Origin: Mycolicibacterium confluentis
GTDB taxonomy: Bacteria > Actinomycetota > Actinomycetes > Mycobacteriales > Mycobacteriaceae
Reading direction: 5' to 3'
Assembly: GCF_010729895.1 (NCBI RefSeq)
Contig: NZ_AP022612.1
Location: 558,001-622,000 of the forward strand
Length of the DNA stretch: 64,000 bases
A program made the translations under genes and the position numbers. A model generated the notes under the pieces. That model saw only the letters and a program-made list of their open reading frames with translations. It was not told the DNA's origin and did no database searches. Within the stretch, counting starts at the first letter, position 1. Every line of letters begins with the position of its first letter. Positions 1-64,000 of the stretch are shown piece by piece.

Positions 1-516
1 GTCATCGCGGTGCTCGCGACGCTCGGCCTGCTGCTGGCGATCTCCGATCTGATCGGCAAGCCCGAGGGCTTCGCGGTCGGTTGGGCGTTCTGGGTGTTCC
101 TCGCCGCTTCTCTGCTGCAGACCATCGCCGCGATCGGCGCCCTGCTGCTCGAGTCCGGGGTGATCACCCCGCCCGCGCCGCGGCCCAAGTACGACCAGCC
201 CCAGTACGGGCAGTACGGCCCGCCCGGGGGTTACTACGGCCAGCAGCCCGGCGCGCCGGGCCCCGGCCAGGGACAGCGTCCCGGCTACCCGTCGCAGTAC
301 GGCGGCGGCTACCCGCAGCAGCAGGGGCCGTCGGCCGGCGGCTACGGAGCACCGCAGGGTGGCGCACAGCAGGGTCCGCCGACTCCGCCGACCGGGTACC
401 CGAGCTTCAGCCCGCCGCCCGCGGTGGGTTCGGCTCAGCCGCCGAGCGGTGGGTACACCCCGGGTGCTCCCACCCAGCAGGCGCCCACGCCGCCCACCGG
501 CCCGACCACGCCCTAG
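1..516 (+). CDS. Proline/glycine-rich membrane protein, 34 kDa antigen family (5' end missing)
   Basis: The reading frame is open from the window edge, so the start lies upstream. The visible part has at least one and probably two hydrophobic segments in the first 55 residues, then a long disordered tail rich in Pro, Gly, Gln and Tyr with repeated YGQ/GGY-type units. This matches the C-terminal half of the mycobacterial 34 kDa antigen family (Rv0954 type, DUF5336). Position just before perM and purN is the same as in M. tuberculosis. The molecular function is unknown; it is probably an inner-membrane or divisome-associated protein. Confidence 0.75.
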
Positions 517-525
517 TCGTACTCG

Positions 526-552
526 TCCGCACCCGGCATCGCCGGGTGCGGA
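526..552 (+). terminator. GC-rich hairpin after the antigen gene
   Basis: A 12-bp perfect stem (TCCGCACCCGGC with its complement) and a 3-nt loop lie 10 bp after the stop codon. There is no U-tract, so this is a mycobacterial-type hairpin terminator at best. Confidence 0.5.
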
Positions 553-566
553 CCAGTCGGACGTGA

Positions 567-1979
567 ATGCACGACAACCGCACGGCGGGCGCACGACAGG
601 CCCGTGATCTGGTCCGGGTCGCGTTCGGCCCGGCGATCGTCGCGTTAGTGATCATCGCGGCGATCGTTCTCCTGCAACTTCTCATCGCCAACAGCGATAT
701 GACCGGCGCGTTCGGCGCCATCGCCAGTATGTGGCTGGGTGTCCACGGGGTGCCCATCTCCATCGGCGGCCGCGAACTCGGCGTGATGCCGCTGTTGCCG
801 ATCCTCCTCATGGTGTGGGGTACGGCGCACACCACCGCAGCCGCGGTGCCCGATCGAGGCACCGGCAAGCCGTCCTGGTTCGTCATCCGCTGGGTGGTCG
901 CCTCTGCGCTCGGCGGGCCCATGCTGGTCGCGGCGATCGCCCTGGCGGTCATCCACGACGCAGCGTCGGTCCTCACCGAACTCCAGACGCCCAGTGCGTC
1001 CCACGCTTTTGCCGCGGTGCTCGGGGTCCACGCGGCCGGCGCCGCACTCGGCGTCGGCTCCAAGGTGGGGCGCCGCGCCCTGGCGGCCTCGCCGCTGCCG
1101 GACTGGCTGGCCGATGCTGGGCGCGCCGCCACGGCCGGTGTGCTGGCCCTGTTCGGTCTCTCGGCCGCTGCCACCACGTTGTCGCTGGTGGTGCACTGGT
1201 CGACGATGCACGAGTTGTACGGCATCACCGACTCCCTCTTCGGGCAGTTCAGCCTCACCGTGCTGGCCGTGCTCTACATCCCCAACGTCGTCGTGGGCAC
1301 CGCCGCGATGGCGGTCGGGTCGTCGGCCCACGTCGGTTTCGCGACCTTCAGTTCGTTCACGGTGTTCGGCGGCGACATCCCCGCGGTGCCGATTCTCGCG
1401 GCCGCACCCTCGCCGCCGCTGGGCCCGGTGTGGGTGGCGCTGTTGATCATCGGCGCGGCCTCGGGCGTCGCCCTGGGTCAGCAGTGCGCGCGCCGACCGA
1501 TGCCGCTGCTTCCCGCGCTGTCCAAGGTCGCCGTCGCCTCGGCTCTGGCGGCCGGCGTGATGGCACTGCTCGGCGCCATGGGCGGGGGAGCACTGGGCAA
1601 TTTCGGCCACGTCGGGGTGGACCAGGCGACGTTCGGGCCGGCCGTGTTCCTGTGGTTCTTCGTCGTCGGCTCGGTGACCGTGGCGATGGCGGGCGGCCTG
1701 ACCAAGCGGCCCAAGCCCCCGCCGCGGCCCGAACCCATGCGTGAACTCGAAGCGCGCCAGGAACCGCCGCACGAGGAGGCGCTGTTCACCGACGATGTCG
1801 AAACCAACGCCTTCGAACCGCTGTCCGACGAGGACGACGCGGTGACCGAGGCCATCGTCATGCCGCAGCGTTCTGAGGTCCCTCGCGGGCCCGTCGACGA
1901 CCTGCCCGACGCCGAGGATCTGTGGGAGGTCGACAACGACCGACCCACCGCCCCCGAACCGCCCGAGCGGTCCGACTAA
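567..1979 (+). CDS. perM: PerM-like polytopic membrane protein (DUF6350)
   Basis: 470 residues with a run of hydrophobic segments across the first ~380 residues and a cytoplasmic, acidic, Pro/Glu-rich tail of about 90 residues. Sequence type and position directly before purN-purH match Rv0955 (PerM), an integral membrane protein that supports cell division and persistence in M. tuberculosis, reportedly by stabilising divisome component FtsB. ATG at 567 follows the preceding hairpin. purN begins 9 bp after the stop codon, so the genes are probably cotranscribed. The divisome role is taken from the family, not visible here. Confidence 0.8.
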
Positions 1980-1988
1980 GCTTTCCGC

Positions 1989-2627
1989 GTGCAGCAACCG
2001 CTCCAGATACCTCCCAGCGCGCCGTCCCGGCTGGTCGTGCTGGCTTCGGGTACCGGTTCGCTGTTGGCTTCGCTACTGGAGGTCAGCAACGTCGCCGACG
2101 GCGACTATCCGGCGCGTGTGGTGGCCGTGGGGGTGGACCGGGACTGCCGGGCCGCCGAGATCGCGGCCGACGCCGGCATCCCGGCCTTCACGACCCGGCT
2201 GCGCGACCATCCCGACCGCGAGGCATGGGACGTCGCCCTCACGGAGGCGGTGCTGATGCACGAACCCGACCTGGTGGTGTCTGCCGGGTTCATGAAGATT
2301 CTTGGGCCGAAGTTCCTTTCGACCTTCCCGGGCCGGGTGGTCAACACCCATCCCGCGCTGTTGCCGTCATTCCCGGGCGCGCACGCGGTGCGCGACGCGA
2401 TGGCCTACGGCGTGCGCGTGACGGGAACGACGGTGCACCTGGTGGACAGCGGTGTCGACACCGGCCCGATCCTGGCGCAGGAGGCGGTCGAGGTGCGCGA
2501 CGACGACACAGAAGAGACTCTGCACGAACGCATCAAGGTCGTCGAACGACGGCTGCTGGTGGACGTGCTCGCCGCGATGGCAACGCGCGGTGTGATCTGG
2601 AACGGACGAAAGGCGACCTTCGGATGA
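1989..2627 (+). CDS. purN: Phosphoribosylglycinamide formyltransferase (GART)
   Basis: Transfers a formyl group from 10-formyl-tetrahydrofolate to GAR, third step of de novo purine synthesis. 212 residues, normal for PurN. Visible motifs are the N-terminal nucleotide loop (SGTGSLL, where most homologs have SGNGSN), the catalytic segment [12 protein letters not shown] with the Asn and His, and the catalytic Asp region [13 protein letters not shown] start. It overlaps purH by four bases (ATGA), so the two consecutive pathway genes are translationally coupled. Confidence 0.95.
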
Positions 2628-4186
2628 GCGAACGTAAACCGATCCGGCGCGCGTTGATCAGTGTGTACGACAAGACCGGCCTGGCCGAGTTGGCGCGTGG
2701 CCTGCACGAAGCCGGCGTGGCGATCGTGTCGACAGGCTCCACCGCGAAAAAGATTGCCGAGCAGGGCATTCCGGTGACCCCCGTCGAGGACGTCACAGGC
2801 TTCCCCGAGGTGCTCGACGGCCGAGTCAAGACCCTGCATCCCAAGGTGCACGCCGGTCTGCTGGCTGATCTGCGCAAGCCCGAGCATGCCGCGGCCCTCG
2901 AGGAGTTGGGCGTTGAGGCCTTCGAACTCGTCGTGGTCAACCTCTACCCGTTCAGCGAGACCGTCGCCTCGGGCGCCGGTCCGGACGAGTGCGTCGAGCA
3001 GATCGACATCGGCGGGCCGTCGATGGTGCGCGCCGCGGCCAAGAACCATCCGAGCGTGGCAGTCGTCGTCGACCCCATCGGGTACGACGGCGTGCTGGCC
3101 GCCGTGCGGTCCGGCGGGTTCACCCTCGCCGAGCGGAAGATCCTGGCCTCGTTGGCGTTTCGGCACACCGCCGAGTACGACGTGGCCGTCGCGACCTGGA
3201 TGGGGTCGACGCTCGCCCCCGAGGAGCCCGCCCAGAAGCTGCCGCAGTGGTTCGGTGGCACCTATCGCCGCACCGCGGTGCTGCGCTACGGCGAGAACCC
3301 GCATCAGCAGGCCGCGCTCTACCGCGACAACACCGCGTGGCCGGGCTTGGCGCAGGCCGAGCAGCTGCACGGAAAAGAGATGTCCTACAACAACTTCACC
3401 GACTCGGATGCGGCCTGGCGCGCGGCGTTCGATCATGAGGAGACCTGCGTCGCGATCATCAAGCACGCCAACCCGTGCGGTATCGCGATCTCGTCGGTGT
3501 CGGTGGCCGACGCGCATCGCAAGGCCCATGAGTGTGATCCGCTGAGCGCATTCGGCGGCGTGATCGCCACCAACTCGACCGTCAGCGTCGAGATGGCCGA
3601 GACCGTTTCTGAGATCTTCACCGAGGTGATCATCGCCCCGGCGTATGAGGACGGCGCCGTGGAGATCCTGGCGCGAAAGAAGAACATCCGGATCCTGGTG
3701 GCCTCGGAGCCTCTCATCGGGGGCACCGAGTTCCGTCAGGTCAGCGGCGGCCTGCTGGTGCAGACCCGCGACGAGTTCGACGCCGAGGGCGACGACCCGG
3801 CCAACTGGACGCTGGCCACCGGTGAACCGGCGGACACGGCCACGCTGGCCGACCTGAAGTTCGCCTGGCGCACCGGACGCGCGGTGAAGTCCAATGCGAT
3901 CGTGGTGGCCAAGGACGGCGCGACGGTGGGCGTCGGCATGGGACAGGTCAACCGGGTCGACGCGGCCCGTCTGGCGGTGGAGCGTGCCGGTGACCGCACC
4001 CAGGGCGCGGTGGCGGCCTCGGATGCGTTCTTCCCGTTCCCCGACGGCTTGGAGGTGCTGACCGCGGCGGGCGTCAAGGCCGTCGTGCACCCCGGAGGTT
4101 CGATGCGCGACGAACTGGTGACCGAGGCTGCGGCCAAGGCCGGCATCACGCTGTACCTCACCGGCGCCCGGCACTTCGCGCACTGA
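2624..4186 (+). CDS. purH: Bifunctional AICAR transformylase / IMP cyclohydrolase
   Basis: Catalyses the last two steps to IMP. 520 residues from ATG 2624, the typical size. The N-terminal IMP cyclohydrolase (MGS-like) domain begins [11 protein letters not shown] and contains the STGST loop and the [10 protein letters not shown] motif. The C-terminal AICAR transformylase domain contains the catalytic Lys-His in IIKHANPCG and ends in the conserved LTGARHF(A)H. The frame is open further upstream, but ATG 2624 is chosen because it overlaps the purN stop and matches the conserved N-terminus. Confidence 0.96.
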
Positions 4187-4187
4187 C

Positions 4188-4592
4188 GTGACCGAATACC
4201 TGGACGCACCCCTGCCCAAGTTCGGCGACTACTCGACGTTGGGCATCGCGCCCGCCGGTGAAGTCGTGATGATCGCGGGCCAGTTGGGCGCCGACGCCGA
4301 CGGTGAGTTTCCCGCCGACGGCGCCGAGCAGACGAGACTGACGTTCGCCAACATCGGCACCGCGTTGGCGGCCGCTGGGCTGGGCTTCGAGCACGTGGTC
4401 GGCTTCCGCACCTATGTGGTCGGCCGCGAGTCGATTCCGGAGTTCGTCGCCGGACGCAGGCAGGTGTACCCGGAGATCTACCCGTCGGGCGTCTACCCGC
4501 CGAACACGCTTCTGATCGTCAGCGGCCTCGTGTCGGAGACGGCCAAGGTCGAGATCGAGGCGCTTGCGGTCCGTCCAGCGGCCAACCGATAA
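4188..4592 (+). CDS. RidA-family protein (YjgF/UK114)
   Basis: 134 residues with the RidA fold signature: an early GQLG-type strand (VMIAGQLGAD), a central helix (TRLTFANIGTALAAAG) and the C-terminal VxIEALAV strand. Family members deaminate reactive enamine/imine intermediates or bind small ligands as trimers. The conserved Arg of true RidA (SGQ...R) is not clearly placed, so it could be a non-catalytic member. GTG start one base after the purH stop, so it is in the purine operon. Confidence 0.8.
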   Translation: MTEYLDAPLPKFGDYSTLGIAPAGEVVMIAGQLGADADGEFPADGAEQTRLTFANIGTALAAAGLGFEHVVGFRTYVVGRESIPEFVAGRRQVYPEIYPSGVYPPNTLLIVSGLVSETAKVEIEALAVRPAANR

Positions 4593-4636
4593 GCCTTATT
4601 CCGCCGTTCGCATAACGCGCAATTGCGGGGGAGCAC

Positions 4637-4675
4637 ATGACCACTCCGCCGACCCGTCGTAGCGTGGAGTGGTGA
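4637..4675 (+). CDS. Possible 12-codon leader peptide coupled to the MoxR gene
   Basis: ATG 4637 lies just after a GGGGGAG run and is followed by 12 sense codons (Met-Thr-Thr-Pro-Pro-Thr-Arg-Arg-Ser-Val-Glu-Trp). The stop TGA at 4673-4675 overlaps the GTG start at 4672 as GTGA, the usual geometry of coupled mycobacterial genes. There is no other good Shine-Dalgarno sequence for the downstream gene. The SD to ATG distance is rather short (3-5 nt), so real translation is an inference. Confidence 0.35.
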   Translation: MTTPPTRRSVEW

Positions 4676-6054
4676 CATCACCAAACGATCAGCCTCGTAC
4701 TGTCGGTGAGCTGCGTGCCACCGGTCATGAAGAGAAGAGCGTCAAGCAGGAACTCCGCGACAATCTGCTGGCGGCGCTCGCCGACGGAACCGACGTCTGG
4801 CCGGGGATCTTCGGCTTCGAAGACACCGTGTTGCCGCAGGTCGAACGCGCGCTGATCGCCGGTCACGACTTCGTTCTCCTCGGTGAGCGCGGTCAGGGCA
4901 AGACGCGTCTGCTGCGCTCTCTGGTGGGTCTGCTCGACGAGTGGACGCCGGTGATCGCCGGTTCGGAACTCGGCGAGCACCCCTACAGCCCCATCACGCC
5001 CGAGTCGATCCGGCGTGTGGCCGAGTCCGGCGACGATCTGCCCATCGAGTGGCGGCACCGCAGTGAGCGCTACACCGAGAAGCTCGCGACCCCCGACACC
5101 AGCGTCGCGGACCTCGTCGGCGACATCGATCCGATCAAGGTCGCCGAGGGACGCAGCCTCGGGGATCCCGAGACCATCGCCTACGGCCTGATCCCGCGCG
5201 CCCACCGCGGCATCGTCGCGGTCAACGAGTTGCCCGACCTCGCCGAGCGCATCCAGGTGTCGATGCTCAACGTCATGGAGGAGCGCGACATCCAGGTGCG
5301 CGGCTACACGCTGCGCCTTCCGCTGGACGTTCTGGTGGTCGCCAGCGCCAACCCCGAGGACTACACGAACCGTGGCCGGATCATCACTCCGCTCAAGGAC
5401 CGGTTCGGGGCCGAGATTCGGACCCACTACCCGCTGGAACTCGACGCCGAGGTCGGCGTCATCAGCCAGGAGGCGCACCTGTCGGCCGAGGTGCCGGAGT
5501 ACCTGCTGCAGATCATCGCGCGGTTCGCGCGTCTGCTGCGCGAGTCCAATTCGGTGGACCAGCGCTCCGGTGTGTCCGCGCGGTTCGCGATCGCGGCCGC
5601 CGAGACCGTCGCCGCCTCGGCCCGCCACCGCGGCGCGATCCTGGGTGAGCAGGAACCGGTGGCCCGAGTCGTCGACCTGAGCACCATCATCGACGTGCTT
5701 CGCGGCAAGCTGGAGTTCGAATCCGGTGAGGAGGGCCGCGAGCAGGCTGTGCTCGAACACCTTCTTCGCCGGGCCACCGCCGACACCGCGTCGCGTGCGC
5801 TCGGCGGGTTGGATGTCGGCCCCCTGGTGGCCGCCGTCGAGGCCGGCTCACCGGTGACCACGGGTGAGCGGGTCAGCGCCAAGGACGTGCTGGCGGCACT
5901 GCCGGACCTGCCGGTGCTCGACGAGATCGCGCAGCGCCTGGGCGCGGAGTCCGACGGACAGCGTGCGTCGGCGACCGAGTTGGCGCTCGAGGCGCTGTAT
6001 CTGGCCAAGCGCATCGACAAGGTGTCCGGTGAAGGCGAAACGGTCTATGGCTGA
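4672..6054 (+). CDS. MoxR-type AAA+ ATPase (Rv0958-like, annotated Mg-chelatase subunit)
   Basis: 460 residues. Walker A GERGQGKT at about residues 71-78, a Walker B-like segment IVAVNELPDL, and a sensor-type Asn region VVASANPEDYTNRGRII place it in the MoxR/Mg-chelatase ChlI branch. Such ATPases work with VWA proteins as chaperone or metal-insertion pairs, and the next gene encodes one and overlaps it by 8 bp. Mycobacteria make no bacteriochlorophyll, so a true chelatase role is unlikely. GTG 4669 is an alternative start; 4672 is preferred because of the GTGA overlap with the short upstream ORF. Confidence 0.85.
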   Translation: MTSPNDQPRTVGELRATGHEEKSVKQELRDNLLAALADGTDVWPGIFGFEDTVLPQVERALIAGHDFVLLGERGQGKTRLLRSLVGLLDEWTPVIAGSELGEHPYSPITPESIRRVAESGDDLPIEWRHRSERYTEKLATPDTSVADLVGDIDPIKVAEGRSLGDPETIAYGLIPRAHRGIVAVNELPDLAERIQVSMLNVMEERDIQVRGYTLRLPLDVLVVASANPEDYTNRGRIITPLKDRFGAEIRTHYPLELDAEVGVISQEAHLSAEVPEYLLQIIARFARLLRESNSVDQRSGVSARFAIAAAETVAASARHRGAILGEQEPVARVVDLSTIIDVLRGKLEFESGEEGREQAVLEHLLRRATADTASRALGGLDVGPLVAAVEAGSPVTTGERVSAKDVLAALPDLPVLDEIAQRLGAESDGQRASATELALEALYLAKRIDKVSGEGETVYG

Positions 6055-8110
6055 ACGCACCTCGAGATATTCGAGATACACCGGCGGGCCTGACCCGCTG
6101 GCGCCCCCGGTCGATCTGCGTGAGGCGTTGGAGCAGATCGGGCAGGACGTCATGGAGGGCTCCTCGCCGCGCCGTGCGCTGCAGGAGATGCTGCGTCGCG
6201 GCACCCAGAACATGAAGGGTGCGGACAAGCTGGCCGCTGAGGCCAACCGCCGGCGTCGAGAACTGCTGCAGCGCAACAACCTCGACGGCACCCTGCAGGA
6301 GATCAAAAAACTGCTCGACGAGGCGGTGCTCGCCGAGCGCAAGGAGTTGGCGCGCGCGTTGGACGACGACGCGCGGTTCGGTGAACTGCAGTTGGAGTCG
6401 CTGTCGCCGTCACCGGCCAAGGCCGTGCAGGAACTCTCCGAGTACGACTGGCGGTCTCAGGAGGCCCGGCAGAAGTACGAGCAGATCAAGGACCTGATGG
6501 GTCGCGAGATGCTCGACCAGCGGTTCGCCGGGATGAAGCAGGCCCTGGAGAACGCCACCGACGAGGACCGTCAGCGCGTCAACGACATGCTCGACGACCT
6601 GAACAATCTGCTGGACAAGCATGCGGAAGGGAAGGATTCGCAAGCAGACTTTGATGACTTCATGGATAAGCACGGCGAGTTCTTCCCGGAGAACCCGAAG
6701 AACATCGACGAGCTTCTCGATTCCCTGGCCCAGCGGGCCGCGGCGGCCCAGCGCTTCCGCAACAGCCTGTCCGAGCAGCAGCGCGCCGAGTTGGATGCGT
6801 TGGCGCAGCAGGCTTTCGGATCGCCGTCGCTGATGAATGCGCTGAACCGGCTGGACTCGCACCTGCAGGCCGCGCGTCCCGGCGAGGACTGGGACGGTTC
6901 GCAGCGCTTCTCCGGCGACGATCCGATGGGGATGGGCGAGGGTGCCCAGGCGATGGCCGACATCGCCGAACTCGAGCAGTTGGCCGAGCAGTTGTCGCAG
7001 TCCTATGCCGGGGCGTCGATGGACGACGTGGACCTCGACATGCTGGCGCGCCAACTGGGCGACGAGGCCGCCGTCAATGCGCGCACCCTGGCTGATCTGG
7101 AGCGCGCGCTGATGAACCAGGGCTTCCTGGATCGTGGTTCCGACGGGCAGTGGCGGTTGTCGCCGAAGGCGATGCGTCAGCTTGGGCAGGCCGCGCTTCG
7201 TGATGTGGCGCAACAGCTTTCCGGGCGGCACGGTGAGCGCCAGACCCGGCGCGCCGGTGCTGCGGGGGAGTTGACCGGGGCGACGCGGCCCTGGGCGTTC
7301 GGCGACACCGAGCCGTGGAACGTCACCCGGACGCTGACCAATGCCGTGCTCCGCACGGCGGCGACCAATGCGGGTCCGATCCGCACGGCGGCGACCAATG
7401 CGGGTCCGATCCGCACGGCGGCGACCAACACGGGATCACTGCGCGAGGCCGGGCCCGGGGAGGAGGCTCGGCCCATTCGGATCACGGTCGAGGACGTCGA
7501 GGTGTCCGAGACCGAGACGCGGACCCAGGCTGCCGTCGCGCTGTTGGTGGACACGTCGTTCTCCATGGTGATGGAGAACCGATGGCTGCCGATGAAGCGC
7601 ACCGCCTTGGCGCTCAACCATCTGGTGAGCACCCGGTTCCGTTCAGATGACCTGCAGATCATCGCGTTTGGTCGCTACGCCAGGACCGTGACGGCGGCCG
7701 AGCTGACCGGTTTGGAAGGCGTGTATGAGCAGGGCACCAACCTGCATCACGCCCTGGCGCTGGCGACCCGGCATCTGCGCCGGCATCCCAATGCCCAGCC
7801 CGTCGTGCTGATCGTCACCGACGGTGAGCCCACCGCGCATCTGGAGGATTACGGCGGTGACCAGGGGGCGTCGGTGTTCTTCGACTATCCGCCACACCCG
7901 CGCACCATCGGGTTGACCGTCAAGGGTTTTGACGAGATCGCCCGTCTGGGTGCGCAGGTCACCATCTTCCGGTTGGGCAGTGACCCGGGCCTGGCGCGGT
8001 TCATCGACCAGGTGGCGCGCAGGGTCGAGGGCCGAGTCGTCGAGCCTGATCTCGACGGGTTGGGTGCCGCCGTGGTGGGTGACTACCTGAAGGCGCGGCG
8101 TCGGCGTTAG
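6047..8110 (+). CDS. VWA-domain protein, partner of the MoxR ATPase (Rv0959-like)
   Basis: 687 residues from ATG 6047. The first ~450 residues are mostly charged helices; the C-terminal ~190 residues form a von Willebrand A domain with the MIDAS sequence DTSFS (D at about residue 502), a later Thr in EQGTNLHHAL and the Asp in IVTDGEPTAH. MoxR-VWA pairs act in protein or metal-complex maturation. It overlaps its ATPase gene, as in M. tuberculosis. Between the two regions lies a linker expanded by an in-frame 30-bp repeat. Confidence 0.88.
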   Translation: MAERTSRYSRYTGGPDPLAPPVDLREALEQIGQDVMEGSSPRRALQEMLRRGTQNMKGADKLAAEANRRRRELLQRNNLDGTLQEIKKLLDEAVLAERKELARALDDDARFGELQLESLSPSPAKAVQELSEYDWRSQEARQKYEQIKDLMGREMLDQRFAGMKQALENATDEDRQRVNDMLDDLNNLLDKHAEGKDSQADFDDFMDKHGEFFPENPKNIDELLDSLAQRAAAAQRFRNSLSEQQRAELDALAQQAFGSPSLMNALNRLDSHLQAARPGEDWDGSQRFSGDDPMGMGEGAQAMADIAELEQLAEQLSQSYAGASMDDVDLDMLARQLGDEAAVNARTLADLERALMNQGFLDRGSDGQWRLSPKAMRQLGQAALRDVAQQLSGRHGERQTRRAGAAGELTGATRPWAFGDTEPWNVTRTLTNAVLRTAATNAGPIRTAATNAGPIRTAATNTGSLREAGPGEEARPIRITVEDVEVSETETRTQAAVALLVDTSFSMVMENRWLPMKRTALALNHLVSTRFRSDDLQIIAFGRYARTVTAAELTGLEGVYEQGTNLHHALALATRHLRRHPNAQPVVLIVTDGEPTAHLEDYGGDQGASVFFDYPPHPRTIGLTVKGFDEIARLGAQVTIFRLGSDPGLARFIDQVARRVEGRVVEPDLDGLGAAVVGDYLKARRRR
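7351..7440 (+). repeat. In-frame 30-bp tandem repeat, three units
   Basis: Units start at 7351, 7381 and 7411. The first two are identical over 30 bp; the third differs near its end. Each encodes ten residues beginning RTAATN, in the linker just before the VWA domain. Confidence 0.9.
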
Positions 8111-8159
8111 GGGTTGCCCCGGCGTGTTTTTCCGCGGCGTTGGTTGTCGTGGCGAAAAA

Positions 8160-8205
8160 GTGCGGAATTGCAGGGAAATCGGCTGATTTGCCTGCAATTT
8201 CGCAC
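8160..8205. repeat. Intergenic near-perfect palindrome (possible REP-like element)
   Basis: Outer arms GTGCGGAATTGCAGG (8160-8174) and CCTGCAATTTCGCAC (8191-8205) match at 14 of 15 positions. Inner arms GAAATC/GATTTG leave a 4-nt loop. The outer arm sequence (CGAAATTGCA type) is also found in the palindromes at 57961, 58055 and 59003. It lies between the VWA gene and the arsR-type gene, 49 bp past the stop, so it could also act as a terminator, although no U-tract follows. Confidence 0.7.
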
Positions 8206-8291
8206 ATTTCGGCGGGTTTGGCGCGGGGTGGTTGCGCGACGCGACCGCCCCACCCCGTGCGATGACTCCAAGAACGCATACCGGAAACCCC

Positions 8292-8322
8292 TTGACAACG
8301 TACAACCGATCGGTTGTATGTT
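8292..8322 (+). promoter_or_regulatory. Promoter with embedded 18-bp palindromic operator for the ArsR-type gene
   Basis: A consensus -35 TTGACA (8292-8297) and a -10 TATGTT (8317-8322) flank a perfect palindrome TACAACCGATCGGTTGTA (8301-8318). The -10 ends 6 bp before GTG 8329, so the transcript is probably leaderless. The position is ideal for autorepression by the ArsR-type product. Confidence 0.75.
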
Positions 8323-8328
8323 GAAGGC

Positions 8329-8676
8329 GTGACCGTGATTGACGAGAGCAGAGCCGACGCCCTGTTCCACGCGCTCGCCGACCGAACCCGGCGCGACATC
8401 CTGCGCCGCGTGCTGGCCGGCGAGCATTCGATCTCCGAACTCGCGGTCAAGTACGACGTCAGCTTCGCCGCGGTGCAGAAGCACGTCGCCGTCCTGGAGA
8501 AGTCCGGGCTGCTCATCAAGCGGCGGCGTGGCCGCGAGCAGTTGGCCAGCGGTGACGTCGCGGCGGTGCGCTCGGTGGCGGCCCTGCTCACCGAGCTTGA
8601 ACAGGTGTGGCGTGGCCGCATCGCCCGCATCGACGACCTGATCGCAGCCGACAACAACGAGAACAAGGAGAACTGA
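8329..8676 (+). CDS. ArsR-family transcriptional regulator
   Basis: 115 residues forming a winged helix-turn-helix: LADRTRRDILRRVL, then the recognition helix region VSFAAVQKHVAVLEKSGLL and a basic wing KRRRGREQ. It lacks the CxC metal-binding motif of metal-sensing ArsR proteins. It belongs to the subgroup that is paired with an SRPBCC/AHSA1 protein, encoded here 3 bp downstream. GTG 8329 is chosen because the -10 box sits 6-7 bp upstream (leaderless start). Confidence 0.88.
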   Translation: MTVIDESRADALFHALADRTRRDILRRVLAGEHSISELAVKYDVSFAAVQKHVAVLEKSGLLIKRRRGREQLASGDVAAVRSVAALLTELEQVWRGRIARIDDLIAADNNENKEN

Positions 8677-8679
8677 ACC

Positions 8680-9162
8680 ATGCCCGTGACCGACGTTCAG
8701 CACGATCTCGACAGCCTCACCCTGACCATCACGGCCGAGTTCGCCGCCCCGGTGGAACGCATCTGGCAGGTGTACGCGGACCCGCGCCAACTCGAGAAGA
8801 TCTGGGGCCCGCCGAGCCACCCGGCGACGGTCGTCGACCACGACCTCACTCCCGGTGGCCGGGTCACGTACTTCATGACCGGTCCCGACGGCGAAAAGTA
8901 CGCCGGATACTGGCAGATCACCGCCGTCAACGAGCCGACGAGCTTCTCGTTCCTCGACGGCTTCGCCGACTCGGACTTCAACCCGAACCCCGACCTGCCG
9001 GTCTCGGAGAACAATTACACCTTCACCGAACACAACGGCGGCACCCGCGCGCGGTACGTGGGCACCTACGCCTCTGTCGAAGCGCTCCAGCAGGTGCTCG
9101 ACATGGGCGTCGTCGAAGGCGCATCGTCGGCCATCAACCAGATCGACGACCTGCTTGCGTGA
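8680..9162 (+). CDS. SRPBCC (AHSA1-like) domain protein
   Basis: 160 residues with the START-like pattern: an early strand IxxEFAAPVERIWQVYADPRQL, a WG(P)PSHPATV segment, the FxxTGPDGEKYAGYWQI sheet and a C-terminal helix. These proteins have a hydrophobic ligand pocket and typically accompany an ArsR-type regulator. An AAGGAG sequence in the last codons of the upstream gene serves as its ribosome binding site. Ligand unknown. Confidence 0.85.
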   Translation: MPVTDVQHDLDSLTLTITAEFAAPVERIWQVYADPRQLEKIWGPPSHPATVVDHDLTPGGRVTYFMTGPDGEKYAGYWQITAVNEPTSFSFLDGFADSDFNPNPDLPVSENNYTFTEHNGGTRARYVGTYASVEALQQVLDMGVVEGASSAINQIDDLLA

Positions 9163-9203
9163 ATCGGTGGCCGCGCGGCAGTAACTGCCCTTATGGTGTT
9201 GCC

Positions 9204-10091
9204 ATGCTGAGTTCTGGTGGACGCCAAGCGTATCCGGGGCAGTTCCTGCTGGCAGTCGGTGCCATTGCGGCACTGCTCGTGGGGTGTGGTTCGAATGCCG
9301 CGCCGCAGCAGGAGTCGTCGGTGACCGAGTCCCCGGCCGAGGTGGTCGCGGACACCGAGGGCTCCGCCGAGGACGACGACAACGGCAGCATGGTGCCCGA
9401 GTATGAGGACGCCACCACTGCCGAGGCCCGCAACGGCAAGGGTCTGATGGAGCGGTTGAACCTGCTCGAAGATCTGTCCGACACCGTCAACGGAAACCTC
9501 AAGCTGCCCTTCGACGTTCCGCTGAAGGGCTCGCAGTGCGACGAGCCCAACGACTACTGGAGCCCCGACGACAAGGAGATGGTGCTCTGCTACGAAGACG
9601 TCGACGAGAGTCTGCGGATCTTCGGCGAGGCAGGCGATCCCGACCCCGAGGCCAGTGCGCGCCGGGTCGCGATCGCCTCGTTCTTCCACGAACTCGGGCA
9701 CATGGCCATCGACCTGTACGACCTGCCGGCCACCGGGCGTGAGGAGGACGCTGCCGACCAGATGGCGGCGTTCTGGCTGCTGACCCCGGATTCGGACGGT
9801 TACGTCGACCCGGACCTGGTGCAGGCGGCCAAGGACCAGGCGCGCGAATACCGCGTCTATGCTCAGGAGTGGGGCGCGCCGGAGGACAGCGACTACGCCG
9901 ACGTGCACACCCTCAACCAGGCCCGGATGTTCAACTTCGAATGTTGGATCTACGGTTCGGATCCCGACGGCAACCAGGACATCGTCGACTCCGGCCTACT
10001 GCCGCAGGCTCGCGCGGACCGCTGCGAAGACGAATACAACCATCTGGTCAAGGCCTGGGGAACGCTGCTCGAACCGCACATCAAGGACTGA
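9204..10091 (+). CDS. Lipoprotein with HExxH zinc-peptidase signature (DUF4344-like)
   Basis: 295 residues from ATG 9204. A signal peptide ends in the lipobox LLVGC (Cys about residue 31), followed by an acidic, low-complexity spacer. The core has FFHELGHMAIDLYDLPATGREEDAADQMA: an HELGH zinc-binding motif followed by a Glu/Asp-rich helix that could supply the third ligand, as in gluzincins. It is probably a membrane-anchored periplasmic protease or a relative. The substrate is unknown. Stands alone between the SRPBCC gene and a convergent dehydrogenase gene. Confidence 0.75.
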   Translation: MLSSGGRQAYPGQFLLAVGAIAALLVGCGSNAAPQQESSVTESPAEVVADTEGSAEDDDNGSMVPEYEDATTAEARNGKGLMERLNLLEDLSDTVNGNLKLPFDVPLKGSQCDEPNDYWSPDDKEMVLCYEDVDESLRIFGEAGDPDPEASARRVAIASFFHELGHMAIDLYDLPATGREEDAADQMAAFWLLTPDSDGYVDPDLVQAAKDQAREYRVYAQEWGAPEDSDYADVHTLNQARMFNFECWIYGSDPDGNQDIVDSGLLPQARADRCEDEYNHLVKAWGTLLEPHIKD

Positions 10092-10100
10092 GCCCAGAGC

Positions 10101-10955
10101 TCAGAAGTACTTGTAGAACCCCTCGCCCGTGGCCAGGCCGAGCTTGCCCTTGTCGATGTAGTTCTTCTTGAGCCAGGCCGCCATCTGCTGAGCGTCCTCG
10201 TCGCCGTGCGACATGATGTTGTACGGCGTGCGCATCCCGATGACGTCGTAGATCTGAAACGGCCCGACGGGTGCGCCGGTGCCGATCCGCCAGGTGTTGT
10301 CGACGTCGCCCGGTTCGGCGTATCCGCCGGCGACCAGTTCCAACGCGGCCCGCAGGAACGGCACCAACAACGTGTTGAGTACGTAGCCCGCCTTCTCCTT
10401 GTGGAGTTCGATGGGCACCATGCCGATGGCGACGGCGAATTCGACGACGGCCTCGTACACCGCGGGGTCGGTGTCGGCGGTCCCCATCACCTCGGCGATG
10501 TTCGAACTCCAGATCCGATTGGCGAAGTGCAACGCCAGGAAGCGATCCGGGCGACCAGTGGATTCCTTGAGATCGCTGGGCAGCATCGTCGAGGAGTTGG
10601 TCGCGAAGATCGTGTGCTGCGGGGCCAGCGTGGCCAGCGTCGAGTAGGTCTGCTGCTTGACGTCCAGGAGTTCGGGGACGGCCTCGATGATGAGGTCCGC
10701 GTCGGCCGCCTGGCCCAGGTCTGTCGTCAGGGTCAACCGGGCCAGGGCGGCCTGCGTGGTCTCGTCGTCGGCGCCGGGCACCTCATTGAGGTAGGTCGCG
10801 GCCAGGTGGTCGAAGCGCTTCTGAGCAGCCCGCAGTGCCTCGTCGTCGATGTCGTAGGCGATGACGGGAAAGCCCTTGTATGCGCTCTGATACGCGATCT
10901 GGGAACCGAGCACTCCGGCGCCGAGGACGGTGACAGTGCTTATTGATGTGGGCAT
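10101..10955 (-). CDS. 3-hydroxyacyl-CoA dehydrogenase
   Basis: 284 residues, the size of single-domain 3-hydroxybutyryl-CoA dehydrogenases. An N-terminal Rossmann motif (VLGAGVLGSQIA), the FATNSSTMLPSDL segment with the catalytic-site Ser/Asn region, the LHFANRIW catalytic His region, and the C-terminal helical domain ending GKLGLATGEGFYKYF are visible. It oxidises (S)-3-hydroxyacyl-CoA with NAD in fatty-acid or butyrate metabolism. Monocistronic, convergent with the upstream lipoprotein gene. Confidence 0.9.
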   Translation of the reverse strand: MPTSISTVTVLGAGVLGSQIAYQSAYKGFPVIAYDIDDEALRAAQKRFDHLAATYLNEVPGADDETTQAALARLTLTTDLGQAADADLIIEAVPELLDVKQQTYSTLATLAPQHTIFATNSSTMLPSDLKESTGRPDRFLALHFANRIWSSNIAEVMGTADTDPAVYEAVVEFAVAIGMVPIELHKEKAGYVLNTLLVPFLRAALELVAGGYAEPGDVDNTWRIGTGAPVGPFQIYDVIGMRTPYNIMSHGDEDAQQMAAWLKKNYIDKGKLGLATGEGFYKYF

Positions 10956-11250
10956 GCTGCTCCATTTCGCGGCGGCGACGATGACAGGTTCAGGGTAGTT
11001 CGGCCCATGTGGTTCATTCAGCTAACTATCTGGGCCTGGTTGACGGCGTTCGGTTGCAGACGTCTTGGGTGCGTCATCCAGGACTGGTTCTGGCGGCGAC
11101 GTCAAGAGCTCACGTCACCGCGAGTGGAGGTCGCAATCCCAGCTAATGGGGCTGTTTCGGCGACCCCGGCATCCTGACATGGGACATCTGACGTACACAA
11201 TGCCCGACACAATCACGCGTCATTCGTCACGGGTGTGGCGGGGCATATCG
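10956..11250. other. Intergenic region without a recognisable gene
   Basis: Divergent spacer between the dehydrogenase and the first secreted paralog. Short frames here have no family resemblance. The duplicated promoter block begins at 11251. Confidence 0.6.
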
Positions 11251-11303
11251 GTTGCTGATCGGCAAACCACCCCTTAGGATCCTCTCAGCAACTTCTAGGT
11301 TTG
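11251..11303 (+). repeat. Duplicated upstream block, copy 1
   Basis: About 53 bp that recur at 13049-13101 in front of the second paralog, with only about seven differences. Shared landmarks are GTTGCT.ATCGGCAAACCA and CTCTCAGCAA.TTCT. The conserved block ends about 50 bp before each start codon, so the promoters were duplicated together with the genes. Confidence 0.85.
11283..11301 (+). promoter_or_regulatory. MprA-box-like direct repeat (secreted paralog 1)
   Basis: TCTCAG at 11283 and TCTAGG at 11294, 11 bp apart. This is the same arrangement (8-bp half-sites, 3-bp gap) as the boxes before mprA and pepD in this window and as the published MprA box. Confidence 0.6.
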
Positions 11304-11355
11304 CACCTATGAGTGACGTCAAGTTATGTCCAACCTGATCGGGGAGACCATCCAT

Positions 11356-12675
11356 ATGGCACTGAAGCCCATCCTCACCTCTGGCGTTGCACTCGCGAGT
11401 GCCGCCGCGATCATCGCGGCGACGCCCGAATTGATGCCCGCACCCACTGTTGAGGTCGCTGCAGCGCAGAGCATGCCCACCCCGACCCAGATCTCATCCG
11501 CGAAGTACGAGCTCACGGCGCTGTCGCTGCGCAACGCGCTCAACGCGCTGTTCGAGGGCTACGACGGTGGGGATTCGCTGCACGATCCGCTGTCGGACGA
11601 ACACGCCGAGCAGTACGGCGTCGACCTCAATCCTGACGGCAAGCTCAACACCGGTGATGAGTGGGATCCTTGGGTCGGTTTCGGTGTCGAGGCATTGCTG
11701 TACTACCTGATCGACGAGGGCTTGGCGAGCCTGGGCGTCACGTTCCACCATGACGACATCCTGTTCTCGGCCGGCCAGACCGCGCTGTTCAACAAGATCG
11801 CCCAGGACCTCAACCTGGACGGACTGCTGGCGTTCATCAGCAACCCGCTGATCGCGCTGCCCCCCGAGGTCGGCGATTTCCTGACGGACCCGGTCGGCCT
11901 TGTCGAGGACACGGCTCTGGAACCGATCCTGCAGTTCTTCCACGATCCGGTCGGCGCGATCCCCCTGCTCGAACTGCTCGTGGCGCTGCCCACGATCATC
12001 GTGCAGTCCACGCCGCTGGACATCCTCGCCGATCCGGCCGCGTACCTGCCTCCCGCGCTGGCTGCGTTCGTCACCCACCCGCTGGGCACGATCGTCCAGA
12101 TCATCGGCGTGCTCATCCCGAACGACGAAGACTTGGTTGAGCCGGACGACGACACGGCCGGACAGCGTTCGTTCAAGGCCGCGGTCGAGGGCGAGGGCAT
12201 CTCCGAAGAGGGTGAAGAGGGCGAGGCTGCCGCCGAGGATCAGAAGCCCAGCCCCTTCGCGGCCGTCACGCTGCCCAGCCCGATCGAGTTCCGCGACGAC
12301 TTGGCGGCCAAGGCCAAGGAGGCTCTGGGCGCCCTCAAGCCGAAGGACTCGGTCACCGAGACCGTCGTCGAAGACAAGGTCGAGGGCGTCGACGAGGGGA
12401 AGACCGAAAGCGCACCCGAGGCCGACAAGAAGCCGGGCCTGCCGAGCCTCAGCGACACCATCAGTGACGCCAAGGCCAAGGCGAAGGAAGCCAAGGCCGA
12501 GCGCGCGGAGAAGCGTGCAGAGCGTAAGGAGAGCTTCCGCTCTGCACTCGGACTGAAGCCCCGCACGACCAGCGGCCCCGAGGCGGGCGCGAAGGTCGGT
12601 GGCGGCGACGACAACGGTGGTGGCGCGACCGGCGGTGGTGCCACCGGCGGTGGCACCGAGGGCGGCGAGAGCTAA
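11356..12675 (+). CDS. Secreted/envelope protein of unknown function, tandem paralog 1
   Basis: 439 residues from ATG 11356, preceded by GGGGAG at 9-nt spacing; an in-frame ATG at 11326 is rejected because the paralog's homology begins at MALKPILTSGVAL. A signal peptide or signal anchor is followed by a globular part with several predicted amphipathic/hydrophobic stretches. It contains a perfect EF-hand-type loop, DLNPDGKLNTGD. The second half is acidic, then a Lys/Ala/Glu-rich charged helix and a Gly-rich tail. The N-terminus resembles mycobacterial proteins annotated GjpA-like porins, but I cannot confirm this. The MprA-type box upstream suggests envelope-stress control. Confidence 0.7.
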   Translation: MALKPILTSGVALASAAAIIAATPELMPAPTVEVAAAQSMPTPTQISSAKYELTALSLRNALNALFEGYDGGDSLHDPLSDEHAEQYGVDLNPDGKLNTGDEWDPWVGFGVEALLYYLIDEGLASLGVTFHHDDILFSAGQTALFNKIAQDLNLDGLLAFISNPLIALPPEVGDFLTDPVGLVEDTALEPILQFFHDPVGAIPLLELLVALPTIIVQSTPLDILADPAAYLPPALAAFVTHPLGTIVQIIGVLIPNDEDLVEPDDDTAGQRSFKAAVEGEGISEEGEEGEAAAEDQKPSPFAAVTLPSPIEFRDDLAAKAKEALGALKPKDSVTETVVEDKVEGVDEGKTESAPEADKKPGLPSLSDTISDAKAKAKEAKAERAEKRAERKESFRSALGLKPRTTSGPEAGAKVGGGDDNGGGATGGGATGGGTEGGES

Positions 12676-12708
12676 CCCAGCCAAGCGACCAAGCCAAGCG
12701 ACCAAGCC

Positions 12709-12741
12709 CGTTGGCCCCTCCCGATTCGGGAGGGGCCAACG
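12709..12741 (+). terminator. Intrinsic terminator after secreted paralog 1
   Basis: A perfect 15-bp stem (CGTTGGCCCCTCCCG) with a 3-nt loop, followed at 12745 by TTTT. The same hairpin, with one mismatch, follows the second paralog. Confidence 0.85.
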
Positions 12742-13048
12742 GCGTTTTCGGGCACGTCAGCGTGGCCCGATCGCGTCGAAATCCCGGGCGATCGACCCCG
12801 ATCCGCGGGTAGTTGCCTTGAGCAAACAAAACGGAGCCCCGTGGCGCATCGTCCTCATGGCTGCCGCGGCCCGCACTCTGGGCGTTGTGTCACCCGAGGC
12901 GGCAGGCCGCGGAGTTACTCGACGCGCACATCGCATACCAGCTGATCAGCGCGTTTTCGGCGTGGCTGACGCTGCTGGGCGGTGGGGCCTGTCGGGGGTC
13001 GTCCGCGCGAACTGGGCTGCTCCGAAAGCAGTGAAAACGCGTGTTTCA
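12742..13048. other. Intergenic region with a coding-like remnant, no intact gene
   Basis: No intact gene. Around 12855-12985 two adjacent stretches read as protein-like in different frames (VSPEAA, then ELLDAHIAYQLISAFSAW), which may be the remains of a frameshifted gene I cannot name. Confidence 0.4.
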
Positions 13049-13101
13049 GTTGCTCATCGGCAAACCACCTTTTAGGGTTCTCTCAGCAAGTTCTGGGTTT
13101 G
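13049..13101 (+). repeat. Duplicated upstream block, copy 2
   Basis: Counterpart of 11251-11303 in front of secreted paralog 2. Confidence 0.85.
13081..13099 (+). promoter_or_regulatory. MprA-box-like direct repeat (secreted paralog 2)
   Basis: TCTCAG at 13081 and TCTGGG at 13092, 11 bp apart, 53 bp before the start codon. Confidence 0.6.
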
Positions 13102-13151
13102 TGACCAGGAAACCCGTCCGTCGACCACTCAGATTGGGGGATTCCCCTCAG

Positions 13152-14330
13152 ATGGCGCTGAAGCCCATCCTCACGTCAGGCGTCGCACTCGTGGGTGCCG
13201 CTGCGATCATCGCGGCCACTCCCGAGGTTCTGCGGGCGCCGACCGTCGAGGTGGCTGCAGTGCAGGAGGGGGTCACGCCGTCCGAGGACTCGCCGGGCTC
13301 GTTCGACCTGACCGCGCTGTCGATGCTCGGCGCGCTCAATGCGTTCTTCAAGGGCTACAACGGTGCCGATTCGTTCAACGGCCCCCTGGCTCCCAAGGAC
13401 GTCGACCGCTATCTCGCGGGCGGCGCCGGAGGCGGGGACGGGATCGTGGGCGACGACCCGGCGACCATCAGGAACGAGTCCCTGGACGACTGGAACCCGT
13501 CGGCGGGGATGGGTGCCCAGTCGCTGCTGTACTACTTCGTCGACGAGGGCATCGCGAGCCACGGCATCGCCTTCGACTACGACGACATCCTGTTCTCCGC
13601 GGGCCCTCGGGCTCTGCTCGCCAAGATCTTCGATGATCTCGGGCTGACGGAGTTGGTGGACTTCGTCGTCGAACCGGTCGTGGTGATGGCGGGCGTTGTC
13701 GGTATCAACCTGCGGGACCTCGATCCGACGAGATGGCTTCAAGGGGGCCTGCGGGACGGCGTGAAGCGAGCGACCGAAACGCTCGCCGAGATCTTGAACA
13801 TCGACGCCTACCTGCCTCCCGCGGTGGTCGCGGTGCTCAAGGACCCGGTGGGTGCGCTGATCCGGGTCATCGAGGCGCTGCTCCCGCGCGAGCAGCGGGC
13901 CACCCCCACGAGCGTCCGGCTTCAGATCCCGGACGGGGCTGTCGGTGCAGAGGCCGCCACGCCGGCCATCGAGACGGACCCTGAGGGGGCGACCGTCGAG
14001 CGTGAACTGGATTCCGAGACGTCACCCGCGTCTGAGGCTGGTTCGCCGGGTGCGGTGAACCCCGTCGCGAGTCAGCCCAAATTCGACCTGCGTGTGCCCA
14101 GCGCGATCGCCGAGCACGCGAAGGCCATCAGCGACGGACTCAAGGACGCCAAGGCCAAGGTGAAGCAGGCCCGTGCCGATCGCGAGGCCGCCCGCGAGGC
14201 GTTCGCCGAGCGGACGGTGGAGCGCCTGGACAGGGTTCGAACCAGCTTCGGGGGGAAGCCCACGCCGGTGTCCCAAGGCAATGACGGCGCCGACACGGGC
14301 AGCCCGGCCGGCGGCGAAGCCCCCGAATAA
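13152..14330 (+). CDS. Secreted/envelope protein of unknown function, tandem paralog 2
   Basis: 392 residues from ATG 13152 (upstream in-frame ATG 13041 rejected by comparison with paralog 1). Same architecture as paralog 1: signal sequence MALKPILTSGVAL, an N-terminal domain with the conserved LTALS..ALNA.F.GY and DDILFSAG segments, an acidic Pro-rich region, a charged Lys/Ala/Arg helix near the C-terminus and a Gly-rich tail. The EF-hand-type loop of paralog 1 is replaced by a Gly/Asp-rich stretch (GGAGGGDGIVGDD). Function unknown; the shared promoter block suggests co-regulation with its neighbour. Confidence 0.7.
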   Translation: MALKPILTSGVALVGAAAIIAATPEVLRAPTVEVAAVQEGVTPSEDSPGSFDLTALSMLGALNAFFKGYNGADSFNGPLAPKDVDRYLAGGAGGGDGIVGDDPATIRNESLDDWNPSAGMGAQSLLYYFVDEGIASHGIAFDYDDILFSAGPRALLAKIFDDLGLTELVDFVVEPVVVMAGVVGINLRDLDPTRWLQGGLRDGVKRATETLAEILNIDAYLPPAVVAVLKDPVGALIRVIEALLPREQRATPTSVRLQIPDGAVGAEAATPAIETDPEGATVERELDSETSPASEAGSPGAVNPVASQPKFDLRVPSAIAEHAKAISDGLKDAKAKVKQARADREAAREAFAERTVERLDRVRTSFGGKPTPVSQGNDGADTGSPAGGEAPE

Positions 14331-14351
14331 TGCTGCGTGACAACTGAAGTG

Positions 14352-14384
14352 CGTTGGCCCCTCCCGAAGCGGGAAGGGCCAACG
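14352..14384 (+). terminator. Hairpin terminator after secreted paralog 2
   Basis: A 15-bp stem with one mismatch, nearly the same as the hairpin after paralog 1, so the 3' flank was duplicated too. The T-tract is weak. Confidence 0.7.
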
Positions 14385-14404
14385 GCATTATCAAGCTGTG
14401 GTGA

Positions 14405-14998
14405 CTAGGCGACCTCGTCGACGCGGCCGGCGCGCCGCTTCTTGCGCTTGATCCCGACGTTGCCCCAGAACGCGAATCCCGAGATCCGCACGCACGGTGC
14501 GCCGGGCGCGCCATGTTCGGTGATGTTGTGCTCGAATCCGCCCATCACGCCCATGCCGCCCACCTCGACGTTGACCTCGGGCGGCAGCAGAATGGTCTGC
14601 CCGCCCATGATCGAGTACGCGTGGATGTTGACCGTCGGTGAGGTGAAGTCCGCGTAGCGGAGGTCGACGACCCCGCCACCCCAGAACGTGAACGTCGTCA
14701 ACTTCTGCGGAACGTTCCAACGACCGCGGCGCTGGAAGCCGCTCAAGATCGCCAGCAGCACGGTCGAGGGTGCCGGTTTGCACGCGCCTCGGCGGATGTT
14801 GGCGATGCTGGGAAGATCAGCCGACAGGCGGTCGAGCTCACCGAAGGTCTGGGCCGCGTAGGCCTGCGTGAGCCGGCTCTCGAACTCAGCAAGATCCAGC
14901 TGACCCTGCGCGGCGGCATCGGTCAGCAATTGGGCAGTCTGGATCCGGTCGGTGTCGGCGGCTCGCAATGATGAGTCCCGCTGCGCTGAATCGCTCAT
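14405..14998 (-). CDS. DUF1707 domain protein with LiaF-like C-terminal region
   Basis: 197 residues from ATG 14998. The N-terminal ~55 residues have the actinobacterial DUF1707 pattern (LRAADTDRIQTAQLLTDAAAQGQLDLAEFESRL). The C-terminal half has the small beta-helix-like repeats of the DUF2154/LiaF_C region (FWGGGVVDLR, GGQTILLPPEVNVEVGGMGVMGG). Such proteins are often cytoplasmic regulators or membrane-associated scaffolds. No membrane segment is visible. An upstream in-frame ATG at 15034 is less likely. Confidence 0.8.
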   Translation of the reverse strand: MSDSAQRDSSLRAADTDRIQTAQLLTDAAAQGQLDLAEFESRLTQAYAAQTFGELDRLSADLPSIANIRRGACKPAPSTVLLAILSGFQRRGRWNVPQKLTTFTFWGGGVVDLRYADFTSPTVNIHAYSIMGGQTILLPPEVNVEVGGMGVMGGFEHNITEHGAPGAPCVRISGFAFWGNVGIKRKKRRAGRVDEVA

Positions 14999-15045
14999 CG
15001 GTGACGAGCCTACGACGCACGTTGTCAACCGCAAAGTGCGGACAT

Positions 15046-15834
15046 CTAATTAGGGCCATCATTTGCCGATTCGGCCCATTTTGGTGGCCGCTTCTGCAAA
15101 AAAGCGAGCATTCCCTCGTGCGCCTCGTCGGAAACGAAGAGATTTGCGGAATCTTCGCTGAGACGTTGGGCGTCCCGGTCGAACCCCCGCAGAATTGACG
15201 CTGTGGTCAGGGATTTTGTTGCCGCGAGCCCTCGCGGAGAGCCCTTGCTGAGGGCGTCGACGATCGTCGCCAACTCGGCAACGACATCGGTCGCCGCCAC
15301 GGTCACCAGCCCCATCTCATGAGCCTTCGCCGCGGTGAACGTCTCGCCGGTGAGGAAATAGCGATGCGCGGCACGCGGGCTCAGTTTCGGGAGCAGCGTC
15401 ATAGAGATGATCGCGGGGGCCACACCGATGCGCGCCTCGGTCAGCGCGAACGTGCTCTTGGGTCCGGCGACGACGATGTCGCACGCCCCGACCAGGCCCA
15501 TGCCCCCGGCCCGCACATGGCCGTCGATCACCCCGACCACCGGCAGCGGACACTCGACCAGCGCGCGCAGCAGGTCCGCCATCTCTTTGGCGCGGTCGAC
15601 CGCCAACTCGTAGGGGTCGCCTCCGGTCGCGGCGCTCAGGTCCGCCCCGGCGCAGAACGTGCCACCGGTGTGCCCGATCACCACCATGCGGACCTCCGGG
15701 TCCGCGACGGCGTCCCGCAGGCCCTGATGCAGCGCGCCGACCAGTGCCGGTGACAGCGCGTTGCGCTTCTCCGGAGAGTTGAGGGTCAGGTGCGCGGCCC
15801 GATCCGCCACCCGGTAGTCGACGGGGGAGTCCAT
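15046..15834 (-). CDS. echA7: Enoyl-CoA hydratase/isomerase family protein
   Basis: 262 residues. Crotonase-fold landmarks: SPEKRNALSPAL, the oxyanion-hole segment GTFCAGADLS, and VIDGHVRAGGMGLVGACDIVVA. One of the two catalytic Glu positions of classical hydratases is not obvious (the segment reads EARIGVAPAIIS). Last gene of the operon, sharing one base with fadE12. Order matches Rv0971c, hence the symbol. It hydrates or isomerises an enoyl-CoA made by the operon's dehydrogenases. Confidence 0.85.
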   Translation of the reverse strand: MDSPVDYRVADRAAHLTLNSPEKRNALSPALVGALHQGLRDAVADPEVRMVVIGHTGGTFCAGADLSAATGGDPYELAVDRAKEMADLLRALVECPLPVVGVIDGHVRAGGMGLVGACDIVVAGPKSTFALTEARIGVAPAIISMTLLPKLSPRAAHRYFLTGETFTAAKAHEMGLVTVAATDVVAELATIVDALSKGSPRGLAATKSLTTASILRGFDRDAQRLSEDSANLFVSDEAHEGMLAFLQKRPPKWAESANDGPN

Positions 15835-16996
15835 CAGTACGACCTGGGCAGTCCGAGCGAGGTCTGGGCCACGAAGTTGAGGATCATCTCGCGACTCACC
15901 GGGGCGATCCGGGCCAGGCGTGACGCCGTGAGCACCGACGCGATGCCGTACTCCTTGGTCAACCCGTTGCCGCCGAGGCTCTGCACGGCCTGATCGACCG
16001 CGCGCACCGACGCCTCACCGGCGGCGTACTTGGCCATGTTCGCGGCCTCCGCCGCGCCGAAGTCGTCCCCCGAGTCGTACAGCGTGGCGGCCTTCTGCAT
16101 CATCAGCCTCGCCAGTTCGATCTCGATGTGATTCTGCGCCAAGGGATGTGAGATGCCCTGATGGGCGCCGATCGGTGTCTTCCAGACCTGCCGGGTCTTG
16201 ACGTACTCGGTGGCCTTGCCGATCGCGAACCGGCCCATGCCCACCGCGGACGCCGCGCCCATGATGCGTTCGGGGTTCAGGCCCGCGAAAAGCTGCGCGA
16301 TCGCGGCGTCCTCGGAACCGACCAGGGCGTCGGCGGGCAGGCGGACCTCGTCGAGGAACACCTGAAACTGGAACTCGGGGCTGACGATCTCCATCGGAAT
16401 CTTGGTGTAGCTCAGTCCCGGAGTGTCGGTGGGCACCACGAACAGCGCCGGCTTGAGGTTGCCGGTCTTGGCCTCCTCAGTGCGCCCCACGACGAGCACG
16501 GCCTGGGCCTGATCGACACCGGAGATGTAGACCTTCTGACCGGACAGGATCCAGTCGCTGCCGTCCCGGCGGGCCGTGGTGGTGATCTTGTGGGAGTTGG
16601 ACCCCGCGTCGGGTTCAGTGATGGCGAACGCCATGGTGATCGAACCGTCGGCGATGCCGGGCAGCCAGCGCCTCTTCTGGTCCTCGGTGCCGAACTTGGC
16701 GATGATGGTGCCGTTGATGGCCGGCGAGACCACCATCATCAGCAGCGCCGAACCCGCGGCGGCCATCTCCTCCATGACGAGGCTCAACTCGTACATGCCC
16801 GCGCCGCCCCCGCCGTACTCTTCGGGCAGGTTCACGCCGATGAAGCCGAGCTTCCCGGCCTCGGTCCACAACTCAGTCGTGTGCTCGCCGGCGCGGGCCT
16901 TCTCCAGGTAGTAGTCCTGGCCGTAGCCGGCGGCGAATGCGGACACCGCCTCCCGCAGGGCGCGCCGTTCGTCGCTTTCGATGAAACCCGTGTCGG

Positions 16997-17000
<4 letters not shown>
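15834..17000 (-). CDS. fadE12: Acyl-CoA dehydrogenase
   Basis: 388 residues, standard length. FAD-binding motif region MAFAITEPDAGSNSHKITTTARRDG, a middle beta domain and the C-terminal helical domain with QSLGGNGLTKEYGIA, where the Glu aligns near the catalytic base region. Introduces the alpha-beta double bond into an acyl-CoA. ATG 17000 overlaps the accA2 stop as ATGA. Confidence 0.9.
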
Positions 17001-20552
<3,552 letters not shown>

Positions 20553-20556
<4 letters not shown>

Positions 20557-21701
20557 GCCTGATATCCAAGCGTTTTGGCGGCCAGTCCGGTGAGGATTTC
20601 GGTGGTTCCGCCGCCGATGCCGAGGATTCGCATGTCGCGGTACTGGCGTTCGACCTCGCATTCGGTCATGTAGCCCATGCCGCCGAACAACTGCACGGCC
20701 TGATGCGCCACCCACTCGCCGGCCTCCACCGCGGTGTTCTTGGCGAAGCACACCTCGGCGATCAGGTTGGTCTCACCGGCCAACTGCCGTTCGACGACGT
20801 GGCGTGAATAGACCCGCGCGACGTCGATGCGCCGCGCCATCTCGGCCAGAGTGTTCTGCACCGACTGCCGTGAGATCAGCGGGCGACCGAAGGTCTCCCG
20901 GTCGCGGCACCACTGTGCGGTGAGGTCCAGGCAGCGCTGCGCGCTCGAATAGGCCTGGGCGGCAAGGCCGATGCGTTCGGACACGAAGGCCGCCGCGATC
21001 TGCAGGAAGCCCGTGTTCTCCGGCCCCACCAGGTTCTCGGCAGGCACAACTGCGTCGGTGTAGGTCAGTTCGGCGGTGTCGCTGCAGCGCCAGCCCATCT
21101 TGTCGAGCCTGCGGGTCACCTCGAACCCGGGCGTCCCCTTCTTCACCACCAGCAGCGATACACCGGCGGCGCCGGGCCCACCCGTGCGCACCGCGGTGAC
21201 GACGTAGTCAGCCCGCACACCGGACGTGATGTAGGTCTTGGCGCCGTTGACGATGTAGTGGTCGCCGTCGCGGTCGGCCCGCGTGGCCAGATGGCCGACG
21301 TCAGAGCCGCCGCCGGGTTCGGTGATCGCGAGCGCACCGATCTTCTCGCCGCCCAGGGTCGGCCGCACGAACTGCTCGATGAGGCGCTGATCCCCCGAGG
21401 CCACCATGTGTGGGACCGCGATGGCGCACGTGAACAGGGATGCGAAAACGCCACCGGCCGCGCCGGATTCGTGTAACTCCTCGGCGATCACCACGGCGTC
21501 GGCACCGTCACCGCCCCCGCCGCCGACCGACTCCGGGAACTGCGCGCCGAGCAGGCCGGCCTCGGCGGCGCGGCGATGCAGATCGCGGGGCAGTTCCCCC
21601 TCGCGCTCCCAGTCATCGACGTGCGGCAGGATCTCGCGCTGCGTGAAGTCGCGCACGGTCTTGCGCAACTGCTGGCGCTCAGGGGTGGTCCAGATGCTCA
21701 T
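20553..21701 (-). CDS. fadE13: Acyl-CoA dehydrogenase
   Basis: 382 residues from ATG 21701. FAD/substrate region LAITEPGGGSDVGHLATRADRDG, C-terminal domain with QLFGGMGYMTECEVERQYRDMRILGIGGGTTEI, the typical position of the catalytic Glu and the FAD-binding Arg region. The start is set by the ATGA overlap with the upstream AtuA-like gene. Confidence 0.9.
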
Positions 21702-23395
21702 GGCAGCAGCCTCTCCGGGATGTCCACGTGGCGGGCGCGCAGCCATTCGCCCAAGCCTTTGGCCTGCGGGTCGAAGCGGGCCTGATAGGCGACGCCCTGC
21801 CCCAGGAGGCCCTCGATGACGAAGTTCACCGCGCGCAGGTTGGGCAGCAGGTGCCTGGTGACGCCGAGATCCGCGGTCTCGGGCAGCAGGTCCCGCACCC
21901 TGTCCACGGTCAGGAAGTGCGCCAGCCACCGCCACTGGTCGTCGGTGCGGACCCAGAGTCCGACGTTGGCGTCACCGCCTTTGTCACCGCTGCGCGCGCC
22001 CGCGATGGTGCCCAACGGGACACGGCGGGTGGGTCCGGTGTCCAGCGGAGGGGGCAGGGGAGGGTCCTCGACGGCAGTGAGTACCTGCGTCTGCGTCGCG
22101 GGCGGAATGGTGACACGCGCGCCGTCGGCGAGCACCGCGATGTGCGGGACCTCGCCGGCGTCGACACAGCCCGCGGTGAACACGCCGTACACCGATCCGT
22201 CGCCGGGCGGTGCGGTCACATGGAAGCCCGGATAACTGGCGAGCGCGAGTTCGATTCCGGCGCTGGTGAACCCGCGGCCGACCTTGGCGGGGTCGGGATC
22301 GCGCACCGTGCAGTGCAGCAGCGCGCTGGCGGTCTCCTCGGTGTCGGCGTCGGGGTGATCGGTGCGCGCCAGCGTCCACTCCATCTCCGCGGGGCGCACC
22401 GTCAATGCGGCGTCGAGTTGGCGCTGCACCAACCCGGCCTTGGCCTCGATGTCCAGTCCGGTCAGCACGAAGGAGATCGAGTTGCGGAAGCCGCCGATGC
22501 CGTTGAGGGACACCTTGAGCGTCGGGGGAGGGGGTTCGCCCGTGGCGGCGCTGATCGCGACGCGGTCGGGGCCGTCGTCGCGCAGGGTCACGCTGTCGAG
22601 GCGCGCGGTCACATCGGGGTTGGCGTAACGGCCGCCGGTGACCTCGTAGAGCAGTTGGCTCGTCACGGTCCCGACGGTGACCGCGCCACCGGTGCCGTCG
22701 TGCTTGGTGATGACCGATGACCCGTCGGCGGCGATCTCGGCGAGCGGGAACCCCGGGTGGGTCAGATCGGCGAGTTCGGTGAAGAACGCGTAGTTGCCGC
22801 CGGAGGCCTGGATGCCGCATTCGATGACATGGCCGGCGATCACTGCGCCGGCGAGGCGGTCGTAGTCGCCCGCACGCCACCCGAAGTGCGCGGCAGCGGG
22901 GCCCACGATCACCGACGCGTCGGTGACCCGACCCGTGACCACGATGTCGGCGCCGGAGTTCAGGCACTCGACGATTCCCCAGGCGCCGAGGTAGGCGTTG
23001 GCGGTCAGGGGCGAGCCCAATCCGAGTTCACCCGCGCGGGGCAGCAGGTCGTCACCCTCGACGTGCGCGACCGAGGCCTCGATGCCCAGGCGATCCGCCA
23101 GAGCGCGGACCGCGGTGGCCAGGCCCGCGGGATTGAGGCCGCCCGCGTTGGCGACGATGCGCACGCCCTTGTCCTTGGCCAGGCCGAGGCATTCCTCGAG
23201 TTGGCGCAGGAAGGTCTTGGCGTAGCCGCCGTCCGGATTCTTCATCCGGTCGCGGCCGAGGATCAGCATGGTCAGCTCGGCCAGGTAGTCGCCGGTCAGG
23301 TAGTCGAGGTCACCGCCGGTGAGCATCTCGCGCATGGCCGCGAGTCGGTCGCCGTAGAACCCCGAGCAGTTGCCGATGCGAACCGCATCCCTCAC
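21698..23395 (-). CDS. AtuA-like protein (DUF1446, acyclic terpene utilisation family)
   Basis: 565 residues from GTG 23395, which has GGAGGG five bases upstream. The N-terminal AtuA-like domain contains VRIGNCSGFYGDRLAAMREML, KGVRIVANAGGLNP, and SGADIVVTGRVTDASVIVGPAA. The C-terminal ~110 residues carry the conserved GARSGDKGGDANVGLW segment. In Pseudomonas AtuA belongs to citronellol/geraniol degradation together with a biotin-dependent geranyl-CoA carboxylase, which fits the carboxylase and dehydrogenases downstream. First gene of a six-gene overlapping operon. The exact reaction is unknown. Confidence 0.85.
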   Translation of the reverse strand: MRDAVRIGNCSGFYGDRLAAMREMLTGGDLDYLTGDYLAELTMLILGRDRMKNPDGGYAKTFLRQLEECLGLAKDKGVRIVANAGGLNPAGLATAVRALADRLGIEASVAHVEGDDLLPRAGELGLGSPLTANAYLGAWGIVECLNSGADIVVTGRVTDASVIVGPAAAHFGWRAGDYDRLAGAVIAGHVIECGIQASGGNYAFFTELADLTHPGFPLAEIAADGSSVITKHDGTGGAVTVGTVTSQLLYEVTGGRYANPDVTARLDSVTLRDDGPDRVAISAATGEPPPPTLKVSLNGIGGFRNSISFVLTGLDIEAKAGLVQRQLDAALTVRPAEMEWTLARTDHPDADTEETASALLHCTVRDPDPAKVGRGFTSAGIELALASYPGFHVTAPPGDGSVYGVFTAGCVDAGEVPHIAVLADGARVTIPPATQTQVLTAVEDPPLPPPLDTGPTRRVPLGTIAGARSGDKGGDANVGLWVRTDDQWRWLAHFLTVDRVRDLLPETADLGVTRHLLPNLRAVNFVIEGLLGQGVAYQARFDPQAKGLGEWLRARHVDIPERLLP

Positions 23396-23494
23396 CCGCG
23401 CCCTCCGATCGTGGCCCCCCAACCAGTCGGTAGGTTACCGGGTACCGGCGGTTCCGAGTCAAGGGTTGACGGCGCGCAGATTCGGTGCTGCGAG

Positions 23495-23703
23495 CTACAG
23501 CCCCAACTCGGCGCGCATGTCGTCGATGGCCTTGCAGTAGCCCACCCAGTCCTCGTTCGTCATGGCATGTTGGGTCTGATCGAAGAGCCTGTTCCGTGCC
23601 GAAATCAGCTGGTCGTGTGGGCCGCGGTCTCGGTGCCGCGGTCGCCACCTCCGCACCCTGCCAAGCCCATAATCAACAGGACGGCGATCGTGAAACGCTT
23701 CAT
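23495..23703 (-). pseudogene. Small lipoprotein gene broken by a frameshift
   Basis: ATG 23703 opens a frame starting MKRFTIAVLLIMGLAGC, a clear lipoprotein signal with lipobox LAGC, preceded by GGGGGA. It stops after 32 residues at 23605. In another frame the DNA continues with a good protein-like stretch (DQLISARNRLFDQTQHAMTN, then an acidic helix) to TAG at 23495. A single-base indel near 23612 would join them into a lipoprotein of about 69 residues. M. tuberculosis also has a small gene (Rv0979c) at this place, but homology was not tested. A sequencing error cannot be excluded. Confidence 0.55.
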
Positions 23704-23924
23704 CGGGAGTCCCCCAACCTCAGCCGACAGCTGAGGGGAAGGCTAGACCCCTGGTGGGAGGCCCGCGGATGATTGCCCGCAATCCGGCGGGACCCCGGCG
23801 ATCCGCTGAATTTGGGGAGCCCGCGGCCCACCCGCTATCCTGAACTGCAATTGTCGCCGCTGAGGTCCGCGCGACCGATTGAACTTGTCCCGAATTTGGG
23901 GACCAACCGAAGGAGATGCACGTC

Positions 23925-24098
23925 ATGGCCGTGCCGAAGCGCAGAATGTCGCGTTCGAACACCCGTAGCCGTCGCGCACAGTGGAAGGCTGAGGCCACCG
24001 GTCTGGTCAACGTGACCGTCGCCGGCCAGCAGCACAAGGTGCCGCGTCGCCTCCTCAAGGCCGCTCGCCTCGGCCTGGTCGACCTCGACAAGCGCTGA
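23925..24098 (+). CDS. rpmF: 50S ribosomal protein L32
   Basis: 57 residues beginning [22 protein letters not shown], the L32 signature. AAGGAG lies nine bases upstream of ATG 23925. It contains no cysteine, so it is the zinc-independent (C-) form of L32. The same gene precedes mprA in M. tuberculosis. Confidence 0.95.
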
Positions 24099-24125
24099 TC
24101 CTGCTTGACGGCCGCTCGGCGCGCC

Positions 24126-24144
24126 TCTCAGTCTGGTCTCAGGC
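24126..24144 (+). promoter_or_regulatory. MprA box before mprA
   Basis: Direct repeat TCTCAGTC (24126) and TCTCAGGC (24137), 8-bp units with a 3-bp gap, 15 bp before the GTG start. MprA is known to autoregulate through such a box. Confidence 0.75.
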
Positions 24145-24159
24145 GGTGGGATAACACTG

Positions 24160-24852
24160 GTGGCCGTGCGGATTCTTGTCGTCGATGACGATCGCGCTGT
24201 GCGCGAATCGCTACGCAGGTCCCTCACTTTCAACGGTTACTCGGTTTCTCTTGCGGAGGACGGCGTCGAGGCGCTGACCACCATCACGGAGGAACGCCCC
24301 GACGCGGTCATCCTGGACGTGATGATGCCGCGCCTGGACGGCTTGGAAGTGTGTCGGCAGCTGCGCAGCACAGGTGATGACCTGCCCATTCTGGTGCTCA
24401 CTGCGCGGGACTCGGTGTCCGAGCGTGTCGCCGGACTGGACGCGGGCGCTGATGACTATCTCCCGAAGCCATTCGCGCTGGAGGAACTGCTCGCGCGGAT
24501 GCGTGCCCTGCTTCGGCGCAGCACCCTCGACGATCAGGCCGACTCGGCGACGATGACCTTCGCCGACCTCACGCTCGACCCGGTGACCCGCGATGTCACC
24601 CGAGGCACTCGTCACATCAGCCTCACCCGGACCGAGTTCGCACTGCTCGAGATGCTGATCGCGAATCCGCGGCGCGTCCTGACCCGCAGTCGCATCCTCG
24701 AAGAGGTCTGGGGCTTCGACTTTCCAACCTCTGGCAACGCCCTTGAGGTGTACGTCGGCTATCTGCGGCGCAAGACCGAGGCGGAGGGGGAGGCACGTTT
24801 GATCCACACCGTCCGCGGTGTGGGTTACGTGCTGCGTGAGACGCCGCCGTGA
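24160..24852 (+). CDS. mprA: Two-component response regulator MprA
   Basis: 230 residues, OmpR/PhoB type. The receiver domain has the acidic pocket VVDDD, the phospho-acceptor Asp in [12 protein letters not shown], the Thr in VLTARDS and the Lys in YLPKPF. The C-terminal winged-helix domain has [20 protein letters not shown] and ends with [12 protein letters not shown]. Nearly identical in type to M. tuberculosis MprA, which controls sigB, sigE, pepD and itself under envelope stress. GTG start. The sensor gene follows after 7 bp. Confidence 0.97.
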
Positions 24853-24859
24853 GGGTGTG

Positions 24860-26380
24860 ATGCGTCTCTTCCGTCGGCAGAAACCGCCTCAGCACTCACC
24901 GCTGGAGGCCACGCCGTCGCTGTCGTTGCGTTGGCGCGTGATGCTGCTGGCCATGTCCATGGTGGCGATGGTGGTGGTGCTGATGGCCGTCGCGGTCTAC
25001 GCGGTGGTTTCGGCGGCTCTCTACGACGACATCGACAACCAGTTGCAGAGCCGGGCTCAGCTCCTGATCGCCAGCGGTTCGCTGGCCGCCGATCCGGCCA
25101 AGGCCATCGAGGGTACGGCGTACTCCGACGTCAACGCGATGCTGATCAACCCGGGCAAGTCGATCTACACGGCCAACCAGGAGGGACAGACCCTCCCGAT
25201 CGGCAACACCGAGAAGGCCGTGATCCGGGGTGAGCTGTTCATGTCGCGCCGCACGGCCGACGACCAACGCGTGCTGGCGGTGCACCTGCCCAACGACAGC
25301 ACGCTGCTGATCTCGAAGAGCTTGGCGCCCACGGACGCGGTGATGACGAAACTGCGCTGGGTGCTGCTGGCGGTCGGCGGCGTCGGTGTCGCGGTGGCTG
25401 CCATAGCGGGCGGGATCGTGATCCGAACCGGCCTGCGGCCCGTGGTCCGGCTGACGCAGGCCGCGGAACGCGTTGCGCGCACCGACGATCTGCGCCCGAT
25501 CCCCGTGTTCGGCAGCGATGAACTCGCGCGCCTGACAGAGGCGTTCAACACCATGCTCCGTGCGCTCACCGAATCGCGTGAGCGCCAGGCGCGGCTTGTC
25601 GCCGACGCCGGCCATGAACTCCGCACGCCACTGACGTCGCTGCGCACCAACGTCGAACTGTTGATGGCCGCGCACAAACCGGGCGCCCCACCGATCCCCG
25701 AGACCGAGATGGTCGAACTGCGGTCGGACGTCATCGGCCAGATCGAGGAATTGTCCACTCTGGTGGGCGATCTGGTGGATCTCACCCGTGACGACGCGGG
25801 TGGTGTGGTGCACGAGGCCGTGGACATGGTCGAGGTCATCGACCGCAGCCTCGAGCGGGTCCGTCGCCGCCGCAACGACATCGAGTTCGACATCGACGTG
25901 ACGCCGTGGCAGGTGTACGGCGACGCCACAGGACTGTCGCGCGCGGTGCTCAACCTGCTCGACAATGCGGCCAAGTGGAGTCCGTCGGGCGGACGGGTCG
26001 GTCTGCGGCTCACCCAACTGGATCCGGCGAATGCCGAGTTGGTGGTGTCGGATCTGGGACCCGGCATTCCGCTCGAGGAACGCAGGCTGGTGTTCGAGCG
26101 GTTCTATCGGTCGACGGCCGCGCGTGCCATGCCTGGGTCGGGTCTCGGCCTGGCCATCGTCAAACACGTTGTGCTCAAACACGGTGGCGCGTTGCGGGTC
26201 GAGGACACCGTGCCGGGCGGCCAACCGCCGGGTACGTCGATCTTCGTTCTGCTGCCGGGACGACCCCTGCCGCCCGTGTCGGACCCGGCTGGACCGGACG
26301 TCTTCAGCAACAATGGGGAGAAGTCACCACAAGCGCAGAGCGTTGTCTCAGTCGATTCTCAGTCGATGCAGGCAAGGTAG
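24860..26380 (+). CDS. mprB: Sensor histidine kinase MprB
   Basis: 506 residues from ATG 24860. Two transmembrane segments (about residues 28-50 and 165-190) enclose a periplasmic sensor domain. Then come a HAMP region, the phosphorylated His in DAGHELRTPLTSLRTN, and the ATPase domain with N (LNLLDNAAKWSP), G1 (DLGPGIP) and G2 (GSGLGLAIV) boxes. It phosphorylates MprA in response to cell-envelope stress. The 3' end of the gene contains the MprA box that serves pepD. Confidence 0.97.
   Translation: MRLFRRQKPPQHSPLEATPSLSLRWRVMLLAMSMVAMVVVLMAVAVYAVVSAALYDDIDNQLQSRAQLLIASGSLAADPAKAIEGTAYSDVNAMLINPGKSIYTANQEGQTLPIGNTEKAVIRGELFMSRRTADDQRVLAVHLPNDSTLLISKSLAPTDAVMTKLRWVLLAVGGVGVAVAAIAGGIVIRTGLRPVVRLTQAAERVARTDDLRPIPVFGSDELARLTEAFNTMLRALTESRERQARLVADAGHELRTPLTSLRTNVELLMAAHKPGAPPIPETEMVELRSDVIGQIEELSTLVGDLVDLTRDDAGGVVHEAVDMVEVIDRSLERVRRRRNDIEFDIDVTPWQVYGDATGLSRAVLNLLDNAAKWSPSGGRVGLRLTQLDPANAELVVSDLGPGIPLEERRLVFERFYRSTAARAMPGSGLGLAIVKHVVLKHGGALRVEDTVPGGQPPGTSIFVLLPGRPLPPVSDPAGPDVFSNNGEKSPQAQSVVSVDSQSMQAR
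26346..26364 (+). promoter_or_regulatory. MprA box before pepD, inside the end of mprB
   Basis: Direct repeat TCTCAGTC at 26346 and 26357 with a 3-bp gap, the cleanest copy in the window. It lies within the last codons of mprB, 73 bp before the pepD start, so pepD probably has its own MprA-controlled promoter. Confidence 0.75.
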
Positions 26381-26437
26381 ATGCCAACGGGCCGACTGGC
26401 CGACTGAGCCTCCCAAGTGAAGGACACAAGCGAATCC

Positions 26438-27808
26438 ATGACGAACCAGCCGAGGTACGTTCCGCAGCAGCACGGCCCCCAGGGCCCGCCGCCCGGAGTC
26501 AATCCGCATGCACCGCAGGCGTATCCAGGGCAGTTCCAGCAGGGCTACGACTGGCGTTACGCCACGCAGCAGACCGGCCAGCAGCCGCGCCCGCCCTACG
26601 ACCCCTACCGAACCGCACCCCAGCAACCGCAGCCCCGTCCGACTAAGCCCGGAAAGCGTTCACGTTCAGTCGGATTGGCTGCTGGTGCGCTGGCGATCGC
26701 GGTGGTCTCGGCCGGTGTCGGCGGCGCGGTGGCGCTGCTGGCCGAACCTGACCCGCAGGCCCCGTCGAGTGTCTCCACGGCCAACGGCCCGGCGCCCAGC
26801 GTGCCCGCGGCCAACGTGCCCGCGGGATCGATCGAACAGGTTGCCGCCAAGGTGGTGCCCAGTGTGGTCAAGCTCGAGACCGATCTCGGCCGGGCCAACG
26901 AGGAGGGTTCCGGCATCATCTTGACGTCGGACGGCCTCATTCTCACCAACAACCACGTGGTCGCCGCGGCCGCAGGTGGTCCCGCGCCGAGCGGCGGCGG
27001 TGCGCCCGCCTCGCCGGACGAGCCCAGCCCGCGGGGCGCCAAGCCGACCACCACGGTGACCTTCGCCGACGGGCGCACCGCGCCGTTCACTGTCGTGGGC
27101 ACCGATCCCGCCAGTGACATCGCGGTCGTGCGGGCCGAGGGCGTGTCGGGCCTGACCCCGATCACGCTCGGGTCGTCGGCCGATCTGCGAGTCGGGCAGA
27201 ACGTCGTCGCGATCGGATCGCCGCTGGGCCTCGAGGGAACCGTGACGACGGGCATCGTCAGCGCGCTCAACCGCCCGGTCTCCACGGCCGGAGATGCGGG
27301 CAACCAGAACACGGTGCTCGACGCCATCCAGACCGACGCCGCCATCAACCCCGGCAACTCGGGCGGTGCGCTGGTGAACATGAACGGTGAACTGGTCGGC
27401 GTCAACTCCGCGATCGCGACCCTCGGCGCTGACTCGCAGAACGGGCCCAAGGGCGGGTCGATCGGCCTGGGCTTCGCGATTCCGGTGGATCAGGCCAAGC
27501 GGATCGCCGATGAGCTGATCGCCACCGGAACGGCCTCGCACGCCTCCCTGGGTGTGCAGGTCAGCAACGACACCAGCTCGAACGGCGCCAAGATCGTCGA
27601 GGTGACGCCCGGCGGTGCGGCCTCCGGCGCGGGCCTGCCCAGCGGTGTCGTCGTCACCAAGGTCAACGATCGTGTGATCGCCAGCGCGGACGCTCTGGTG
27701 GCCGCGGTGCGTTCCAAGGCGCCCGGTGACACCATCACGCTGACGTACGTGGGGGAGTCGGGAGAACCGGTTTCGCTGCAGGTGACGTTGGGTAAGGCCA
27801 AGCAGTGA
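26438..27808 (+). CDS. pepD: Membrane-anchored HtrA-like serine protease with PDZ domain
   Basis: 456 residues. A cytoplasmic Pro/Gln-rich tail of about 75 residues precedes a single membrane segment. The trypsin-like domain has the triad His (TNNHVV), Asp (ASDIAVV) and Ser (NPGNSGGAL); a C-terminal PDZ domain follows (SLGVQVSNDTSS to LGKAKQ). It degrades or chaperones misfolded envelope proteins and feeds back on the MprAB/SigE network. ATG 26438 matches the conserved TN.PRY start; GTG 26417 is an alternative. Confidence 0.95.
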   Translation: MTNQPRYVPQQHGPQGPPPGVNPHAPQAYPGQFQQGYDWRYATQQTGQQPRPPYDPYRTAPQQPQPRPTKPGKRSRSVGLAAGALAIAVVSAGVGGAVALLAEPDPQAPSSVSTANGPAPSVPAANVPAGSIEQVAAKVVPSVVKLETDLGRANEEGSGIILTSDGLILTNNHVVAAAAGGPAPSGGGAPASPDEPSPRGAKPTTTVTFADGRTAPFTVVGTDPASDIAVVRAEGVSGLTPITLGSSADLRVGQNVVAIGSPLGLEGTVTTGIVSALNRPVSTAGDAGNQNTVLDAIQTDAAINPGNSGGALVNMNGELVGVNSAIATLGADSQNGPKGGSIGLGFAIPVDQAKRIADELIATGTASHASLGVQVSNDTSSNGAKIVEVTPGGAASGAGLPSGVVVTKVNDRVIASADALVAAVRSKAPGDTITLTYVGESGEPVSLQVTLGKAKQ

Positions 27809-27879
27809 CGATTGAACTCCCCCCTGCAACCCTGACGGCGGTGACACCGCTGTCGCGGTCCGGATATACGGTGGCATCC

Positions 27880-28374
27880 ATGGAACAGCCTGTGGAGCTG
27901 GTGGGTAGGGCGCTCGTGGTCGTGGTCGACGACCGTACTGCGCATGGGGAAGAGGATCACAGCGGTCCACTGGTGACGGAACTGCTCAACGAAGCCGGTT
28001 TCGTCGTGGACGGTGTGGTCGTGGTCGCCGCCGACGAGGTGGAGATCCGCAACGCACTCAACACCGCCGTCATCGGCGGCGTCGACCTTGTCGTCTCGGT
28101 GGGCGGGACCGGTGTGACGCCGCGCGACGTCACGCCGGAGGCCACGACCGACATCCTGGACCGTGAACTGCTCGGCATCGCCGAGGCGCTGCGCGGGTCC
28201 GGTCTGTCAGCCGGCATCCCCGACGCCGGACTGTCCCGCGGCCTCGCCGGTATCTCCGGAAGCACACTGGTGGTCAACCTGGCGGGCTCCCGCGCCGCGG
28301 TGCGCGATGGCATGGCCACCCTCAACCCGCTGGCCGCTCAGGTCATCGGCCAACTGTCGAGCCTGGAGATCTGA
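27880..28374 (+). CDS. moaB2: MoaB/Mog-like molybdopterin-binding protein
   Basis: 164 residues from ATG 27880. MogA/MoaB-fold motifs: DDRTAHGEEDHSGPLV, then LVVSVGGTGVTPRDVTPEA, the molybdopterin-binding loop, and SRGLAGISGSTLVVNLAGS. Likely adenylates or binds molybdopterin in cofactor synthesis. An alternative GTG at 27805 overlaps the pepD stop as GTGA and would add 25 residues without family resemblance. Same order as Rv0983-Rv0984. Confidence 0.88.
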   Translation: MEQPVELVGRALVVVVDDRTAHGEEDHSGPLVTELLNEAGFVVDGVVVVAADEVEIRNALNTAVIGGVDLVVSVGGTGVTPRDVTPEATTDILDRELLGIAEALRGSGLSAGIPDAGLSRGLAGISGSTLVVNLAGSRAAVRDGMATLNPLAAQVIGQLSSLEI

Positions 28375-28397
28375 GCGGTCGCACAAGCTCTCAAGTT

Positions 28398-28433
28398 ACG
28401 GGCACCGTTAGCCGAAACCGGCGCGGTGCCCGT
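28398..28433 (+). terminator. Intrinsic terminator after moaB2
   Basis: A 10-bp stem ACGGGCACCG/CGGTGCCCGT with a 16-nt loop, followed by TCTTTATT. Confidence 0.75.
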
Positions 28434-28466
28434 TCTTTATTCCCGTCCTAGCGGCGGGTCACGGCT

Positions 28467-28484
28467 CCGTAAGTTGTGTTACGG
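28467..28484. promoter_or_regulatory. Inverted repeat upstream of the 52-codon gene
   Basis: CCGTAA and TTACGG separated by six bases, 58 bp before the GTG at 28542. Position suits an operator; no regulator can be assigned. Confidence 0.4.
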
Positions 28485-28541
28485 CCGCGTGAACAGGGTA
28501 AATGGAGATAGTGTTAACTCCATCACAGCAGTGGAGGCGTT

Positions 28542-28700
28542 GTGGCAGGTACAGCACCGCGAGATCGCGATTCAGTTAACAAGATCTTCGGTATCGAAAT
28601 TCCCCAGGAGTCGAGCGATGAGCGCGATCCCGATGCCGGCCGCGACGAACGGGAACGGGATCGGTGGCTGCAGGAGAATGTTCCGCCGCACCACGGGTGA
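28542..28700 (+). CDS. Small conserved-looking protein, 52 residues
   Basis: GTG 28542 is preceded by GGAGG at 4-nt spacing. The frame encodes a highly charged 52-residue protein that starts AGTAPRDRDSVNKIFGIEIP and ends DRWLQENVPPHHG, with an acidic/basic DERDPDAGRDERERD centre. The composition is unlike random reading of high-GC DNA, and the ribosome binding site is good. I recall similar short proteins at this place after moaB2 in other mycobacteria, but could not check. Function unknown; soluble and probably helical. Confidence 0.65.
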   Translation: MAGTAPRDRDSVNKIFGIEIPQESSDERDPDAGRDERERDRWLQENVPPHHG

Positions 28701-29041
28701 CTGATCGGACCTGTTTGTCGGGTATTGCCGCTGGTACGTGGGTTGGCCGGGCGCGGCGTCTGGGCTGGGGCCGCTGCCCCGATGGTGTGGAGCAACCACA
28801 GGGGCGCGGCGCAACCGCATCAACTCCTGCTTCTGCGCGAGCAAACTCCTGGCATGTCACGCCAGTGTTTTCGGGGAAATTCGGATGCGTTGCCGGGTGA
28901 AGTAGGCGCCGTTATGTTCCTCGTGTCGCAAATGATGAGCGAAAATTAAGGGATCCATGTGAGGCTTCTCATCTGGATGTCCTTAATGGAACCCCTCTCG
29001 GTGAGCCCCCCCGGATCACCGCTGACACAGCTAGGGAGAAC
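28701..29041. other. Leader/promoter region of the porin array
   Basis: No convincing gene. In M. smegmatis the mspA promoter lies several hundred bases upstream of the gene, with a long untranslated leader, so this stretch probably holds the promoter and leader of the first porin. An AGGGAG sequence precedes ATG 29042. Confidence 0.5.
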
Positions 29042-29683
29042 ATGAAGGTATTCAGTCGGGTGCTGGTGGCGGTCCTCGCCGCATTCGCCACTCTGTTCGT
29101 GGGAACGGGCACCTCGCACGCTGGCTTGGACAATGAGCTGAGCTTGGTGGACGGCAAGGGTCGCACCCTGACGATTCAGCAGTGGGACACGTTCCTCAAC
29201 GGTGTGTTCCCGTTGGACCGCAACCGTCTGACCCGTGAGTGGTTCCACTCCGGCAAGGCCGTGTACGCGGTGACCGGTGAGGGTGCCGACGAGTTCGAGG
29301 GTGTGCTGGAACTGGGCTACCAGGTCGGCTTCCCGTGGTCGCTGGGTGTGGGCATCAACTTCAGCTACACCACCCCCAACATCGCCCTGGACGGCCAGGA
29401 CTTCATCGCGCCGGGCATGATCGACCTCCTCCCCGGCATCACCACCCCGCCGCTGTTCCCGGGTGTGTCGATCAGTGCTGACCTGGGCAACGGCCCCGGC
29501 ATCCAGGAAGTCGCGACCTTCTCGGTCGACGTCTCCGGTGCCAACGGCGCTGTGGCGGTCTCCAACGCCCACGGCACCGTGACCGGTGCTGCCGGCGGTG
29601 TGCTGCTGCGTCCCTACGCCCGTCTGATCTCGGGTGCCGGCGACAGCGTCACCACCTACGGCGAGCCGTGGAACATGAACTGA
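29042..29683 (+). CDS. MspA-family outer-membrane porin, copy 1
   Basis: 213 residues: a 27-residue signal peptide ending THSHA-type (GTSHA) and a 186-residue mature porin starting GLDNELSLVDG. It aligns with MspA over its whole length, including REWFHSGKAVY, the GFPWSLGVGINFSYTTPNI strands and the C-terminal SVTTYGEPWNMN. MspA-type octamers form the main hydrophilic channel of fast-growing mycobacteria. The constriction loop reads LDGQDFIAPGM instead of the IDDGD of MspA and is two residues longer. The locus after mprAB-pepD-moaB2 corresponds to the mspC locus as I remember it. Confidence 0.95.
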   Translation: MKVFSRVLVAVLAAFATLFVGTGTSHAGLDNELSLVDGKGRTLTIQQWDTFLNGVFPLDRNRLTREWFHSGKAVYAVTGEGADEFEGVLELGYQVGFPWSLGVGINFSYTTPNIALDGQDFIAPGMIDLLPGITTPPLFPGVSISADLGNGPGIQEVATFSVDVSGANGAVAVSNAHGTVTGAAGGVLLRPYARLISGAGDSVTTYGEPWNMN

Positions 29684-29701
29684 CCTGACCCGGTCAAACC
29701 T

Positions 29702-29736
29702 GGACGGCCCCCGGCGCACTGCGCCGGGGGCCGTCC
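29702..29736 (+). terminator. Terminator after porin copy 1
   Basis: A 16-bp perfect GC-rich stem with loop ACT, followed by TTGTTG. Confidence 0.8.
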
Positions 29737-29784
29737 TTGTTGTGCGAAGATTGTGTGGTCAAGTCTGTGTGTTTGTTAAATCTT

Positions 29785-29800
29785 TGCAACTCGAGTTGCA
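29785..29800. promoter_or_regulatory. 16-bp perfect palindrome upstream of porin copy 2
   Basis: TGCAACTCGAGTTGCA lies 85 bp before the copy 2 start; a degenerate half (GTTGCAGCTCGGG) lies at the matching place before copy 3. Operator-like; regulator unknown. Downstream, copies 2 and 3 share a CTTCTTAAGT...GAGAA leader motif (29814 and 30695). Confidence 0.45.
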
Positions 29801-29884
29801 GGGTTGGGCTGCACTTCTTAAGTTTCCATGAGAAAACTTACGAGAGTTTTTCCGAGAGCGACCTGAGACAGAGTGGGGAAGACA

Positions 29885-30526
29885 TTGAAGGTAATGAGTC
29901 GGGTACTGGTGGCGGTTCTCGCCGCGTTCGCCACCCTGTTCGTGGGAACGGGTACCTCACAAGCCGGCTTGGACAATGAGCTGAGCCTCGTGGACGGCCA
30001 GGGCCGCACCATGACCATTCAGCAGTGGGACACGTTCCTCAACGGTGTGTTCCCGCTGGACCGCAACCGTCTGACCCGTGAGTGGTTCCACTCCGGCAGG
30101 GCCGTGTACGCGGTCACCGGCGAGGGTGCCGACGAGTTCGAGGGTGTGCTGGAACTGGGCTACCAGGTCGGCTTCCCGTGGTCGCTGGGTGTGGGCATCA
30201 ACTTCAGCTACACCACCCCCAACATCGCGTTTGACGCGCAGGATTTCGTCGGTCCTGGCTTCGTCGACCTCATCCCGGGCATCACCACCCCGCCGCTGTT
30301 CCCGGGTGTGTCGATCAGTGCTGACCTGGGCAATGGCCCCGGCATCCAGGAAGTCGCGACCTTCTCGGTCGACGTCTCCGGTGCCAACGGCGCTGTGGCG
30401 GTCTCCAACGCTCACGGCACCGTGACCGGTGCTGCCGGCGGTGTGCTGCTGCGTCCCTACGCCCGTCTGATCTCGGGCTCCGGCGACAGCGTCACCACCT
30501 ACGGCGAGCCGTGGAACATGAACTGA
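29885..30526 (+). CDS. MspA-family outer-membrane porin, copy 2 (TTG start)
   Basis: 213 residues if translation begins at TTG 29885, which aligns exactly with the ATG of copies 1 and 3 and keeps the GGGGAAG spacing. Alternatives are ATG 29894 and GTG 29873. A signal peptide ends GTSQA. The mature protein is nearly identical to copy 3; the constriction loop reads FDAQDFVGPGF. Only two acidic residues remain at the constriction against three in MspA. The change of start codon should lower its expression relative to its neighbours. Confidence 0.92.
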   Translation: MKVMSRVLVAVLAAFATLFVGTGTSQAGLDNELSLVDGQGRTMTIQQWDTFLNGVFPLDRNRLTREWFHSGRAVYAVTGEGADEFEGVLELGYQVGFPWSLGVGINFSYTTPNIAFDAQDFVGPGFVDLIPGITTPPLFPGVSISADLGNGPGIQEVATFSVDVSGANGAVAVSNAHGTVTGAAGGVLLRPYARLISGSGDSVTTYGEPWNMN

Positions 30527-30546
30527 CCTGACCCGGTCAAACCTGG

Positions 30547-30577
30547 ACGGCCCCCGGCGCACTGCGCCGGGGGCCGT
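30547..30577 (+). terminator. Terminator after porin copy 2
   Basis: A 14-bp perfect stem, loop ACT, followed by TTTT; same hairpin family as after copies 1 and 3. Confidence 0.85.
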
Positions 30578-30739
30578 TTTGGTCGTGCGGAGGAACGGCG
30601 CTCAGACATGTCCGTCAGCATGGACCTCATTCCTGCAACCCGGCTGTGGACTTCGTGGGAGATTCCGTGGTGGCGTTGCAGCTCGGGTCGTACTCTTCTT
30701 AAGTCTTCAGGAGAAGCCTCGGAGAGCGGGAGAGAGTGC

Positions 30740-31381
30740 ATGAAGGTATTCAGTCGGGTGCTGGTGGCGATTCTCGCCGCGTTCGCCACCCTGTTCGTGG
30801 GAACGGGCACCTCGCACGCTGGCTTGGACAATGAGGTGAGCTTGGTGGACGGCCAGGGCCGCACCCTGACGATTCAGCAGTGGGACACGTTCCTCAACGG
30901 TGTGTTCCCGCTGGACCGCAACCGTCTGACTCGTGAGTGGTTCCACTCCGGCAGGGCCGTGTATTCGGTGACCGGTGAGGGTGCCGACGAGTTCGAGGGT
31001 GTGCTGGAACTGGGCTACCAGGTCGGCTTCCCGTGGTCGCTGGGTGTGGGCATCAACTTCAGCTACACCACCCCCAACATCGCGTTGGACGCGCAGGATT
31101 TCGTCGGTCCTGGCTTCGTCGACCTCATCCCGGGCATCACCACCCCGCCGCTGTTCCCGGGTGTGTCGATCAGTGCTGACCTGGGCAACGGCCCCGGCAT
31201 CCAGGAAGTCGCGACCTTCTCGGTCGACGTCTCCGGTCCCAACGGGGCGGTGGCGGTCTCCAACGCTCATGGCACCGTGACCGGTGCTGCCGGCGGTGTG
31301 CTGCTGCGTCCCTACGCCCGTCTGATCTCGGGCTCCGGTGACAGCGTCACCACCTACGGCGAGCCGTGGAACATGAACTGA
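30740..31381 (+). CDS. MspA-family outer-membrane porin, copy 3
   Basis: 213 residues from ATG 30740, preceded by GGGAGAGAG. Signal peptide ending GTSHA, mature protein 186 residues beginning GLDNEVSLVDG. The constriction loop reads LDAQDFVGPGF. Almost identical to copy 2 over most of its length, which points to recent duplication or gene conversion. A longer frame upstream to 30608 is not used because the porin signal peptide begins here. Confidence 0.94.
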   Translation: MKVFSRVLVAILAAFATLFVGTGTSHAGLDNEVSLVDGQGRTLTIQQWDTFLNGVFPLDRNRLTREWFHSGRAVYSVTGEGADEFEGVLELGYQVGFPWSLGVGINFSYTTPNIALDAQDFVGPGFVDLIPGITTPPLFPGVSISADLGNGPGIQEVATFSVDVSGPNGAVAVSNAHGTVTGAAGGVLLRPYARLISGSGDSVTTYGEPWNMN

Positions 31382-31401
31382 CCTGACCCGGTCAAACCTG
31401 G

Positions 31402-31432
31402 ACGGCTCCCGGCGCACTGCGCCGGGAGCCGT
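31402..31432 (+). terminator. Terminator after porin copy 3
   Basis: The same hairpin as after copy 2, but with a C-to-T change in the left arm matched by a G-to-A change in the right arm, keeping the stem perfect. TTTG follows. Confidence 0.85.
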
Positions 31433-31440
31433 TTGTGAGT

Positions 31441-31648
31441 TCTCACGGCTCGAATCCGGTGATGATCGGTTCCTCGTCGTGAACGTCCCGGTCGGCGTGT
31501 GAGGGGCCCGGCGGGGACGGTGGTGGGGGCCTACGCGGACGGCGCTGACAGGACGGCAGAGAGAGTGTTGAGGCTCCCGCGCGCCCGTCCGATCGCGGGC
31601 TCCGGCGACAACGTAGCCCCGTACCAAGAATCGAGGAATATGAATTGA
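31441..31648 (+). pseudogene. Relic of a fourth MspA-family porin gene (3' part)
   Basis: The last 28 codons (31565-31648, ending TGA) read VLRLPRARPIAGSGDNVAPY, then QESRNMN and stop. This aligns without gaps to the porin C-terminus (VLLRPYARLISGSGDSVTTY, GEPWNMN) with 17 of 27 identical. DNA similarity continues upstream to about 31441 but contains a frameshift and stops. No 5' half or signal peptide is left. It directly follows the third terminator, so the array once had at least four members. Confidence 0.75.
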
Positions 31649-31776
31649 GCCCGAAGGTGTTTCGCAGATTGCAGCAACCCCGACCGGGCGCGCACAACTG
31701 GGCATTTACTGATACCTTATGCACACGCAGAAACATGCTGCTTGTAAGGCTTACATCTCGTGGTTAAGAGAAGGGA

Positions 31777-32121
31777 ATGGCGGTGGCCAAACACCCCAGA
31801 CAGAAACTGAGGATCGCCGGTTTCGGCGCGGTCGCGGCAACGGCGGCTCTGCTGAGCCTCGGCGCCGGCACTGCCTACGCCGACGAGATCGCAGCCGACC
31901 CCTCGGCGCCGTCTCAGGGTCCCGCGGTCGAAGGCGGCGTGCGTGCGCCGGGCGGCCAGGGCGAGACCCGGGCGTCCGACATCGGTTCGGTCAACGCGCA
32001 GGGCGAGGTCCGCGGCTCGGACATCGCGGTGCCCGTCGTCAAGGGCGGCTCGCCGCCTCCGGGCAACCTGGCCGAGCTGGGCTACGACTGCCTCTTCTCT
32101 TGGTCGCAGTTCTGCCAGTGA
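31777..32121 (+). CDS. Small secreted protein of unknown function
   Basis: 114 residues from ATG 31777; GTG 31783 (112 residues) has better spacing to the AAGGG ribosome binding site. A classical signal peptide (basic start, hydrophobic core AAVAAT-like, cleavage after TAYA) gives a mature chain of about 80 residues. The middle is Gly/Asp-rich with the repeated unit RxSDIxxVxxQGE; the C-terminus carries two Cys (YDCLFSWSQFCQ) that could form a disulfide. Not recognised. It lies just behind the porin array and ends at a strong terminator. Confidence 0.7.
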   Translation: MAVAKHPRQKLRIAGFGAVAATAALLSLGAGTAYADEIAADPSAPSQGPAVEGGVRAPGGQGETRASDIGSVNAQGEVRGSDIAVPVVKGGSPPPGNLAELGYDCLFSWSQFCQ

Positions 32122-32131
32122 CACACGGCTG

Positions 32132-32175
32132 AAAGACTGACGCCCCCGGCTTTGGCCGGGGGCGTCAGTCTTTTT
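32132..32175. terminator. Strong bidirectional intrinsic terminator
   Basis: A 19-bp perfect stem (AAAGACTGACGCCCCCGGC) with loop TTTG and a T-run on the plus strand and an A-run start that gives T's on the other. It serves the secreted-protein gene and the convergent mscL. Confidence 0.92.
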
Positions 32176-32179
32176 GCGG

Positions 32180-32617
32180 TCAGTGCCGGGTCGGCGGTAT
32201 GGGGTCCGCCGCGGCGCCGTGTCGGCCCGCGGTGGAACCGTTGGACTGCTGCCGCAACAGGTCGCGAATCTCGGTCAGGACCGTCAGTTCGGTTTCGTCC
32301 TCTTCGACCTTGGTGTCGCGTTCCTTCAGCTTCTTGAACGGCACCACGATCAGGAAGTACACGACCGCGGCCACCAGAAGGAAGTTGATCACCGAGGTCA
32401 GGACCGCGTTCAGATCGATGTACTGGTCACCGCCCAGTGGGATCCGCAGGATGCCGTAGTCCGATTCGGGCCCGGCGCCGATACGGCTGATGAGCGGTTC
32501 GATGACGTTTGTGGTGAACGAGGTCACCACCGCTGTGAACGCGGCGCCGATGACCACCGCGACCGCGAGGTCGATGACGTTGCCGCGGGCGATGAACTCC
32601 TTGAACCCCTTCAACAT
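32180..32617 (-). CDS. mscL: Large-conductance mechanosensitive channel
   Basis: 145 residues. The N-terminal amphipathic helix and first membrane helix MLKGFKEFIARGNVIDLAVAV, the periplasmic loop and the second membrane helix with the cytoplasmic KKLKERD cluster match MscL exactly. It opens under membrane tension to release solutes during hypo-osmotic shock. The C-terminal ~40 residues form the cytoplasmic bundle and a short disordered tail. Confidence 0.97.
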   Translation of the reverse strand: MLKGFKEFIARGNVIDLAVAVVIGAAFTAVVTSFTTNVIEPLISRIGAGPESDYGILRIPLGGDQYIDLNAVLTSVINFLLVAAVVYFLIVVPFKKLKERDTKVEEDETELTVLTEIRDLLRQQSNGSTAGRHGAAADPIPPTRH

Positions 32618-32697
32618 GGGGACGCACCTTTCTGCCGTTGAAAAAGTACTTTCCTGAGGTAAAAGGTTAGCCCCATGCCGCGGCGATGTAGAAGCAT

Positions 32698-33351
32698 CTA
32701 GTGCAGCGTCAACGTCAACGACTGCACCAGCGCGGCCCCTGCCACGGTGTTTGCCGGGCGTGAGGGTAGTGCCACCAGCACGACACGGTCTCGGGCCTGT
32801 GCGGGTCCCTGCGGGGCGGCTGACACCAGTACGACGACGGCGTCGGTGGCGATGACCTTGGGGGCGGAGTCGGACTCGGCGTGTGGCGCGGCGAGGATGT
32901 CGACGACGTCGCCCGAGCGGATGACGTCGAGCACCGCGTTGTCCGCCAAGTGCAGTGGCACGATTCGGGCGTCGGGTCCCGCGGTCGTCTCGGCCAGGCG
33001 TGACCCGAGCAGGCGGACGTCGGTGAGCACTTCGCCGCGGCGCACCGGACCCGCCACGGTTGTCCCGAGCACTGCGGCGGTCTCGGACTGAGCTCCGTCG
33101 GGAAGTGTTGCCGCCGAGCGACTCTCAAGGCGGACGTCGTCGACTCTGACGGGAGTCCCCGGCGTCAGGTCGCGCGCTGCGATGACCACGGCCGTACGGT
33201 CGGCATCTGGGTTGTCCCGCACCACCGCAACACCGGCGAGCAGGACAAGGGCCGCCGCAGCGATGCGTCGCGCCCTGGCGGTGTGCACCCAGTCGGGCTG
33301 CAGCGCCTGCCGCAGCCGAGTCAGCGCCGCCGGATCGAGGTCACTGCCCAT
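32698..33351 (-). CDS. SAF-domain membrane-anchored protein (CpaB/RcpC-like)
   Basis: 217 residues. One N-terminal membrane segment (about residues 28-45), then a SAF domain (AARDLTPGTPVRVDDVRLESR to GPVRRGEVLTDVRLLG) and a C-terminal CpaB-like domain (GDVVDILAAP, VVLVALPSRPANTVAGAAL). Such proteins assist pilus or envelope assembly, but there are no pilus genes nearby. Position corresponds to Rv0990c. Function unproven. Confidence 0.75.
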   Translation of the reverse strand: MGSDLDPAALTRLRQALQPDWVHTARARRIAAAALVLLAGVAVVRDNPDADRTAVVIAARDLTPGTPVRVDDVRLESRSAATLPDGAQSETAAVLGTTVAGPVRRGEVLTDVRLLGSRLAETTAGPDARIVPLHLADNAVLDVIRSGDVVDILAAPHAESDSAPKVIATDAVVVLVSAAPQGPAQARDRVVLVALPSRPANTVAGAALVQSLTLTLH

Positions 33352-33416
33352 GGCCGCACTGTAGGCAGCCAGTGCTGCCTACGTGTGCTGCCGGCGGCGC
33401 GCTTGTGGATGGGTGG

Positions 33417-33725
33417 CTAGCTCGACGCGGCGGCCGCGGGGGCCGCCGAGGAGCTGGAACTCTTGTCGCTGGAGGACGTCGACGACTTCTCCGACGAGGG
33501 CTTCTCGCTGGCACTCGGAGACGGGATCGAGCTGCTGCTCTTGCTCGAATCCCGGCTGTCGGTCCGGTAGAAACCGCTGCCCTTGAACACCACACCGACG
33601 GAGTTGAACAACTTGCGCAGCCTGCCCTCGCACTTGGTGCAGGTGGTCAGGGTGTCATCGGTGAAGGCCTGGACGGCATCGAAGCGGTCACCGCAGTCGG
33701 TACACGCGTAGCTGTAAGTCGGCAC
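33417..33725 (-). CDS. ruc: FmdB-type zinc ribbon protein, redox-regulated chaperone Ruc
   Basis: 102 residues from GTG 33725 (GGAGG six bases upstream; TTG 33728 is the alternative). The N-terminal ~45 residues form a zinc ribbon with two CxxC motifs (CTDC, CTKC). The C-terminal half is a disordered Ser-rich tail. This is the family of M. tuberculosis Rv0991c (Ruc), reported as an oxidation-activated holdase working with the DnaK system. A CIRCE element lies 30 bp upstream, consistent with HrcA heat-shock control. Confidence 0.88.
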   Translation of the reverse strand: MPTYSYACTDCGDRFDAVQAFTDDTLTTCTKCEGRLRKLFNSVGVVFKGSGFYRTDSRDSSKSSSSIPSPSASEKPSSEKSSTSSSDKSSSSSAAPAAAASS

Positions 33726-33755
33726 CAAGAACCTCCGCTGTGAATGAGAAAACTG

Positions 33756-33782
33756 TTAGCACTCTACCGTCTCAAGTGCTAG
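33756..33782. promoter_or_regulatory. CIRCE element (HrcA operator)
   Basis: TTAGCACTC, nine bases, AAGTGCTAG; consensus is TTAGCACTC-N9-GAGTGCTAA, so 16 of 18 positions match. It lies between divergent ruc and the HNH nuclease gene, and its right arm overlaps a likely -10 (TAGAAC, 33780-33785) of the nuclease gene. Confidence 0.88.
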
Positions 33783-33791
33783 AACCGCTAT

Positions 33792-34550
33792 GTGGCCTTC
33801 CCCATTCCCCCGCCGCCTCGGCGGCCACGTCGATGGGTTCGCCCAGTCCTGACCGTCCTGGCGATCGTGGCCCTGGTGGTGCTTGCGGCGGTCGTGCTGC
33901 GCATCGGGCGAGATAACTACGCGCAACCCTCGACCACTTGGACCGCAACCCCGACGCCGGTGGGTGACCACGCCTCGGACCCGCGGTTCCTCGCGGCGCG
34001 CGACCAACTGGCCGCGCTGCCCGTCAAGGGATGGGACCGTGCCCACGACTACCAGCGGCACCGGTTCGGTCCGGCGTGGAGCGACGACGTCGGGGTCGAG
34101 TTCGGCCGCAACGGGTGCAACACGCGCGACGACATCCTGCGGCGTGACCTCACTGACCTGGTGGTCCGGCCCAACACGTGTTTCGCCGACCGCGGAGTCC
34201 TGCGTGATCCCTACACCGCGACCGCGATCTCCTTCGTCCGCGGACCGACCACGTCCAAATCCGTGGAGATCGACCACGTTGTTTCGCTGTCGGACGCTTG
34301 GTACAAGGGCGCACGGAACTGGGACGCACAGCGTCGACTCGAGTTCGCCAACGACCCGCGCAACCTGTTGGCGGTCAGCCCGAAGGCGAACTTCGACAAG
34401 GCCTTCCGGGATGCGGCCGGCTGGCTGCCGTCCAACGAGGGGTTCCGCTGCGAGTTCGTGGTGCGCCAGATCGACGTCAAGACCAGCTACGGGCTGTGGG
34501 TGTCGGAGAACGAGAAGCGCGCCATGGTCGAGGTTCTGAGGTCCTGCTAG
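33792..34550 (+). CDS. Secreted or membrane-anchored HNH nuclease (DUF1524 family)
   Basis: 252 residues. One N-terminal membrane segment (about residues 16-36) and an extracytoplasmic domain. The HNH core is visible as VEIDHVVSLSDAWYKGA, then FANDPRNLLAVSPKANFDKA, giving the His-Asn-Lys/Asn layout of the DUF1524/GmrSD C-terminal nucleases. Two Cys pairs could be disulfides. It probably degrades external DNA for nutrition or defence. GTG 33792 is 7 bp after a -10-like TAGAAC, indicating a leaderless transcript that overlaps the CIRCE element. Confidence 0.8.
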   Translation: MAFPIPPPPRRPRRWVRPVLTVLAIVALVVLAAVVLRIGRDNYAQPSTTWTATPTPVGDHASDPRFLAARDQLAALPVKGWDRAHDYQRHRFGPAWSDDVGVEFGRNGCNTRDDILRRDLTDLVVRPNTCFADRGVLRDPYTATAISFVRGPTTSKSVEIDHVVSLSDAWYKGARNWDAQRRLEFANDPRNLLAVSPKANFDKAFRDAAGWLPSNEGFRCEFVVRQIDVKTSYGLWVSENEKRAMVEVLRSC

Positions 34551-34566
34551 TGCCGCTTACCTCTGC

Positions 34567-35166
34567 CTAGTTCTGCAGTTCGGTCACCCCGGCGGCCGGG
34601 GTGACCATGTGTGTCATCGGTACGTCGTGTGGATCGGCGGGCAGAGCGTCGACGAATTCGCTGTCGCGCACGACCGCGACCAGACGTGCCGCGGGATCGC
34701 GCAGCGGAAGTGAACGGTCGTAGAAACCCGCGCCGCGCCCCAGACGCACGCCGCGGCGGTCGACTGCCAGCGCGGGGATGAGCAGCACGGCGGCCTCGGC
34801 GACGGTGCCGGCGGGCAGTCGCGGGCCTGCCGGCTCCAGCAGACCGAAACGGGCCGCGATCAGTTGGCCCGGTTCGTGGACGGCCCAGCGAAGGGGTTTC
34901 GGTTCGCCAGGATCGACGACGGGCAGCAGCACCCGCACCCCCGCGGCGGCCAACGCATCCACCATCGCCGGCGAACCGGGCTCGGAGCCCACAGGGACGT
35001 AGGCGCACACCGTGCCACCCGTTCCCACCTGGGCGGACACGAAAACAACCAGCGCGTCGGACAACGCCTGCGCCTCGTCGGCATGCGTCTGATCCGGAAC
35101 AGATCGGCGCGCGGCCAGCATCTGACGGCGCAGCGCAGCCTTGGCCTCGGCCGCCGGATTCTGCAT
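34567..35166 (-). CDS. 5-formyltetrahydrofolate cyclo-ligase
   Basis: 199 residues. Recycles 5-formyl-THF to 5,10-methenyl-THF with ATP. The basic N-terminal helix KAALRRQMLAARRSVP, the VCAYVPVGSEPGS segment and the ATP/substrate motif RRGVRLGRGAGFYDRSL are typical. Divergent from galU, as with Rv0992c/Rv0993. Confidence 0.92.
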   Translation of the reverse strand: MQNPAAEAKAALRRQMLAARRSVPDQTHADEAQALSDALVVFVSAQVGTGGTVCAYVPVGSEPGSPAMVDALAAAGVRVLLPVVDPGEPKPLRWAVHEPGQLIAARFGLLEPAGPRLPAGTVAEAAVLLIPALAVDRRGVRLGRGAGFYDRSLPLRDPAARLVAVVRDSEFVDALPADPHDVPMTHMVTPAAGVTELQN

Positions 35167-35200
35167 CTCTCAACAATGGCATGACGTGATGCGCGCCTGA

Positions 35201-35230
35201 CTGACCCCGCTTGCTGTTGCCCGCTATGGT
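35201..35230 (+). promoter_or_regulatory. Likely galU promoter
   Basis: CTGACC (35201-35206) and TATGGT (35225-35230) with an 18-bp spacer. The expected start of transcription is near 35237, so the mRNA would have little or no leader. Confidence 0.45.
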
Positions 35231-35231
35231 G

Positions 35232-36152
35232 ATGTCCATGCCGCAGGGTCCTGAAGTACCGATTCCGCGCACCGCGATTGTGCCGGCGGCCGGTTTGGGG
35301 ACCCGTTTTCTGCCGGCGACCAAGACCGTGCCCAAGGAACTGCTGCCCGTGGTCGACACCCCGGGCATCGAGCTTGTTGCCGCCGAGGCCGCCTCCGCGG
35401 GTGCCAAGCGTCTGGTGATCGTGACGTCCGAGGGCAAGGACGGTGTCGTCGCACACTTCGTCCAGGACCTTGTCCTCGAGGGCACGCTCGAAGCCCGCGG
35501 CAAGCACATCATGCTTGAAAAGGTTCGCCGGGCACCGGAACTGATCAAGGTCGAGTCGGTGGTCCAGGCCGAGCCGCTGGGCCTCGGGCACGCAGTGTCC
35601 TGCGTCGAATCGGTGCTCTCGGACGACGAGGACGCTGTTGCGGTGCTGCTGCCAGACGACTTGGTGCTCCCCACGGGCGTCCTCGAGACCATGTCGAAGG
35701 TCCGCGCCAAGCGCGGCGGCTCGGTGCTGTGCGCGATCGAGGTGCCCGGCGACGAGATCAGCGCCTACGGCGTGTTCGACGTCGAGGTGGTTCCCGACGC
35801 CGCCAACCCCAACGTGCTGCGCGTCAAGGGCATGGTGGAGAAACCCAAGCCCGAGGATGCGCCGTCGCCGTATGCGGCCGCTGGTCGCTACGTGCTGGAC
35901 CGGGCGATCTTCGACGCGTTGCGACGTGTACAAAAGGGTGTCGGTGGCGAGATTCAGCTCACCGACGCCATCGCCCTGCTGATCGAAGAAGGCCATCCCG
36001 TCCATGTCGTCATCCACCGCGGATCCCGACACGACCTGGGAAATCCCGGCGGCTACCTCAAGGCTGCGGTTGACTTTGCTCTGGAACGAGATGACTACGG
36101 CCCAGAGTTGCGTCGCTGGCTGGTTGAGCGCCTGGGCCCGGCCGGGCAGTAG
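35232..36152 (+). CDS. galU: UTP-glucose-1-phosphate uridylyltransferase
   Basis: 306 residues from ATG 35232 (ATG 35226 and 35238 also possible; the last would fit a leaderless mRNA). Signature loop VPAAGLGTRFLPATKTVPKE, then VLLPDDLVLP, and the VEKPKPEDAPS segment. Makes UDP-glucose for cell-wall polysaccharide, trehalose and glucan synthesis. First gene of galU-moeA1-rimJ, which in mycobacteria is followed by glpR. Confidence 0.95.
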   Translation: MSMPQGPEVPIPRTAIVPAAGLGTRFLPATKTVPKELLPVVDTPGIELVAAEAASAGAKRLVIVTSEGKDGVVAHFVQDLVLEGTLEARGKHIMLEKVRRAPELIKVESVVQAEPLGLGHAVSCVESVLSDDEDAVAVLLPDDLVLPTGVLETMSKVRAKRGGSVLCAIEVPGDEISAYGVFDVEVVPDAANPNVLRVKGMVEKPKPEDAPSPYAAAGRYVLDRAIFDALRRVQKGVGGEIQLTDAIALLIEEGHPVHVVIHRGSRHDLGNPGGYLKAAVDFALERDDYGPELRRWLVERLGPAGQ

Positions 36153-36202
36153 TTGGATCGTCGGACGGGGACATCCCGCGTCCGACGACGGAAAGGCGCA
36201 CC

Positions 36203-37459
36203 GTGCGTTCGGTTGAGGAGCAGCAGGCCCGCGTGCAGGCCGCAGCTGTGGCACCCAGGCCTGTCCGTGTCGCGATTGCCGAGGCCCAGGGCCTGATGTG
36301 CGCCGAAGAGGTGGTGACCGAACGGCCGCTGCCGGGCTTCGACCAGGCCGCGATCGACGGGTATGCCGTGCGCAGCGTCGACGTGCTGGGAATCGGTGGC
36401 GATTCAGACGATGATCCCGGCGGCGGCGACGTCAGCCTGCCGGTGATGGGCATGATCGACGCCGGCGCCCGCACACCCAGCAGACTGCAACCGCGGCAGG
36501 CCGCGCGCGTGCAGACCGGCGCGCCGATGCCGACGCTCGCCGACGCCGTGCTGCCGCTGCGCTGGACCGACGGCGGTCAGTCCCGGGTTCGGGTGCTGCG
36601 CGGGGTCCGGTCGGGGGCCTATGTCCGGCGCGCCGGCGACGACGTCCAACCCGGCGACGTCGCGGTGCGGGCAGGCACGATCATCGGGCCCGCGCAGGTG
36701 GGTCTGCTCGCGGCCGTCGGGCGTGAGCGGGTGCTGGTGCACCCGAGGCCCCGGATCTCGGTGTTGTCGGTGGGCGGCGAACTCGTCGACATCTCCCGCA
36801 CTCCCGGCAACGGCCAGGTCTACGACGTCAACTCCTATGCCTTGGCCGCCGCGGCGCGGGATGCGGGGGCGGAGGTCAACCGCGTGGGCATCGTCGACAG
36901 TGATCCCGCCAAGCTGCGCGAGGTCGTCGAGGGTCAGCTCAGCCGGGCCGAGGTCGTGGTGATCGCCGGTGCGGTCGGCGGCGCGGCGGCCGAACGTGTG
37001 CGCGCGGTGCTGTCGGAACTTGGTGAGATGGAAGTGACCCGCATCGCGATGCACCCCGGTTCGGTGCAGGGCTTCGGCCAGCTCGGGCGCGAGGGCGTGC
37101 CGGTGTTCCTGCTGCCCGCGAACCCGGTGTCGGCGCTGGTCGTGTTCGAGATCATGGTGCGTCCGCTGATCCGGCTGTCGCTGGGGAAGCGGCAGCCCAC
37201 CCGGCGCGTGGTGCAGGCACGCACGCTGGCGCCCATCTCGTCGGTGGTGGGACGCACGGGTTATCTGCGTGGTCAGCTGATGCGTGATCAGGACACCGGC
37301 GAGTACCTGGTGCAGGCGCTCGGTGGGGCGCCGGGCGTCTCGTCGCACCTGTTGGCCACCCTCGCCGAGGCGAACTGCCTGGTGGTGATCCCCAGCGAGG
37401 CCGAGCAGATTCGTACTGGAGAGGTCGTCGACGTGGCCTTCCTCGCGCAGCGCGGTTGA
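36203..37459 (+). CDS. moeA1: MoeA/gephyrin-like protein, probably the divisome protein Glp
   Basis: 418 residues with all MoeA domains in order (AAIDGYAV, TGAPMP, RRAGDDVQPGD, the MogA-like domain and the C-terminal barrel). Several residues for molybdenum insertion are altered: SVGGEL replaces STGDEL, AGAVGGAAAERV replaces the TSGGxSxG loop, and HPGSVQGFG replaces KPGKP. In Corynebacterium the gephyrin-like Glp encoded in this neighbourhood binds FtsZ and a membrane receptor GlpR. glpR lies 1.9 kb downstream here, so a cell-division role is more likely than cofactor synthesis. GTG start. Confidence 0.85.
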   Translation: MRSVEEQQARVQAAAVAPRPVRVAIAEAQGLMCAEEVVTERPLPGFDQAAIDGYAVRSVDVLGIGGDSDDDPGGGDVSLPVMGMIDAGARTPSRLQPRQAARVQTGAPMPTLADAVLPLRWTDGGQSRVRVLRGVRSGAYVRRAGDDVQPGDVAVRAGTIIGPAQVGLLAAVGRERVLVHPRPRISVLSVGGELVDISRTPGNGQVYDVNSYALAAAARDAGAEVNRVGIVDSDPAKLREVVEGQLSRAEVVVIAGAVGGAAAERVRAVLSELGEMEVTRIAMHPGSVQGFGQLGREGVPVFLLPANPVSALVVFEIMVRPLIRLSLGKRQPTRRVVQARTLAPISSVVGRTGYLRGQLMRDQDTGEYLVQALGGAPGVSSHLLATLAEANCLVVIPSEAEQIRTGEVVDVAFLAQRG

Positions 37460-37508
37460 GTTGACCCGGTCCTGGTTCGGCTCCAGCGCAGTGCATCCGG
37501 GCTGGCCG

Positions 37509-38120
37509 ATGTCCGTCGGACCGCTGCGCGTGCGGGCCGGGGAGGTGCGCCTGCGGCCCATCCGCATGCGCGACGCCGCCGCATGGAGCCGGCTCCGGAT
37601 CGACGATCGCCGTTTCCTGGAGCCGTGGGAACCCTCTGCGGAGGTGGATTGGGTTGCTCGGCATGGGATCTCGTCCTGGCCGTCGATGTGTTCGGCGTTG
37701 CGTGGGGAAGCCCGCAAGGGGCGCATCCTGCCGTTCGTGATCGAGGTCGACGGGCAGTTCGCGGGTCAGTTGACCATCGGCAACATCACCCACGGGGCGC
37801 TGCGCTCGGCGTGGATCGGCTATTGGGTGCACAGCGAGCTCACGGGTGGGGGAGTGGCCACCGGCGCGCTGGCGTTGGGCCTGGACCACGCGTTCGGTCC
37901 CGTGCATCTGCACCGCGTCGAGGCGACCGTGCGGCCCGAGAACGCTGCCAGTCGAGCGGTGTTGGCGAAGGCGGGTTTTCGCGAGGAGGGGCTGCTGCGG
38001 CGCTATCTCGACGTCGACGGCGGCTGGCGCGATCACCTGCTTGTGGCGATGACGGTCGAAGAGGTGTCGGGGTCGGTGGCGGCGTCGCTGGTGCGGGCGG
38101 GCAAGGCGAGCTGGGCTTAG
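37509..38120 (+). CDS. rimJ: RimJ-like GNAT N-acetyltransferase
   Basis: 203 residues from ATG 37509, the start that matches the mycobacterial family (SVGPLRVRAGEVRLRP); TTG 37461 would be directly behind moeA1. GNAT features: IGYWVHSELTGGGVATGALALGLDHAF (acetyl-CoA loop) and the VRPENAASRAVLAKAGFREEGLLRRYLDVDG motif of the RimJ/RimL group. Likely acetylates N-termini, possibly of ribosomal protein; the true target is unknown. Conserved between moeA1 and glpR. Confidence 0.88.
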   Translation: MSVGPLRVRAGEVRLRPIRMRDAAAWSRLRIDDRRFLEPWEPSAEVDWVARHGISSWPSMCSALRGEARKGRILPFVIEVDGQFAGQLTIGNITHGALRSAWIGYWVHSELTGGGVATGALALGLDHAFGPVHLHRVEATVRPENAASRAVLAKAGFREEGLLRRYLDVDGGWRDHLLVAMTVEEVSGSVAASLVRAGKASWA

Positions 38121-38129
38121 TCCTCATTG

Positions 38130-38192
38130 CGCCGAGTTCGACATGAGGGCTGTGACTTCGGGCCGATCACCACCATGATGTCGAACTGGGCG
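38130..38192. repeat. Palindromic element across the stop codon of nuclease gene A
   Basis: Arms CGCCGAGTTCGACAT (38130-38144) and ATGTCGAACTGGGCG (38178-38192) match at 14 of 15 positions. The 33-nt centre begins GAGGGCTGTGA, the core shared with the palindromes at 39141, 57961 and 58055. The stop codon of the nuclease gene (38167-38169) is inside the element, so the last residues (TPSSTSWW) are encoded by it. Confidence 0.8.
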
Positions 38193-39048
38193 TGTAATTG
38201 CGCGCAGCGAAGGCATCTCTGATCCGGCTCTCGATGAAGCGCGGGCGATGTTCGGCCACCACCCGCAGGTCCAGCCAGCCCTGGCGATCGATCATCTCGT
38301 AGCGGCCGATGTCGTGAACGATCTGTCCTCGATCACTGAAGTGGTGGGCGCCTTCGTAATCCAATCCGACCTTCGGTTCGTCCCAGCCGAGGTCGATGAA
38401 CGCGCTGAACATGCCGTCGCTCACCCTGATCTGAGTTCGCGGTTTCGGCAGTCCAGCGTCGTAGACCACCATTCGAAGCCACGTCTCCTTCGGCGACTGT
38501 GCGCCAGCGTCCATCAGGGCCAGCGCCAGTTGTGCCGCACGGGTGTTCCTGGCGCCGCGATACCGCTCGAAAAGGTGCATCGCATCGGAGCGGGTGACCC
38601 CGGTGGCTGCGGCCAGTGCGTCGAGTCTCATCACCGCGGGGTTGCGCATCAGGTGGCGGGCGAGGTCGAATGCGGTCCGAGCCGGCGAGGTGACGGGCAT
38701 TCCGGCGATCTCCACTATTTCATCTGCCGCGATCCGCTCCTGACGAATCTTGATGCCCGGTCGTGGGCGGCCGTGTTTGGCGATCAGTTCGATCGGATCG
38801 TCGCTTCGGGTCCACTTGGCACCATGCAGGGCCGCCGCAGCCCGGCCGGCAATGATCCCGGTTCTTCCGGTGTGCAGCCAGGCGGCGGCCGTCCGGTTGA
38901 ACAATGTCAGCTCTGCGTCCTTGGGCAGGTAGATACCCGGATGGATCGCGCGGGACGACCAGCGCAGCTTTCCCCTGGTCAGGTCCCCGCTGGCGATCGA
39001 TTCGGCGCCGATAAATGCCTGCCACATGTCGGGGATCGTCGAATTCAC
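38167..39048 (-). CDS. AbiEi-like / DUF559-like nuclease, paralog A
   Basis: 293 residues. The N-terminal ~130 residues have the pattern of the mycobacterial AbiEi-like winged-helix family (GDLTRGKLRWSSRAIHPGIY, AGRAAAALHGAKW, TSPARTAFDLARHL). The C-terminal ~100 residues look like a Vsr/DUF559 PD-(D/E)XK nuclease: a Glu in SPKETWLR, a Gln in RTQI, the Asp in FIDLGW, the DYEGAHH motif and a trailing basic-hydrophobic helix. Paralog B at 58097 is clearly homologous over its whole length. Both genes are flanked by palindromes. No antitoxin-like partner gene is adjacent. Confidence 0.72.
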   Translation of the reverse strand: MNSTIPDMWQAFIGAESIASGDLTRGKLRWSSRAIHPGIYLPKDAELTLFNRTAAAWLHTGRTGIIAGRAAAALHGAKWTRSDDPIELIAKHGRPRPGIKIRQERIAADEIVEIAGMPVTSPARTAFDLARHLMRNPAVMRLDALAAATGVTRSDAMHLFERYRGARNTRAAQLALALMDAGAQSPKETWLRMVVYDAGLPKPRTQIRVSDGMFSAFIDLGWDEPKVGLDYEGAHHFSDRGQIVHDIGRYEMIDRQGWLDLRVVAEHRPRFIESRIRDAFAARNYTPSSTSWW

Positions 39049-39140
39049 GTCTGACGATCCAGCCCGGGAAACGTGCAGCGCCGGTCGCCGCTGTTCATGA
39101 ACTCGCCACTGGGGATGGAGTCGCAGTGGCCCGCGACATC

Positions 39141-39183
39141 GACGTCAGGGCTGTGCCGGCCCATAAATAGCAGCCCTGGCGTC
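39141..39183. repeat. Palindromic element upstream of nuclease gene A
   Basis: GACGTCAGGGCTG (39141-39153) and CAGCCCTGGCGTC (39171-39183), 12 of 13 matching. It contains the AGGGCTGT core in the same place relative to the left arm as the elements at 38130, 57961 and 58055. It lies 92 bp upstream of the start codon of nuclease gene A. Confidence 0.7.
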
Positions 39184-39201
39184 AAACTCGTGGCCCAGCC
39201 T

Positions 39202-39217
39202 GTTACTGGTGTGACAT
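39202..39217 (+). promoter_or_regulatory. Repeat unit 1 in the glpR promoter region
   Basis: GTTACTGGTGTGACAT, similar to the perfect inverted repeat 45 bp downstream (39247-39262). Confidence 0.4.
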
Positions 39218-39245
39218 TTGGGGCTGTTGGTGCTTGTATCCAGCG

Positions 39246-39263
39246 AATTACAGGTGTGTAATT
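39246..39263. promoter_or_regulatory. 18-bp perfect inverted repeat upstream of glpR
   Basis: AATTACA, GGTG, TGTAATT; 68 bp before ATG 39332. The palindrome and the related copy at 39202 form a two-site arrangement typical of a dimeric regulator. The regulator cannot be named. Confidence 0.5.
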
Positions 39264-39331
39264 GACCTCGGCGCGCCGCGCACGGCTGCGCTGGTCACAG
39301 ACCTAGCCTGGAGGGGAAAGGAAAGGCCACC

Positions 39332-40474
39332 ATGCCGAGCATCCCCCAATCTCTGCTGTGGATTTCACTCGTGGTGCTCTGGCTGTTTGTGCTGGTGCCC
39401 ATGCTGGTGAACAAGCGCGACGCCGTGAAGCGCACCAGCGACGTGGCTCTGGCCACGCGTGTGCTCAACACCGGCAGTCGTGCTGCCCGCCTGATCAAGC
39501 GGAGGGGACCAGCGGCTGGCCATGCCAGCGATCCCCACTGGCAGCGGGAAGGCAACCTCGACGAGGATCCGGACGACTACGACGACGACGCCACCGGTCC
39601 CGTCGTGGTGACCGGCAAGCCCCGCATCCGGTCGGTCGCCGTGGTGACCTCGCTCGCCGAAGAGGATGGGCCTGACTACCTCGACGTGGACATCGTCGAC
39701 GAGGATTCCGGCGCACTGCCCGTGGGACGGGTGGTCTCCGGGTTGAAGGAGCCGAAGCAGGCGCCGCGGGAGGACGAGCTGCCGCTCGAATTCGCCACTG
39801 CCGAAACGGAATTCGAACCCATCGCCGAGCCCGCACCCGAACCCGAGCCCGCACCTGAGGCCGAAGTGGCCGAGGCGCCGGAGCCCGAACTGGAGTCTGA
39901 GTCCGAGCCCGAGGTGTCCGCTGAAGCGGACGAGGACGACACGCTCGAGGACGACTACGAGTACGAGTACGTCGAGGACACGTCCGGCCTGGAGGCCGAA
40001 GCCGAGTCCGCCGCGGACGACGAGCCTCGTGCCGTGCCGTTGTCCCGCGACCGCCGATACCACCAGTCGAAGACCGCTGCCGCGGTCGAGGCCCGCAAGT
40101 ACCGCTTCCGCAAGAACGTCCTGCTGGTCATGGCCATTGCTTTGGTGGCCTCCGCCGTCGCGGCGTTCCTCCTGACCTCCGCCATGTGGTGGGTGTGTGG
40201 TGCCGTGGCGACGGTGACGGTGCTCTATCTGGCGTACCTGCGGCGGCAGACGCGGATCGAGGAGCGCCTGCGGCGGCGTCGGATGCAGCGGATGGCGCGG
40301 TCCAGGCTCGGTGTGGAGAACACGCAGGACCGCGATCTGGATGTGGTGCCGGCTCGCCTGCGTCGACCGGGCGCTGCCGTGCTTGAGATCGACGACGAGG
40401 ATCCGGAATTCGAACACCTCGAGTACGTGCCGTTCGCGCGGGGGTTTGATCTGCCGCGCGCGTCGGGGCAGTGA
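39332..40474 (+). CDS. glpR: GlpR/SepX-like divisome membrane protein
   Basis: 380 residues. An N-terminal membrane helix (SLLWISLVVLWLFVLVPMLV), a long acidic, disordered cytoplasmic region very rich in Glu, Asp and Pro, then two further membrane helices (about residues 260-302) and a basic C-terminal tail. This is the architecture of Rv0996, the homolog of corynebacterial GlpR (receptor for the gephyrin-like Glp) and Streptomyces SepX. GGAGGGGAAAGGAAAGG precedes the ATG. Function is inferred from the family. Confidence 0.82.
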   Translation: MPSIPQSLLWISLVVLWLFVLVPMLVNKRDAVKRTSDVALATRVLNTGSRAARLIKRRGPAAGHASDPHWQREGNLDEDPDDYDDDATGPVVVTGKPRIRSVAVVTSLAEEDGPDYLDVDIVDEDSGALPVGRVVSGLKEPKQAPREDELPLEFATAETEFEPIAEPAPEPEPAPEAEVAEAPEPELESESEPEVSAEADEDDTLEDDYEYEYVEDTSGLEAEAESAADDEPRAVPLSRDRRYHQSKTAAAVEARKYRFRKNVLLVMAIALVASAVAAFLLTSAMWWVCGAVATVTVLYLAYLRRQTRIEERLRRRRMQRMARSRLGVENTQDRDLDVVPARLRRPGAAVLEIDDEDPEFEHLEYVPFARGFDLPRASGQ

Positions 40475-40525
40475 CGAGCCGGTTTCTGGTTGAGGCCAGT
40501 GGGCTGGTAGCCTACTGGCGACCAA

Positions 40526-40598
40526 GGGGCTATGGCGCAGTTGGTAGCGCGACTCGTTCGCATCGAGTAGGTCAGGGGTTCGATTCCCCTTAGCTCCA
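40526..40598 (+). tRNA. tRNA-Ala (anticodon CGC)
   Basis: A 73-nt cloverleaf: acceptor GGGGCTA/TAGCTCC (one G-U), D stem GCGC/GCGC, anticodon stem ACTCG/CGAGT with loop TTCGCAT (anticodon 40559-40561), T arm AGGGG-TTCGATT-CCCCT, discriminator A. CCA is not encoded. Reads the common Ala codon GCG. Confidence 0.96.
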
Positions 40599-40604
40599 CA
40601 ATCA

Positions 40605-40636
40605 AAATGGCAGGTCAGGCAACTGACCTGCCATTT
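40605..40636. terminator. Terminator after the tRNA gene
   Basis: A 14-bp perfect stem AAATGGCAGGTCAG with loop GCAA and T's at the end of the stem; works in either direction and is shared with the convergent membrane protein gene. Confidence 0.88.
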
Positions 40637-40656
40637 CTTGTCGGTGCCCCCGCGGC

Positions 40657-41430
40657 TCAGGAGAACGGGTCGTAATCCGCTGGGCGCAAAGCGGGTTGGG
40701 GCTGTTGCCAGCTCGGCTGCGCCGGTGGCACCACAGCGCCGACAGCCACCGGAACGGGCACCCGCACAGGCGTGGCGCGGGCCGCACGACGTGCCGAGGG
40801 TGCAGAGCGGGCCGAGCGTTGCGGCGCGAACAGCATCGCGACGGCCGCCACCGCCACCACCGCCGCGATGATGGCAGTCACCCGGGTCATGGTCGCCAGC
40901 CACGCCACCTGGGACGTCGGCGTCAGCAGCCACACCGCAGGCGCGGCCGCCACGACGACTGCGCATCCGATCGTCGTCGACACTCTCGTGTGCGCGCGGC
41001 CCCGGACGCATCGAAAGGCCAACCAGCAGACCATGGCGGCCAGCGCTGCGAGCCCGCCTGCGGTCGCCAGGGCGATCGTCGTGACATCGCCGTAGAACAT
41101 CTCCAGTTCGGGCAGCGCGAGGACGACGGCGGCCGCAGACGTGACCATCGCGGTGCCCACCCCCGAGAACAGCCAGCCGGCAAGCGGGTTGGGGGCCGTC
41201 GGCCGTCTCGATGCGCGCGAGCCGCCGGGGCGCGACAACTGGACCGTCATCTCGTCGGCACCTGGCGGCGAGTGGCACGGGGGTGGTGGCGGCAGCGGAC
41301 GGGCCGGCGCGCTGGGCGCCGGTGCGCTCGACACCGTCGCGCTGGGCGCCGTCGCGCTCAGGTAACCGGTGCCGGGCGGCGGTGAACCGAAGGGATCCGA
41401 GTGGCCGAAGGGGTCGACACCGTGCTGCAT
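40657..41430 (-). CDS. Membrane protein of unknown function, four predicted membrane helices
   Basis: 257 residues. A Pro/Ser/Ala-rich cytoplasmic N-terminal region of about 75 residues is followed by four hydrophobic helices (roughly residues 84-108, 117-140, 152-172 and 180-202) and a basic, Pro-rich C-terminal tail ending DYDPFS; the N-terminus also carries DPFGHSDPFG. Both termini thus carry DPF-type motifs. Not recognised beyond being typical of actinobacterial small membrane proteins. Confidence 0.65.
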   Translation of the reverse strand: MQHGVDPFGHSDPFGSPPPGTGYLSATAPSATVSSAPAPSAPARPLPPPPPCHSPPGADEMTVQLSRPGGSRASRRPTAPNPLAGWLFSGVGTAMVTSAAAVVLALPELEMFYGDVTTIALATAGGLAALAAMVCWLAFRCVRGRAHTRVSTTIGCAVVVAAAPAVWLLTPTSQVAWLATMTRVTAIIAAVVAVAAVAMLFAPQRSARSAPSARRAARATPVRVPVPVAVGAVVPPAQPSWQQPQPALRPADYDPFS

Positions 41431-41524
41431 CTCAGTGCCCCGTCCCCACGAGCAGTGTCATCCACACCATGTACCGAGCCTAAGTGCCACGGCAGAGGCG
41501 CAACTACACCAAATTCTTCCGGGG

Positions 41525-41909
41525 TCAAACCAGGTAGATCACCAGCACGGCGCCCCACAGCACCGTGAGCCAGGCATCGGTCACCCGAGCCAGCCGGCGC
41601 GGCGCCGAGGAGACCTCCATGAAGGTCTGAATGATCAGTCGTCCCTTGATGAACCCGAGCAGGATGAAGGCGACGGTGATCAGCACGCTCGGCGACGGTG
41701 CCCCGGTGCCGTGGCAGCATGTAATAGAACATGGAGAAGTCGCCGGTGGTCAGCGTGTAGCCCGCCGCCACCTTGGTCGACCATTCGTAGGCCTTGATCA
41801 GGATGAACAGCACACCGCAGGCCATGCCCGCAAAGGTCAGGCGGATCGCTCGGTCGTGGTCACCGGATCGCGCCGCCAGCACACTGCGGGCCACCAGCCA
41901 CGAACTGGC
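41525..41909 (-). pseudogene. Fused relic of cytochrome oxidase subunit III-like and subunit IV-like genes
   Basis: From about 41909 down to 41715 one frame reads ASSWLVARSVLAARSG and then FAGMACGVLFILIKAYEWST and FSMFYYML, the middle of a NorE/CoxC-type subunit III. From 41701 to the TGA at 41525 another frame reads SPSVLITVAFILLGFIKGRL, then QTFMEVSSAPRRL and WLTVLWGAVLVIYLV, the body of a prokaryotic subunit IV. The start of III, the end of III and the start of IV are missing, so a deletion fused two neighbouring genes. It lies directly downstream of the oxygenase cluster. Confidence 0.72.
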
Positions 41910-41986
41910 AGATCCTCGGCCTCGCCAAGCAGCTGCATTGCCCGAGGGGGCGCCGATCGGCTAGTCGGCGATCAATGGTCCTGCGG

Positions 41987-42832
41987 TCACTGGATGGGTT
42001 CGTCGCCGAGGACCGTGGTGCGCAGCATGTGGCGAGGTGAGTTGGGCTCATACGGGGCCGCGCGGTGCAGGACGCCCTGGTTGTCCCAGATGACGGTGTC
42101 GCCGATGGACCAGCGGTGGCTGTACACCTTGTCGGGAGTGGTGGCGTGGGCCAGCAGGTCGGCCAGCAGTGCCCGGCCCTCGTCGAGGTCCATGCCGACG
42201 ATGTAGTCCGCCGACGCGCCCAGCACCAGTGACCTGCGCCCATTGCGGTGCGTCCACACCAGCGGGTTCTCGTGGGTCGGGCGCTCACTCCACCGGCGAC
42301 GCTGTTCAGGGGTGGGGTCGGGGTAGACCCGTCGCTGCGAGGCCTCAAGCGAATGCACCACGCGCAGCGTGCCGTAACGCTCCTTGTCGGCCTCGTCGAG
42401 AGTGTCGTAGGCGGCGTAGGCGTTCGCGAATTCGGTTTCGCCGCCCCGTGTGGCCACCTCGACGGCGGACAGCACCGTGGCCTTCTGCGGGCACTCGCCA
42501 TGCAGTGGGGTGCAGCCGTCGATGTGCCAGTCGAACGTGGCCTTGAGGTATTCGGCGGCCTTGTTCTTGGTCTTGTCCAGGGTGATGGGGTAGATGCCCG
42601 ATACCGGGTGGTGACCGTCCGCGGAGCGGTCGATGCTGCCGAGCCGCTGCGAGAACGCCACTTGGGCTTCGGGATTCAGGTTCAGGTTGTGAAACACCAG
42701 CACACCGTTGTCCTCGAGCGCGTCCAGCACGGCCGCGCCGAGGCCGTCGTCGGTGGCGAGGCGTTCCGGATCGACGCCCGCCACCTCGGCACCCACCGAC
42801 GTGGTCAGCTTGTTGATCGTCAACACACTCAT
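41987..42832 (-). CDS. TauD/TfdA-family Fe(II)/2-oxoglutarate dioxygenase
   Basis: 281 residues. The iron ligands are visible as WHIDG (His, Asp) and the distal His in GVLHRAAPY; the 2-oxoglutarate-binding Arg is in the RHMLRTT region. Members hydroxylate taurine, alkyl sulfates, phenoxyacids and similar small acids. Last gene of the reductase-SDR-Rieske unit, 31 bp after the small partner gene. The substrate is unknown, but the setting implies a step in the same degradative route. Confidence 0.88.
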   Translation of the reverse strand: MSVLTINKLTTSVGAEVAGVDPERLATDDGLGAAVLDALEDNGVLVFHNLNLNPEAQVAFSQRLGSIDRSADGHHPVSGIYPITLDKTKNKAAEYLKATFDWHIDGCTPLHGECPQKATVLSAVEVATRGGETEFANAYAAYDTLDEADKERYGTLRVVHSLEASQRRVYPDPTPEQRRRWSERPTHENPLVWTHRNGRRSLVLGASADYIVGMDLDEGRALLADLLAHATTPDKVYSHRWSIGDTVIWDNQGVLHRAAPYEPNSPRHMLRTTVLGDEPIQ

Positions 42833-42863
42833 CGGTGTGTCCTTTCGTGTTCGAAGGCTGGGG

Positions 42864-43205
42864 CTAGGGGCGTGGTTCGCCGGTGCGGACCATGACAGCG
42901 TCGGCCGCGTCGGTGGGGGCGGGTTGATGCATGATCTCCACCGCCATGGCGACCATGACCAGCGAATAGATCAGGTGCAGCAGGTTGACGGCGTCGTCGG
43001 GCATGTCGTCGAGGGGGAACTTGTCGCAGTACTCGATGGCCTCCTCGACCCGCGGGAAGAAGTCGTCGTAGAAGTGCTGCATCTCGGGCATGGTGCTGGA
43101 GAGGCGCTGTGCCCATCGCTCGGACTCCGTGGGCAGACACCAGGTTTCGGCGTGTGGCTCCAGTTCGGCGAACGCGCTGGGGAGTCGGTCGGCCGCCATG
43201 GTCAC
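42864..43205 (-). CDS. Small Rieske-associated protein, copy 1
   Basis: 113 residues from GTG 43205, which overlaps the Rieske stop as GTGA (ATG 43199 is the alternative). Predicted helical. Conserved with copy 2 at 48148: LPxxFAxLEP, WCL..E.ER.A.RL.STM..MQ.FYD, YCDKF.LDDMP, and NL.HL.YS.V. No known domain recognised. In both copies it directly follows a Rieske oxygenase gene, so it is probably a subunit, assembly factor or regulator of that enzyme. Confidence 0.75.
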   Translation of the reverse strand: MTMAADRLPSAFAELEPHAETWCLPTESERWAQRLSSTMPEMQHFYDDFFPRVEEAIEYCDKFPLDDMPDDAVNLLHLIYSLVMVAMAVEIMHQPAPTDAADAVMVRTGEPRP

Positions 43206-44467
43206 ACCCCCGCCCCTGCGCGGCTGTTCTGGTACGCCTGTACCCAGTCGACCGACATCTTGTGCAGATGACGCACCAGGATCTCCTGATCGCTGAGCGG
43301 GTAGTCGTCGATCACGTCGTACTCCAGGGCGGCCTGCGTGCCGCCGAGCATGCCCGCATCCTGAAGGGCGAACTCCTTGAGGACCACCGCGGCCACCTCA
43401 TGCTCGATGCGTTCCCGCACGGTGCGGGCCGGGTGGAAGTAGGTGAAGGCCTCGAAGCGGTGGGTGTTGTGCGAGGTCGGCCAGTAGCGGTAGAGCAGGT
43501 ACCACCCGCCGTAGATCAGGATCTCCAGATTGGGGAAGATCTGAAAGTTGCTGATACCCCACGGTTCGATGCCGCCGGGGTTGAGTGCGGCCGGCAGTTC
43601 ACCGATGTCCGGGGTCCGCCAGGGGCCCACCAGTCCGCTCTGCGTGGCCCGCTCGATCGGATACATGTACTCGGGCGCGAGCAGCCAGCGCCGAGTCCCC
43701 GCCGTCGAGACGACACGATGCGGACCGTCAAGCTGGAAGTGCCCACAGGTGAACCCCGCGTTGGGATCCCGCACCTCGGGCGGCACCTGCTGGGTGTGCA
43801 GCGACGGCACGTGGTAGTACTCCTGGAAGGCGTCGGCGAAGATCTTCCAGTTGCTGTTGTTGTGCGCCACCCAGTCGTATCGCTCGGTGAGCCGGTCGAA
43901 CGGATAGTCCTCGAGGGCGGTGACCATGGGACCGAGGAACTCCCGCAGGCTCTGGTCCGGCTTCGGGTTCATGTTGACGAACACGAATCCGGCCCAGACG
44001 TCGCATTGCACCGGGAGCAGTCCGTAGTCGGCGGTGTCCAGTCCTGAGAACTGGTCGGCGTCCGGCAGTGCCGTCAGTGTTCCGTCGAGCGAGTAGCGCC
44101 ACCCGCAGGTTCGGCACTCGAATTCGTCTCCGGTGCTGCGCAGTTCGGTGGCGCGGAAGTCGGGCGTCACCAAGGCGTGCCCGCGTCTGCGACAGAGGTT
44201 GTGGAAGGCGCGGATCCGGCCCTCGCGGTCGCGGACCAGCAGCAGCGACGCGTCGGCGGCCTCGATCTGCCTGGTGATGTAGCTCCCCGCTTCGGGTGTC
44301 TCCTCCACCCGACTGATGTTGAGCCAGGCCCGTTTGAAGACCGCCTCCCGCTCCAGCGCGTAGAACTCCGGAGAGATGGAGTCGCGGAATGGGATTGGTC
44401 CGGTGCCCAGGTCAGGGTAATGCTCGGTCCAGGAACCTTGCGCCGGCTTGGGCCATTTGGTGGCCAT
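43202..44467 (-). CDS. Rieske-type oxygenase alpha subunit with non-canonical cluster ligands
   Basis: 421 residues from ATG 44467 (GGAGG five bases upstream). The mononuclear iron site is normal: EYYHVPSLH (two His) and an Asp in ALQDAGMLG. The Rieske domain is odd: the CxH motif reads CRRRGHALV and the CxxH motif reads CRTCGWRY, so both His ligands are replaced (by Arg and Cys). The sister protein at 48482 has the canonical CRHRG and CKYHAW. It could carry a differently ligated cluster or none. Translationally coupled to the small partner. Confidence 0.85.
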   Translation of the reverse strand: MATKWPKPAQGSWTEHYPDLGTGPIPFRDSISPEFYALEREAVFKRAWLNISRVEETPEAGSYITRQIEAADASLLLVRDREGRIRAFHNLCRRRGHALVTPDFRATELRSTGDEFECRTCGWRYSLDGTLTALPDADQFSGLDTADYGLLPVQCDVWAGFVFVNMNPKPDQSLREFLGPMVTALEDYPFDRLTERYDWVAHNNSNWKIFADAFQEYYHVPSLHTQQVPPEVRDPNAGFTCGHFQLDGPHRVVSTAGTRRWLLAPEYMYPIERATQSGLVGPWRTPDIGELPAALNPGGIEPWGISNFQIFPNLEILIYGGWYLLYRYWPTSHNTHRFEAFTYFHPARTVRERIEHEVAAVVLKEFALQDAGMLGGTQAALEYDVIDDYPLSDQEILVRHLHKMSVDWVQAYQNSRAGAGV

Positions 44468-44511
44468 ACGAACCTCCGTGTGACGAATGGTGCGGGACTG
44501 TCGACGACGAG

Positions 44512-45258
44512 CTACATCACGGCGCCACCGTTGACGCCGAGGGTCTGTCCGGTGATGAACCCGGCCTCTTCGGAGCACAGGAATCCCACTGCCGCAGCGA
44601 TGTCCGTTCCGGTGCCCAATCGCCCGACCGGGATGTTGGCGGCGATGGTCTCGTTGGGCGGCAGGAACCCCGCGGCCTGCGACGCGTGCTGCATGGGAGT
44701 CTCGATGCCCGACGGGGGAATGTTGTTGACGGTGATGCCGTGTGCGGCGTACTCGCGGGCCAAGGATTTCGTCAGGGTCAACAACGCGCCCTTGGAGGCG
44801 GCATAGTGTGCCGCAAAGGGGGTGCCGCGCTGCGCACTTGAGGACGAGATCATCACGATCCGGCCCCATCCGGCGTCGATCATGTCGGGCAGGGCCACCT
44901 GGCAGCACCGGAAGGTGCCGCTGAGATTCACTTCGAGCATCTGCGCCCAGGTCTCCTCCGTGATCTCGGCGAAGGACGCATATCCGAATTTGCCCGCACT
45001 GGTGACCAGGATGCCGACGGGGCCCAGTTCACTGCGGACCTTGCCGAAGGCGTCCTCGACCGCGGTCCGGTCGGTGATGTCGACGCCCACCGCGCAGGCC
45101 GTCACACCCGCCGCCCGCAGATCGTCGGTGACCCGTTGTGCGGCTTCGGTGTTCACGTCCAGGACCGCGACGCGGTGGCCCCGCCTGCCCAACTCGTGGC
45201 AGGTCGCCTCGCCCATGCCCGATGCGCCGCCGGTCACCACGGCCACCCTGTCCGTCAC
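44512..45258 (-). CDS. Short-chain dehydrogenase/reductase
   Basis: 248 residues from GTG 45258, with AGGAG eight bases upstream. Cofactor loop TGGASGMG, Asp at the end of the second strand (VAVLDVN, suggesting NAD), the NNAG equivalent TSAGKFG, catalytic Ser in ISSSSAQ and YAASK. Oxidises an alcohol or reduces a ketone in the cluster's pathway. 44 bp before the Rieske gene. Confidence 0.9.
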   Translation of the reverse strand: MTDRVAVVTGGASGMGEATCHELGRRGHRVAVLDVNTEAAQRVTDDLRAAGVTACAVGVDITDRTAVEDAFGKVRSELGPVGILVTSAGKFGYASFAEITEETWAQMLEVNLSGTFRCCQVALPDMIDAGWGRIVMISSSSAQRGTPFAAHYAASKGALLTLTKSLAREYAAHGITVNNIPPSGIETPMQHASQAAGFLPPNETIAANIPVGRLGTGTDIAAAVGFLCSEEAGFITGQTLGVNGGAVM

Positions 45259-45274
45259 GTCTGCCACTCCTGTG

Positions 45275-46336
45275 TCACTCGTAGACCACCTCAACCTTGG
45301 GACTGGTCGGCAACGCCTGACACGTCACGACCCAGCCCTCGTCGACTTCGTCGTCGTCGAGGGCGTCGTTGTTGTTCATGCGTGCGCTGCCCGTCGTCAC
45401 CTGCGCCATACATGTTCCGCACGAACCGGTCTCGCAGGAGGACGGCGCCTTCAGTCCGGCCAGGCGAGCGGTCTGCAACAGCGTGTTTCCCGCGCGGTAG
45501 GGCACGGTGATGGTCTGGCGTCCGAGCGTGATGGTCACCTCTTCGGTGACGGCGGTCTCGGCCGGATTCGGCGGCGGGACCGCGGCGACGGTGAAGCGCT
45601 CCAAGTGCAGGTTCGCCTTGGGGACGCCGGCGTCGCGCAGCACTCGTTCGACGGTGTCCATGAACGGTGTGGGGCCGCAGACGTAGTAGTCGGTGTGGGG
45701 GTGGCTGCCGTCGGCGATGAAGTCGGCGATCCGCTGCGGTGAGACCACGCCGTCCTGGTCGTCGAGATGATGGTGCACCTCGAAGCGGCCGCGATGGGTG
45801 CCGGTCAGGTCTGCCAACGCGTCCCGAAAGATCACCGAGTCGCGACTGCGGTTCGCATAGAACAGTCGTGCCCGGCGGGTGGTGGCCGCCAACGTCGAGT
45901 GCACCAGGGAGAACACCGGGGTGATGCCACTGCCGCCGGCGAACGTGACGATGTCGCGATCGGTCTCGGTGAGCACGAAACGCCCCTCGGGGGGTGACGT
46001 GTGCAGGTCGTGGCCGACGGTCATGGTGTCGTTGATCCAGTTGGAGACCAGACCATCGCGGTCGCGTTTGACGGTGATCCGCAGGTCGGACTCGACGGCG
46101 GGGGCCGAGGACATCGAATAGCAGCGGCGATGTTCCACGCCGCCGATCGTGACTCGCACGGTCACGAATTGGCCCGCCCGGTAGCTGAATCGGTCCCTGC
46201 TGGCTTCGGGAACGTCGAGGACGAGGGACACCGCGTCGGTGGTCTCCCGGACCACCGCCTTGACCCGCAGGGGAGTGAAACCGTGCGCGTCGGCCACGCC
46301 GGTGGATTGGTGCGGGGTTGTTGTCGATGCCTCCAT
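45275..46336 (-). CDS. Ferredoxin-NAD(P) reductase component with C-terminal [2Fe-2S] domain
   Basis: 353 residues from ATG 46336. FAD domain with RRCYSMSSAP, NAD domain with GGSGITPVFSL and YYVCGPTPFM, and a plant-type ferredoxin domain with CETGSCGTC plus a distal Cys in VVTCQA. This is the KshB/HmpX type of electron-transfer protein that feeds Rieske oxygenases. First gene of its unit, directly after two tandem operator-like sites. It may serve both Rieske proteins of the cluster. Confidence 0.93.
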   Translation of the reverse strand: MEASTTTPHQSTGVADAHGFTPLRVKAVVRETTDAVSLVLDVPEASRDRFSYRAGQFVTVRVTIGGVEHRRCYSMSSAPAVESDLRITVKRDRDGLVSNWINDTMTVGHDLHTSPPEGRFVLTETDRDIVTFAGGSGITPVFSLVHSTLAATTRRARLFYANRSRDSVIFRDALADLTGTHRGRFEVHHHLDDQDGVVSPQRIADFIADGSHPHTDYYVCGPTPFMDTVERVLRDAGVPKANLHLERFTVAAVPPPNPAETAVTEEVTITLGRQTITVPYRAGNTLLQTARLAGLKAPSSCETGSCGTCMAQVTTGSARMNNNDALDDDEVDEGWVVTCQALPTSPKVEVVYE

Positions 46337-46346
46337 CGCGGCCAAC

Positions 46347-46386
46347 AATATCAAGTACTTGTTATTAATCTCAAGGGGTTGATATT
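46347..46386. promoter_or_regulatory. Two abutting 20-bp operator-like sites before the reductase gene
   Basis: Site 1 (46347-46366) is AATATCAAGTACTTGTTATT. Site 2 (46367-46386), read on the minus strand, is AATATCAACCCCTTGAGATT. Both have CAA-N4-TTG centres and AT-rich flanks. They lie between the MarR stop and the reductase start. A third copy is at 49826. Confidence 0.75.
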
Positions 46387-46403
46387 CATCGGTGCTCAGC
46401 AGG

Positions 46404-46856
46404 CTAGGTGTCGATGTGGTCGGAATGCGGGGTGTGCCCGGTGCCCTGTTCGATCACTCGCCGCAGAAGGTCACGCAACTGCTCCTGCTCCTCACTGCTG
46501 AGCACGCCGAACACCCGATCGTGGGCGGCGACGGCATCCGCGAACACCGAGGAAGCCACCGCCCGGCCCTCGTCGGTCAGGAAGACCTGAAGGATGCGCC
46601 CGTGCTGGGGATCCTGTTTGCGCTCGACCAGGCCGCGCTTCTCCAGGGCCGTGAGTGCGAGTTGCACGCCCTGCGGGGTGATCAGCAGGCGGCGGGCCAA
46701 CTCGGCTCCGGAGAGGCCGGGTTGGTTGGCCAACTGGCGCAGGACGCCGATCTGGGCGGTGCTGACGCCGTGCTCTTTGACGGCCTCGTTGACCTCGGTG
46801 AGGGAGAAGTAGAACGCCTGCTTGAGCCACCACAGGGTGTTGTCGGTGAGTTCCAT
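46404..46856 (-). CDS. MarR-family transcriptional regulator
   Basis: 150 residues from ATG 46856 (GGAGG just upstream). Winged helix-turn-helix with LSGAELARRLLITPQGVQLALTALEKRGLV and the wing HGRILQVFLTDEG. MarR proteins usually repress catabolic genes and release DNA on binding an aromatic ligand. The 20-bp repeats next to its gene and upstream of the second Rieske operon are the likely targets. Confidence 0.9.
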   Translation of the reverse strand: MELTDNTLWWLKQAFYFSLTEVNEAVKEHGVSTAQIGVLRQLANQPGLSGAELARRLLITPQGVQLALTALEKRGLVERKQDPQHGRILQVFLTDEGRAVASSVFADAVAAHDRVFGVLSSEEQEQLRDLLRRVIEQGTGHTPHSDHIDT

Positions 46857-46885
46857 CTCGCCTCCTTCCGTGCCCACCCGTGACG

Positions 46886-48151
46886 CTAGCGCACGGTGTT
46901 CTTATAGATCGTGCCGTCCTTCATCACGAAGCTGACGTCGAGGGTCGCCGCGATGTCCACACTCGGGTCACCCGGGACGGCGATGACGTCGGCGAGGAAG
47001 CCTGGTGCCAACTGCCCGAGTTCGTCGGCGACGTCCACCAGTTCGGCGCTGGTGAGCGTCGCGGCCCGCAGTGCCTGCATCGGGGTCATGCCGCGCTCGA
47101 CGAGGGCACACAGTTCTTTGGCGTTCTCACCGTGCGGGATCGCGGGAGCGTCGGTGCCGCACGCGATCCGGACGCCAGCGGCGATGGCCTTGGGCAGCAT
47201 GGCCTTTGCCCGCGGGAAGACCTCGTTGGCCTTCTTGCGCAGTTCCGGTGCGATGCGGTCGATCGCCATCGCGTCGGTGAGATAGGTGGTCGACACCAGG
47301 AAGGTTCCGTGGTCGACCATCATCTGAATCGTCTCGTCACTGGCCAGGAAGCCGTGTTCGATGCAGTCGATGCCGGCCCGGATGCAGGCCTGGATCGCGC
47401 TGTCCCCGACGGCATGGGCGGCCACCTTCACCCCGGCACGGTGGGCCTCGTCGGCGATCGCGGCGAACTCCGCGTCGGAGTACTGCTGGGCGCCCGGTGA
47501 GGTGCTGTGGGACATCACGCCGCCCGACGCCGAGACCTTGATCAGCTTGGCGCCGTGGCGGATCTGGTAGCGCACGCAGGCGGTGACATCGGGGACTCCG
47601 TTGGCGATGCCCTCGGCGACGGACAGCGGCATGATTCCCGGCGCCAGCCGTTGAAAGACCGTCGGATCCAGGTGCCCGCCGTACGGCGTGACGGCGTGGC
47701 CCGCGGGGTGGATGCGCGGCCCCTGATGCCAGCCCTGGTCGATGGCGCGCTGCAGCGCGACATCGAGGAGGTAACCGCCGGTCTTCACCATCAGGCCGAG
47801 GTTGCGCACGGTGGTGAATCCGGCATCGAGCGTGGTGCGGGCGTTGACCGCGCCGCGCAGCGTCCGGTAGGCCGGGTCGTCCTGCACGCCGTGCATCGGG
47901 GTGGGCAGGCCGTCCGGGTTACCCGGTCCGCCGATGAGCAGGTTGAGTTCCATGTCCATCAGCCCGGGCAGCAGCGTGACGTCGCCCAGGTCGATGACGG
48001 TCGCCGAGTCCGGCGGCGGCGCCTCGGGGTTGACGTCGGTGATCCTGTTGCCCTCGACGACCACGACCGCGGGGGAGCGGACCTCACCGGCGGCGACGTC
48101 CAGCCACCGCGCGGCCCGCAGGACCGTCGTCGCGGTTTCGGCTGCGGTCAC
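46886..48151 (-). CDS. Amidohydrolase-family protein with altered first metal motif
   Basis: 421 residues from GTG 48151 (GTGA overlap with the small partner gene). TIM-barrel amidohydrolase features: an N-terminal beta domain, KLIKVSASGG (candidate carboxylated Lys), VAAHAVG, CIEHGF and the Asp in CGTDAP. The usual HxH after PGLxD is replaced: PGLMDMELN has Glu and Asn at the two His positions. Related to Xaa-Pro dipeptidase and imidazolonepropionase-like hydrolases. It may cleave an amide or imide substrate that feeds the oxygenases, or use one metal only. Confidence 0.85.
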   Translation of the reverse strand: MTAAETATTVLRAARWLDVAAGEVRSPAVVVVEGNRITDVNPEAPPPDSATVIDLGDVTLLPGLMDMELNLLIGGPGNPDGLPTPMHGVQDDPAYRTLRGAVNARTTLDAGFTTVRNLGLMVKTGGYLLDVALQRAIDQGWHQGPRIHPAGHAVTPYGGHLDPTVFQRLAPGIMPLSVAEGIANGVPDVTACVRYQIRHGAKLIKVSASGGVMSHSTSPGAQQYSDAEFAAIADEAHRAGVKVAAHAVGDSAIQACIRAGIDCIEHGFLASDETIQMMVDHGTFLVSTTYLTDAMAIDRIAPELRKKANEVFPRAKAMLPKAIAAGVRIACGTDAPAIPHGENAKELCALVERGMTPMQALRAATLTSAELVDVADELGQLAPGFLADVIAVPGDPSVDIAATLDVSFVMKDGTIYKNTVR

Positions 48152-48477
48152 GGCACAGGCTCGGCGACGCAGTCCAGCGTTGTCGCACCGGAATCCGGCA
48201 CCCGTGGCTGCTTCCAACACTCCACCGGGAAGGACACCGTGACCATCGAGTACAGCAGGTGCATGAGGTTCAGCACGTCCTCGGGCATGTCGTCGAGGCT
48301 GAACTTGTCGCAGTAGGAGATCGCCTCCTCGGCGCGCGGCGTGATCGCGTCATAGAAGGCCTGCATCGCAGTCATGGTGCTGTTCAGGCGTTTCGCGTAG
48401 CGCTCCGGCTCACTGGCCAGGCACCAGTCCGAGAAGGGCTCGAGGTCGGCGAATTCGGTGGGCAGTCTGGTGCTCAT
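48148..48477 (-). CDS. Small Rieske-associated protein, copy 2
   Basis: 109 residues, paralog of the gene at 42864. Shares LPTEFADLEP, the WCLASEPERYAKRLNSTM block, YCDKFSLDDMP and NLMHLLYSMV. Starts four bases after the second Rieske gene and overlaps the amidohydrolase start (GTGA). No known domain. Confidence 0.75.
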   Translation of the reverse strand: MSTRLPTEFADLEPFSDWCLASEPERYAKRLNSTMTAMQAFYDAITPRAEEAISYCDKFSLDDMPEDVLNLMHLLYSMVTVSFPVECWKQPRVPDSGATTLDCVAEPVP

Positions 48478-48481
48478 CGGC

Positions 48482-49747
48482 TCACACTCCGGCAGTCTTG
48501 CGCTGGTAGTCGTCGATCCACGCGGCGGTTTCCTTGTGCAGGTGGCGAATCAGGACCTCCTGGTCGCAGAGCAGGAACTCGTCGACGGCCCGGGTCTCGA
48601 TCGAGGTCTGGGTGGCCTCCAGGGTGTTCGCGTCCTGCAGGCCGTACTCCTTGAAGGAGACGGCCGCCAACTCCTGGGCCAACCGTTCCCGCGGCGTTCG
48701 GGGCTGCGGGAAATACAGCGTGCACTCGAAGAGGTGGGTGTTGAACGACGTCGGCCAGTAGTGGTACGTCAGGTACCAGCCCTGACCCCAGAACAGCAGG
48801 ACGAAGTTCGGGAACAGCTGAAACGAGTCCAACCCCCACGGGTCACACCGAGCCGGGTTGAGGCCGGGGGGCATCTCACCGAGGTCGGGCTTGTCCCACG
48901 GGCCGAAAAGCCCACTCTGGCAGATGTCTTCGATGGGCTTGCGCATCTCGTCGGCCATCTCCCAGGCACGCACGCCTGATGTGCTGACCAGCCGGTGCGG
49001 CCCGTCGATCTGGTAGTGCGGCGCCTCGAAGCCGGCCTCCGCGGCGGCCTTGCGGTAGGCGGTGGGGGACTGGTTCGCGTGCAGCACGGGTGCGTGATAG
49101 AACTCCTGGAAGGCATCCATGTAGAGCTTCCAATTCGCCTTCACCTCAGAGCGATACGTGAACCGTGAGGTCATCTTGTCGAAGGGGTAGCCCTCCAGGT
49201 TGGTGATCATCGGGCCGAGGAAATCGCGCAGCGACTGCTCTGGGGTTTTGGCGAAGTTCACGAAGATGAACCCCGCCCACACCTCGCAGTGCACGCCGAT
49301 CAGGCCGTAGCGGCTCTTGTCGAGGTCGAAGAACTCGTCCTCCTGCTGCACGAAGGTGAGCTCGCCGTCCAGGTCGTACCGCCAGGCGTGGTACTTGCAG
49401 ATGAACTGTCGACACATGCCGCTGGTCTCCTCCAGTGGCATGTCGTCCCAGACGAGCTTGTTGCCGCGGTGTCGGCAGACGTTGTGGAACGCCTTGATCT
49501 CCCCGGATTTCGTGCGCACCACGATGATCGAGGTGTTGGCGGCGCGCATCTCCCTGGTGAAATAGCTGCCCTTGCGTGGAAGCTGTTCCACCCGGCCGAC
49601 ATTCAGCCACGCGCGCTTGAAGATCGCCTTACGCTCCAGTTCGTAGATCTCTGGACTGATCGAGTCCTCGTACGACACTGGGCCTGTCCCCAAATCGGGG
49701 TAGTGCTGAGTCCAACTGCCTTCGTCCGGCTTGGGAAACCGAGCCAT
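48482..49747 (-). CDS. Rieske-type oxygenase alpha subunit (canonical)
   Basis: 421 residues from ATG 49747 (AGAGGAG five bases upstream), same length as its paralog. The Rieske domain has CRHRGNKLVW and CKYHAWRYDL, the normal Cys/His ligands. The catalytic domain has EFYHAPVLH and the third ligand Asp in GLQDANTLEATQ. It hydroxylates an unknown substrate, probably using the reductase encoded at 45275. First gene of its operon, with the third operator copy upstream. Confidence 0.92.
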   Translation of the reverse strand: MARFPKPDEGSWTQHYPDLGTGPVSYEDSISPEIYELERKAIFKRAWLNVGRVEQLPRKGSYFTREMRAANTSIIVVRTKSGEIKAFHNVCRHRGNKLVWDDMPLEETSGMCRQFICKYHAWRYDLDGELTFVQQEDEFFDLDKSRYGLIGVHCEVWAGFIFVNFAKTPEQSLRDFLGPMITNLEGYPFDKMTSRFTYRSEVKANWKLYMDAFQEFYHAPVLHANQSPTAYRKAAAEAGFEAPHYQIDGPHRLVSTSGVRAWEMADEMRKPIEDICQSGLFGPWDKPDLGEMPPGLNPARCDPWGLDSFQLFPNFVLLFWGQGWYLTYHYWPTSFNTHLFECTLYFPQPRTPRERLAQELAAVSFKEYGLQDANTLEATQTSIETRAVDEFLLCDQEVLIRHLHKETAAWIDDYQRKTAGV

Positions 49748-49825
49748 GCCCGCTCCTCTGCGATGTGAGTCGGCTGACGACGCCGACACGTGGGCTTTGG
49801 CTCGACGGTAGACGGCGGCCCCGCC

Positions 49826-49845
49826 AATGACAAGTAGTTGATACT
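49826..49845 (-). promoter_or_regulatory. Third operator copy, before the canonical Rieske operon
   Basis: On the minus strand AGTATCAACTACTTGTCATT, 17 of 20 identical to site 1 at 46347. It lies 79 bp upstream of the Rieske start. Confidence 0.7.
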
Positions 49846-49860
49846 TAGTGCCCTGGCGCG

Positions 49861-50433
49861 TCAGTCCGGCAGATTGAGCATCCGGGTGGTCATCTGCAGC
49901 AGGGCCGCGCGCAGTGTCTCGTCGTCGATGTCGTCGAGCAGGGGGTTCACCACCGACCCCGCGATGGCGCCCGAGAACAGCGCGGCCGTCACCCGGGCGA
50001 TGGTGTCGTCCTCCTCGCCCTGCAGCACGCCGTACAACTCGGCGATGAACTCCCGGAATGGAGGATGCGTCCCCAGCAGCCTGATGATGATCGGGTCGTT
50101 CTGCAGCGTCCTGATCCAGCGGCGCCGTGTGACCGCCATGTCGATGACGTCGGTCAGCAGCACCTTCCGGGCGCGGGCTGGATCCGATTCGGCCCGCGCC
50201 GCCGCCAGCGGTTCCTCGAGCTTGGCCAATTCCAGCTCGGTGACGCCGACGACGATCTCGTCCTTGGTCTTGAACTGGTGATACACGGCGGCCTTCGTGA
50301 CGCCCATGGCGTCGGCGATCATCTGCAGCGACGTGCCGCTGACGCCGTGGTCGGCGATCAGGTCCAGGGCCGCATCCAGGACACGGCGCTGCGCGGCGGT
50401 CCTGCTGCGCGTGCCGAGCCGTTGTCTGACCAC
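49861..50433 (-). CDS. TetR-family transcriptional regulator
   Basis: 190 residues from GTG 50433. The N-terminal HTH reads QRRVLDAALDLIADHGVSGTSLQMIADAMGVTKAAVYHQFKTK, cut here only for description of residues about 14-56. The ligand domain has a WIRTLQNDPIIIRLLG helix. It is divergent from pat and sits upstream of the Rieske operon on the same strand, so it could regulate either. Confidence 0.85.
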   Translation of the reverse strand: MVRQRLGTRSRTAAQRRVLDAALDLIADHGVSGTSLQMIADAMGVTKAAVYHQFKTKDEIVVGVTELELAKLEEPLAAARAESDPARARKVLLTDVIDMAVTRRRWIRTLQNDPIIIRLLGTHPPFREFIAELYGVLQGEEDDTIARVTAALFSGAIAGSVVNPLLDDIDDETLRAALLQMTTRMLNLPD

Positions 50434-50527
50434 AGCATGAGGGTAGCCAGAGTCGCCCAAGACGTCCGAGAGCTTCCGGTAACGTAGCGCTGCAAGGAGT
50501 GTGAACAGGCTGCGAAAGGGCTCAGCC

Positions 50528-51544
50528 GTGGCCGAACTGATCACCCAGCGGGCCAATGAACTCGCGACGCTGGCGCTTTTCGCCGACTGTTTCGGCGCTG
50601 ACCTCTACGGCTTGGCACTGCTGCTCGAGCCCATCCGACTCCGGGCGGGCGATGTGCTGATGCGGCAGGGAGAGCAGGCCGACTCGTTCTTCGTGATCGC
50701 CGAGGGTGACGTCGCGATCCGGCATGAGAACGATGACGGGTCGATCACCGAACTCGCCGTCCCGTTCGGGCAGATCGTGGGAGAGATCGCGCTGCTGCGC
50801 AACGGCACGCGCGTGGCGACCGTCGTCGCGACCACCGATGTGCGGGGGTGGCGCGGAGGTGACGAGGCGTTCGGCGAACTCGTCGGACTTCCCGGGGTTC
50901 TGCGGAATCTGGTTCGACTCGCGCGGCAGCGACTCGCGGCGTTCATCACGCCCGTGCCGATCCGTCTCAAGGGCGCCCACGATCTGCTGCTGCGGCCCGT
51001 CCTGCCGGGTGACAGCGAGCGCACGTCCCGCGGACACGTGGAGTTCTCGGCCGAGACGGTGTACCGACGCTTCATGTCGGTCCGCAAGCCCAACAAGGCG
51101 CTCATGGACTACCTGTTCCAGGTCGACTACGTGGACCACTTCGTGTGGGTCATCACCGACCCCAGCAGTCCCGATCCGGAGAGTCGCGAAGACGTCATCG
51201 CCGACGCGCGGTACATCCGCGATCCGGCCAAGCCGACCTCCGCCGAGGTCGCGTTCATCGTGGCCGACGCCTATCAGGGTCACGGCATCGGCTCGTTCCT
51301 CATGAAGGCGCTCGCCGTGGCCGCCCAGGAGGGGGGAGTCGAGGAGTTCACCGCCAGCGTGCTGTCGGAGAACCTGGCGATGCGCCGGATCTTCGACAGT
51401 TTCGGCGCGTCCTGGGAGAGGGAGGATCTCGGTGTCGTGATGACCGTGATACGGGTTCCTGACCCGCAACGAATCCGGTTGCCCAAGAAGCTGATCGAGC
51501 AGATCGCCGTCAGCGCGCGGCAGGTGCTCCGGGCGGTCGGCTGA
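50528..51544 (+). CDS. pat: cAMP-regulated protein lysine acetyltransferase
   Basis: 338 residues from GTG 50528 (AAAGGG upstream; GTG 50501 is the alternative). The N-terminal cyclic-nucleotide domain has the phosphate-binding cassette GEIALLRNGTRVATV. The C-terminal GNAT domain has YQGHGIGSFLM and the conserved Glu in SAEVAF. This is the Rv0998/MSMEG_5458 family, which acetylates acyl-CoA synthetases and other enzymes in response to cAMP. It directly precedes a shikimate-dehydrogenase-like gene, one base apart. Confidence 0.93.
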   Translation: MAELITQRANELATLALFADCFGADLYGLALLLEPIRLRAGDVLMRQGEQADSFFVIAEGDVAIRHENDDGSITELAVPFGQIVGEIALLRNGTRVATVVATTDVRGWRGGDEAFGELVGLPGVLRNLVRLARQRLAAFITPVPIRLKGAHDLLLRPVLPGDSERTSRGHVEFSAETVYRRFMSVRKPNKALMDYLFQVDYVDHFVWVITDPSSPDPESREDVIADARYIRDPAKPTSAEVAFIVADAYQGHGIGSFLMKALAVAAQEGGVEEFTASVLSENLAMRRIFDSFGASWEREDLGVVMTVIRVPDPQRIRLPKKLIEQIAVSARQVLRAVG

Positions 51545-51545
51545 C

Positions 51546-52367
51546 ATGCCGCGCCCACCGTTGAGCAAGGACACCACGCTGTGCATCTCACTGGCGGCAC
51601 GGCCGAGCAACATCGGCACTCGATTCCACAATCATCTCTACGAGGTGCTCGGACTCGACTTCCTCTACAAGGCGTTCACCACCACCGACATCGCCGCGGC
51701 GATCGGCGGCGTGCGGGCCCTCGGCATCCGCGGATGCTCGGTGTCCATGCCGTTCAAACAGGATGTCTTGAGCCTGGTCGAGCACGTGGAACCCTCGGCG
51801 CGTGCGATCCGTTCGGTGAACACCATCGTCAACGACGACGGCGTGCTGACCGCGTCGAACACCGATTACACGGCCGTGGCGAAACTGATCGAGGAGCACG
51901 GGTTGTCGCCGGAGTCGACGGTGTTGATCCACGGCAGCGGTGGCATGGCCAGTACCGTGGCAACCGCCTTCCGGGACAAGGGATTCGAGCACGGGACGGT
52001 GGTGGCCCGCAACGAAGTCACCGGACCCGGCCTGGCCGACCGGCTCGGCTACCACTGGCGGCCACACCTGGGTGGGGCGTGCGCTTCGATCATCGTCAAC
52101 GTCACCCCGGTGGGCATGGCGGGTGGCCCTGAGCAACATGACAGCCCCTTCGCGCCGGACACCATCGCCGCGGCCGACACCGTGTTCGACGTCGTCGCCC
52201 TGCCCGCCGAGACACCCCTGATCATCGCCGCGCGGGCCGCGGGCAAGCGGGTGATCACCGGAGCAGAGGTGATCGCACTGCAGGCCGCCGAGCAGTTCGA
52301 GCGGTACACCGGTGTGCGACCCACCCCGGAACAGGTGGCCGAGGCGTCGGCGATCTCGCGGATGTGA
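51546..52367 (+). CDS. Shikimate dehydrogenase-like protein
   Basis: 273 residues. The AroE fold is indicated by GCSVSMPFKQDVL (catalytic-type Lys), ASNTDYTA (Asn-Asp pair) and a nucleotide loop HGSGGMAST. The shikimate-binding SxSP..HN motif is replaced by LAARPSNIGTRFHN, so both substrate Ser are not in place. It probably acts on a different substrate. Begins one base after pat, implying coexpression with cAMP-dependent acetylation. Confidence 0.8.
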   Translation: MPRPPLSKDTTLCISLAARPSNIGTRFHNHLYEVLGLDFLYKAFTTTDIAAAIGGVRALGIRGCSVSMPFKQDVLSLVEHVEPSARAIRSVNTIVNDDGVLTASNTDYTAVAKLIEEHGLSPESTVLIHGSGGMASTVATAFRDKGFEHGTVVARNEVTGPGLADRLGYHWRPHLGGACASIIVNVTPVGMAGGPEQHDSPFAPDTIAAADTVFDVVALPAETPLIIAARAAGKRVITGAEVIALQAAEQFERYTGVRPTPEQVAEASAISRM

Positions 52368-52376
52368 GGCGTTCGG

Positions 52377-53105
52377 TCAGGGCGTGATCGTCGTCTGATC
52401 ATCGACGACGCTGGTGGCGTCACCGAGGATTCCGGCCTCCGACTCGTCGGAGTAGGCGTTCAACTGGAGCACGTACAGCCCGTCCTGCCCGGGGATGACG
52501 ACGGTCTTCTGGGCGATCATGCCCTTCGTGCCGTCGACCTCGTAGCTGCCGCCCAACTGCACGGCGTCGAACCCGCCCAGGGAGTCGCGTTCGCCGTCCC
52601 GCGAGCCGTCGAATCCGGGGATGTTGTTCAACTCGCCGGACGCCAGCGCGAGGATCTCCGCGGGGTCGACATTGCCCGTGAGCTTCGACAGCAGGGCCAG
52701 GATCCGCGGCGGATTGTCCGGAACGGCGGTGTCCTGGTAGACGATTGCGCCGTACGGGGCGTTGGGCATCTCCTCGGTGCGCTGCCAGCCGTCGGGCACG
52801 GGCAGGTTGATCGTGGGGCCCGGGTCGCCCCGCTTGATCGTGGTCTCCTGGATGTTGTTCTCCTGGACGTAGTCCTGGATCGTGCGGTGAGTGCCCGTCT
52901 GTTCAGGGCCGCTGAGGTCGGTCTTCTCGGTGGGGGACTCCTCGGCCGTCGTGGTCTCCACCTCCGCGGAGGCCTCGGCCGTCGTCGGCACGCCCTCCTT
53001 GGTGTTCGATCCGCAGCCCACGAGGGCGAAGGTCAGAGCGATCGTGGCCAGACCTGCGCCCGCGATCGCGGCCAGTCGGCCGGTCGATGTCGTCTCCACA
53101 GCCAC
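52377..53105 (-). CDS. Lipoprotein of the LpqN/LpqT family
   Basis: 242 residues from GTG 53105 (GGGAG five bases upstream). Signal peptide ends in LVGC lipobox, then a Thr/Glu-rich linker. The core has the LpqN-type domain: TIQDYVQENNIQETTIKRGDPG, then PDGWQ, AIVY and the Leu-rich LLSKLTGNVDPAEIL helix. These are envelope lipoproteins; LpqN-type members bind mycolate-export partners. The specific role is unknown. Confidence 0.82.
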   Translation of the reverse strand: MAVETTSTGRLAAIAGAGLATIALTFALVGCGSNTKEGVPTTAEASAEVETTTAEESPTEKTDLSGPEQTGTHRTIQDYVQENNIQETTIKRGDPGPTINLPVPDGWQRTEEMPNAPYGAIVYQDTAVPDNPPRILALLSKLTGNVDPAEILALASGELNNIPGFDGSRDGERDSLGGFDAVQLGGSYEVDGTKGMIAQKTVVIPGQDGLYVLQLNAYSDESEAGILGDATSVVDDQTTITP

Positions 53106-53245
53106 AGTGTCTCCCGTCAGTGCGTCCTCACGTGCGACATTGCTGCCGGACGCGGCCAAATCGGGGGAGCGTAGGCGGGCGGGCTTGGAAACCGATGGGA
53201 ACTCGCGTGCGGATTGGCGGCCCTCCTGCGCGGGTAGGAACCAGT

Positions 53246-53725
53246 ATGCGCATTCGAACACTGATCTCCACGGGACTCGCCACCGCGGGTGCCGCCGCGT
53301 TGGGCAGCGTCGCCAACGCGTCTGGAATGCCGGGTTGGTACTCCACCATCAAGAAGCCGCCGTACGTGCCGCCCGGCGCGGTGTTCCCGGTCGCGTGGAC
53401 GACGCTGTACGCCACCATCGCGGCAACGTCGGCGTCCACGATCGACCGTCTGCGCGCCGAGGGCGACGATGCTCGCACCCGTGCCTACGTGGCGGCCCTG
53501 GCTCTCAACCTGGGGCTCAACGCCAGTTGGAGTTGGGTGTTCTTCCGCTGGCACAAGCTGGGGCCCGCGGCGGTGGCTGCCGCGGTGCTGGCCGCCAGCA
53601 GCGCGGATCTGGCCCGCCGGACGGCCGCGGTCAATCCGCAGGCCGGCCTGGCTCTCACGCCGTATCCGGCGTGGTGCACCTTCGCCACCGTGATGTCGAC
53701 CGACATCTGGCGATTGAACCGCTGA
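53246..53725 (+). CDS. TspO/MBR family membrane protein
   Basis: 159 residues from ATG 53246 (AGGA upstream). Five hydrophobic helices; the conserved segments GMPGWYSTIKKPPYVPPGAVFPVAWTTLY and LNLGLNASWSWVFF are diagnostic of TspO, here quoted in part. Binds porphyrins or other tetrapyrroles and has been linked to stress signalling in bacteria. Monocistronic with a terminator after it. Confidence 0.92.
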   Translation: MRIRTLISTGLATAGAAALGSVANASGMPGWYSTIKKPPYVPPGAVFPVAWTTLYATIAATSASTIDRLRAEGDDARTRAYVAALALNLGLNASWSWVFFRWHKLGPAAVAAAVLAASSADLARRTAAVNPQAGLALTPYPAWCTFATVMSTDIWRLNR

Positions 53726-53734
53726 GCATGGCGA

Positions 53735-53762
53735 AGGGGCGCCCCGATGTCGGGGCGCCCCT
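53735..53762. terminator. Hairpin between tspO-like gene and the convergent gene
   Basis: A 13-bp perfect stem AGGGGCGCCCCGA with a very small loop; no clear T-run. Confidence 0.6.
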
Positions 53763-53776
53763 CTGCTGTTCTGTGG

Positions 53777-54046
53777 TCAGCGGCCTTCTGCTGAAGGGCC
53801 GAAGACCGGGCGGTCCACGCCTCCGCCGAAGCCAGGCCGCTTGACGCCGTCGCGCGGTCCACGGTGGCCCAGGACGCCCAGGTCCGAGAACCGCTCCTCG
53901 TCCAGCGGGGCGTTGATGCTCTGCGCCGCGAAGGTGTGTGTGCCCTGCGCCTGCAACGTGGAGACCGCGGCCGGTGTGGCCAGTCCCAGCGTCAGCACTG
54001 CGAGTGCGCCCATGGTGCCTGTGGTGATCGTCGCCGTCTTCTTCAT
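53777..54046 (-). CDS. Small secreted protein, unknown
   Basis: 89 residues. Signal peptide (MKKTATITTGTMGALAVLTL, cleavage near AQG or TFA). The mature part is short, with a ERFSDLGVLGHRGPRDG segment and a Gly/Pro-rich tail. Preceded by an AGGAGG sequence. Not recognised. Confidence 0.6.
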   Translation of the reverse strand: MKKTATITTGTMGALAVLTLGLATPAAVSTLQAQGTHTFAAQSINAPLDEERFSDLGVLGHRGPRDGVKRPGFGGGVDRPVFGPSAEGR

Positions 54047-54222
54047 ATGTCCCGCCTCCTGTGAAATCGTCTGCCGTCATGTCCGCGGTAGATGTACGTA
54101 AACTGGAACCATTCAAGAAAACGATTTCTTCCCGATGACACGGCGATCGGCGAGACGCTCCCCACACTGTGGCGGGATCGTGTCGAAAGATTGGCGGTCT
54201 GACCGGGAATAAAGGTCCCCGC

Positions 54223-54921
54223 GTGGTCAAATCGGGTGTGCGACGCCTCATCTCCGCCCTCGTCGTGACGGCGACGCTCGCTGTCGGGTGCGGGGACGCC
54301 GACCGCCTCGCGGTGACCGAATCGGTGACGCCGTCCGGTCAGGAGGCGTCGGCGCAGTCCTTCGACCCGGCCCGGATCCGGCGAGTGCGCGCCGATCTTC
54401 CGGCGGGTTACGAGGTCATCGAGGCGACGGGTCCGGCGTCCCCCGTTCTGTATTGGGGCATGCGATCCGGCTGGACCGCCGATCCGCCGCAGTGCGGTGC
54501 CCTGGTCGATCCCGTCGCGGGCGAGGCGGGCCAGGGACTGTCCGGGTCAGGGGACGGCGGCCTGCTGCATGTCATGGCCGCGGCGACCCCGCCGGGTCGG
54601 CCCGTCCCGGATGCTGCGCTGTTGACCGAGTGTGCCCAGTGGTCCGTGATCTCGGGCGGGTCGACGGCCGCGGCATCCCTGATCCCGGCGCCGGCGATCG
54701 AGGACGCCGTGACCACGGGCGTGGCCGCTTCGGTCCGTACGGTCGTCGAGTCCGGCACAGAAACCGACTCGCAGGTCTACACCTTCACGGCCCGCGTCGA
54801 CGAAGGATTCGTCTTCGTCACGCTCATGGTGGACCCCGGGTCTCCGCATCAGGCCCTGACATCTCAGGACGCTGCCGACCTGTTGGTGAAATCGGTCTCC
54901 GCGGTGCGCGGAGTGCGCTGA
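54223..54921 (+). CDS. Lipoprotein, DUF5642-like
   Basis: 232 residues from GTG 54223. Signal peptide with lipobox LAVGC. The body has PARIRRVRADLPAGYEVI, a W-rich loop, two Cys (PPQCGAL and TECAQW) and a C-terminal helix ADLLVKSVSAVR. Resembles the next gene in its general plan (start, Cys pair, terminal helix), and the pair sits where Rv0999 is in M. tuberculosis. Function unknown. Confidence 0.7.
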   Translation: MVKSGVRRLISALVVTATLAVGCGDADRLAVTESVTPSGQEASAQSFDPARIRRVRADLPAGYEVIEATGPASPVLYWGMRSGWTADPPQCGALVDPVAGEAGQGLSGSGDGGLLHVMAAATPPGRPVPDAALLTECAQWSVISGGSTAAASLIPAPAIEDAVTTGVAASVRTVVESGTETDSQVYTFTARVDEGFVFVTLMVDPGSPHQALTSQDAADLLVKSVSAVRGVR

Positions 54922-54942
54922 CGCTGGGTAGATTGCACCCCG

Positions 54943-55602
54943 ATGTCCACACACAGAGTGCTGTTCGCGTTGTTGAGTGTCGGTCTGCTGGCGGGGTGTT
55001 CGGGAGGGGCTTCCGAGGACGCGGGCTCAGCCGACATCGCCAAGGTCAGTCAGGTGAAGTCCACGTTCGGGCCGGAATTCCAGATCACCGAGAAGTCTTC
55101 GGGGATCGACCCGAAGATGCTGGAGAGCCCCAAGCTGCCGGACGGGCTGAAGTTCGATCCCGCCGACTGCGCGGCGTTCGCGACCGAGGAGACCCTGCCC
55201 GATGACCTCAAGGGCAACATGTCCTCGGTGATCGCCGAGGGCGAGGGCAACCGCTTCGTCGTGATCGCTATGCAGACCTCGCAGGAGGTGCCCGTCAAGG
55301 ATCCTGGCGAGAAGTGCAAGAAGGTTTCGTTCAGCACGGGCACCATGCGCGGCACCATCGAAGCGGTGCCCGCGCCTGAGATCGAGGGCGTGCAGACGTT
55401 CGGTGTGCACCGTGTGCTTGAGGCCAACATCAACGGGAAGTCGCAGACTGGCGAGGTGTACAGCTACCTGGCGCACTTCGGCGACCACCAGGTGATCGTC
55501 ACGGCCAATCCGCTGGTGACCGCCGACAAGCCCGTCGCGCCCGTCGACACCAAACGCGCCGAGGCGCTGCTGACCGACGCCGTCAACGCGATCCGGTCCT
55601 AG
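54943..55602 (+). CDS. Lipoprotein, DUF5642-like
   Basis: 219 residues. Signal peptide with lipobox LLAGC. Mature domain with QVKSTFGPEFQITEKSSG, PADCAAFATEETLP, and a C-terminal AEALLTDAVNAIRS helix. Paired with the upstream lipoprotein at 21 bp; the 3' end overlaps the convergent AlkB-like gene by four bases. Function unknown. Confidence 0.75.
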   Translation: MSTHRVLFALLSVGLLAGCSGGASEDAGSADIAKVSQVKSTFGPEFQITEKSSGIDPKMLESPKLPDGLKFDPADCAAFATEETLPDDLKGNMSSVIAEGEGNRFVVIAMQTSQEVPVKDPGEKCKKVSFSTGTMRGTIEAVPAPEIEGVQTFGVHRVLEANINGKSQTGEVYSYLAHFGDHQVIVTANPLVTADKPVAPVDTKRAEALLTDAVNAIRS

Positions 55603-56195
55603 CGGACGTCCCGCGGACGGAACTGAATGCTGATCCGCGGTCCGGTGGGGCGGGCGGTCTTGGGGACTGCGTGTTCCCAGGTCCGCTGGCATGAACCGCC
55701 CATCACCAAGAGGTCGCCGTGGGCGTGCTTGAGGCGGAGTGAGGGCCCGCCGCCGCGTGGCCGCATCGCGAACGTGCGCGGTGCGCCGAGGCTGACGATG
55801 GCCACCATGGTGTCCTCGGTGCGGGACCGGCCGATGTTGTCGCCATGCCAGGCGACGCTGTCGTTGCCGTCGCGGTACAGGCACAGCCCCGCGGTGGTGA
55901 ACGGTTCGCCGAGTTCACCGGCGTAGATGTCGTTGAGGCGGCGGCGGAGCTGCTTGAGGGCGGGGTGCGGGGCCTCGTCGGTGACGAGATTGTGGAAACT
56001 GACGAGCCGCGGCACGTCCAGCACCCGCTCGTACATTTGACGGCGTTCGGCGCGCCACGGGATGGCGGTCAGCAATTCGTCGAACAGCCCGTCCGGGGCG
56101 TCGTACCACCCGGCACGTACGTCGATCCACGCGCCGTGCTCCAACCAGCGCCGTTCGGCGTGGTCGAACAGGGCGCCCTGCAGCGACACTGACAC
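55599..56195 (-). CDS. AlkB-like Fe(II)/2-oxoglutarate dioxygenase
   Basis: 198 residues. Iron-binding His and Asp in VAWHGDN, distal His in WEHAVPK, and the 2-oxoglutarate Arg in RISIQFRPR. Members repair alkylated DNA or RNA by oxidative demethylation. Corresponds in position to Rv1000c. GTG start; it lies between the lipoproteins and soxR. Confidence 0.87.
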   Translation of the reverse strand: MSVSLQGALFDHAERRWLEHGAWIDVRAGWYDAPDGLFDELLTAIPWRAERRQMYERVLDVPRLVSFHNLVTDEAPHPALKQLRRRLNDIYAGELGEPFTTAGLCLYRDGNDSVAWHGDNIGRSRTEDTMVAIVSLGAPRTFAMRPRGGGPSLRLKHAHGDLLVMGGSCQRTWEHAVPKTARPTGPRISIQFRPRDVR

Positions 56196-56225
56196 GAGGC
56201 CCAGTCTATCGCACAGGTGTTCGAG

Positions 56226-56657
56226 CTATAGCCGGGATGCGCCCGGTCCCTCATGTGACATGACGTCGCCGGGGTTCGACAGCGCACAGCTTTTCAGGCT
56301 CAGGCAGCCACACCCGATGCAGTCGGCCAGATTGTCGCGCAGGCGCTGCAGGTGCAGGATTCTGTCGTCGATGTCCTGGCGCCAGCCGGCCGAGAGTCGC
56401 GCCCAGTCGCGGCTCGTGGGGATCCGGTCGGTGGGCAGGGTCGCGAGCGCGTCGCGTACCCGGGCCAGGGGGATGCCGAGGCGCTGCGACATTCGGATGA
56501 ACGCGACGCGCCGCAGCGTCTCGCGGCTGTAGCGGCGTTGGTTGCCGGAGGTGCGACGGCTCGAGATCAGGCCTTCGCGCTCGTAGAAGTGCAGTGCCGA
56601 GATGGCCACCCCGGCGCGGGAGGCCAGTTCGCCCGGCGACAACTCAAGGTTGTTCAT
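56226..56657 (-). CDS. soxR: Redox-sensing MerR-family regulator SoxR
   Basis: 143 residues from ATG 56657. MerR-type HTH (GVAISALHFYEREGLI), dimerisation helix, and the [2Fe-2S] motif CIGCGCLSLKSC (CxxCxCx5C), all four Cys present. It responds to redox-cycling compounds. A near-palindromic SoxR box lies between its start and arcA. Confidence 0.94.
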   Translation of the reverse strand: MNNLELSPGELASRAGVAISALHFYEREGLISSRRTSGNQRRYSRETLRRVAFIRMSQRLGIPLARVRDALATLPTDRIPTSRDWARLSAGWRQDIDDRILHLQRLRDNLADCIGCGCLSLKSCALSNPGDVMSHEGPGASRL

Positions 56658-56660
56658 ACA

Positions 56661-56678
56661 CCTGAACAATAGTTGAGG
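56661..56678. promoter_or_regulatory. SoxR box
   Basis: CCTGAACAATAGTTGAGG, an 18-bp near-palindrome of the CCTCAAGTTAACTTGAGG type, immediately upstream of soxR and 27 bp before arcA. Confidence 0.75.
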
Positions 56679-56704
56679 TGGCTGTTGGGGTTACGGTTCT
56701 ACAT

Positions 56705-57913
56705 GTGAGTGCTGTGACTCTGGGCGCCAATTCCGAGGTCGGGACCCTGCGCTCGGTGATCCTGCATCGGCCCGGCGCCGAACTGCAGAGGCTGACACCG
56801 CGCAACAACGACAAACTTCTCTTCGACGGCCTGCCATGGGTCTCTCGGGCTCAGGACGAGCACGACGCCTTCGCCGAAGTGCTGCGCTCCCGCGGAGTCG
56901 AGGTCCTGCTCCTCGCGGATCTGCTCGGTGAGGCTCTGGCCAGCGGGGCGGCCCGAATGCACGGCATCTCCGCGGCCGTGGACTCGCGTCGGCTGGGGTT
57001 GCCCCTGGCCCAAGAACTTTCGGCGTACCTGCGCAGCCTGGAACCGACGGCGCTGGCGCACGTGCTGATGGCCGGCATGACGTTCACCGAGCTGCCGCTC
57101 GCGCAGAACGAACTCTCGCTGGTGCGCCGCATGCATCACGGCGGCGATTTCGTGATCGAACCGCTGCCCAACCTGCTGTTCACTCGCGACTCGTCATTCT
57201 GGATCGGGCCGCGCGTGGCGATCACGTCGCTGGCGCTGCCCGCCCGCATCCGCGAGACGTCGCTGACCGATCTGATTTATGCGCACCATCCCCGTTTCCT
57301 CGGTGTGCGGCGAGCCTACGAGTCGCGGTCCGCCCCGGTCGAGGGTGGCGATGTGCTGCTCTTGGCTCCAGGTGTCGTGGCCGTCGGGGTGGGGGAGCGG
57401 ACGACGCCGGCCGGGGCGGAGGCCCTGGCGCGCAGCCTGTTCGACGATGACCTGGCGCACACGGTGCTGGCGGTGCCGATCGCTCAGGAGCGCGCGCAGA
57501 TGCACCTGGACACCGTGTGCACCATGGTCGACGTCGACGCCGTCGTGATGTACCCGAACGTCGTCGACTCGTTGTCCGCCTTCACTATTCGCCGTCTTGG
57601 CGACGGCGGCGTGCAGATCGCGGACGCGGCCCCATTCGTGGAGGCCGCGGCGGCGGCCATGGGGATCGACAAGTTGCGGGTGATCGCCACGGGCTTGGAC
57701 CCGGTGACCGCCGAGCGTGAGCAGTGGGATGACGGCAACAACACCCTGGCGGTGGCCCCCGGTGTGGTGGTCGCCTACGAGCGCAACTCCGAAACCAATG
57801 CGCGGCTTGAGGATTCGGGGATCGAGGTGCTGCGAATCTCGGCCTCCGAGCTGGGGACGGGGCGTGGAGGCCCGCGCTGTATGTCGTGTCCGGCGGCGCG
57901 CGATCCGCTGTAG
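56705..57913 (+). CDS. arcA: Arginine deiminase
   Basis: 402 residues from GTG 56705, equal in length to M. tuberculosis ArcA. Converts arginine to citrulline and ammonia. Active-site motifs: [10 protein letters not shown] region, [21 protein letters not shown] (catalytic His/Asp) and the nucleophilic Cys in [15 protein letters not shown] -10-like TACGGT lies seven bases upstream, so the transcript is probably leaderless; SoxR may influence it because its box is next door. Confidence 0.95.
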
Positions 57914-57960
57914 TTGCTCGTGCTCCCCTTCGGCGCGAGATTGCGTGTCCTGCCTGGTCG

Positions 57961-58017
57961 CGAGATTGCATGTAGGGCTGTAGATCGGCGCCCGCGACGA
58001 CCCTGGGTGCAATCTCG
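57961..58017. repeat. 57-bp palindromic element, 3' side of nuclease gene B, copy 1
   Basis: Arms CGAGATTGCA (57961-57970) and TGCAATCTCG (58008-58017) are perfect. The centre starts TGTAGGGCTGTAGATCGGCG and contains a second pairing AGGG/CCCT. A partial left arm (CGAGATTGCG) also occurs at 57936. Confidence 0.85.
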
Positions 58018-58054
58018 GTGGGGTGGGCAGCGCCGGCCTTGTATGCCATTGTCG

Positions 58055-58111
58055 CGAGATTGCATTCAGGGCTGTTGATCGGCCCCCGCGACGACCCTAG
58101 GCGCAATCTGG
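58055..58111. repeat. 57-bp palindromic element across the stop codon of nuclease gene B, copy 2
   Basis: Left arm CGAGATTGCA (58055-58064), right arm degenerate (GCAATCT at 58103-58109). The centre TTCAGGGCTGTTGATCGGCC is nearly the same as copy 1. The stop codon of the nuclease gene (TAG on the minus strand, 58097-58099) is inside it, and the last residues (RPDCA) are encoded by the right arm. Confidence 0.85.
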
Positions 58112-58966
58112 CCGAACTGTGCCCCGTAATGCAATGCCCCGCAATCGAAACGCCTCGTTCACCCGGCGCACGATGAACTTCCTGCTGTGCTCGGCAACGA
58201 CGTGCCTGACGATCCACCCCTGACCGGCCACCAATTCGTTGCGGCCGATGTCGTGCACGAAGCGTGAGCGATCAGAGAAATGCTTTTCGCCGTCATAGTC
58301 GCAACCGATCATCTCGTCGTCCCAGCCCATGTCGAGATAGGCCGTGCTGAACCCGTCGGTGACCGGGATCTGCGTGCGCGGGCGTGGGAAGCCCGCATCC
58401 GTCAGGACCAGCCGAAGCCAGCTCTCCCTGGGCGACTGCGCGCCGGCATCCAAGAGCGGCGCCACATCTCGTGCCTGCGCCACTCCGCGCGCACCGGGAT
58501 ACAGCTCCGCCAGGTCGAGCACCGACTCCGACTCTATTCCGGTCGCTCGCGCCAACGCGTCGAGATGTGCGACGGCGGGGTCACGAGTCAGGTGCCGCGC
58601 CAGGTCCAACGCCGTTCTAGTCGGCGATGTGACGTACAGGCCCCGGACCCTGACGATTTCGTCGAACGAGAACCGCTCGTTGCGGGCGATGATGCCCGGC
58701 GGCGGGCGGGGGCAATGCCACAGCAGTTCGATGGGAATGTCGCTGTCGATCCACAACGCACCGTGCAACGCTGCCGCGGCGCGACCGGCGATGATCGCTC
58801 GCCGTCCGGACCACAGCCACGCGGCCTTCGTGCGCATCCACAGCGACGCTCGGGCGTCCTTGTGCACGTAAACGTTGGGCAAGATCGCGCGGTAATTCCA
58901 GCGCAGCTGAGCGCGGGTCAGCGCGCCGCTTCTGAGGGCTTCTGTGCCGAGGAATGGACTGTCCAT
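58097..58966 (-). CDS. AbiEi-like / DUF559-like nuclease, paralog B
   Basis: 289 residues, homologous to paralog A (38167) from SGALTRAQLRWNYRAILPNVY to the end. The N-terminal winged-helix AbiEi-like region has AGRAAAALHGALW and TSPTRTALDLARHL. The nuclease-like region has SPRESWLR (Glu), RTQI, YLDMGWDD (Asp) and CDYDGEKH. The C-terminal helix and the stop codon come from a palindromic repeat. Palindromes flank both ends. It lies between arcA and pmt, a slot empty in M. tuberculosis. Confidence 0.72.
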   Translation of the reverse strand: MDSPFLGTEALRSGALTRAQLRWNYRAILPNVYVHKDARASLWMRTKAAWLWSGRRAIIAGRAAAALHGALWIDSDIPIELLWHCPRPPPGIIARNERFSFDEIVRVRGLYVTSPTRTALDLARHLTRDPAVAHLDALARATGIESESVLDLAELYPGARGVAQARDVAPLLDAGAQSPRESWLRLVLTDAGFPRPRTQIPVTDGFSTAYLDMGWDDEMIGCDYDGEKHFSDRSRFVHDIGRNELVAGQGWIVRHVVAEHSRKFIVRRVNEAFRLRGIALRGTVRPDCA

Positions 58967-59002
58967 GGGGGCATGTTCAGCGGCGAAGGTGACACGCCCC
59001 GC

Positions 59003-59059
59003 CGAAATTGCACGGAGGGCGGTGGGATCTGTGGATCAACGACCGTCTGTGCAATTTCG
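59003..59059. repeat. 57-bp palindromic element upstream of nuclease gene B
   Basis: Perfect arms CGAAATTGCAC (59003-59013) and GTGCAATTTCG (59049-59059), outer length 57 bp as in the two copies on the 3' side. The centre begins GGAGGGCGGT, a variant of the AGGGCTGT core. It lies 36 bp before the gene B start. Confidence 0.8.
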
Positions 59060-59107
59060 CACGCGAGCGACTGGCGTTGGCCAAGGCGGCTCGGCGCCCA
59101 AACCCGA

Positions 59108-60652
59108 CTATCGCCAGGACGGCAACCAGATCTCCATATTCCAGGTGTGCTGGGAGATCGGCATTCCGGTCAGCACCGGGAACAACCACACGAAGTTCGT
59201 GATCACCACCGCGAGGTAGAGACACACCACGATCGCGCCAAGCGTGCGGCGCTCGGGGTCACGCGTCGGTTTGTACAGGATGTCGCCGCATATCAGGGCT
59301 ATCGCCATCACCAGGAACGGCGCCATGGTCGCGGCGTAGAAGAAGTACATCTGCCGGTCGATGTCGGCGAACCACGGCAACCAACCGGCGCAGTACCCCA
59401 CCAGAACGACCGCGTAGCGCCAATCACGCCGGATGAACGCCCGCCACACCGCGTAGACGAGCACGGGCACCGCCAGCCACCACATGGCTGGCGTGCCGAC
59501 CAGCATGACCGCCTTGACGCACGAGGCCGCGCCGCACCCCGGCACGTTGTCCTGGTCGATCGCGTACAGCACGGGCCGCAGCGACATGGGCCACGTCCAC
59601 GGCTTGGACTCCCACGGATGGTGATTGCCGCCGGCGTTGGTCAATCCGGAATGGAACTCGTAGGCCTTGAAGGTGTAGTGCCACAACGATCGGATCGCAT
59701 CGGGTGGCTGGAACCAGGCGCGCTCGCCGATGGTTCGGCCCGCCTCGTAGCGGTTGACGCCGGTCTCGGATGCGAACCATGCCCAGTACGACGACAGGTA
59801 CACCAACAGTGGGATGACGCCCATCGCCCAGGCGGTCGGACCGAGGTCCCGACGCACGGTTCCCAGCCATGGCCGTCCCACCCGGTACTGCCGGCGCGCG
59901 GCCACGTCGAAGGCCAGCGACATCAACCCGAAGAAGAGCACGAAGTACAGGCCCGACCACTTGGTGGCGCACGCCAACCCGAGCAGCACGCCTGCACCGA
60001 AACGCCACCACCGCACACCCAGGCGCGGCCCCCACGGCGTCTCGCCGATCCGCCCGTCGAGCAGCACGGTGTGCATGCGCTCACGGACCTGATCCCGGTC
60101 GACGATGAGCGCCCCGAACGCCGCCACCACGAAAGTCACCAGCACGCCGTCGAGCAGAGCCGTGCGCGACGTCACGAAGGACACGCTCTCGACCACCATG
60201 AGCAGTCCGGCGATGCCGCCGATCAGTGTCGACCGGGTGATGCGCCGGACTATCCGCGCGACGAGCACGACCGTGATGACGCCGAGCAGCGCCATGCTGA
60301 ACCGCCAGCCCAGCCCGCTGTAGCCGAAGATCGCCTCACCGACGGCGATCAACTGCTTGCCCACGGGCGGATGAACGACCAGGCCGAAGCCGGGGTTGTC
60401 CTCGACACCGTTGTTGTGCAGCATCTGCCAGGCCTGCGGCGCGTAGTGCTTCTCGTCGAAGATCGGCGTGCCGGCATCGGTCGGCGACCACACGTTGAGG
60501 AACCTGCTGGTGGCGGCCAACCCGGCGATCACGCCGGTCATGGCCCAGCCCTGGGCCCTGTCGAGGGGCCCGAAGTCGGCCACGGGGACAAGTGGGCCGG
60601 GACTGATCACGGGTACGGCGCGCTCCGGCAGGACGGGAGTTGGAGCGGTCAT
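59108..60652 (-). CDS. pmt: Protein O-mannosyltransferase
   Basis: 514 residues from ATG 60652. About ten membrane helices; the first extracytoplasmic loop has the DEKHYAPQAWQM motif with the catalytic Asp-Glu pair, typical of GT39 enzymes. Transfers mannose from polyprenol-phosphate-mannose to Ser/Thr of secreted proteins during Sec export. Corresponds to Rv1002c and is divergent from rsmI. A longer open frame upstream is ignored because the family start is here. Confidence 0.93.
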   Translation of the reverse strand: MTAPTPVLPERAVPVISPGPLVPVADFGPLDRAQGWAMTGVIAGLAATSRFLNVWSPTDAGTPIFDEKHYAPQAWQMLHNNGVEDNPGFGLVVHPPVGKQLIAVGEAIFGYSGLGWRFSMALLGVITVVLVARIVRRITRSTLIGGIAGLLMVVESVSFVTSRTALLDGVLVTFVVAAFGALIVDRDQVRERMHTVLLDGRIGETPWGPRLGVRWWRFGAGVLLGLACATKWSGLYFVLFFGLMSLAFDVAARRQYRVGRPWLGTVRRDLGPTAWAMGVIPLLVYLSSYWAWFASETGVNRYEAGRTIGERAWFQPPDAIRSLWHYTFKAYEFHSGLTNAGGNHHPWESKPWTWPMSLRPVLYAIDQDNVPGCGAASCVKAVMLVGTPAMWWLAVPVLVYAVWRAFIRRDWRYAVVLVGYCAGWLPWFADIDRQMYFFYAATMAPFLVMAIALICGDILYKPTRDPERRTLGAIVVCLYLAVVITNFVWLFPVLTGMPISQHTWNMEIWLPSWR

Positions 60653-60677
60653 CAGAGACGATCGTAGGCTGTGGGGC

Positions 60678-61514
60678 ATGACTGGCGGCCGACTGTTGCT
60701 GGCTGCCACGCCGTTGGGGCAGCCCGGCGATGCGTCGGCACGCCTGATTGAAGCTCTCGGATCGGCCGACATCGTCGCCGCTGAAGACACCAGGCGCGTG
60801 CGCTCACTGGCGCAGTCGCTGGGCGTGCACATCAGCGGACGCGTGGTCAGCCTGTTCGACCAGAACGAGAGCACACGCGTTCCCATGCTGGTGGCCGAAC
60901 TGGAGGCCGGGGCGACGGTGCTGGCCGTCACCGACGCCGGCATGCCCTCGATCAGCGATCCCGGCTACCGTCTGGTGGCCGCCTGCGTGGCAGCCGACCT
61001 GCCGCTGACCTGCCTGCCCGGCCCGTCGGCGGTGACAACCGCGCTGACGGTCTCGGGCCTGGCCGCCGACCGGTTCTGCTTCGAGGGCTTTGCCCCGCGT
61101 AGGTCGGGCCAACGCCGCACGTGGCTGGCCTCACTGGCGAACGAACTGCGCACGTGCGTGTTCTTCGAGTCGCCACGCCGACTGGCCGAATGCCTGAGCG
61201 ACGCCGTGGCCGAACTGGGCCCAGACCGCCGCGCGGCGGTGTGTCGCGAGTTGACCAAGACCCACGAGGAAGTGGTGCGCGGGACGCTGGCCGAACTGGC
61301 CGACTGGGCCGCCGACGGAGTGCTCGGCGAGATCACCGTCGTCCTGGCGGGGGCGACGCCCGTGGCCGACATCGACACCCTGGTCGCCGAGGTGGCCGAA
61401 CTGGCTGAGGCGGGCATGCGCGTCAAGGACGCGTGCCAGCAGGTGGTGTCCGCGCATCCCGGAGCGCCATCCCGCCGTGAGCTCTACGACGCGGTGCTGC
61501 GGTCACGGGAGTGA
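60678..61514 (+). CDS. rsmI: 16S rRNA 2'-O-ribose methyltransferase RsmI
   Basis: 278 residues from ATG 60678. Tetrapyrrole-methylase fold: LLLAATPLGQPGDAS, AAEDTRRVRSL, VTDAGMPSISDPGYRLV and LPGPSAVTTALTVSGL are the SAM-binding landmarks. Methylates C1402 of 16S rRNA with RsmH. A TAGGCT -10-like box ends seven bases before the ATG, so a leaderless mRNA is likely. The 3' end overlaps convergent pabB by 12 bp. Confidence 0.94.
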   Translation: MTGGRLLLAATPLGQPGDASARLIEALGSADIVAAEDTRRVRSLAQSLGVHISGRVVSLFDQNESTRVPMLVAELEAGATVLAVTDAGMPSISDPGYRLVAACVAADLPLTCLPGPSAVTTALTVSGLAADRFCFEGFAPRRSGQRRTWLASLANELRTCVFFESPRRLAECLSDAVAELGPDRRAAVCRELTKTHEEVVRGTLAELADWAADGVLGEITVVLAGATPVADIDTLVAEVAELAEAGMRVKDACQQVVSAHPGAPSRRELYDAVLRSRE

Positions 61515-62729
61515 CAGCGCGGCGGCGTCGGCGGCACTGCTGAGCCCGATGGTCGATGCGGCCTTGTCGAGGCACTCCTGCCACTCCGCGTCGGGTTGGG
61601 AGTCGGCGGTGATCCCACCGCCCACACCGAGCACGGCCCGCCCGCAACGATCGAACTCGACGGTGCGGATCGCGACGTTGAGTTCGGTTCCCGCGACGGG
61701 GGAGGCCAGGCCGATGGCGCCGCAGTACACGCCCCGCGCATGCGGCTCCCACTGTGAAAGCAGTTCCAGGGCGCGGAGTTTCGGAGTGCCCGTGACCGAT
61801 GCCGGGGGGAACGTCGCCGCCAGCAGGTCGCGCATCGCCACCTCCTGCGGAACGTGCGCCGAGACCGTCGAGACCAGATGCCACACGCCGGGCGCAGGCC
61901 GTACCGCGAGCAGTTCGGGCACGGCCACCGAACCCATGGCCGCGACGCGGCCCAGGTCGTTGCGCACCAGATCGACGATCATGATGTTCTCGGCGACGTC
62001 CTTGACCGAGTCACGCAACAGTGCCGGGTCGGCGTGCAACGGCAGCGTGCCCTTGATGGGGCTCGAGGTCACGGTCTGACCGCAGCGGTGCAGGAACAAC
62101 TCCGGGGACAGCGACGCCACCGCACCCCACGACCCACTCAGATAGGCGGCGCGCGCGGGGGTCGTCGAGGCGACGGCGTCGGCGAAGAAGTCCACCGAGG
62201 CCCCGCGCAGCGTGCCGCTGAACCGCGTGCACACGCAGGCCTGATAGACCTCACCGGCCGCGATCGCCTCCAGGCAGGCGATCACCCCGGCCCGGTGCAC
62301 GTCACGGTCGGGCGGCGTCCAGTCGATGTGCCAGGGCTTGGGGGCCGACGGCGTCGCCAGTGCCTCATCCAGCCAGCCCGGCAACGGCGAATCCGTCAGG
62401 CTCTCGTACCACCAGAGGCCTGCGGCGTCGCAGCGCAGCACACAGTCGGTCCAACCGCCGACGGCCGACCACACCCCGCCCGCAGGGAAGGACAGGCCGC
62501 CGATCCAGCCGCCGCCGACGGCGTCGGAAGGGCCCGAGGCAGGGACCGGGAAGACCTCGTCGGCAGAGACGGGTTCGATCGACACACTCGGAGCGATCAC
62601 GGCCCTGGCGCCGAACCACTCACCCGTCAGCGCGGCAGGTGGAGCCAACCCGCCCCGAGCGGCGCCGGCAGACACCGCACGGAGCACCTCGGCGGGGGTG
62701 CCGAGGGCTCCGAGGCGGTCGATGCGCAT
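61503..62729 (-). CDS. pabB: Aminodeoxychorismate synthase component I
   Basis: 408 residues. The C-terminal chorismate-binding domain has EVYQACVCTRFSG, SLSPELFLHRCG, the catalytic Lys in SSPIKGT, DLVRNDLGRVA and the GGGITADSQPDAEWQECLDKA segment. The PIKGT motif distinguishes PabB from TrpE (PIAGT). Makes 4-amino-4-deoxychorismate for folate. The N-terminal ~140 residues are more variable, as usual. Corresponds to Rv1005c. Confidence 0.93.
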   Translation of the reverse strand: MRIDRLGALGTPAEVLRAVSAGAARGGLAPPAALTGEWFGARAVIAPSVSIEPVSADEVFPVPASGPSDAVGGGWIGGLSFPAGGVWSAVGGWTDCVLRCDAAGLWWYESLTDSPLPGWLDEALATPSAPKPWHIDWTPPDRDVHRAGVIACLEAIAAGEVYQACVCTRFSGTLRGASVDFFADAVASTTPARAAYLSGSWGAVASLSPELFLHRCGQTVTSSPIKGTLPLHADPALLRDSVKDVAENIMIVDLVRNDLGRVAAMGSVAVPELLAVRPAPGVWHLVSTVSAHVPQEVAMRDLLAATFPPASVTGTPKLRALELLSQWEPHARGVYCGAIGLASPVAGTELNVAIRTVEFDRCGRAVLGVGGGITADSQPDAEWQECLDKAASTIGLSSAADAAALSLP

Positions 62730-62754
62730 GGCATCAGCTTCTCAGACGGCCTGC

Positions 62755-63672
62755 TCAGCGGCTGATCTGGCGGGCGACCGAGACACCGGCCAGCTTCTCC
62801 GGGTTGCGCACGGCGTAGAAGTTGGTGATCTTCCCGTCGACCACCTCGACCATGACGACACCCTCGAAGCTGTCGCCCAGGTAGAGGTTGAGTGCGGGTT
62901 CACCGTTGTAGCTCGCGGGCTCGATCCGTGCCTCCGGTCCGCCCAACCGAACCAGCCCCATCACCAGGCGCGCGACGTTGTCCGCACCCGACACCGGGCG
63001 TCGGGCTGCACTGACCTTGCCGTCGCTGTCGGCGGTCCACACCACATCGGGCGCCAGCATCGACACCAGTTGATCGACGTCGCCGGTGGAGGCCGCGGCG
63101 AAGAACTGGGCGGTCAGCTCGAGCGACTGCTGCGGGTCGACGGGCTCGAACCGGCGCCGGCGGGCCCGCACGTGCTCCCGAGCGCGGTGCGCCACCTGAC
63201 GGGCCGCATCCGTGGATTTGCCGACCGCCGAGGCGATCTCGTCGTAGTCGAAGCCGAACACCTCGCGCAGCACGAACACCGCGCGCTCGTCCGGACTCAA
63301 CGTCTCGAGCACCACCATCATCGCCATGGACACCGACTCGGCCAACACCACGTCGGCCGAGGCGTCCCCGCCCTGCAGTGACCCCTCCAGCAGCAGGGGC
63401 TCAGGCAGCCACGGCCCGACGTACTGCTCGCGACGTCGGGCCGCGGCGCGCAGCGTGTTGAGCGACTGCCGGGTCACCAGTTGGGCGAGATACGCCTTGG
63501 TGTCGGTGACCCCGCTCAGGTCCACCGCCGCCCAGCGGAGGTAGCTCTCCTGCAGTACGTCGTCGGCTTCCGTTGCGGTGCCGAGGATCTCGTAGGCGAT
63601 GGTGAACAGCAGCGGCCGCAGATGGGTGAACCGCTCCGCGTGTTCGTCGGTGCCTGCGGCGGCTGCGGTCAT
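62755..63672 (-). CDS. ECF41-family sigma factor with SnoaL-like C-terminal domain
   Basis: 305 residues from ATG 63672. Sigma region 2 (LRPLLFTIAYEILGTATEADDVLQESYLRW), sigma region 4 (LSPDERAVFVLREVFGFDYDEIA), then a SnoaL/NTF2-like domain. All three ECF41 signatures are visible: WLPEP in the linker, a DGGGK equivalent (DSDGK) and NPEKL near the C-terminus. ECF41 sigmas have no separate anti-sigma; the C-terminal domain controls activity. The upstream gene encodes an oxidoreductase, a typical ECF41 partner, and overlaps it (ATGA). Confidence 0.92.
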   Translation of the reverse strand: MTAAAAGTDEHAERFTHLRPLLFTIAYEILGTATEADDVLQESYLRWAAVDLSGVTDTKAYLAQLVTRQSLNTLRAAARRREQYVGPWLPEPLLLEGSLQGGDASADVVLAESVSMAMMVVLETLSPDERAVFVLREVFGFDYDEIASAVGKSTDAARQVAHRAREHVRARRRRFEPVDPQQSLELTAQFFAAASTGDVDQLVSMLAPDVVWTADSDGKVSAARRPVSGADNVARLVMGLVRLGGPEARIEPASYNGEPALNLYLGDSFEGVVMVEVVDGKITNFYAVRNPEKLAGVSVARQISR

Positions 63673-64000
63673 CGGGCCGGAACCGCCTCGTCGGCCGCGG
63701 CCAGCAGATCGTCGCGCCAATCGCTGCGGAGCCACTTGTAGGACCCCGGCTTGTTGGCCTCCCACTGCAGGCCGCGCAGGGTGAACCGGCACACCTGTTC
63801 CTTGACGAAAGCGGCTGTCCGGCCACCGATGTAGGCCCGGCGCGGGGTGTCGTCGGTATGCGCAAGCTGCACAGTGCCGAACGTACGCCCCAGGCTGATG
63901 CACTGCCCGGTGAACGCCTGACTCAGTGCGGCCGCATCGGCACCCGCGACCCGCGCCAGCACGGTCTCGGCGGCCTGCGCACCCAGTGGCATCGCGGCCT
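63669..64000 (-). CDS. FAD-dependent oxidoreductase, C-terminal part (gene runs past the window)
   Basis: Only the C-terminal ~110 residues are visible and the frame stays open to the window edge. The sequence (AYIGGRTAAFVKEQVCRFTLRG, KWLRSDW) matches the end of NADH-dehydrogenase-like FAD oxidoreductases found beside ECF41 sigma genes. The stop codon overlaps the sigma start. The FAD- and NAD-binding motifs would lie outside the window. Confidence 0.7.
   Translation of the reverse strand, partial: AAMPLGAQAAETVLARVAGADAAALSQAFTGQCISLGRTFGTVQLAHTDDTPRRAYIGGRTAAFVKEQVCRFTLRGLQWEANKPGSYKWLRSDWRDDLLAAADEAVPAR

Follow-up and report, generated by a model that had tools for sequence, protein, structure and literature searches.

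A family of putative AbiEi/Vsr-like nuclease genes flanked by gene-specific palindromes in Mycolicibacterium confluentis and its relatives

A stretch of 64,000 nucleotides of Mycolicibacterium confluentis DNA (the window) contains gene B, a putative nuclease gene with copies of one 57-nt palindrome on both sides. Comparison with relatives points to an unrecognised repeat-nuclease system in these bacteria. The best reading, which we consider fairly probable, is a system built along the lines of REPIN-RAYT around an unrelated enzyme, for which we infer the steps of binding, cutting and copying. The first-pass annotation had proposed a repeat-nuclease unit, and this is supported by the flank repeats, the co-divergence of palindrome and protein, the occurrence across the order and the dispersal of palindromes.

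Gene B and its palindromes

The features of the window are collected in Table 1. The names arcA and pmt for the neighbours of gene B are those of the first-pass annotation and stand here for presumed identities.

Table 1. Features of the window at gene B, at its paralogue gene A and at a solo palindrome
Feature	Position	Strand	Remarks
Solo palindrome	8162-8203		resembles one that flanks L012, another paralogue in this genome
63-nt cognate palindrome of gene A	38130-38192		over the gene A stop
Gene A, paralogue of gene B	38167-39048	minus	56% identity
Palindrome with related arms	39127-39197		upstream of gene A
arcA-like gene	56678-57913	plus	left neighbour of gene B
One-mismatch half-site CGAGATTGCG	57936-57945	plus	possibly a decayed copy
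57-nt cognate palindrome	57961-58017		farther of two downstream of gene B
57-nt cognate palindrome	58055-58111		downstream; overlaps the last codons and stop of gene B
Gene B	58097-58966	minus	289 aa; AbiEi-like DNA-binding half ~1-173 and Vsr/EDxHD-type endonuclease domain ~178-278
57-nt cognate palindrome	59003-59059		upstream of gene B; DnaA-box-like TGTGGATCA inside at 59030-59038
pmt-like gene	59108-60943	minus	right neighbour of gene B

Three elements of equal length, 57 nt, had been reported at gene B, starting at 57961, 58055 and 59003, and their coordinates and length were confirmed. They have the CGARATTGCA-type arms ascribed to them: six exact matches to this motif occur in the window, five at gene B and one at 8193. 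The sequence also bore out that the second element supplies the end of the gene, its right arm encoding the last codons and the TAG stop; its imperfect end reads ...CAATCTGG. The three palindromes have 18/28, 17/28 and 19/28 complementary half-columns, respectively. Palindromy alone was rejected as evidence, being at chance level in the window, where 73 spans of 57 nt show complementarity at 8 or more of the 10 outer bases versus 66 expected from shuffling. What shuffling seldom reproduces is a repeat common to the two flanks of a single gene: that of gene B scores 20, and 0.19% of 2,060 dinucleotide shuffles made across the family score at least as high.

When the 57-bp element was counted genome-wide, one additional exact-arm copy was located, at position 492,077 between converging frames, but the gene B family was not abundant. 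REP-like abundance was rejected for it, since its core pattern gave 10 matches versus 24 for the reversed control in 31 genomes, with no enrichment. As nothing beyond the copies at its flanks and a single exact solo copy was found, gene B is considered a low-copy member.

Inspection of the sequence revealed no T run, a feature of intrinsic terminators, beside the three palindromes. A terminator scan of the gene B interval found none; it says little, because it allows loops of 3-8 only and 0.5 hits are expected by chance. The search for known RNA families returned a sub-threshold miRNA match only (E 0.35).

Predicted product of gene B

The predicted structure is covered by two folds, AbiEi-like (residues 1-173) and Vsr/EDxHD-like (178-278). 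The two-domain fold of AbiEi is present in the model, and the N-terminal part matches AbiEi and, more weakly, Rv2827c. An EDxHD/Vsr-like catalytic fold is present as well, and its closest match is the homing endonuclease I-Bth0305I. Judged from this model, the product is probably a DNA-cutting enzyme. Searches with gene B gave a sub-threshold match to MTES_1575 only in Pfam, no match in NCBIfam and three matches in the PDB, none of them significant, while Foldseek with the model gave none at E <=0.001. A Y1 HUH tyrosine transposase was absent by Pfam and fold comparison, and no nucleotidyltransferase toxin gene lies beside gene B, whose neighbours are arcA and pmt. Phage or plasmid carriage of the nuclease found no support: 72,556 plasmid records yielded 8 distant partial matches, none covering 80% of the query, and the phage search gave no match.

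Paralogues in the genome

The genome (one contig, 5.88 Mb) contains 13 homologues at E 0.001, genes A and B counted. In eight of these both flanks share a repeat scoring at least 20, with arms that differ from gene to gene; lower scores were obtained for gene A (14), L011 (10) and L013-L015 (13, 13 and 14). The L012 gene, which is flanked by a palindrome like the solo one near the start of the window, has an internal TGA. Gene A has the layout of gene B with different arms, and its 63-nt palindrome likewise supplies the stop, as the first-pass annotation had stated. The accompanying description of two unlinked paralogues with one arrangement holds for the arrangement; the genes lie about 19 kb apart and are thus not strictly unlinked. 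By the flank score, gene B reaches 20 and gene A, at 14, does not pass.

Flanking repeats across the family

A set of 103 genes was assembled from the 13 homologues above and 90 from 26 same-genus genomes, the latter taken among the matches listed. The upstream and downstream flanks of 59 of the 103 share a gene-specific local alignment scoring at least 20 (versus the 0.19% of shuffles given above), and the shared repeats are mostly 57-63 nt long. A flank-shared repeat was also found at 44 of 80 named mycobacterial loci, which may overlap genomes already in the 103-gene set, and at 11 of 25 loci from other families of the order, both versus 0.37% of mononucleotide shuffles; neither count includes L291-L293, three loci from the same genus. 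The protein encoded at L308, in another family, is 36% identical to the nearest query, and its gene lies between palindromes of 58-62 nt. The upstream copy usually sits just before the promoter.

Agreement between flanking copies was profiled in 43 pairs picked for alignable palindromes, a choice that favours high identity. It was 0.77-0.92 at outer positions 1-10 and 0.73-0.91 at inner positions 14-19, and lower at positions 11-13 (0.63-0.70) and at the unconserved central positions 21-28 (0.37-0.50). The view that the flanking copies are direct repeats in every case was abandoned once their arms had been compared. Tandem or nested cognate copies occur on one or both gene sides at L129, L056, L117 and L009.

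Co-divergence of palindrome and protein

For 65 of the 103 genes (flank score at least 17, no internal stop, 255-330 aa) palindromes and proteins were compared in all 2,080 pairs, and palindrome similarity rose with protein identity. A common palindrome at score 25 was found in none of 1,594 pairs below 50% protein identity and in 22 of the 25 with at least 65%. At that upper level all seven pairs from different loci share a palindrome at score 22, which suggests joint movement of gene and palindrome. The DNA-binding half correlated with the palindrome more strongly (0.31-0.35) than the nuclease domain did (0.20-0.21). With overall identity removed, the palindrome was tracked best by residues 17-26 (r 0.178; 200 permutations gave a 95% point of 0.141 and a maximum of 0.176), followed by residues 129-138 (r 0.162). 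Residues 17-26 cover helix 18-24 of the winged-helix fold, the predicted recognition helix.

Dispersed palindromes and differences at shared sites

Palindromes of the GAGCAGACRCAAA family were counted in 20 genomes, copies beside the gene included. There were 69 in G064, 29 in G029, 23 in G023, 22 in G058, 19 in G051, 14 in G081, 13 in G007, 8 in G100, 3 in G037, 2 in M. confluentis and 1 each in G039, G069 (probably only the copy beside the gene) and G073; the remaining seven genomes had none, and the reversed-pattern control gave 0. Nucleases of the GAGCAGACRCAAA subfamily (about 56% identity or more) are encoded in 13 of the 20 genomes, and copies were present in 12 of these versus 1 of the 7 without the nuclease (one-sided Fisher test by hand, about 0.001, uncorrected for phylogeny). 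The palindrome stands both upstream and downstream of 13 of the 14 subfamily genes, the remaining gene starting 261 bases from a contig end; none of 12 homologues at 46-52% identity is so flanked. In the draft assembly G051, with its 19 copies, the matching nuclease was not found.

Half-sites of a second type, GAAATTGCATTCCNGCAG, with one mismatch allowed, numbered 97 in G037, 54 in G099, 37 in G027, 19 in G013, 7 in G039, 5 in G081 and 2 in G082, with none in five other genomes; among the genomes inspected for them, nucleases with GAAATTGCATTCCNGCAG arms were seen in G037, G013, G039 and G081. A third palindrome family is represented by 30 half-sites and its gene unit in one genome from a different taxonomic family; six other genomes had no half-site.

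All 14 GAGCAGACRCAAA copies of G081 were read. One adjoins the nuclease. Nine are placed between long frames that converge, in most cases no more than about 30 nt from a stop codon. Eleven of the sites have an orthologous place in G039 (81-95% identity), where ten carry a palindrome and one is empty. By eye, the centre is unchanged at six of the ten, and arms and centre both differ at four; these four G039 palindromes resemble the copies flanking the G039 nuclease, one matching an arm letter for letter. The differences carry no direction, as either genome could have changed. The empty site, which belongs to a palindrome family other than that of gene B and is not at arcA-pmt, shows no recognisable target-site duplication.

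Dispersed copies also tend to fit the resident nuclease. For 48 copies from eight genomes, a mean of 1.27 foreign nuclease flanks fitted better than the resident ones versus 5.24 with permuted labels, and 1 of 5,000 permutations was as low; the resident flanks were the best or tied fit for 21 of the 48. Shared ancestry adds to this signal. Included were 13 of the 14 G081, 7 of the 8 G100 and 1 of the 2 M. confluentis copies (those omitted adjoin the nuclease), 10 of 29 from G029, 4 of 69 from G064, 3 from G037, 1 from G073 and 9 from G039, where one of ten was missed and the L411 entry is another copy nearby. Two nucleases were represented by one flank copy only. G007 (13 copies; nuclease without flanking palindrome), G023, G051 and G058 were left out.

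The arcA-pmt interval in relatives

The arcA gene is present in 105 of 118 genomes, and 90 arcA loci were examined. Of these, 46 carry a nuclease gene, 35 with both neighbours seen are gene-less, and nine could not be judged. By script, 17 of the 35 retain a palindrome without the gene (L046 and L193 being doubtful by eye), seven contain remnants or other sequence, nine have a short gap and two hold another gene or unrecognised sequence; two of the short-gap loci, L178 and L185, carry a half-site though the script labelled them as having none. At L038 (G009) the interval is filled by an unrelated gene, which by eye is presumably luciferase-like oxidoreductase-like.

In a tree of 77 of the 90 loci, built from short protein pieces and indicative only, the gene-less states are nested inside gene-bearing clades, which argues for repeated loss. 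Together with the presence of such a gene at 46 of 90 loci, which implies old residence, this gives no support to the earlier proposal of insertion at this place, if a recent event is meant. Many arm types occur in the interval, including types whose nuclease is elsewhere, e.g. GAAATTGCATTCCAGCAG in G037. The retention of a palindrome at 17 of 35 gene-less loci agrees in part with what the first-pass annotation named as a refutation, palindromes that are ordinary terminators conserved in the absence of the gene. But the palindromes kept belong to several nuclease families, two of them dispersed elsewhere in relatives, a pattern that ordinary conserved terminators leave unexplained.

Promoter region

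The PafBC consensus is tTGTCRgtg, 8 nt, TannnT in the available text of PMC5656591. A PafBC-type motif scoring at least 9 was identified upstream of 51 of the 103 genes (null 1.1%; downstream control 1/102), in every case at -29 or -30 relative to the start codon, a position from which a leaderless message is deduced. Genes B and A score below 9. A second motif, the DnaA-box-like TTATCCACA, was found with at most one mismatch upstream of 46 of 103 genes and downstream of 0 of 103, with 2 matches inside and 3 far upstream. It lies in or beside the upstream palindrome, 24 of 38 matches to a looser form falling at -71 to -74.

Proposed mechanism and alternatives

In the repeat-nuclease system that we favour there would usually be one nuclease gene per palindrome type per genome, each paired with its own palindrome of ~57-63 nt. 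The AbiEi-like half would bind the palindrome as a dimer or monomer pair, the Vsr/EDxHD half would nick or cut at the palindrome or a partner site, and repair would copy palindrome sequence from site to site. By such copying, gene-side and dispersed copies would be rewritten to one type, and new copies may sometimes arise. The upstream copy, just before the promoter, probably also autoregulates, as AbiEi operators do. Gene loss could leave one palindrome, a pattern seen at arcA-pmt, and in about half of the family expression is probably induced by DNA damage via PafBC, as the motif suggests. A wider proposal, to which we give a little less than even weight, is that of a second, independently evolved REP-like system, in which an order-wide AbiEi-Vsr nuclease, often damage-induced, rewrites private palindromic sites in place, with specificity and sites co-diverging by species.

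The palindromes might instead be operators only, i.e. autoregulatory sites of the AbiEi type, with the downstream copy serving a repression loop or as a terminator, the solo copies being leftovers and the nuclease having an unrelated role in defence or repair. The available text of PMC7319586 describes a suitable geometry, with AbiEi binding two inverted repeats of 23 bp separated by 3 bp, and Rv2827c binding, upstream of its own gene, paired 23-bp repeats with 13 bp between them (59 bp). Both the N-terminal fold of gene B and the usual position of the upstream copy also speak for operators. We nevertheless think this unlikely, as it leaves unexplained the tens of dispersed copies per genome with one or two matching nucleases, the whole-palindrome differences at orthologous sites and the order-wide occurrence of copies downstream as well as upstream of the gene. 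Far less likely still are ordinary bidirectional terminators, kept as hairpins between converging genes independently of the nuclease. The location of nine of the 14 G081 copies and the palindromes retained in gene-less arcA-pmt intervals suit such a role; the lack of T runs at gene B does not, nor do arms that are specific to the adjoining nuclease and follow its sequence, nor the copy that lies upstream in shared-repeat genes, where terminator use is not obvious.

The remaining alternative is a free-standing homing endonuclease whose target would be a solo palindrome in sister or incoming DNA; after the cut the entire unit would be copied in, and the nuclease would not disperse the palindromes themselves. 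I-Bth0305I, the closest catalytic fold, forms a dimer on a target site of almost 60 bp according to the available text of a review (PMC3943268). The alternation of gene and solo states at arcA-pmt and the presence of units with like arms at different loci are also in keeping with homing. Insertion by homing normally destroys the target, whereas here targets persist on both sides of the gene, and in several genomes solo copies far outnumber matching genes. Homing is thus doubtful, although the least improbable of the three alternatives.

Significance and comparison with known systems

A literature search that covered the top matches of large result lists and left subscription papers mostly outside brought up no work describing these repeats or palindromes at DUF559 genes; papers mentioning both DUF559 and palindromes look unrelated by their abstracts. 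To our knowledge, REP-like elements have been tied to a single enzyme type, the Y1 transposases. If the proposed reading is true, a convergent Vsr/EDxHD system would mean that the arrangement of a repeat with a domesticated enzyme evolved more than once, and a function would be suggested for a large class of unassigned AbiEi/Vsr-like genes in actinobacteria. The family also offers many natural protein-target pairs for learning the recognition of ~57-nt DNA sites, and the removal of one gene would allow a test of how dispersed repeats stay alike in a genome.

RAYTs are described in the available text of PMC8049555 as chromosomal genes beside palindromes, with dispersed copies, long residence and near absence from plasmids. 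The system considered here resembles REPIN-RAYT in the nuclease gene beside palindromes (flanked by palindromes of the dispersed type in 13 of 14 genes of the GAGCAGACRCAAA subfamily), in dispersed short palindromes of the same type, in long residence at a locus and in near absence from plasmids. Copies in the tens to hundreds are reached by two families in some relatives, though not by the gene B family or in M. confluentis; the numbers run from 1-2 to 69 here versus 69-235 REPINs in E. coli (PMC8049555, available text). It differs in its enzyme, AbiEi-like with a Vsr/EDxHD nuclease where the RAYT is a Y1 HUH transposase, in having copies on both gene sides, in the two-block arms with a free centre and in the damage-type promoter motif. 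With I-Bth0305I it shares the predicted EDxHD/Vsr-like catalytic fold, but the nuclease here is not in an intron, has an AbiEi-like binding half, keeps its target on both sides and occurs as several paralogues per genome with different targets. Unlike the type IV antitoxins AbiEi and Rv2827c, the system joins the AbiEi-like half to a nuclease, has no toxin partner beside gene B and includes a second palindrome downstream as well as dispersed copies. Compared with the Vsr mismatch endonuclease and MTES_1575/DUF559-type proteins, gene B adds a DNA-binding half and cognate palindromes.
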